From a virus: a stretch of 26,482 nt of DNA. How positions within the stretch are numbered: position 1 is the first letter of the stretch; every line of letters begins with the position of its first letter. A program made the position numbers and the translations under genes. Of the stretch, positions 1-26,482 are shown piece by piece. The stretch covers positions 1 to 26,482 of IMG/VR virus record IMGVR_UViG_3300030106_000608, one strand, 5' to 3'. The notes below the pieces were generated by a model, which worked only from the letters and a program-made list of their open reading frames with translations, had not been told where the DNA came from and searched no databases.

Positions 1-521
1 GCTTCAAACTCTTTTACTTGTTCATCAAGTTTATCCCTCATTCCCTGAGTTTGAGAGTTGTTAGGTACTTCAATATCGTCAGCTACAATAACATCGGCAC
101 GACTACCTGTTAACTGAGATGTTATACCTAGACTCTTTACAGATGGAGCATGAGCTGGAGGAGCTAGACCTACATCGAATGATACCTTACTAAACCTCTG
201 TCCATCCTTTGGTAGTAAGGAGTTAAGCATAGGAATCTCTCTGATGATCCGTAATGTAAACGTACTAAAGTCATCAGAACGAGTCTTAGACGCTGATACA
301 ACTAGGAAGTTTTTGGATGGATCAAGTAGTAGTTGATGAACAACAAAGGCTGAACATATCCAACTTTTACCGACTCCTCTAAAAGCTTCTACTACAGACC
401 TCTTAGGCCCATGTTGCATATAGTCAGCTATATCGTATTGTATGGGAGTAGGATCAGGTAGGTTAAGATGTTTCCATACAACAAACAGAAAGTTCCTAAA
501 GTCTTTTAACTGGTCATCCAT
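1..521 (-). CDS. terL: Terminase large subunit, N-terminal part (T7 gp19-like; cut by window edge)
   Basis: This is the ATPase motor that packages concatemeric DNA into the prohead through the portal. Only the first 173 residues lie in the window, and the nuclease domain is outside it. I see a Walker A motif, FRGVGKS (residues 47-53), and a Walker B segment VIVADDIE (144-151) with Asp148/Asp149 and the catalytic Glu151. The region between them, with LVVSASKTRSDDFS around residues 73-86, fits the T7/T3 terminase ATPase fold. I chose the ATG at 521, giving MDDQLK; the terminase small-subunit gene then overlaps it by 8 bases. A second in-register ATG does not occur nearby, and no clear Shine-Dalgarno sequence precedes the start, so translation is probably coupled to the gene before it. 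It is the last gene of the late operon visible here, as in T7. Confidence 0.95.
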   Translation of the reverse strand, partial: MDDQLKDFRNFLFVVWKHLNLPDPTPIQYDIADYMQHGPKRSVVEAFRGVGKSWICSAFVVHQLLLDPSKNFLVVSASKTRSDDFSTFTLRIIREIPMLNSLLPKDGQRFSKVSFDVGLAPPAHAPSVKSLGITSQLTGSRADVIVADDIEVPNNSQTQGMRDKLDEQVKEFE

Positions 522-753
522 TCTGTTGTCTAACCGCTTCTGGGTCAGAGTCTTCAAAAGGTAACAGATCAGCAAGTCTTCCTAGTGGAGTATGCTGTTC
601 AGTAATACTAATAATATCGTTATCTTTAAGGAGTTGCCTAGCACCATTTAAGATAGCAGCATTAAATTCCCCTGTCTCATGCATCTCTGATATAGCTGTA
701 GAGTAAGTTTCTGCTACTTGTACCTGTAGCTTTTCTAAGCGTTCTCGTTTCAT
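514..753 (-). CDS. terS: Terminase small subunit (T7 gp18-like)
   Basis: A 79-residue protein placed directly before the large terminase, the position of T7 gene 18 (89 residues). Small terminases bind the packaging site or the concatemer and regulate the large subunit. The sequence is predicted mainly helical: residues 1-28 form an amphipathic helix, followed by a stretch with LNGARQLLKDNDI near residues 35-47 that is typical of podoviral small terminases, and an acidic C-terminus (LLPFEDSDPEA). The assignment rests on position, length and this central motif rather than on a catalytic residue. Its start overlaps the stop of the preceding membrane protein (ATGA, 4 bases) and its own stop overlaps the terminase large-subunit start, so all three are probably translationally coupled. 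A GAGGAA stretch lies about 12 bases before the ATG, farther away than usual. Confidence 0.85.
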   Translation of the reverse strand: MKRERLEKLQVQVAETYSTAISEMHETGEFNAAILNGARQLLKDNDIISITEQHTPLGRLADLLPFEDSDPEAVRQQNG

Positions 754-1022
754 TGATTGTTATTGTTCCTCATCATTAGTTCTAGAAGTCTATCAAGTTT
801 ATCGTTCATTGACTCTAGTTTCTGCTCAAGACCATGTATACGTTTTTCAACAGATAGATCACGTTCATGTTGAGCAGCTAGTTCTACTTCTATCTTTGTT
901 AAACGTCTTTCGTCGCTATCAAGTCTATCACTAAACTTCTTACCGATCCAACCGAATACACCAAGAACAACAGCTAATATACTGTCAAGGAAGTGGGAGA
1001 TTTGTTCAGCCATTGGTTCCAT
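750..1022 (-). CDS. Small membrane protein with coiled coil (holin or inner-membrane spanin candidate)
   Basis: A 90-residue protein with a hydrophobic segment at about residues 9-27 (FLDSILAVVLGVFGWIG) followed by a long charged heptad-like region (about 32-85, ending LEQKLESMNDKLDRLLELM) that should form a coiled coil. It occupies the place of T7 gene 17.5 (holin), between tail fibre and small terminase. However, one N-terminal membrane segment followed by a coiled coil is also the layout of inner-membrane spanins (Rz; T7 gp18.5). The sequence alone does not decide between them, and small phage proteins of this shape are often left unassigned. I kept the first ATG at 1022; an ATG three codons later (1013) is equally plausible. 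The stop overlaps the small terminase start by four bases. Confidence 0.7.
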   Translation of the reverse strand: MEPMAEQISHFLDSILAVVLGVFGWIGKKFSDRLDSDERRLTKIEVELAAQHERDLSVEKRIHGLEQKLESMNDKLDRLLELMMRNNNNQ

Positions 1023-1028
1023 GATTTA

Positions 1029-2081
1029 TTAACTTAATGTTGCGACAGTTCCTGTTGTAGTAGTAGCACCGTCAGGAGCAACGTATTGCACTTTTAAGGC
1101 ACTACCGTCTATATAAAAATTTATCATTTGTCCTCCCATTTGAGCTGTGCCAGTACCAACTCCCATCGCTGAAGTGTTAACAGTCATAGCTAGATCGTGA
1201 CTTGCTGTTGCTCTAAGTATTTTATGGGTGTTTCCTGCTCCAGTACTTCCATTAGTCATCGACCAATCCACGTTAAAAGAATCTTCCTTGTGATATATGT
1301 GGCTTATATTGCCAGTTCCGTTTGTATCAAAAAGTTGTAGTAATGGTTCCCCGCTGGCTTGAATTGATAAAGTAGCATTATCTACAGAGGTTGCGTCATC
1401 GTTAGTTCCACTACTTTGTACCAAAAGACTAGTACCTGTGGAGTCTGCGCCTTGTGTAATAATAACTTCGGCAGGATGCGTTCCGCTTGGGCCATATGTA
1501 CTATCAAATGGTGTACCACCTGTAGAATTATCCGTAGCACCAGTACCAGTAAGTGTATTAGCTCCTATAAGTGCCTGACCATCAACTGTTAGTTCGTAAC
1601 CTGTTGCTGGAGTGTTTGCTATACTTACGGCATCTAAGCTTACGTTACCCCCTAAATTGTTTAATGCAGCATCAGCTATGGCTTGATCGACGTAGCCTTT
1701 ATTAGCGGCATCGGAATCAATAAGGGGAGTACCCACCGAAAGGTTACCTTCTTTAGATTCTTGATTAATATAGTAGTTATGTTGGTAAGCTTCATCCTGT
1801 TGTTTTTCGGTAAGGACTGATCCATCAACAAAGTCTACTAGAAAGCCTTGATCGTTGTTTTTACCTAGACTTTTACGAAGTATCTTAACGGTTGTACCAT
1901 CACTAACAGCAGTAGTTAAAACTACTTTTGGTGTAGATGTAGTATCTATAGTAAAATAATTATCGTTAATATCATACTGAGTAGAACCCACTTGAACGAT
2001 AACGTGTGTATCTCGTAGATAACCAAATGTAATATTAAAGTTATTGGTTCCTGATGTATAGGTTACTGAGCTGCTTGCCAT
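1029..2081 (-). CDS. Tail fibre protein with T7 gp17-type N-terminal attachment domain
   Basis: A 350-residue protein. The first about 110 residues match the T7 gp17 N-terminal domain that anchors fibres to the tail: NNFNITFGYLRDTHVIVQV near 13-31, a central beta-rich stretch, and LVDFVDGSVLTEKQQDEAY near 81-99, equivalent to the DFTDGS segment of T7. After it comes GTPLIDSDAANKGYVDQAI, a short helical linker seen in many tail fibres, and then about 200 residues of Ser/Thr/Gly-rich beta-type sequence for which I recognise no receptor-binding or chaperone domain. At 350 residues it is much shorter than T7 gp17 (553), so it may be an adaptor carrying another protein. No Shine-Dalgarno sequence precedes the ATG. 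It starts six bases after the end of internal virion protein D and ends seven bases before the membrane protein gene. Confidence 0.9.
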   Translation of the reverse strand: MASSSVTYTSGTNNFNITFGYLRDTHVIVQVGSTQYDINDNYFTIDTTSTPKVVLTTAVSDGTTVKILRKSLGKNNDQGFLVDFVDGSVLTEKQQDEAYQHNYYINQESKEGNLSVGTPLIDSDAANKGYVDQAIADAALNNLGGNVSLDAVSIANTPATGYELTVDGQALIGANTLTGTGATDNSTGGTPFDSTYGPSGTHPAEVIITQGADSTGTSLLVQSSGTNDDATSVDNATLSIQASGEPLLQLFDTNGTGNISHIYHKEDSFNVDWSMTNGSTGAGNTHKILRATASHDLAMTVNTSAMGVGTGTAQMGGQMINFYIDGSALKVQYVAPDGATTTTGTVATLS

Positions 2082-2087
2082 GATGTT

Positions 2088-5000
2088 TTAGAAGGAGGTT
2101 CTGGGATTAATATCTAATAGTTTTAAAAGTGGTTTTTCTGGTTGTAGGTTAGCTACTGATTGTCCGTCATCTACGTGTTTAAACCTACGTCCTTTAGTAT
2201 TTACAAAGTCTCTAAACGATTCTTTTTCGTAATCATTTATAAGTGTGTTTAAGCGATTCGCAATCGAATCCTGTCCTTCTGGAGCGTTTATAGGAAGTCT
2301 AGCTTGATCTTTTAACTTTCTATATTCATCTCTAACAGCTTGTCGAATACGTTTATTTCGGATACTAAACTTACCCATGTGTTCTAACCAAGCGTCATGC
2401 AAGCTACGTCCTTTGTCATCTAGGTAATCTCTAGTGTTAACACGCTGTCCTTGTAAGCTTTGTACGTGTCTGGACTTCTGACCAAAGTTAGCTTGCATAC
2501 GGGACATATCCCTTAGTAAAGGATCGTTAACCTTTTTACCATAGAAGTATACAGGAGATAACAATCCAAAACCTTCACGACTACGTTGACGTTCTACCTT
2601 TTCTCCAAAGATATTACGTTTGTATCCTTCATTGGTTCCTCCTATCACACGATCTTCTAGCTTACCTAAAGTGCTTCTAGCTTCTTTCTGGTAAGGATCG
2701 GTAATTTCACGTATGTCCTTTATAATTCTAGGAGTTAACGAGGCTATATAAGAGTTTGTCATGTTTTGAGCAAGACCTTGTCTACGTTCTGGTTCGTTAA
2801 ACTGAGCAATGGATAATAAATCGGAAACACTACGTAGGAAGTATTTGTTACGTGCTATTTCAGCAAGCCCAGCTATTAAAGTCATAGTTAAATTATGACC
2901 ATCTTCATCTGTGTAACCTTTTCTTTTAAACTCATTTTTCCTATCATAATGAGCAACCATATCAGCAGCTATAGATAAAAATGCGGATATAGGTTCAATT
3001 CTTTCGTATGATATTTGAAGATTCGTAAACGGAAGTTTAAGCATAAAAGGTTTCCATCCTGCTTGTTTAGCCATTTCCTTTTCTTCGCTGGTCATATGAT
3101 TACCACTACCAGTAATGTTACCAGAGTATGCCATACCTACAAAGGTTGTTGCTAATGTAATACCTGTATAAATGTCTGCCATAGCATCAGCTTTAGCCTG
3201 TATTGTAGCAGTCGTTAAGGTTTCTTTGGCTTTTTCTAGTTCTTGTATTTCAAGATTAATATCAACAGCATTTCTTTCTGATGCTTTAAGATCGTTGATC
3301 TTTGTGTTTATAATATCTTTTTCTTTTTTAAACGTAACACCAGCATTCCATCTACGATATACTCCCATTCCTATAGATTTATCAATGATCCATTGACCGA
3401 TAGCGGTAGGGGTTTTTACAAATGGAATAATAAACTGCCTAATCACTAGTCTAACTGGATCATCGTTTTTATAATCCCTCGACCAATCTGCTAATTTCTT
3501 CATCATCTGACTAAAGGCTTTATCGGAGTAGTCAGCTTGATAGGTCGTAGCTAAACCTGCTTGCTCTACGTTCTTAAACTCTTCCAGCATATTCCATTGG
3601 AGTAATCCTTGAGAGTCTTTAGATGTAGCCTTTTTAATGTATTCCTCCATGTATTTATTTAGGTCTGCTTCTGTAGTTTTACCTGCTATTAAAGCTTTCT
3701 GCATAGCTTCTGCACGTAATGCTCTCATAGTACCAGCAGTCCTAAATATATCATCGAATGCTCCCATGTTTCTAAAGGAGATAGATGTAAAGAAATCAAA
3801 TACCTTTGCTAAACCTTGAGCGTTATCCGACTCTTGTAGAGTTCTTAAAAACTTCTGTAGTTCAGTCTTAGTAGTTTCGTTATCAGTTCCGTATACCTCT
3901 ATTAGTTCTTTAAACTTTTTCTTCTGGGCTGGATTCATTCCAGCTAATTTTTGTGGAGTTAGGGTATCACTTACATCCATAAACTCCTGATAGAATCTAT
4001 CATTTATACGAGGATTAAAAGCAGACCTACCTTTCTTCCATGCTGCTCCAAACATTCTTAGCGATTCCCAGATGTCCCTACCAAAGAATGCAGATCGTAT
4101 TTCCGTCCAAGCATATTTAAGAGCCTCTACATTTTCGTACCGTCCTTCCTTTTTGCCTATCTTTATTTTATTATAGGCTCTTACTGCGTTTATAATTGGA
4201 TCAGCTATTAAATGAAACGTACCCGAAACAGGGCCAATTAACCAAGTTTTAGGATGAAACAGCATCATGCTCATTCTAAACTTTTCAAATCCCCTATTAA
4301 AGTTCTCCCATCTACTAGGGGGTTCTATTTCCATTCTAGCTACTAAACCTTCTAGGTCGTTCATTAACAGTACAGAAACGTCCTCTAGTGTAGGGTTACT
4401 CATCTTTTTGAGTTGGGATTTTCGTTTGGCTATTAACTGATCGACTTCATCTTTTTCCTGTTTAGTAGCTTTAGCGTCGATGTCCTCAAAGAACTTTTGG
4501 ATTTGATCTTCGTCTCCCGTATCTAGGAGTTTTTCTAATTCCTTTAACTGTTTTTCTTTAGCAGCAGCTTTAAACAGTTCTTCTTGTTCAAGATCAAATT
4601 GATTTCTAAGTTTAAGTTCTTCCGCTGAGTTTAGGATTTTACTGGCAAGATCACCATCTATACCTAGTTCTTCAAAATCTAACTCATCTCCGTACTTTAA
4701 AAGGTCTTCAGCAAGTTTATCTATATCACCTTCTATTAACTCATCTACGTTTTTAACAGATGTTAGCTCTTCAGCTCCTAGTTCTTTTAATAAAGCGTTT
4801 ACTTTATCTTTATTTCCTACTAGATCGTTAACTTCAGATAACTGTTTTTCTAGTTTTTGTAATTTGGTTTTAGCTTCGGGCTTAGCTCCTTCTATTTTTT
4901 TGTTTAGTTTATCCCGAATACTTTTACTAAACACATTTAGTAGAGCTTTTTCTGATGGTTTTTTCTTTTTCTTCTTATTCTTTTTAAGAAAGTCCTTTAT

Positions 5001-6542
5001 GCTCTTGGTATACTTACTCCATAACGTATCGGTATTTGTTTTGCCAAGGTTCATTACCATAGCTGTAAGTACATCCGACCTGCTTTTCTTTCCTCGCTTT
5101 TCTAACTTTTTTAAAGCTTTTACTAGGTTAAACTCTTTAGGTCGTTTATGTCTTACAAAGCTAAAGAGGTCTTCGGGATCAGTTTTACTAATACTTTCTA
5201 CAGTCTGTAATAATACATCTACCCTATCAAATACCTCTTTAACTTCGTCTCTGTATTCTACTGTTTTATTAAAGTCGAATGCCTTGAATTTCTTTAAAGC
5301 TTCCTCTTTAGTAAGTTCTGTAGCTTGTCCAAATGCACCTACATTACGTGCTGCTAAAGTCTTTGCTGCTACTGTTCCAGCCTTTGCGTCTATTTGTACA
5401 GCAAGTCTATAGGCTTTAAGTAGACCTTTAATCTTTTCTACTTCTGTTCGTATCTCGTTAAAGTTGTTAACGTCAGGTTTAGTAAACAGTTTAGCGATCT
5501 TTGCGTAGATTCTATCTATTTCTGGAAATAGTTTAACTTCTGTCTCTAATAAGAAAATCTTACTTGCTTGCATTTGTGAAGGTAAGTCCTTCATCGTTGC
5601 TAGTTTCTTTAGTAGATTATCTTCGATTTCATCAACGTCTGCTTCCTTTATATTTTCTGGATCAACATCTCCAAAGAAACTATCTTCTTTAGCAGGTTTA
5701 AAATCGCTCATTCCAGCCTGACTTAGGTCTTCAGCTTTAATGCCAGTAACTTCATCGAAATCCTTACTGATCTCTGTTATGTTAGCTAAGATTGTACTAG
5801 CTGCTCCGTCTCCTTTTTCCTCAATTATCTCATCTATTGTTTTACCTTCCTCAAGAGCTTCTTTAATTTCGTCAGTTTCTTTTAACGCTTTCTTTACTAC
5901 CTTTGCCTGTTTACCAGAAAACGTAACCATTTCTTTGTAGGCTTTACCTATGCTACCAAAACCAAGGTTTAATCCAGCACCCCATAGCATACCTGTTAAA
6001 ACCTCTTCTGATCGTTTATTAAGGCTTTCTAGTATAGTAGCCTCATCTTCAACATCTGCTGCTATAAAGTCTGCTACACCACCTCTTAACGCTCCATCCG
6101 TCATGAGCCTTGTAGCCCATCCAGCAGATTTACCTACGTTATTACGTTCAATTCTATTAACATTACGACTAAGAGATTTAAAAAACTTATCACCTCGTTT
6201 AGTAGCTTGAATACCTTTTCCTACTGTCTGTACTCCTTTTGCAACCGCTCCCCCAGCAGTAAAGAAACCCAATATGATAGAACCTACTTCAGCTCCTACT
6301 TCCTCAAACCCTGCTTCAGCTTCTCCGTAAATATTACGTTCTGTATTTATTCTTGTACGTCCTCCGCTAAATTCAGAAATCGTATTAACAGTATCATCGA
6401 ACAATCTTACAGGTATTCTACCTATGGTAGTTGCTGATTTCTGATACCAAGGAACTTTATACCTACTTGCCTGTAAAGCTTCTGTTATACGAGCAGTATC
6501 AAACGATACAGTATCAGTTCTTTGTAGTGTTTCGATACTCAT
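2088..6542 (-). CDS. Internal virion protein D (T7 gp16-like), lacking the transglycosylase domain
   Basis: A 1484-residue protein, the largest in the window and the positional equivalent of T7 gp16 (1318 residues), which leaves the virion to build the DNA ejection channel across the envelope. It is mostly helical and charged. The N-terminus has hydrophobic Gly/Ala-rich stretches (IILGFFTAGGAVAKGV near residues 89-104; LTGMLWGAGLNLGFGSIG near 182-199). The second half has the segments usual for podoviral gp16 relatives, such as HPKTWLIGPVSGTFHLIADP, AFDDIFRTAGTMRALRAEAM and VIRQFIIPFVKTPTAIGQW. I see no lytic transglycosylase signature (Glu-Ser-x-Phe followed by Gly-Leu-Met-Gln) at the N-terminus, unlike T7. 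A Lys-rich run lies around 4950-4985. Its ATG overlaps the preceding stop as TAATG. Confidence 0.88.
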   Translation of the reverse strand: MSIETLQRTDTVSFDTARITEALQASRYKVPWYQKSATTIGRIPVRLFDDTVNTISEFSGGRTRINTERNIYGEAEAGFEEVGAEVGSIILGFFTAGGAVAKGVQTVGKGIQATKRGDKFFKSLSRNVNRIERNNVGKSAGWATRLMTDGALRGGVADFIAADVEDEATILESLNKRSEEVLTGMLWGAGLNLGFGSIGKAYKEMVTFSGKQAKVVKKALKETDEIKEALEEGKTIDEIIEEKGDGAASTILANITEISKDFDEVTGIKAEDLSQAGMSDFKPAKEDSFFGDVDPENIKEADVDEIEDNLLKKLATMKDLPSQMQASKIFLLETEVKLFPEIDRIYAKIAKLFTKPDVNNFNEIRTEVEKIKGLLKAYRLAVQIDAKAGTVAAKTLAARNVGAFGQATELTKEEALKKFKAFDFNKTVEYRDEVKEVFDRVDVLLQTVESISKTDPEDLFSFVRHKRPKEFNLVKALKKLEKRGKKSRSDVLTAMVMNLGKTNTDTLWSKYTKSIKDFLKKNKKKKKKPSEKALLNVFSKSIRDKLNKKIEGAKPEAKTKLQKLEKQLSEVNDLVGNKDKVNALLKELGAEELTSVKNVDELIEGDIDKLAEDLLKYGDELDFEELGIDGDLASKILNSAEELKLRNQFDLEQEELFKAAAKEKQLKELEKLLDTGDEDQIQKFFEDIDAKATKQEKDEVDQLIAKRKSQLKKMSNPTLEDVSVLLMNDLEGLVARMEIEPPSRWENFNRGFEKFRMSMMLFHPKTWLIGPVSGTFHLIADPIINAVRAYNKIKIGKKEGRYENVEALKYAWTEIRSAFFGRDIWESLRMFGAAWKKGRSAFNPRINDRFYQEFMDVSDTLTPQKLAGMNPAQKKKFKELIEVYGTDNETTKTELQKFLRTLQESDNAQGLAKVFDFFTSISFRNMGAFDDIFRTAGTMRALRAEAMQKALIAGKTTEADLNKYMEEYIKKATSKDSQGLLQWNMLEEFKNVEQAGLATTYQADYSDKAFSQMMKKLADWSRDYKNDDPVRLVIRQFIIPFVKTPTAIGQWIIDKSIGMGVYRRWNAGVTFKKEKDIINTKINDLKASERNAVDINLEIQELEKAKETLTTATIQAKADAMADIYTGITLATTFVGMAYSGNITGSGNHMTSEEKEMAKQAGWKPFMLKLPFTNLQISYERIEPISAFLSIAADMVAHYDRKNEFKRKGYTDEDGHNLTMTLIAGLAEIARNKYFLRSVSDLLSIAQFNEPERRQGLAQNMTNSYIASLTPRIIKDIREITDPYQKEARSTLGKLEDRVIGGTNEGYKRNIFGEKVERQRSREGFGLLSPVYFYGKKVNDPLLRDMSRMQANFGQKSRHVQSLQGQRVNTRDYLDDKGRSLHDAWLEHMGKFSIRNKRIRQAVRDEYRKLKDQARLPINAPEGQDSIANRLNTLINDYEKESFRDFVNTKGRRFKHVDDGQSVANLQPEKPLLKLLDINPRTSF

Positions 6543-9193
6543 TATTTATTAAATATTTTATAATACTCAATGTTTTGATTATACACATTATCGAGGTAAT
6601 AAGCTTGTCTTCGTTTGAGTTCTAACGCATCTCGTCTTTCTTGAAGTCTTGAACTTACTGGTGCGGTTTCTCTAAAGGCTTCAAACTCTGACGATGCTGA
6701 ATCTATCTTGCTAGGTTCTATACCTATTTTTGTGCCTCTTCCAAACCTTTGTATTTCGCTTGCTTGTTGATCTATATCAGCTTGAAGTTGTTTTCGTTGA
6801 GGATCAACTGTATTTCTATCTCTTACCTGATATGCATCGTATAAATCTCTTTGAGCAAAAAGCATTTCCCTAAACCTAGTTGGAGTACGGATACCAAAAA
6901 TGTTTGCCCAAAAGTAAGCGTGAGGTGTTTCGTCTTTTTTGGGAGCCGATCCTTCAAGCTTTTCAAATTCTGCTTCAGCCAACCGTAAAACACTACCCTC
7001 ATTGTCGTAGTTCCATATTGAATTTTCCCCTTTCCAAGCCGTAGTAGAAAATAAAAAGGTAGTTCTCCAATCCAAATCACCAGCTTTAGTTTGTTTAGGA
7101 ATGTCTGCTGGAGATTCGTATCCTATTTCTCTTCTTATATCTTTTATTTGCTCTTCAGTAAGATTGACGTTTTTAAACTGTCCTCCAAATCTTACAGGAA
7201 CATTGTTAGTAATTCTTAATAAATAGTCTCTATCGGTATTGGATATATTTTCTTTTTTGTTTTTATTATCTCCTACGTCAAAGAATTCTGCTGGAGGTAA
7301 ATCCTGTGTAATTCCTATAATATTATCATTTTTTCTTTTGATAAAGTTTGTAGTAATTGCGCCAACCTTTGTAAGATCTAATGATACTTCAGACTCAAGA
7401 ATTTTATATTGGTTTTCAAAGTTTTCTTTATTAGCCTCAATAGCTTTAAGTCGTATATCGTCTAACTCTTCAATGTTAGGATCACGTTCGTTTTCTTGGT
7501 AAAAAGTTTGAACTTTAGATTTAATTGATGCATCTACTGCTCTTTTAAAATCCAAATCAATTTCAAGCATTGCTGTGCTTTGGCTTCTAAAAGCGTTTTG
7601 TATGTCTGCTGCTGTTTGATCCGATCCTCTACTTCTTTCACTATTAACAATATTACTAATAGAAGTTTGTTTTACACTACTTTGAAAATCACTAACAAGA
7701 TTTATGGTATCGCTATCGTTTGCTATTGTTGTACCTATATATTTTCTTTGTTCTATAGCAAAACGATCTGTTGCCTGTTGAGCTTGATCAGGGTCTACTT
7801 GTACTCCAAACTGATTACCCAATGAGACAAGGTTTGGAGTTTGACCTTGCGATATAAGTTGTATTCCTTCTTGAATAATAGCCTCTACTTGTTCTGCGTT
7901 TGCGTTTACTCTTCTTTTCTGTAAAGCTAAATCATCTATTCTGGTATTCATTACCAATAAGGTTTCTTTTTCCTCTTCGGATAAAATGTCTGAACGATTT
8001 ACCCAATCTAAGTAGATGCTATCAGCGGTTCCTCTATTTAAATTTACAATATACTGTTCAAACTCTTCATCCGTTATCGCATCTTCGCCAAATATAGATT
8101 TAAGTTCTTCTATAATTTTTACAGCGTGTGAACCTGCATTATTTTTATCCGCTACATAATTACCTATAAAGACATGAAGTTTATTTGATATTTGTTTCTC
8201 TAGTTTTTTACTTTTGTATGCTGCTGTAGTTTCGGTAAGGTTTTTATACCTGTTTAACTGCGCCCTTAAAGAATGATAGGTTTTTCCTTCGTCTTCTAGA
8301 TTTAATATAGGTATACCAGATTTTGTTTTTGCTCTAGCTATTTCATCTAAAAGTCTTTTGGCTTTATTGTATTTTTGTTCAGTAGGTTCTCCGTCTGTTA
8401 AATTGTAATATGCAGAAGCAACACTACCCATAGCTACCTTTGTGCTTTCAGCTTCCGTAAGTCCTGTAGCAGGAACGGAAAACATATCACCTATCAGTTC
8501 ATCAGGAAGTTCTTCGGTATTTATAATAGCTTCAATTTCATTAATATTACTACTGGTTACGTTTTTGATGTGGTTATCTTTTAACGCTCTATCTCTTGCT
8601 CGTATTACCTGCTCCGAAAAGTTCCTGTTGTATCCTTGGATAGCTGTATTGAACGACTGAAGCATAATCGGATCATTATTAAACCTTTCTGCAAACTGCT
8701 CGTAAGCTTCTGTTGTTAGCTCTTGTGCATACTCCGCTCCGTTTCTGCCATTCTCTAGGTTTTCATTAACACGTTTAAGTTGTGACACTAAAAGACTGTT
8801 GTAGTCTCCTGCTGCTCGTTTAGCTATACCATCTTTAAATGCAAACTGAAATGAAGGTAGTTGACTTTCTTTAAGTGTACCCGCTTCTACAGCTTTCCTA
8901 CCAGCTTGCTCCATCTTACTAAAAGCATCTTTAGCATCTATTTCTGCTTTAGCAGCTAGTTCTCCTGATCGTAATCCTTGCTGTTTCTCTAGTCCCTTTA
9001 TAGCTGTAACAGTAGGAATAATATCAGTAGCTACACCAAGAGCATTACTAAGACTTACTAACTTGCTTGGTTGTACTTGTGCTGGCCCTACTACCGCACC
9101 CCTTCCAGCAGTTACTGTAGGAGATACAATAGGTACTGAAGAGAAAGGTATATCAACTTGTGTGCGATTTTCGTATGTCTTGCGAGTTGCCAT
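6542..9193 (-). CDS. Internal virion protein C (T7 gp15-like)
   Basis: An 883-residue protein between the gp14-like and gp16-like genes, the position of T7 gp15 (747 residues), which forms the periplasmic tube of the ejection apparatus together with gp16. It is soluble and mainly helical, rich in Glu, Lys, Asn and Gln, without membrane segments or a signal peptide. The N-terminal about 60 residues are Val/Pro/Ser-rich and low in helix, followed by long helices (for example RSGELAAKAEIDAKDAFSKM near residues 75-94), and it ends in basic helices (RLQERRDALELKRRQAYYL). The assignment is by synteny, size and overall composition, because this family diverges strongly. The coding sequence is visibly AT-rich compared with the capsid and polymerase genes. 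It starts five bases after the end of the gp14-like gene, with no clear Shine-Dalgarno sequence. Confidence 0.85.
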   Translation of the reverse strand: MATRKTYENRTQVDIPFSSVPIVSPTVTAGRGAVVGPAQVQPSKLVSLSNALGVATDIIPTVTAIKGLEKQQGLRSGELAAKAEIDAKDAFSKMEQAGRKAVEAGTLKESQLPSFQFAFKDGIAKRAAGDYNSLLVSQLKRVNENLENGRNGAEYAQELTTEAYEQFAERFNNDPIMLQSFNTAIQGYNRNFSEQVIRARDRALKDNHIKNVTSSNINEIEAIINTEELPDELIGDMFSVPATGLTEAESTKVAMGSVASAYYNLTDGEPTEQKYNKAKRLLDEIARAKTKSGIPILNLEDEGKTYHSLRAQLNRYKNLTETTAAYKSKKLEKQISNKLHVFIGNYVADKNNAGSHAVKIIEELKSIFGEDAITDEEFEQYIVNLNRGTADSIYLDWVNRSDILSEEEKETLLVMNTRIDDLALQKRRVNANAEQVEAIIQEGIQLISQGQTPNLVSLGNQFGVQVDPDQAQQATDRFAIEQRKYIGTTIANDSDTINLVSDFQSSVKQTSISNIVNSERSRGSDQTAADIQNAFRSQSTAMLEIDLDFKRAVDASIKSKVQTFYQENERDPNIEELDDIRLKAIEANKENFENQYKILESEVSLDLTKVGAITTNFIKRKNDNIIGITQDLPPAEFFDVGDNKNKKENISNTDRDYLLRITNNVPVRFGGQFKNVNLTEEQIKDIRREIGYESPADIPKQTKAGDLDWRTTFLFSTTAWKGENSIWNYDNEGSVLRLAEAEFEKLEGSAPKKDETPHAYFWANIFGIRTPTRFREMLFAQRDLYDAYQVRDRNTVDPQRKQLQADIDQQASEIQRFGRGTKIGIEPSKIDSASSEFEAFRETAPVSSRLQERRDALELKRRQAYYLDNVYNQNIEYYKIFNK

Positions 9194-9198
9194 AGTAA

Positions 9199-9876
9199 TT
9201 AAAGTTTAGGAGGTTTCTGTCCCCAAGCACCATACTGAGCGTCAACTTTAGGAGAAGGTGTAGGAACCGTGGGTAAAGTAGTGGCTTCATGCAGTCGTGC
9301 GCCTGATAGGTATCCCGAAGCTCCTGCTGATCCTATACTTGCTATTCCTTCTAGGAATGACGGTTTTTGTACAGGTCTGTTAATAGCGGTAATGTTTCTT
9401 TGAGATGCCATGCCAGCGTCACCTAAAGCAAGTCCTGTATTAAGAGCTTGGAACTGACGTTGTTGTTCAAGTGCTGCTAAGTATCTTCCTTCTTGTGCTG
9501 TGAATTCGTTAACAACAGCTTGAGCGGATGCTCCTCCTACACCAGCTTCTCCAGTAGCTACTGCTTGCCTTGCTAAAGCTTTACGTGTTTCCTCTGCAAT
9601 TTGCTGACGCTGTTGAAGGCTTGCTATTTGTTCTTGGGCTTCACGTTGACGCATTGCTGTTTGCTCACGCATAAGCCTTTGCTGTTCTTGTTGCATAGCA
9701 ACTGCTTGCGCTCGTTCTTGCGCTCTTGCTGTTTGCCTTTGCCCAATAAAACCTAGAGTACTACCGACTGCGCTTAATGTTGCTGAACCTGCCGCTACAC
9801 TTGCCGCTGTTACTCCTGCACCTGCCGTACCTAGAACAGCATTTCCTACTGCCGCTAACATTGGAGGAAAACACAT
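9199..9876 (-). CDS. Internal virion protein B (T7 gp14-like)
   Basis: A 225-residue protein equivalent to T7 gp14 (196 residues), which inserts in the outer membrane as the first part of the DNA ejection channel. The N-terminus MCFPPMLAAVG, then an Ala/Gly-rich hydrophobic stretch to about residue 45, resembles the MCW-Ala-rich start of T7 gp14. Residues about 48-110 form a Gln/Arg/Glu-rich coiled coil. Further on, AQAVVNEFTAQEGRYLAALE corresponds to the conserved helix before the C-terminal region, and SIGSAGASGYLSGA (about 182-195) matches the Ala/Ser/Gly segment near the end of the T7 protein. AAGGA lies about ten bases before the ATG, one of the better ribosome-binding sites here. The gap to the preceding gp13-like gene is a single base. 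Confidence 0.9.
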   Translation of the reverse strand: MCFPPMLAAVGNAVLGTAGAGVTAASVAAGSATLSAVGSTLGFIGQRQTARAQERAQAVAMQQEQQRLMREQTAMRQREAQEQIASLQQRQQIAEETRKALARQAVATGEAGVGGASAQAVVNEFTAQEGRYLAALEQQRQFQALNTGLALGDAGMASQRNITAINRPVQKPSFLEGIASIGSAGASGYLSGARLHEATTLPTVPTPSPKVDAQYGAWGQKPPKL

Positions 9877-9877
9877 A

Positions 9878-10366
9878 TTATATATCCTTGTTAAATATTA
9901 TAAACTCTTGATAGCCTTGTGGCTTTTCTCTTAGGAACTCTGCACCTACCCACTCTAACCATCTCATTGAGGTAGTGTTTTGTGTTCCAACTACATTTAC
10001 CAATCCCCTGTAGTTACCCATTAATTTCTTAATCCACTCTCTTGAATGTCTTAGGAAAGTGTTTCGGATGTTATGTATACGATCTGTACCAAGCATCCAT
10101 ACGATACCTAGATCATCACAATCTGAATCACATACACCAAAAGAACATACAAGTTTACGGTCACTCATTATTGTATAGGACTCTTTAGATTCCTTAAAGG
10201 AACTAGCAACGGCATCATACGGATGATAACCAAGTCCTATAGCTTCTAGCATATCTGGTATCCTTAAATTCTCATAAAGATGCCACATATCAAGCATGGG
10301 TAAAGCTACTCTTATATAGCAGTCATCGTAGACTACTCGTTTAAAATCCAAAAACTCATCAGGCAT
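9878..10366 (-). CDS. Internal virion protein A (T7 gp13-like), GNAT-like fold
   Basis: A 162-residue protein at the position of T7 gp13 (138 residues), a protein needed for correct assembly of the internal core. The family has a GNAT acetyltransferase-like fold that is thought to be structural in phages. Recognisable here are IVWMLGTD (88-95), FLRHSREWIKKL (104-115) and a C-terminal block NVVGTQNTTSMRWLEWVGAEF (from residue 124), which match the WMLG-D, LRHSRE and ARNT--RWL-WLGF motifs of the family. Six cysteines fall between residues 16 and 83 (Cys16, 74, 79, 83 among them); I cannot tell whether they bind metal. The ATG overlaps the last eight bases of the gp12-like gene, so translation is probably coupled. 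Confidence 0.87.
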   Translation of the reverse strand: MPDEFLDFKRVVYDDCYIRVALPMLDMWHLYENLRIPDMLEAIGLGYHPYDAVASSFKESKESYTIMSDRKLVCSFGVCDSDCDDLGIVWMLGTDRIHNIRNTFLRHSREWIKKLMGNYRGLVNVVGTQNTTSMRWLEWVGAEFLREKPQGYQEFIIFNKDI

Positions 10367-12725
10367 ATCTTTTTGAACGTGATGATATAAAGCTTTCTAC
10401 TTCCGCTGACAAGATTTTTACAGGAAGAGCAGATGATGACTTTATTTTTATCGTTACCTTATCTGGTTCACTATGTACTGGAACTCTAAATGTTCCGCTT
10501 TCTGGTGTTAGTGATCCTATGTTAAAGTCCGCACCAAGTTGTACAGGACTGTATTCGTATGTATATGTGTCCCTGTACTCTGGAGTTACCTCTACATTAA
10601 AGGAACCTGTATCGGAGTATTCAAGGGACATATTTCGTATAACTTGTTTTGTAAAATTACTTACTGACTTACCACCCCTTTCACTTGGTTGTTTAATTAA
10701 TTGATCGGAGAACTCATACTCCATTTCGTATTCATGCCCAAGATAAAAGGTTGTACTACTAAGGTCTACGTTAACAGTTGCAGAAGATGCATCTACTCTA
10801 GTTAGAGCGTAACTTGTTCCTGATTGAGTATAGACTACTGCATTAACTGGATCATATGGAATATCAGATATGGTAGTCTTTAACGTAGAAGCACTATAGG
10901 ATACAGTAAGAGCAGACGAAGCTATACGATCATCTAACAGAATGTTGTAGGTAGTATCTGCTACACCTGATTCAAAAGGAATTTTTTCTAGGTAAGTGTT
11001 AGTTGTATCCGTAAGAACTACATATAAATTACTATCGATAAAGTTACCACCTATAACCTCATGTCTAAACGTAAACTTACTCCAAGAGCTTTGTAGTTTG
11101 TCTTTGTTTTGCCAGAAATATTTATAAACGTACAAAATGTAAGGACTAGCAGATGTAGTACAAATCAATACGTTTTCGGAAGAACTACCAATAATCCTAT
11201 CAATACGATCAGGAATGTATTTAGGTACGTGTTCTGTAATTTCATTAGCATGATAGGTAGAAGATAAATCATCTACGGCAAACTCTCGTACACCTTGGCT
11301 GTTTCCTCTAGAAAACGCAAAATAAACGAATCCACCAAGAGATAGGGGTACAGGGTACTGATTAGCGGTAAAGGACGTTATAGGGCTAATATTGACGCTT
11401 TTAGGAGTAAGTAGGTCATTACCTCTAAGTGCGAACTGTGATGTCGGTGACATTAACAACAGTTTTTCTTGGAAAGGTACAGCATGATGCAGGTCGTTAA
11501 CCTCTTGGTGAGCAACTGCTACATCAATAACAGCAGAGTCTAACAGATTAATAACTGTATTCCTAAAGAAATTGTAGTATTCACCTGATTCGCTTAACAC
11601 TACATTGTCTTTGGTAAGTAGACCTAAACGATTCTTAAAGAAGAATATATCGTTAATAGTATTACTTACAAAAGATGGAGCAGGGTTACTATCGTCATCT
11701 CCTGCTGCTCTATCTGTCCAAGTTATTTCTTTAAGATCGTATGTGTTATTTAAAGTACCTGTAGGAACAAGACTAACAGGCATAAATGCAGGATTAAGAG
11801 TAGTTGCTACGTTTGGTGCAATAGCTTCTAGCCATGTACCTTCCCCTGATGTTCCGTTAGTTGCTGTAAAGTTAACATAGTAATCATCTTCAGAAAGCTC
11901 TACGTCTCCTTTAATTTTAATCTTAAAGTCATTAAAAGCCTTAGAAGGTAGATCGGTAATGTTTGCTACTTCGTTATATGCTAATCCTATACCAGTATCA
12001 CTTATCTCATCTGTTACGGAAAGCCCTACAAACGCTGAACTTTGTGATATTTGAAGTACGTTACCATCTAAAGTGGTAGTTAAACCAGCAACTCCATCAA
12101 GACCTCCAGCAGTACCTGAGTAAGTAAGGTGGCTTAAACTTGATCCAGACTTTAATACCGATAATATTTCAGAACTTTTTATTTCTGTTCCACTAGTAAT
12201 CTCAGCTTCAAAGGTAGCTCCGTTTAGTTTAATAGTATATTTAGTATCTATAGCAGCTTGCTTAATAAATATTAAAGCTTTATTAGCGACTGCTCCAGAG
12301 TTACCTGTAAGTGCAGGTACGCTTTTATTTTTATTAAGTAACCAAGTCGTATCAGCTACTGTAAGTATTTTGATAGCATCTTTAGGATTACTATCGTTAA
12401 GGTAACTACCTGAGAGTGTACTAGTAACTGTTACGTCTGTTCCGTCTACCCTCCACATTTCAACTGTATTAGATGATGGAGGTATAACTACTACGAATCG
12501 TTCATTTTCTGAACCTCTATCAATTAATCCAACAAAACTTTTATTATCTATATCAGATGTTTTAATCCGTTTAATTAACCTACTATTGGGACGTTTTACT
12601 AAACCCTCTACAACACTACTAAGTGCATTGGTTTGGCTTTCAGCCTGTCCAGCATGACGTATATTACTGGGTTGCTGAGATACACCTTGAGTAAGGTTTG
12701 GAACACTAGTATTTAGTAGAGGCAT
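10359..12725 (-). CDS. Tail tubular protein B, nozzle (T7 gp12-like)
   Basis: A 788-residue protein, nearly the length of T7 gp12 (794), which forms the hexameric nozzle at the tip of the tail. The N-terminus LLNTSVPNLTQGVSQQPSNI with QAESQTNALSSVVEGLVKRPNS is the hallmark opening of this family. FFFKNRLGLLTKDNVVLSES near residues 363-382 and the following segment FFRNTVINLLDSAVIDVAVA are also strongly conserved in tail tubular protein B. The C-terminal half is beta-rich and ends in VKILSAEVESFISSRSKRYA. The ATG lies 20 bases inside the end of the gp11-like gene; together they form the adaptor and nozzle that extend the portal. No signal peptide or membrane segment is present. I see no sign of truncation or frameshift. 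Confidence 0.96.
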   Translation of the reverse strand: MPLLNTSVPNLTQGVSQQPSNIRHAGQAESQTNALSSVVEGLVKRPNSRLIKRIKTSDIDNKSFVGLIDRGSENERFVVVIPPSSNTVEMWRVDGTDVTVTSTLSGSYLNDSNPKDAIKILTVADTTWLLNKNKSVPALTGNSGAVANKALIFIKQAAIDTKYTIKLNGATFEAEITSGTEIKSSEILSVLKSGSSLSHLTYSGTAGGLDGVAGLTTTLDGNVLQISQSSAFVGLSVTDEISDTGIGLAYNEVANITDLPSKAFNDFKIKIKGDVELSEDDYYVNFTATNGTSGEGTWLEAIAPNVATTLNPAFMPVSLVPTGTLNNTYDLKEITWTDRAAGDDDSNPAPSFVSNTINDIFFFKNRLGLLTKDNVVLSESGEYYNFFRNTVINLLDSAVIDVAVAHQEVNDLHHAVPFQEKLLLMSPTSQFALRGNDLLTPKSVNISPITSFTANQYPVPLSLGGFVYFAFSRGNSQGVREFAVDDLSSTYHANEITEHVPKYIPDRIDRIIGSSSENVLICTTSASPYILYVYKYFWQNKDKLQSSWSKFTFRHEVIGGNFIDSNLYVVLTDTTNTYLEKIPFESGVADTTYNILLDDRIASSALTVSYSASTLKTTISDIPYDPVNAVVYTQSGTSYALTRVDASSATVNVDLSSTTFYLGHEYEMEYEFSDQLIKQPSERGGKSVSNFTKQVIRNMSLEYSDTGSFNVEVTPEYRDTYTYEYSPVQLGADFNIGSLTPESGTFRVPVHSEPDKVTIKIKSSSALPVKILSAEVESFISSRSKRYA

Positions 12726-13311
12726 TATTTCTGTCTAGTACACGATAAACGGAATAGTTATCAAATATTGTAAGGTCTGCTGTTTCACTATCACTATCTA
12801 AAGCTCTAGCTTTTGCTTCGATTTCATCACGGATAGTTAGACCTTGTATTTCGGAGCTTGCTAAGAATCTACCTGCAAACTTCCTGCCAGCACGTATAGC
12901 AATGTAGTTACGGAACTGTTCTGGCATCTGAGCAAACTCTAACAGAAACACAATAGATACCTCAAGGTCTTTATCAAAAGTAGATGTATGATTCTTACGG
13001 TCGTAAAGGGATGTTCCTCTTTGAACTATATCAATATCAGTATATTTACCTACCTCGGTATCAACCCTAAGTGTATTTAAAGGTAATGTAATTTGATTAG
13101 TAACCCCATCTTTACGTAGGGTGTATTTATGTTCTGTATTAAAATGAAACCCTTCACTCTGTATTTCTCTATTGGTTTCATCCAACACGTTCTCTGCAAG
13201 GACCACATTAGCTGATCTTTGACTTCCGCTACCTAAAGAGTTAACAGGCAATTCCCCGATAACCCCTAACATAGTATTTACTGCATCTAGTTTTGTCGTG
13301 AGATTTGCCAT
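12706..13311 (-). CDS. Tail tubular protein A, adaptor (T7 gp11-like)
   Basis: A 201-residue protein, close to T7 gp11 (196), which forms a dodecameric ring between portal and nozzle and carries the tail fibres. Family features are LDAVNTMLGVIGELPVNSL (8-26), a helix with LDETNREIQSEGFHFNTEH (about 43-61), and the C-terminal helical pair around FRNYIAIRAGRKFAGRFLAS. It is the first gene after the capsid hairpin. The ATG is preceded by AT-rich sequence (TTTTAGAATT) without a Shine-Dalgarno match, although the product is needed in virions. The 3' end overlaps the gp12-like gene by 20 bases. Confidence 0.95.
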   Translation of the reverse strand: MANLTTKLDAVNTMLGVIGELPVNSLGSGSQRSANVVLAENVLDETNREIQSEGFHFNTEHKYTLRKDGVTNQITLPLNTLRVDTEVGKYTDIDIVQRGTSLYDRKNHTSTFDKDLEVSIVFLLEFAQMPEQFRNYIAIRAGRKFAGRFLASSEIQGLTIRDEIEAKARALDSDSETADLTIFDNYSVYRVLDRNNASTKY

Positions 13312-13328
13312 AATTCTAAAAGGTATTT

Positions 13329-13379
13329 GTTACCAGAGGGGGAGCAAGCTCATAAGAACCTACTCCCCCATGAGGTAAC
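13329..13379 (-). terminator. Long hairpin between capsid and tail tube genes, possible partial terminator
   Basis: On the minus strand GTTACC pairs with GGTAAC (outer 6 bp) and GGGGGAG pairs with CTCCCCC (inner 7 bp), separated by a small internal loop (TCAT against TCT) and an 18-base apical loop. It starts 12 bases after the capsid stop codon, where T7 has its terminator T-phi. The stem is strong, but only a weak U-run follows (AAATACCTTTT), so it may be a leaky terminator, an RNA-processing site or a 3' stabilising element for capsid mRNA. The structure is seen directly; the role is inferred. Confidence 0.65.
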
Positions 13380-13391
13380 GATAGGAGGAAT

Positions 13392-14456
13392 TTACTTGAT
13401 GAGTTCGATAGCACACTCAGGACGGAGGATTCCGTGACCCATTGCATACTTAGCTACGAACAGCGTACCTTGACGCTCAATCTGATATTCCGATTCGGTA
13501 GCAAGATCAAGAAGCTTGACCGTACCAACAGCAGCAGAATGACCAACAATACCTAATGTGGTAGTGAAGTCTCCGTTGTAGCCGTTGCCAGCACCGAAGG
13601 GATCATTAACAGCATTGTCATCATCACCAGAGATAGTGTTTGTGGAAGGAACATGATTGCTCTTGAAGATGTTAATTCCTGCAATTTGAGGAATGATACC
13701 TTGAGCAACAGAACCTTGTCCGCCAACATCGGTGTTAAGTGCGCTGTTTGCTACGTTAATACCAGAAGTTGCACCACCAGTAATTAGCTTGTAGTACTCT
13801 TCGGGACGAATAACGCAGAAACGACCATCACTAGGAACATCGTTTTCGTCTAGCTTTTGAGCAGAACTGAAGAGAGCGGTAATAAGCTCAGCACCAGTAG
13901 GATCGCCAGCAGCATCTGAGTCATCACCAGCGGAATAACTAGCATCAGATAGGAACTTATCTTGACCAACGTCTAGACGATCTCCACCATTTCCTGCTGT
14001 TAGATTAGCTGCTGAACGCGCGGCTCCGATAAAGGTCTTGAGTACAGCAGTATCAAAACGATTAGCAAGAGCGTTGCCCAACTCATTTGCATAGACACTA
14101 CGAATATCATAATGATTCATAACGTCATCGATGTTAGCTAGGAAGGAAGAAGCCAACAGAACTTTGTCGATGCTGATAACCTTTTCGCTTTTAGCAATGT
14201 CCGATAGGTAACTATTACCACTATCTGCAATGTTTTGACCAACTGTGTGGTACTTTGCGGAAGCAACGCCAGTTACAGGAAACTGTGCAGACTTACCGTC
14301 ACTAATAGTACGGATCGTGTGCAGAGGTTTCATAATGTTCTTTTCCTCAAATGTGGTAAGAATCTCACCACTAAACTTTTTAAGGAATAGTTCTTGATTA
14401 TCTGAGCCGCCTTGTTTAAGGCCAACCCGTGATGGAGTAGTGTCTCCGTTTGCCAT
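13392..14456 (-). CDS. Major capsid protein (T7 gp10-like)
   Basis: A 354-residue protein (T7 gp10A has 345) with the HK97-type capsid signatures of T7-like phages: GGSDNQELFLKKFSGEILTT at 16-35 (N-terminal helix), FEEKNIMKPLHTIRTISDGK (36-55), the spine-helix segment NIDDVMNHYDIRSVYANELG near 108-127 with FDTAVLKTFIGAA after it, and FCVIRPEEYYKLI in the A domain. The C-terminus AKYAMGHGILRPECAIEL also matches the family. The insert with SDAAGDPTG and the loop with SGDDDNAVNDPFGAGNG are acidic and Gly-rich, probably surface loops. Codons look richer in G and C than in the internal virion genes, as expected for a highly expressed gene. It is isolated between an upstream terminator and a downstream hairpin. 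A weak AGAAAG precedes the ATG. I see no slippery site for a gp10B-like frameshift product. Confidence 0.96.
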   Translation of the reverse strand: MANGDTTPSRVGLKQGGSDNQELFLKKFSGEILTTFEEKNIMKPLHTIRTISDGKSAQFPVTGVASAKYHTVGQNIADSGNSYLSDIAKSEKVISIDKVLLASSFLANIDDVMNHYDIRSVYANELGNALANRFDTAVLKTFIGAARSAANLTAGNGGDRLDVGQDKFLSDASYSAGDDSDAAGDPTGAELITALFSSAQKLDENDVPSDGRFCVIRPEEYYKLITGGATSGINVANSALNTDVGGQGSVAQGIIPQIAGINIFKSNHVPSTNTISGDDDNAVNDPFGAGNGYNGDFTTTLGIVGHSAAVGTVKLLDLATESEYQIERQGTLFVAKYAMGHGILRPECAIELIK

Positions 14457-14569
14457 AATATGGTCTTTCTATGTTTGAATGTGTTTAACTATTAAGTTGT
14501 AATTTCTACCTAGCGTCTGGAAGTTATCCACCTCAATGGGCTTCTACTACTCAATGTATAATTACGATC
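14457..14569 (-). promoter_or_regulatory. Capsid gene leader, presumed to contain a promoter
   Basis: About 113 bases without an ORF lie between the U-tract of an intrinsic terminator and the capsid ATG. Because that terminator should stop upstream transcription, a promoter is expected here. I could not identify one firmly: no good match to a T7-class 23-base promoter is visible, and the sigma70-like hexamers (TTGAGG with TAGGTA 18 bases later) are weak. A small inverted repeat, AACTTAATAGTT, lies near the middle. The call is by context only. Confidence 0.3.
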
Positions 14570-14624
14570 AAAAAAAAATAAAACCCCCCACCAAGGAGAA
14601 AGAAAGCAAAACCTTGATGAGGGG
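14570..14624 (-). terminator. Strong intrinsic terminator upstream of the capsid gene
   Basis: On the minus strand CCCCTCATCAAGG pairs fully with CCTTGGTGGGGGG (13 pairs, two of them G-U), enclosing a 15-base pyrimidine-rich loop, and is followed directly by TTTTATTTTTTTTT. Stem and U-tract form a textbook Rho-independent terminator for minus-strand transcripts. In the plus-strand sense the two G-U pairs become C-A mismatches and no U-tract follows, so the element is oriented. It lies about 55 bases after the lipoprotein stop codon and about 115 bases before the capsid ATG. Confidence 0.88.
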
Positions 14625-14679
14625 CATGATAGGTAATACCAAACCAATAATACTAACTAAAAATCTTCATATAGTAGGA

Positions 14680-14925
14680 CTATTCTTCTTCGGGTTCCAA
14701 AGCACCCATATGATGTCCTTCGGGATATTCAACCTTATTTGCTGATAACTCCCACTCTTCTCCGTTCCAAAAGTATACTTTACCCTTTACCTTTGGGCCT
14801 ACTCTTAGAATCTGACTTTGAGAGTCCACGAAGACTACCCTCGTGTTCCCGCATCCGCTCAAGAAAACGCTCGCGATCAGGACTGATAGGAGCATCTTTA
14901 GCTTTGACTGGTTTTTTAACTTCAC
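14680..14925 (-). CDS. Lipoprotein nested in the preceding gene (outer-membrane spanin candidate)
   Basis: An 81-residue protein with a clear type II signal peptide: basic n-region (KLKNQSKLK), hydrophobic core MLLSVLIASVFL and lipobox LSGC with the lipidated Cys25. The mature part (about 57 residues) has RVVFVDSQSQILRVGPKVKG, then YFWNGEEWELSANKVEYPEG, and an acidic end. I recall similar small lipoproteins in marine podoviruses, without a proven function. The first 146 bases lie inside the 68-residue gene in another frame, the classic arrangement of Rz1 within Rz, so an outer-membrane spanin role is a reasonable inference. It lacks the Pro-rich stretch common in Rz1. The start is GTG at 14925, with an in-frame stop just before it; an ATG at 14895 would remove the basic n-region and is less likely. 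Confidence 0.75.
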   Translation of the reverse strand: MKLKNQSKLKMLLSVLIASVFLSGCGNTRVVFVDSQSQILRVGPKVKGKVYFWNGEEWELSANKVEYPEGHHMGALEPEEE

Positions 14926-14986
14926 GGATTACGTTTTTAAATAGTGCATTAAATAAACTTTGTAGGATAGCTATAACTATCTTCAC
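14780..14986 (-). CDS. Small basic protein overlapping a lipoprotein gene (lysis cassette candidate)
   Basis: A 68-residue protein starting with GTG, which overlaps the stop of the holin-like gene (GTGA). Residues 1-20 (KIVIAILQSLFNALFKNVI) form a hydrophobic to amphipathic helix that may sit in or on the membrane. The rest is highly charged (SPDRERFLERMREHEGSLRG) and ends in a Ser/Lys/Gly tail. The lipoprotein gene is embedded in its second half in another frame. By position it would be the inner-membrane partner of a spanin pair, but it is short, the membrane segment is weak and no coiled coil is evident, so this role is uncertain. That it is a real gene is supported by the four-base overlap and by its place in a compact cassette. 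Confidence 0.6.
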   Translation of the reverse strand: MKIVIAILQSLFNALFKNVIREVKKPVKAKDAPISPDRERFLERMREHEGSLRGLSKSDSKSRPKGKG

Positions 14987-15159
14987 TTTTCTTTAGCTTT
15001 ACCTACGTTTATTGCGAGTGTATCGATTAGTGCATATAACTTTTTAACAATGCCATCATCCTTTGGGGTAGGAGTTAAAGCGGCTACTGCTGAAGCCAAT
15101 GCTACTGCTGATGTGAGGATAAGGACAATGCCTTCCCAGTTTGATTGTACGAATTCCAT
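14983..15159 (-). CDS. Small membrane protein, holin-like (58 residues)
   Basis: Translating the gap after the scaffold gene gives an uninterrupted ORF: MEFVQSNWEGIVLILTSAV, then a hydrophobic Ala-rich helix to about residue 29, TPTPKDDGIVKKLYALIDTL, and a basic end LAINVGKAKEK. One membrane segment (about 10-29) followed by the TPTPKDD motif and an amphipathic helix ending in NVGKAK is a pattern I remember from small phage proteins often called holin. Holins make the inner-membrane lesion that starts lysis; here this is inferred from topology and neighbours. It starts five bases after the scaffold stop, without a Shine-Dalgarno match, and its TGA overlaps the GTG of the next gene. Short length would hide it from many gene finders. 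Confidence 0.72.
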   Translation of the reverse strand: MEFVQSNWEGIVLILTSAVALASAVAALTPTPKDDGIVKKLYALIDTLAINVGKAKEK

Positions 15160-15164
15160 AATAT

Positions 15165-15968
15165 TTAAAAGTTACTTACTTTGAGCCTTCTGTCAACCTC
15201 TGCATGATATGCTTTGTCTCCTGATTTATAACGTGGATCACTCATAGCTGCTCTTACAGCTTGCATATCACTAAAAGGAGTTACACCAGCACCGCTAGTG
15301 TTGCCCATAGTAAGGTTAGGTTGTGATGTTCCTGATTTATAACGAGCATACAGACCACTAACTGCCATTTTAGCAGCATTAATATCCAGTCCTTCTACTA
15401 CGTTGTTGTAAGCTTCTAGCTCGTTTGGTTGTAAGTTTTGTACTGCCCACTCTCCCATCTGTTCGTACTCACCATTAGCCGCCCCTTTAATTTCTGTTGT
15501 TCGTTGAGTGGTAAGAGCTTGTTGACCAGCAATATAACTATTAACAATATCTTCACTAATCCCAAACTCAGCTAATGTTTCATATGTGTCCTTAGAAAGC
15601 TCTCCGTTTCCGTGAAACTCTTCAGATGCATACGTAAGAACTTCAGATGTGTTTACCTCTACAGTTTCTTCACCATTTTCGTTGGTAGTAGTTTCTTCTT
15701 TACCTTGCGATAATTTAGTTTCTAGTTCCTGATACGAATTAACAAGGTCTTCAATACTGTTAAACTTATCAGGTAATCCATCAGGTCGTTCACCTTGACC
15801 AAGCTTTAATGAGTTATCTTCTAACTCTTGCTCCTCTGCTACTTCCCCTTCTTCTTGGGAGTCTGTAGCGATATGATCAGGTTGCGGTTGTTCCTCTACT
15901 GTTTTGGAAGCTGGTTCAATCTCCCCTTGTGTGGGTTCATTAATTTCTACTGTAGTTAGTTCTGCCAT
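15165..15968 (-). CDS. Capsid assembly scaffolding protein (T7 gp9-like)
   Basis: A 267-residue acidic protein between portal and capsid, the place of T7 gp9 (307 residues). Scaffolds guide assembly of the procapsid and leave it before DNA packaging. The first about 60 residues are extremely acidic and low in complexity (Glu, Gln, Thr). RPDGLPDKFNSIEDLVNSYQ near 62-81 followed by ELETKL is the conserved core of podoviral scaffolds. The C-terminal quarter contains DMQAVRAAMSDPRYKSGDKA and YHAEVDRRLKVSNF, a short basic helix-turn-helix-like tail that in this family binds the capsid protein. GAGGA precedes the ATG at good distance, and the gene begins two bases after the portal stop. Confidence 0.9.
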   Translation of the reverse strand: MAELTTVEINEPTQGEIEPASKTVEEQPQPDHIATDSQEEGEVAEEQELEDNSLKLGQGERPDGLPDKFNSIEDLVNSYQELETKLSQGKEETTTNENGEETVEVNTSEVLTYASEEFHGNGELSKDTYETLAEFGISEDIVNSYIAGQQALTTQRTTEIKGAANGEYEQMGEWAVQNLQPNELEAYNNVVEGLDINAAKMAVSGLYARYKSGTSQPNLTMGNTSGAGVTPFSDMQAVRAAMSDPRYKSGDKAYHAEVDRRLKVSNF

Positions 15969-15970
15969 CG

Positions 15971-17533
15971 TTATTCCTCAGTTGGTTCGGGAGACTCTTG
16001 CTGGGCAAGTGCCTGTTGACTCATTGCATTAATAGCTGGCCCTCCTAATTGAGACGCTAAAGCTTGCATCTGAGCTTGCTGACTTGCTTGCGCTACTTCC
16101 TCCTCTGTTTTAATTAGTCCCTCAGTTTCTATACCAAGAGAAGTCGCTCGTCTAGTAAAATAATCACTAACATTAAGATACTGTTGTACTGCTTCTGGGC
16201 CTACAATCTGATTAGCTCCTGCTATAAACATATCTAATTTATTAAGATCGTTACCCCTACCAAGTGCTTCTACACCTGTGGTAATAGTAGGTTTAACGAT
16301 GTCCTTTGGAAGCTTAGGCATCTTGTTTTTCTTCCGCATACGTGACATTAGACGTTCAACTAGCGGCATTTGAAACTCTTGACTAAGGATACTGTACAGT
16401 CCACCAAGAGCAGTCTCTAGTTCCTGACTAAGCATACGTATTTCTTCGGCAGTTACTCGTTCGGCCTGTCTAACTACACTACTGTTAAGTAGGAATGCGT
16501 TGCTTAGTCGCTCCTGTATAGCCCTCATTGTTTCTTGAGCTACACGGAAGTCATTAAACTTTTGCAACTGTAGTACACTAATGTCTCCAGCATTTCCTTG
16601 AACGATTGCTCCGTTAGCACTATCCGATAATGTACGTGCTTTAGTAGTTCCGTTAGGATTAACTAGGAATAGAACTTTAGCAGCAGCAGCAGAGCCTTCT
16701 ACGATAGCTTGTGTAAGACTTTCAAGAGATTTAAGATCACCTAAGTATTCTTCTACAAACCCTCTTCCGTAGTTTTCTCCGTCTATTCTTGTATAACGTA
16801 AAGGAATAAATGGTGATTTATCTACGTTGTATGATCCAAAAGATTCATCAATAGGAATACCCTTGACATCCTGATAAACCATAAACTTATCACCTTTACG
16901 AACTACAGCAGTATAAAGATCGCAGGTATCATTCTTACTGTCTTTATATACTGCATCCTTAACGCTATCAGGTAATAGAAATGGAGCAATAGTTTCCTTA
17001 GTGGCTATGTGAGTTACGTTTCCCATTGGATCACGTTTAACAACATAACGATCAGGACGGAACACTCTCATTCCACCTTCATCGGGTAGATATACAAGAG
17101 CATTACCTGTAACGATTAGATTCTTTAGTGCTTCAAAAGCACCAACCCTAAAGGCTTCTGACTCAACCTCTTGCATGACAGACCTTTCGATTTCTGCCAA
17201 TGCTTTTTCAAGTTGAGTTTTAATCTCTTGGGTTTCTGTTTCTCCTAGTTCTGCTCTTGCTTTTTCAAGTTCATAACTGTCAATGGATAATCTAAAGAAG
17301 GGAGCATTCGGGGGAAGAAGAGCTAACAAAAGCTTACTAGCTAGGTTATTAACTCCTCTCGCCCCTACCCCTTGAAATGGAGTTTTATACTCCGTTGAAC
17401 TAGAGCTACCGTCAGGTGGCAATACGTATGGAATAGTTAACTCAGAGGCTTCTCTACCTCTCCTCAAGAAAGGGTCACGACTTGCCTCCAGTTGTGTGTA
17501 AAGGTGTTGTGCTGTCTCGCTTGAGGATTCCAT
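15971..17533 (-). CDS. Portal (head-tail connector) protein (T7 gp8-like)
   Basis: A 520-residue protein (T7 gp8 has 536) that forms the dodecameric ring at the capsid vertex through which DNA enters and leaves. Family features include LEASRDPFLRRGREASELTI (16-35) at the N-terminus, TPFQGVGARGVNNLASKLLL (51-70), ALLPPNAPFFRL, NLIVTGNALVYLP in the wing, GENYGRGFVEEYLGDLKSLE in the stem region, and ERVTAEEIRMLSQELETALG near 362-381, typical of podoviral portals. The C-terminus is Gln/Ala-rich (barrel-like helix). The ATG follows an AT-rich stretch without a Shine-Dalgarno match. It opens the head-assembly part of the late operon, seven bases after the preceding small gene. Confidence 0.96.
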   Translation of the reverse strand: MESSSETAQHLYTQLEASRDPFLRRGREASELTIPYVLPPDGSSSSTEYKTPFQGVGARGVNNLASKLLLALLPPNAPFFRLSIDSYELEKARAELGETETQEIKTQLEKALAEIERSVMQEVESEAFRVGAFEALKNLIVTGNALVYLPDEGGMRVFRPDRYVVKRDPMGNVTHIATKETIAPFLLPDSVKDAVYKDSKNDTCDLYTAVVRKGDKFMVYQDVKGIPIDESFGSYNVDKSPFIPLRYTRIDGENYGRGFVEEYLGDLKSLESLTQAIVEGSAAAAKVLFLVNPNGTTKARTLSDSANGAIVQGNAGDISVLQLQKFNDFRVAQETMRAIQERLSNAFLLNSSVVRQAERVTAEEIRMLSQELETALGGLYSILSQEFQMPLVERLMSRMRKKNKMPKLPKDIVKPTITTGVEALGRGNDLNKLDMFIAGANQIVGPEAVQQYLNVSDYFTRRATSLGIETEGLIKTEEEVAQASQQAQMQALASQLGGPAINAMSQQALAQQESPEPTEE

Positions 17534-17540
17534 AATAATA

Positions 17541-17954
17541 TTAAGCTACGGTTACTGTTAGATTGCCACTAGAGATTTGGAATGAGTCACCATCGTTAAC
17601 GGTAGCGTCTGATATAGTTGCGTAAAACAATAAGTTACCGCTACTGACGTGGTCAAATATGCCTATACTGTTTACTGTCCCCCAAGCTCCGCCATCTGCA
17701 GTAAAACCTGTTATGTCGGCATTGCTAGCAAGACTGCCACCTGTTCCGCTTGCGTTATTAAACTTATCGGTAATTTCAATACGGGTGTAACCGTTGCCGC
17801 TTACTTCTGTTCCACCACCTGCGTCACTCGGTGCAGACGTAAACAGTCCTAGATAGATGTTGCTTGGTGCAGAAATAGAACCTCCTGCGCCTGTGCCTTG
17901 GTTAAGATAAAAGTCAAGAATCTGGTTCTCAACGTAGTCTGATGCTGCTGACAT
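17541..17954 (-). CDS. Small phage structural protein, beta-rich (tail or decoration protein family)
   Basis: A 137-residue protein with an N-terminal helix (DYVENQILDFYLNQ, about 6-19) followed by Gly/Ser/Thr-rich beta sequence. The segment APSNIYLGLFTSAPSDAGGG, the GYTRIEI motif, WGTVNSIGIFDHVSSGNLLF and FQISSGNLTVTVA at the end form a pattern that recurs in many tailed phages, where it is usually annotated as a tail fibre or structural protein without proof. I infer a virion component. A clear CAGGAG lies about nine bases before the ATG. The gene sits between a small unknown gene and the portal gene, a spot where T7 has no counterpart. Confidence 0.7.
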   Translation of the reverse strand: MSAASDYVENQILDFYLNQGTGAGGSISAPSNIYLGLFTSAPSDAGGGTEVSGNGYTRIEITDKFNNASGTGGSLASNADITGFTADGGAWGTVNSIGIFDHVSSGNLLFYATISDATVNDGDSFQISSGNLTVTVA

Positions 17955-17986
17955 AATTAGTGTCTCCTGTTATATAGTTGTGTTTG

Positions 17987-18223
17987 TTAAAGTCCTTCGG
18001 GATCGGTGTACCACTCACCTTCGGGATTGTTCAAAATTGTTAACATCTCAGCTTTATTGTAGGCAGTTTTACCTTCCAACCATGCTGGTGTTGTGCCTTC
18101 ATACTTAACGAATGTCTTGGTGTTGTCGTTGTTCCAGCGGAGTGTTTCAAAGCTAGTTTCAAGTACTTCGCTAAAGTCTATAGCGTTTGCTTCGGTGGCG
18201 TTTAGAATTACATATTGTCTCAT
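17987..18223 (-). CDS. Small conserved phage protein of unknown function (78 residues)
   Basis: A soluble acidic protein with no signal peptide or membrane segment. The N-terminus MRQYVILNATEANAIDFSEV suggests a beta strand then a helix; the centre has ETLRWNNDNTKTFVKYEG, and the end KAEMLTILNNPEGEWYTDPE. The pattern F-x-V-x-x-T-S-x-x-T-L-R followed by TKTFVKYEG and a Trp near the end is one I remember from small proteins next to tail fibre or LamG genes in marine phages, possibly as assembly helpers. No biochemical role can be read from the sequence. Its ATG overlaps the stop of the LamG gene (ATGA), which points to coupled translation and a joint role with it. Confidence 0.65.
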   Translation of the reverse strand: MRQYVILNATEANAIDFSEVLETSFETLRWNNDNTKTFVKYEGTTPAWLEGKTAYNKAEMLTILNNPEGEWYTDPEGL

Positions 18224-20223
18224 GATGGTACGTCTGTGTTAAAGGTTGGCCCATTGGTAAGCGTTGCTGTGTTACTATTGCTTGAACTGTCGGCAACGGT
18301 CGTACCTGTATTCTCTTCCATACGCCAGTAAGCAACCAAGTCGGAGTCAGAGCTTTGGTCAGCAGGTGCGCCACTATTATAAATTGCTGTTATATCGCTG
18401 GCTGAAAGTGCGCTGTTATAAAGAGCAAACTCATCTAGTTTTCCGTTGGTTGGATTTTGATGAAGGTTACCTCCATTTTTTAGCCCGCCAATGTGCATAG
18501 GTTCGTATGAAGCTGAGTCAGTTGTCCAAGTAAACGAGATAGTACCAACGCTTGAGCCATTAAGGTAGTAGGTAAATGTGCCAGAACTTCCTCCGCTAAA
18601 CGTGTAGGCAACATGATACCATGTTCCAGTAGACATTCCGTGAGACAATGTAGATGTATTAAAGGATGTGCCTATTGCAGCACGTACCTTACTACCCGTT
18701 ATTCCAAAGTAGAACCTACCAGTAGAGTTTCCATACCGTCCGAAAAAGTCTTGAGTTGTTGAATTATCATCCAGTTTAACCCAGAGGCTTGCAGTAAATC
18801 CATTCTTTAGATTGTAGGTGTTGGTTACTAAGCTGGTTGATAGGTGATCATTAGTTCCGTCAAATTCTAAACTGTATGAATTAAAGGCTGCAACAACAGT
18901 ACCACTAGCAGTCGCTGATAGGTTGACTTGGCAAGATGCTGTACCTGAGTGTAGTTCTAGTAAGTCTCCGCTAGCACTTGCTGTAACGCCTACTGAAACT
19001 GTTGCTGTACCTGAGTGGGTAATTGGTACTACAGAATGTTCACCCATCTTCCACCAACCTTCTAGATCGCTACTACCTGTTAAGCTTGAGCCACTACCGC
19101 TGTTGTAAAGGTTGGATACTTCGGTAGATGATAAAGCTTTTGACCAAATACTTACGTCATCAACTTTAAAAGCATGGTAAGTTTGTGAACCGCTTGAAGA
19201 TGAGCCTCTACCTATTGCTATTTTTTCTGTAGTTGTAAAATCCTCAAAATCAACAGTACTGCTATCGTTTGATGCTACCTCACTTCCGTTTTTATAAATT
19301 TTAAGTGTATGATCTGTAGAGCTAGTTCTAATACCTACTAAAACTAAATGAAGCCACCCCGAATCACCGTTAGGTAATGGCCCTGTAGTCTGGTTTACCG
19401 AAATGTAACTTCCTCCAGCCCTGTAATAGGCTTTGAAATAACTATTTTGTGTAAAGAACTGAATATATTCGGGGTTTGATGAATCTCCGTGAGGAAAGTT
19501 CATTAATAATTTATTAAAAGATGCGTGTCCGACTTCTAATCTAACCCACAAACTAAACGAAAATGAAGACCTAAGAACTGACTGATAGGTACTGCTAAAT
19601 TGTGCATAGTCATTAGTTCCATCAAAGTCTGTAGCTCTTGATCCTACTGCTGAGTCTGAAGTAAACAAAGCCCCGTTAACCAAAGTCATGTTGTTACCAT
19701 TACTCGTCTCATCAGGTACAGTTGTATTAGCATTAATACCTGACGCACTTGCGCTAAGGTTAACTTGAACGGAAGCTACACCCGCATGAGTCTGTGAAGC
19801 AGTACCACTAGCAGTCGCTGATATAGTTACACCGATGTTAGCAGTACCTGTATGAGTTTCCCCTGTCTCTCCAGCAGCAGTTGTAGTAATGACTATAGAT
19901 GCTGTTGCTGTACCGCTATGGGTAGAAGTTACTGAAGCAGACGCTGTTGAACTGATTACAACCCCAACGGTAGCAGTACCAAAGTGTTGCTGGTCTGTTT
20001 GCTGTCCGCTTGCTGTAACTCCAATGGTTACTCCTGTTGTTGCTGATCTGTTAAATGTACCAGTACCTACAGCAGTTGTTCCAATAATAACACGAATAGA
20101 AGCTACGTTATCACCATCGATAGGCATTGTCTGCGTCAGTTTCGACGAACGCTTAAAACCGTTAGGTAATCTATTAAAGCCTGACGCTCCAACAGATACC
20201 TTAGACAATGACTTTAATGGCAT
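18220..20223 (-). CDS. Virion surface protein with two LamG-like domains and 22-residue repeats
   Basis: A 667-residue protein rich in Ser, Thr, Gly and Ala. Layout: N-terminal about 37 residues with a basic patch (GFKRSSKLTQ); about six degenerate 22-residue repeats (38-165) of the type GTATVGVVISSTASASVTST; a first LamG/concanavalin-like domain (about 170-395; FDGTNDYAQF, FSFSLWVRLE, DDVSIWSKALSSTEVSNLYN); two more repeats (405-446); and a second LamG-like domain (about 447-640; EFDGTNDHLST, FTASLWVKLD, LDEFALYNSALSASDITAIY). Such jelly-roll domains often bind glycans, so adhesion to the host surface is a fair inference. No catalytic residues are visible. The repeats may be beta-strand spacers. 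It has no T7 counterpart, no Shine-Dalgarno match, and overlaps the next small gene by four bases. Confidence 0.85.
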   Translation of the reverse strand: MPLKSLSKVSVGASGFNRLPNGFKRSSKLTQTMPIDGDNVASIRVIIGTTAVGTGTFNRSATTGVTIGVTASGQQTDQQHFGTATVGVVISSTASASVTSTHSGTATASIVITTTAAGETGETHTGTANIGVTISATASGTASQTHAGVASVQVNLSASASGINANTTVPDETSNGNNMTLVNGALFTSDSAVGSRATDFDGTNDYAQFSSTYQSVLRSSFSFSLWVRLEVGHASFNKLLMNFPHGDSSNPEYIQFFTQNSYFKAYYRAGGSYISVNQTTGPLPNGDSGWLHLVLVGIRTSSTDHTLKIYKNGSEVASNDSSTVDFEDFTTTEKIAIGRGSSSSGSQTYHAFKVDDVSIWSKALSSTEVSNLYNSGSGSSLTGSSDLEGWWKMGEHSVVPITHSGTATVSVGVTASASGDLLELHSGTASCQVNLSATASGTVVAAFNSYSLEFDGTNDHLSTSLVTNTYNLKNGFTASLWVKLDDNSTTQDFFGRYGNSTGRFYFGITGSKVRAAIGTSFNTSTLSHGMSTGTWYHVAYTFSGGSSGTFTYYLNGSSVGTISFTWTTDSASYEPMHIGGLKNGGNLHQNPTNGKLDEFALYNSALSASDITAIYNSGAPADQSSDSDLVAYWRMEENTGTTVADSSSNSNTATLTNGPTFNTDVPS
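18886..19011 (-). repeat. Second cluster of the 22-residue repeat, between the two LamG domains
   Basis: Residues 405-446 of the LamG protein contain two further units, GTATVSVGVTASASGDLLEL (with HS) and GTASCQVNLSATASGT, in the same register as the N-terminal units. They join the two LamG domains, so the gene alternates repeat cluster and LamG module. Confidence 0.7.
18897..18920. repeat. 24-bp exact direct repeat, copy 1
   Basis: The 24 bases from 18897 to 18920 (beginning CAGTACCACTAGC, ending GCTGATA) recur exactly and in the same orientation at 19800-19823. Both copies encode the SATASGT part of the 22-residue repeat, one on each side of the first LamG domain. Confidence 0.85.
19729..20112 (-). 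repeat. First cluster of degenerate 22-residue (66-bp) tandem repeats
   Basis: Residues 38-165 of the LamG protein form about six units of 22 residues. The clearest start at residues 82, 104, 126 and 148 (GTATVGV, GTATASI, GTANIGV, GVASVQV), each followed by an alternating Val/Ile strand, TASG-like turn and a His near the end. Units at 38 and 60 are degenerate. The period is regular at protein level while the DNA has drifted. Confidence 0.75.
19800..19823. repeat. 24-bp exact direct repeat, copy 2
   Basis: Exact match in the same orientation to 18897-18920, about 900 bases away. Recombination between the copies would remove the first LamG domain in frame, because both copies encode the same part of the repeat. 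Confidence 0.85.
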
Positions 20224-20225
20224 AC

Positions 20226-20555
20226 TTATAGGGATTGGGTTGTACCAGTTGCGTATACGTTTATTGTTCCGTCACTATAACTAGAGGTTACTGCACGTAG
20301 CTTTTCGTAGTGACCTTCGTCATCGCGCACCATGTAGTTACCAGCAGTTGTAATAACTTCTTGATGGATGCTGTACCAACTCGTACCAATATACGCTTCT
20401 ATATCTACGGTAACGCTTGCTGAACCAGTAGCTTCAATACTGTATGTCCAACCTTTGGCACGTTCTACTGGATGGGGGCTTCCTGTTGTGTTGGCATAAC
20501 AATTACTAAGGAGCGTTTCCTTTTGTAGTTTTATTAAGTTATTGTAGTTACTCAT
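20226..20555 (-). CDS. Small unknown protein, beta-rich (109 residues)
   Basis: I do not recognise this protein. It has a short N-terminal helix (NNLIKLQKETLLSN) and then mainly beta-type sequence with TYSIEATGSASVTVDIEAYI, TSWYSIHQEVITTAGNYMV, YEKLRAVTSSYSDGTINVYA and a polar end. The alternation of strands and small residues suggests a compact beta sandwich and a structural role, in line with its neighbours. There is no signal peptide or membrane segment. A strong AGGAG lies about eight bases before the ATG, and the ATG overlaps the preceding stop (ATGA). It ends two bases before the LamG gene, so the two products are probably made together. Confidence 0.7.
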   Translation of the reverse strand: MSNYNNLIKLQKETLLSNCYANTTGSPHPVERAKGWTYSIEATGSASVTVDIEAYIGTSWYSIHQEVITTAGNYMVRDDEGHYEKLRAVTSSYSDGTINVYATGTTQSL

Positions 20556-20755
20556 ACGTTTACTCCTGTTCCAGAAGAGCTTGTATTAGTTCCGCTAGAT
20601 ATTCTTAATGAACTAATACCACTACGTTTACGCTTTACACCTTTCCGCTTAAAAGCCTGATCTACTCCTTGAGTAAGTCTTGCCATAGGCGTTGGAGGAG
20701 GTGGAGCTGGTGGAGGAGGTGGAGGTGCTTGTATTTTAGGGCCGCCCATACACAT
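20552..20755 (-). CDS. Pro-rich small virion protein (T7 gp7.3/6.7-like)
   Basis: A 67-residue protein that begins MCMGGPKIQA, continues with a proline tract (about residues 11-23), a basic helix (QAFKRKGVKRKRSG) and a tail SSLRISSGTNTSS ending in GTGVNV. T7 gp7.3, a small virion protein encoded before the portal and needed for tail assembly, also ends with a basic stretch, Ser-Leu, and a Gly-rich tail finishing GINI. The shared end and position support equivalence, but the proteins are too short for certainty. Similar short proteins starting Met-Cys-x-Gly-Gly with a proline tract occur, as I recall, in marine podoviruses. AAAGGA precedes the ATG, and the stop overlaps the next gene. Confidence 0.65.
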   Translation of the reverse strand: MCMGGPKIQAPPPPPPAPPPPTPMARLTQGVDQAFKRKGVKRKRSGISSLRISSGTNTSSSGTGVNV

Positions 20756-20757
20756 GA

Positions 20758-20949
20758 TTAATCCTTTACGATTGTGGTTTTAATTTGATCCTCGTACTTC
20801 ATTTTTAAAAAGTCTACAAGGCTACGCTTACCTGCTTCATACCATATCCTACGTTCATTCCAACTAAGATCAGGATGTCGGTTGGGTACTATTGTTTCAA
20901 GCTGGTCTACTAGTTCTTTAGAAACATCAGGAAATTTATCAGAAGGCAT
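20758..20949 (-). CDS. Small protein of unknown function after the exonuclease (63 residues)
   Basis: A soluble, probably helical protein: FPDVSKELVDQLETIVPNRH, then PDLSWNERRIWYEAGKRSLV and DFLKMKYEDQIKT. The central Ser-x-x-Glu-Arg-x-Ile-Trp-x-x-x-Gly pattern followed by a helix is familiar from small genes that trail the exonuclease in marine T7-like phages, but no function is known to me. The ATG lies 11 bases inside the 3' end of the exonuclease gene. There is no good Shine-Dalgarno match, so translation may depend on the upstream gene. It ends two bases before the next gene. Confidence 0.65.
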   Translation of the reverse strand: MPSDKFPDVSKELVDQLETIVPNRHPDLSWNERRIWYEAGKRSLVDFLKMKYEDQIKTTIVKD

Positions 20950-21754
20950 CGTTAGTCTTGGTTAATGAATGGACAACAGGTAAGTACTTTTGTTTATCAT
21001 CCTCTGAAAAAGTATCGGGAAACCATAAAGTTTCAATACGTTTTTCTTTAGTGTTGTACTCATCCTTCCTTAGAAGTCTTGCCATCCAAGCATTCATAAG
21101 AGCATCCGCTTCTGTTAAATCCTTTGATTCATATAGTCGGACTACTGTATCCCAATTATAACCAAACCTATCAAGGTGTTTCTCTGCTGTCTTAGGGCCA
21201 AACTTAGGTATACCACTATATCCATCAACAGCATCGCCAGCTATAGTCTGTATGAGATGGAACCTTTCAGAGTCTAGTTCCTCATGGTTATATAGCTCAT
21301 CTTTTCTGTAGTTGTACCAATCACTAGGGACTCCATGAAAATCCTTATCGATGCTACTAATTACAGTCCTGTTATCCTTGTCCTGTATTTCTGTAGCAAG
21401 AATAGATAACACATCATCAGCTTCCAGTAGTTCCCAGCACTCACTCTTCCATGTTTTACTCATCCAATCTTTTAAAGGATTAAGAAGTAAAGGTCTGAAC
21501 TGTCCCTTCCTGTTAGCTTTGTAGTCAGGATTAATTACCTTTCTGAAGTTGGTTGGATGGGTAAAGGCTACGATAGTTTCATCAGGTTTAATCACTTCCT
21601 GTATCTTGGATATACGATTACTGATGTGTGTCTTACCTTTAGCTGAGTCCCCATGAGTAGTCCATAGTTCTTCATCCCATTGTATTATTTCTTGTCCTGC
21701 AAATGATCCATCAAATGCTAGAACATCTCCGTCAATTAGTAGTGTAGTATTCAT
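20939..21754 (-). CDS. 5'-3' exonuclease, FEN/RNase H-like (T7 gp6-like)
   Basis: A 271-residue nuclease that in T7 removes RNA primers and degrades host DNA to feed phage synthesis. The FEN-family metal ligands are in place: DGD at 8-10, the clamp motif YKANR (78-82), EADD (111-114), SIDKDF (134-139, Asp136 and Asp138), and AGDAVDGYSG (172-181, Asp174 and Asp177) leading into a helix-three-turn-helix GIPKFGPKTAEKHL that binds DNA. Length is close to T7 gp6 (300). The ATG overlaps the polymerase stop as TAATG, so the two are likely coupled. Nothing indicates loss of activity. Confidence 0.95.
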   Translation of the reverse strand: MNTTLLIDGDVLAFDGSFAGQEIIQWDEELWTTHGDSAKGKTHISNRISKIQEVIKPDETIVAFTHPTNFRKVINPDYKANRKGQFRPLLLNPLKDWMSKTWKSECWELLEADDVLSILATEIQDKDNRTVISSIDKDFHGVPSDWYNYRKDELYNHEELDSERFHLIQTIAGDAVDGYSGIPKFGPKTAEKHLDRFGYNWDTVVRLYESKDLTEADALMNAWMARLLRKDEYNTKEKRIETLWFPDTFSEDDKQKYLPVVHSLTKTNDAF

Positions 21755-23634
21755 TAGTGTGTTTCTTTCCAGTTGTTACCTATCATGCATTCTCCATCTA
21801 GTCGGCACTTCATGCCTAGTCTTTTACCTGCTTGTGTTATCGCATTAACTGCGTGCTGTGAGTATATCTCCGCTAGTTCTGGTTTGACCTCTGCTTGGAA
21901 CTCATCGTGGATGTTACCGACAAATGCATACTGCTTACCGTGAGTCCATCCAATGCTATGTAGTTTCATGTACAACTCTATCAAGGACTGCTTCATAACA
22001 ACAGCACCACATGATTGGAGAAGTGTGTTCAGAGCAGCATACTCACTACGAATTGGTAAACGTCTACCATCTATACCACGTAGTTCTCCACGTTTCCTGA
22101 CAGTAGCTTCTACATCTTTCTTGAGTCGCTTGAGGGATGGTAGACTATTAAGGAATCGTTCCTTGAGTCTACGGCCATCAGCAGCTTTACCTCCTACGAT
22201 GTCACCGATCTTACCATCACCCGCTCCGTAAAGGAATGCATAGATGAATGTCTTAGCTTGATCTCTATCGGTAAGACCAGCAGCTTTCATGTTAACTGTA
22301 TGGATGTCATCCTCTAGTATGTACTTACCATACTCACCTCCATCATAGAAGGCTAGGTAGTGAGCAAGACATCGTAGTTCTAGACCACTTGCATCTGTAC
22401 CAGCTAAGACGTAACCATCTCCAGCCTTGAACAATTCTCTACACTCTGCCCCATACTCAGCACGTACTGCTGGGACTTGGGCAAGGTTAGGATTACTATG
22501 GGTACAACGTCCAGTAACAGCACCATTGGTATTAACCTTACCGTGTATCCTACCATTGACTGCGTTGTTAACCCATCCCTGTTTACCTTCAGCAAGATGA
22601 CCTAATCGTTTGGTAACCAGTAGATACTCCAGTAGTTTACCAGCAGAAGGATGCTTGATAGACTTGAGTATAGGTTCATCAATACGTGGAGTCTCCCCAT
22701 CTGAATGCATCAACTTAGGTTTCCATCCTAGCTTCATCAAGCGATCTGCTATCTGTTGACGAGAGCTTGGATTGAATGGGATAACCTTTTTCTTGTTACC
22801 TACTTTCTTGGCATCCTTAACAAGTACTTGCTTGATGCCTCGTTCCTTGAGTACTTCCTTGAGCTGACCTTTGGTAGGTGCTTCGATAACTTCTCCTTCA
22901 TGTTCTAGTCTCCAGCATAAAGGACTCTTCATCTCTTCAATGGTTGGATCAAACATCTTCTGAAGTTCATCTTTGATCTCAGCCCTACGAACTGACAACT
23001 TAGCTATCAACTGTTCAGCTTTATCTGTATCAAATGCAAAACCTCGTTGCTCCTGTTGCCGAATGATATGTGCAAATGTATGCTCAATGATTCGTACTTG
23101 ATCGGGAGTCTTGCATTCGTTCTGAATAAAGTCCCATAGTCTATGGGTTACTAAGCAGTCTTGCTCGCAGTACTCACGCATCTCCTCGTTGTAAGTATCC
23201 CATGCATTATCCTCCTTTCCATATGCACCTTTGGGAATACCTAGTCGATGACCCCAAGCTTCCAAGGAATGACTACCCCTTAGATTCTTAGGTACACCAG
23301 CTCCTGTAAACTGTTCAGCGTAATCGTCTTGCATAGTATCGGGATGTTCAACCCTTGCCATAAGTAGTGTATCAAACACTCTACCTTTAGGAGCGAATCG
23401 GTATACCTTCTTGAGAACTGGGATATCAAACCCAATGATGTTATGACCAACGATTTCTTCAGCTTCCTCCAGCATGGTAACGCCTTGCCTTATGGAATCT
23501 CCGTGGAATGTAACGACCTTTGTTGAAGCTAGGTCAAATATACTCAGACAATGTACAGTTATATTACCTGACAGTCTGGTGAAGTCTTCGATCTCTGTAG
23601 TTTCTACGTCGAAGAATAGTATTCTCTTTTGCAT
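21754..23634 (-). CDS. DNA polymerase, family A with 3'-5' exonuclease (T7 gp5-like)
   Basis: The replicative polymerase, 626 residues (T7 gp5 has 704). Exonuclease motifs: DVE (Asp9, Glu11), HNIIGFD (64-70) and YCEQD (155-159). Polymerase motif A is TDASGLELR (Asp414), motif B RDQAKTFIYAFLYGAG (457-472) with Lys461, Tyr465 and Tyr469, motif C HDE (576-578). Tyr465 stands where T7 has Tyr526, the residue linked to low discrimination against dideoxynucleotides. The thumb insertion that binds host thioredoxin in T7 is replaced by about 55 residues (230-286) of different sequence, Lys-rich at its end (VKDAKKVGNKKK). It lies between a DUF1599 gene and the exonuclease gene, with no Shine-Dalgarno match. 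Confidence 0.97.
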   Translation of the reverse strand: MQKRILFFDVETTEIEDFTRLSGNITVHCLSIFDLASTKVVTFHGDSIRQGVTMLEEAEEIVGHNIIGFDIPVLKKVYRFAPKGRVFDTLLMARVEHPDTMQDDYAEQFTGAGVPKNLRGSHSLEAWGHRLGIPKGAYGKEDNAWDTYNEEMREYCEQDCLVTHRLWDFIQNECKTPDQVRIIEHTFAHIIRQQEQRGFAFDTDKAEQLIAKLSVRRAEIKDELQKMFDPTIEEMKSPLCWRLEHEGEVIEAPTKGQLKEVLKERGIKQVLVKDAKKVGNKKKVIPFNPSSRQQIADRLMKLGWKPKLMHSDGETPRIDEPILKSIKHPSAGKLLEYLLVTKRLGHLAEGKQGWVNNAVNGRIHGKVNTNGAVTGRCTHSNPNLAQVPAVRAEYGAECRELFKAGDGYVLAGTDASGLELRCLAHYLAFYDGGEYGKYILEDDIHTVNMKAAGLTDRDQAKTFIYAFLYGAGDGKIGDIVGGKAADGRRLKERFLNSLPSLKRLKKDVEATVRKRGELRGIDGRRLPIRSEYAALNTLLQSCGAVVMKQSLIELYMKLHSIGWTHGKQYAFVGNIHDEFQAEVKPELAEIYSQHAVNAITQAGKRLGMKCRLDGECMIGNNWKETH

Positions 23635-23637
23635 TTC

Positions 23638-23946
23638 TTATTGGTTTGGTTCTAGCCATACACCTTTGTGGAGCATTTGGCCGATGATGCCATAGTTAGC
23701 AAGGTCAATCCAACTGTCAAGAACAGACTCGTTGTTGGGTTCTCCTTGTGTCTTGAGGAACAGGTTCATTAATCGGTTGACCTTGTCACCTGATCTGAAC
23801 GCTACTCCTAACTCTGGATGAGGATTACCGCATATGTTGTATGGCCCGTAGTCCTCCTGCTTTCTGTCAAACACTTGTATGTTCTCCATGAATATCTCAA
23901 GTGCTTTGTTAGCTTGGTATGTTTTTAGGTTTGGTATTTCTTTCAT
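23638..23946 (-). CDS. DUF1599/Nmad1-type small protein between helicase and polymerase
   Basis: A 102-residue helical protein. KQEDYG (29-34), SGDKVNRLMNLF (52-63), NESVLDSWIDLANY (72-85) with Asp77, Asp81 and Asn84 fit the pattern DYG / DK-x-x-R-L / E-S-x-x-D-x-x-x-D-x-x-x-Y of the DUF1599 family, also called nucleotide modification associated domain 1. The conserved acidic residues resemble the metal-binding helices of all-alpha nucleotide pyrophosphatases, so a role in nucleotide-pool control or base modification is possible, but enzyme activity is not established for this family. Its place inside the replication module supports a link to DNA precursors. It ends three bases before the polymerase start and begins 12 bases after the helicase stop. 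Confidence 0.75.
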   Translation of the reverse strand: MKEIPNLKTYQANKALEIFMENIQVFDRKQEDYGPYNICGNPHPELGVAFRSGDKVNRLMNLFLKTQGEPNNESVLDSWIDLANYGIIGQMLHKGVWLEPNQ

Positions 23947-23958
23947 TGTTATTATTGG

Positions 23959-25554
23959 TTAGAATGGTAGCTCTTCGGTAGCATCTTCTACCTCGTCTTC
24001 CGTATGTTCGTTTAGTCTTCCTGTTTGTTTATCGAATAAGAGTGAACCTGCTAGTCCTGTCTCTCCGCTGAATCTGTTCTTCAGTACACGTAGTCTTGAG
24101 ATGTTTGCGTTCTCTTCATCTTGTTGGTTACGTTCCATACTGATAACAAAGTCAGACAACTGAGCGATACCAGCAGAACCTCTTAGCTGACTCAAGCTTG
24201 TTGTTCCTCCTTCTTCGTGTCCTCTGCCTTCTGGTCTGCGAAGATGACTGACTACAATCAATCCACATCCTGTCTCCTCAACCAAGGTACGTAGTCTAGT
24301 CATGGTGTTATCAATGATCCTTCTTTCATTACCATCCTCAAGACCACTAACAACAATAGATAGGTGATCCAGTATAATCCAATTACAATCGTAACCCTTA
24401 CACAAGTACTTGATCTTACCTAGTAGATTGTCGGAGTCTGTTGATCCGAAGTGGTCATAGGTGTAGAACTTTCCGTTACCTATTGTATCATCGAATGCAG
24501 GTTTGAGTTCATCAAGGTTAACATTCTCTTCAAGGTGTAGTTGTCTACCAACGTGTAGTCCCATGATACCTAGTCCAGTTCTACGTACACTTTCTTCAAG
24601 TGCTATGTATCCAACTGACTCCCCCTGCAATAGAAGGTTCAAACAAATCTCCTTACATAACAGAGACTTACCAATACCACTACCTGCTGTAACTGTAACC
24701 AGTTCTCCTAGCCTCATACCTCTAGTCTTAGTGTTGAGTCCTGAGTAAGGATAGGGAATAGATTTCTGGTTGTTGTTCTCCAGTAGTTTATCCCATAAGT
24801 TATCTGATCCAATAATACCATCAGGTCTGAATGTCTTGGCATCCCAACTGGCTTGAACTAGCTCTGATGATTTGTTGGCAACGATCATATCGTTAGCATC
24901 CTTGAGTGGTAGTCTTGCTATCTTAGCTTTACCAATGCTCATTAATGCAGCACATTCTTTGGAAGCTTTTATGCCAACGTCATCGTTATCAAACATGAAC
25001 ACAACAGACTCGAAAGTCTCAAGCCAATCAAGGCTACGTGCTACAGACTTCTTAGCTCCTGCTGCTCCATTAGGAACAGAGACACAAGGCCATTTGTTAT
25101 CCATTGCTTGGCTCATTGAAAGAGCATCAACCTCTCCTTCAGTTACCACTACTCGTTTGCCTCCTTCTTTCCAGAGGTGCATACCATAAAGACCTGTCAA
25201 CTCTCCTCGTACTTGGAAGCGTTTGTCTTGGTAGCGTATCTTTTGTCCAATTAGTTTACCATCTACATCTCTATAGTTGGCAATCTGTACAGGTTCCTTG
25301 TCAATGATAGCTACTTGGTAGTTCCATTTCTTACAGGTATCCTGTGTTAGACCACGTTTGGTTAGGGTAGCAGTCTTACCCTTTACGAACTCTTGGCTCA
25401 TAGGTTTGCTTTTCTTTTCTGTTAGTTGGTTTGGTTTGTCTGGTCTGGTGTATGTGCTGCAAGCAAAGCAGTAAGAACTGCCATCTTGGTTCACACATCT
25501 AGCGTCACTACTCCCGCAATCGGGACATGACAAATGTGTTTCAACGAAAGCCAT
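23959..25554 (-). CDS. Bifunctional DNA primase-helicase (T7 gp4-like)
   Basis: A 531-residue protein (T7 gp4A has 566) that unwinds DNA at the fork and makes RNA primers. Zinc-binding domain: Cys10, Cys13, Cys29, Cys32. TOPRIM primase: TEGEVDALS (138-146) and FDNDDVG (188-194). Helicase (RecA-like): Walker A GSGIGKS (291-297), catalytic Glu in YIALEES (316-322), Walker B WIILDHLS (392-399), VVSHLRR (434-440) and the arginine-finger segment LKNRFSGETG (491-500; Arg494). The C-terminus is acidic and ends EELPF; in T7 the acidic Phe-ended tail binds the polymerase. The start overlaps the endonuclease gene by 64 bases. An internal ATG for a short, primase-deficient form is possible (Met52) but unproven. 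Confidence 0.97.
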   Translation of the reverse strand: MAFVETHLSCPDCGSSDARCVNQDGSSYCFACSTYTRPDKPNQLTEKKSKPMSQEFVKGKTATLTKRGLTQDTCKKWNYQVAIIDKEPVQIANYRDVDGKLIGQKIRYQDKRFQVRGELTGLYGMHLWKEGGKRVVVTEGEVDALSMSQAMDNKWPCVSVPNGAAGAKKSVARSLDWLETFESVVFMFDNDDVGIKASKECAALMSIGKAKIARLPLKDANDMIVANKSSELVQASWDAKTFRPDGIIGSDNLWDKLLENNNQKSIPYPYSGLNTKTRGMRLGELVTVTAGSGIGKSLLCKEICLNLLLQGESVGYIALEESVRRTGLGIMGLHVGRQLHLEENVNLDELKPAFDDTIGNGKFYTYDHFGSTDSDNLLGKIKYLCKGYDCNWIILDHLSIVVSGLEDGNERRIIDNTMTRLRTLVEETGCGLIVVSHLRRPEGRGHEEGGTTSLSQLRGSAGIAQLSDFVISMERNQQDEENANISRLRVLKNRFSGETGLAGSLLFDKQTGRLNEHTEDEVEDATEELPF

Positions 25555-25940
25555 GATCTTGGTAATACTTTATTACACCACTTGATCCCTTTCTTGTCGC
25601 ACCATGCTGCATAGGTTGTCTTCGATCCCTTTCTGATTTTGAGAAAAGGGTTCTGAAAACACAATCTAATATCCAAATCAGGATGACTATCCCGCACAAG
25701 CAGGTGTTTAGTCCTGTCTTCAGGATACCAGAGTCCTTTTGCTTCGATGATGATTCCATTACGGAGAACAAAGTCAGGTGTATAGGTTGCTGGTTTGATA
25801 TACTCAATCTTTAAGGACTCGAAACCAAAGGCTGCACCCTCAGATTCTAACTGGGATGCAACCTTGGCTTCAAAACCCGAACGATATTTACCGCTCCTTT
25901 TAGAAGTTTGCGAGTGCTTCTTCCGTTTCGGTCTCCTCAT
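25491..25940 (-). CDS. Endonuclease I, Holliday-junction resolvase (T7 gp3-like)
   Basis: A junction-resolving nuclease that debranches replicated DNA and degrades host DNA. With the ATG at 25940 the protein has 149 residues, the same as T7 endonuclease I, so I prefer it to ATGs farther upstream (25985, 26024), which lie deep in the preceding gene. Catalytic residues match T7: Glu24 (SGFEAKV), Asp56 (TYTPDF), Glu66 and Lys68 (IIIEAKGLW). HLLVRDSHPDLDIRLCF (79-95) and KGIKWCNKVLP (117-127) are further family segments. The gene overlaps the single-strand binding protein gene by 41 bases at its start and the primase gene by 64 bases at its end. T7's lysozyme gene 3.5, which lies after gene 3, is absent here. 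Confidence 0.93.
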   Translation of the reverse strand: MRRPKRKKHSQTSKRSGKYRSGFEAKVASQLESEGAAFGFESLKIEYIKPATYTPDFVLRNGIIIEAKGLWYPEDRTKHLLVRDSHPDLDIRLCFQNPFLKIRKGSKTTYAAWCDKKGIKWCNKVLPRSWLSLKHICHVPIAGVVTLDV

Positions 25941-26482
25941 CAGCAGTATCTTCGTCTTCCTCCTCGTCGTTATCAAGAGTGTCATCGAAGGTTTCTCCAC
26001 CGTGGATGTATCCTTCTTCAGCACTAAATCCGAAGTTCGTACCTTGAGGTTGATAGTCTGCTAAGTCAAGAACTTGTACAGCTAATAGATCAAGAGAGCA
26101 TCCAAACCCTAGCATACCAGTATACCAGAACTTAGGACGAACGCTGAGTCTGAGCTTGCTACCTCCACCTACGATTGGTGCATCCATGATAGGACTACCC
26201 TTGGCATCGTGAAGAGCAATCTGATTAGGTTTCTTGTTACCATCTCGATCAGTCCATACAGCTTTACGCTTGGTCTTGATAACATAGTTACCCTCGTCAT
26301 CCTCAAAGCAGGGGAAACTATCCCACTTCTTTATGCGCTTCTTGCCTTGGTTCTCTTGCTCCTTGGCATATGCTTCTTCGTAGAGTTTAAGGAGTGTCTT
26401 CTTGAAGTGAGTGAACTCCTTCTTATCTACGATGACATTACAACGATACTCTCCGTCCTCATCGAAACGTGTATCAGGAGTG
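25900..26482 (-). CDS. Single-stranded DNA-binding protein, C-terminal part (T7 gp2.5-like; cut by window edge)
   Basis: Coats single-stranded DNA and coordinates polymerase and helicase. About 193 residues are present; the N-terminus lies beyond the window, where the frame stays open to the edge. The segment APIVGGGSKLRLSVRP, then WYTGMLGFGCSLDLLAVQVL, matches the T7 gp2.5 block VPIIGGGSKLKVKY / WNTAVGASVKLQLESV. The C-terminus is strongly acidic (DNDEEEDEDTADEETETEE) and ends ALANF. In T7 the acidic tail and its final Phe are required for contacts with polymerase and helicase, and both features are kept. In the visible part KEFTHFKKTLLKLYEEAYAK resembles the helix region of T7 gp2.5. It is the first gene visible in this replication operon. 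Confidence 0.93.
   Translation of the reverse strand, partial: TPDTRFDEDGEYRCNVIVDKKEFTHFKKTLLKLYEEAYAKEQENQGKKRIKKWDSFPCFEDDEGNYVIKTKRKAVWTDRDGNKKPNQIALHDAKGSPIMDAPIVGGGSKLRLSVRPKFWYTGMLGFGCSLDLLAVQVLDLADYQPQGTNFGFSAEEGYIHGGETFDDTLDNDEEEDEDTADEETETEEALANF

Follow-up and report, generated by a model that had tools for sequence, protein, structure and literature searches.

A T7-like marine virus carries, between its scaffold and capsid genes, a trio of small overlapping genes that most likely helps to break the outer membrane of the host as infection ends. The second and third genes, c68 and lipo81, probably encode an overlapped two-component equivalent of a spanin, strung together with, and probably translationally coupled to, the holin-like gene h58. 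From gene content and order, the lysis reading of the cassette is well supported. The cassette is spanin-like in position, architecture and company, yet c68 lacks a convincing transmembrane (TM) segment and the pair lacks a spanin family match and the expected cysteines; we therefore call it a spanin equivalent.

All three genes lie on the minus strand of the window (the whole 26,482-nt stretch of DNA analysed here). The features discussed below are:

14983..15159, minus strand: h58, 58 aa, single TM segment; holin-like, phrog_9685 (unknown function)
14780..14986, minus strand: c68, 68 aa, basic; candidate i-spanin equivalent
14680..14925, minus strand: lipo81, 81-aa lipoprotein, LSGC; candidate o-spanin equivalent
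14780..14925, minus strand: dual-frame coding stretch of c68 and lipo81, 146 bp
15165..15968, minus strand: capsid assembly/scaffold protein (T7 gp9 type), upstream of the trio; phrog_1052 4e-43, PF05396 9.2e-14
13392..14456, minus strand: major capsid protein (T7 gp10 type), downstream of the trio; PF21703 5.3e-67
750..1022, minus strand: cc90, TM segment plus coiled coil, in the tail fibre/small terminase interval; weak phrog_1296 holin match, 0.0025

The three genes overlap in series, with the coordinates and lengths (58, 68 and 81 residues) of the original prediction. The GTG start of c68 shares 4 nt (GTGA) with the TGA stop of h58. The start of lipo81 lies 61 nt inside c68, in the +1 frame; lipo81 overlaps c68 for 146 bp and then extends 100 bp beyond the c68 stop. 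Among the arrangements recognised for spanin genes (embedded, overlapped or separated adjacent pairs), this one is 'overlapped' in accepted terms rather than 'nested/embedded'; the lipoprotein had been predicted correctly as to its LSGC motif and its 146 out-of-frame bases, but not as a nested gene. A GTG is the likely lipo81 start: with it the basic n-region is retained, an ATG stands there in relatives, and an internal ATG is not conserved. The small and large terminase genes abut in the window, so that the slot between them that holds the T7 spanins is empty. No endolysin is visible in the window, as expected of a fragment. A terminator-like site at 14584-14600 was dismissed as within chance expectation. 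Between lipo81 and the capsid gene one relative (L003) has a 51-aa basic ORF (~6272-6428) that is absent from the window, and Ayaqvirus has other lysine-rich small ORFs at that place.

Searches of IMG/VR confirmed 139 relatives of h58 and 167 of lipo81, and 80 were kept for each; h58 homologues thus comprise 80 viral loci, together with 38 genome contigs. Profile models of c68 and lipo81 match together in 103 of the 103 distinct loci having either, although viral contigs are redundant and locus counts are therefore not independent events. Of the 87 pairs that could be measured, 86 have lipo81 overlapping c68, and in 82 the frame is +1. Selection was examined in 12 close relatives by simulating changes in the overlap with the amino-acid changes of the other frame held (300 runs). 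The c68 frame carries 47 amino-acid changes where 56.9 are expected with lipo81 held (1 of 300 simulations was as low), and the lipo81 frame carries 30 where 53.5 are expected with c68 held (0 of 300). Purifying selection acts on both overlap frames, lipo81 being the better conserved partner by these counts, and all three genes are genuine, with conservation beyond chance. The original prediction had named loss of one overlapping frame in relatives as evidence against it; both frames are kept.

lipo81 has the signal of an outer-membrane lipoprotein expected of an o-spanin, with an LSGC lipobox, a basic n-region and Gly at +2. It is the sole lipoprotein in the 26-kb window by a strict six-frame lipobox scan, and again the sole one found in a relative of 34,950 bases (L217/L218); the scan is home-made and missed P2 LysC and L064-type lipoproteins, so absence in the scan is no proof. 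The mature part, which has no cysteine beyond that of the lipobox, is predicted to form a small six-stranded beta domain (pLDDT ~87 at residues 41-70, overall pTM only 0.38). A BFVD fold search with this model gave one clear match, an unnamed protein that is 49% identical (A0A516LV47); a PDB fold search, a PDB sequence profile search and a lipo81 profile search of the genome contigs each returned nothing. Neither lipo81 nor c68 of the window has a firm match to a recognised spanin family. lipo81 has weak matches to phrog_3198 (0.029) and phrog_1275 (0.045) through its signal region, and the trio proteins gave no Pfam match above cut-off and weak PHROG matches. Among cultured phages, tblastn with lipo81 and c68 turned up no genuine relative. 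A match in Vibrio phage 83AMN (E 0.02) has a lysozyme gene next to it but was discounted, since it spans no more than 40 N-terminal residues, or 49% of the query.

Phage lipoproteins with other roles exist, and the late head-gene site and weak spanin match of lipo81 would suit a superinfection-exclusion, moron or virion lipoprotein with no lysis role. We regard this as very improbable in view of the conserved out-of-frame overlap with c68, the endolysin and holin-like genes that adjoin the cassette in unrelated genomes, and the spanin family members that occupy the identical slot in relatives (see below).

The inner-membrane partner looks unlike known ones. c68 (net charge +9) has an N-terminal amphipathic helix followed by a charged second helix, modelled by AlphaFold at residues 2-23 and 37-60 with moderate confidence. 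Its helical moment is strong (0.60-0.68), and charged residues about four apart recur in the N-terminal helix of relatives, such as R9, E13 and K17 in L011. An i-spanin is a type II inner-membrane protein with an N-terminal TM segment. On our TM scale (dG-like; home-made, not a trained predictor) the N-terminal segment of c68 scores +1.1 and the family median is +2.2, compared with -1.0 for T7 gp18.5, -4.3 for lambda Rz and -5.0 for P2 LysB, the i-spanin controls from the phage collection. Partners linked to h58 elsewhere mostly share this amphipathic, non-TM character; nearer to a TM segment are those of LUZ100 (borderline, -0.2) and Cellvibrio (-0.8). c68 has no cysteines for intermolecular disulfides and no match to the spanin families in PHROGs, and the best match in its family is to phrog_5151 (0.018, in 4 of 34 members). 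c68 strains the i-spanin definition, its N-terminus being an amphipathic helix with no convincing TM segment. The original prediction had placed the c68 GTG in the preceding stop, where it is, and had proposed an unusual spanin type with a partner that is not a typical Rz. An unusual spanin type is supported; the hydrophobic N-terminus has to be given up. Against the spanin-equivalent reading we counted the lack of a clear TM segment in c68 and of cysteines in c68 and mature lipo81, the weak spanin-family matches of lipo81 and the lack of any for c68, and the absence of an endolysin from the incomplete contig.

A protein with the charge, helical moment and two-helix model of c68, and no clear TM segment, might instead break the outer membrane alone, as a basic amphipathic peptide-like factor freed through holin lesions and acting from inside, with lipo81 as its receptor or helper. 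This is improbable: the charge varies (family median +3, from -4 to +9; the counterparts in L060 and L057 are negative), the lipoprotein is never missing and is the better conserved of the two, and recognised Rz-like spanin lipoproteins fill the slot elsewhere.

The spanin-equivalent reading draws on the gene company of the cassette. Spanin genes are expected to be linked to holin or endolysin genes, and such linkage is found in unrelated relatives, where h58 and an overlapping pair of short-protein and lipoprotein genes adjoin endolysin genes in both phages and prophages. Members of a podovirus clade (L014, L024, L039, L041, L047, L048, L054 and L080) have h58, the short protein, the lipoprotein, usually a 55-57-aa TM protein, and an amidase (Amidase_3 confirmed in L014, L024 and L054). 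An M15-type endolysin directly precedes or follows the trio in L008 and L060, and L069 has an amidase. On genome contigs h58 lies beside a phrog_938-type or M15 endolysin in L180, L183, L202, L209 and L214; in L196 and L199 the endolysin match of the neighbouring gene is weaker or less specific. The overlapping pair accompanies h58 next to the endolysin in L183, L199 and L202; in L180, L209 and L214 h58 itself adjoins it. The lipoprotein that follows h58 in L008, L060 and L199 belongs to the Rz-like phrog_8971 (1.5e-11, 8.5e-13 and 3.2e-6), and its partner to phrog_9219.

The gene directly upstream of c68/lipo81 is h58 in 35 of 103 loci and, in 51, a holin-like gene (two-TM or other), representatives of which match the PHROG holins phrog_9987 (9.6e-9) and, weakly, phrog_920 (0.002) and phrog_34682 (0.0026). 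Neither lies directly upstream in 17 loci; L108 and L109 have h58 after the pair. In another phage group (a 34-locus cluster with some large contigs; L161:1447-2628) a tubulin/FtsZ-like gene precedes the holin-like gene, c68 and lipo81; near the L161 cassette it starts ~1.6 kb upstream (PF00091 9.3e-8). A 20-locus cluster (L110:6076-6582) encodes a second lipoprotein-like protein of ~170 aa, with no Pfam match, at most ~2 kb downstream of c68/lipo81.

The single clear TM segment predicted for the 58-residue protein is present in h58 at about residues 11-28 (dG-like -2.0; KD 2.36 at 10-28), together with a conserved TPTPKDD motif and a C-terminal amphipathic helix. h58 thus has the small size and at least one TM segment expected of a holin. 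It has no match to holin families, and 34 of 34 members match phrog_9685, of unknown function. Its good TM segment, its distribution (the most widespread of the three) and its replacement by holin-like genes elsewhere favour a holin. We keep to the term holin-like because a second holin candidate occupies the position of T7 gene 17.5 in these T7-like phages: gp50 of LUZ100 is a separate holin of the gene-17.5 type, a holin-like 73-aa gene precedes the small terminase, large terminase and amidase genes of L219, and cc90 is a candidate for the alternative holin of the window. The trio had been likened to a holin plus Rz/Rz1; the neighbours and the Rz-like spanins in the slot of relatives agree with a lysis-type cassette, but gp50 and cc90 speak against h58 as the holin part of that comparison. 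On balance we lean slightly towards h58 being a holin, and give the remainder of the probability to a spanin-step accessory or an antiholin.

The sole clear TM segment of the trio is in h58, whereas c68 may bind membranes without obviously crossing them; the two genes share the tight GTGA overlap, and a holin-like gene precedes c68 in many phages. This would fit a holin/antiholin pair of h58 and c68 that leaves envelope action to lipo81 only. We think it unlikely to be correct. Rhizobium T7-like phages and prophages retain h58 with no detectable c68/lipo81 pair, h58 standing alone in the scaffold-capsid gap of the phages, and c68 and lipo81 stay together where h58 is absent or replaced, so c68 tracks lipo81 rather than h58.

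Further evidence for c68 and lipo81 as a spanin equivalent comes from the same scaffold-capsid slot in T7-like relatives. In the cultured Pseudomonas aeruginosa phage LUZ100, gp37 is homologous to h58, and the lipoprotein gp38 falls in the Rz-like spanin family phrog_1275 (1.6e-12). An unannotated GTG ORF between the two (OP329100.1 20275-20511; L088:5195-5431) has a GTGA overlap with the gp37 stop and an 86-base overlap with gp38. LUZ100 thus resembles the window in trio order, GTGA start, overlapping lipoprotein, scaffold-capsid location and homologous h58, and differs in that its lipoprotein belongs to phrog_1275, with two extra cysteines in the mature part, and its i-protein is nearer to having a TM segment. 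No spanin equivalents could be annotated in the LUZ100 publication (PMC10134795); the 20275-20511 ORF and gp38 are candidates for the spanin pair that this phage was reported to lack. A phrog_1275 lipoprotein also lies between h58 and the capsid gene in T7-like prophages of Telmatospirillum (L193, 3e-14) and Devosia (L211, 1e-13). Spanin-family matches are restricted to the counterparts in LUZ100, L193, L211, L008, L060 and L199.

Ayaqvirus S45C18 (AP013544.1) likewise has, between scaffold and capsid, an h58 homologue (BAQ94256) and then a lipoprotein-bearing gene, that of the 104-aa BAQ94255. Its unannotated lipoprotein (L001:11766-11987, minus strand), the sole one by the strict scan, differs from lipo81 in being fully embedded, out of frame, in BAQ94255 and in belonging to another sequence family (weak phrog_456, 0.012). 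The presence of spanin-type lipoproteins of different families in one slot beside h58 is as expected from exchange of functional equivalents. In the regions fetched from cultured pelagiphages, Roseobacter phages and P-SSP7, the interval holds other small genes and no lipoprotein by the strict scan. We found no literature on a spanin sited between scaffold and capsid. A tRNA-Asn gene lies in this interval near h58 in LUZ100 (L088:5751-5826) and RHEph01 (L166:4214-4284); these tRNA genes are possibly linked to the integration sites of these T7-like phages.

Among known systems, the closest in architecture are overlapped spanins of the P2 LysB/LysC type, in which the lipoprotein gene also starts in the +1 frame inside its partner and extends past its end. 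The combined periplasmic length of c68 and lipo81 (~103 aa) falls within the 62-300 range given by Kongari et al. (2018; PMC6139136). Unlike the P2 type, the partner in the window has 68 residues, an amphipathic N-terminus, no cysteines and no family-level match, and the pair is sited between scaffold and capsid. The window shares the T7-like late gene order with T7, whose gp18.5/gp18.7 (Rz/Rz1) and gp17.5 would be expected to serve the same lysis step. The T7 pair sits past the tail fibre among the terminase genes and the window pair between the counterparts of gp9 and gp10, so the prediction of a cassette inside the head genes, unlike T7, stands on comparison of the gene orders; no sequence match between the two pairs was detectable. 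The periplasmic domain of lambda Rz1 is unstructured, in contrast to the predicted beta domain of lipo81.

We propose that lipo81, by its lipobox and Gly at +2, would be lipidated and anchored in the outer membrane, which would place its small beta domain in the periplasm, and that c68 would bind the inner membrane through its predicted N-terminal amphipathic helix, its final side being part of the proposal. Holin and endolysin would first open the inner membrane and remove the peptidoglycan. By analogy with spanins, c68 and lipo81 would then meet, draw the inner and outer membranes together and disrupt the latter. h58, linked genetically to both, would have a putative role as the holin or as an accessory of the spanin step. 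A more far-reaching version, which we hold as a tentative possibility, is a distinct outer-membrane lysis class in which a beta-domain lipoprotein acts with an amphipathic-helix-anchored partner that becomes periplasmic only after the holin has acted, so that holin opening would arm the outer-membrane step.

The site of the cassette inside the head operon is unexpected, and its second or third gene is often left unannotated because of the overlap. About 13% of surveyed Gram-negative phages, many marine cyanophages among them, are listed without a spanin (PMC6139136). A TM-segment filter for i-spanins is in use (PMC12596118), and inner partners of the c68 type would be discarded by filters that require such a segment. 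The genes described here, those of cultured LUZ100 included, are a concrete set for asking whether spanins are at work in 'spanin-less' phages and whether an amphipathic anchor can stand in for a TM segment. The distinct amphipathic-anchor lysis class, if true, would explain some of the phages that are currently recorded as spanin-less.
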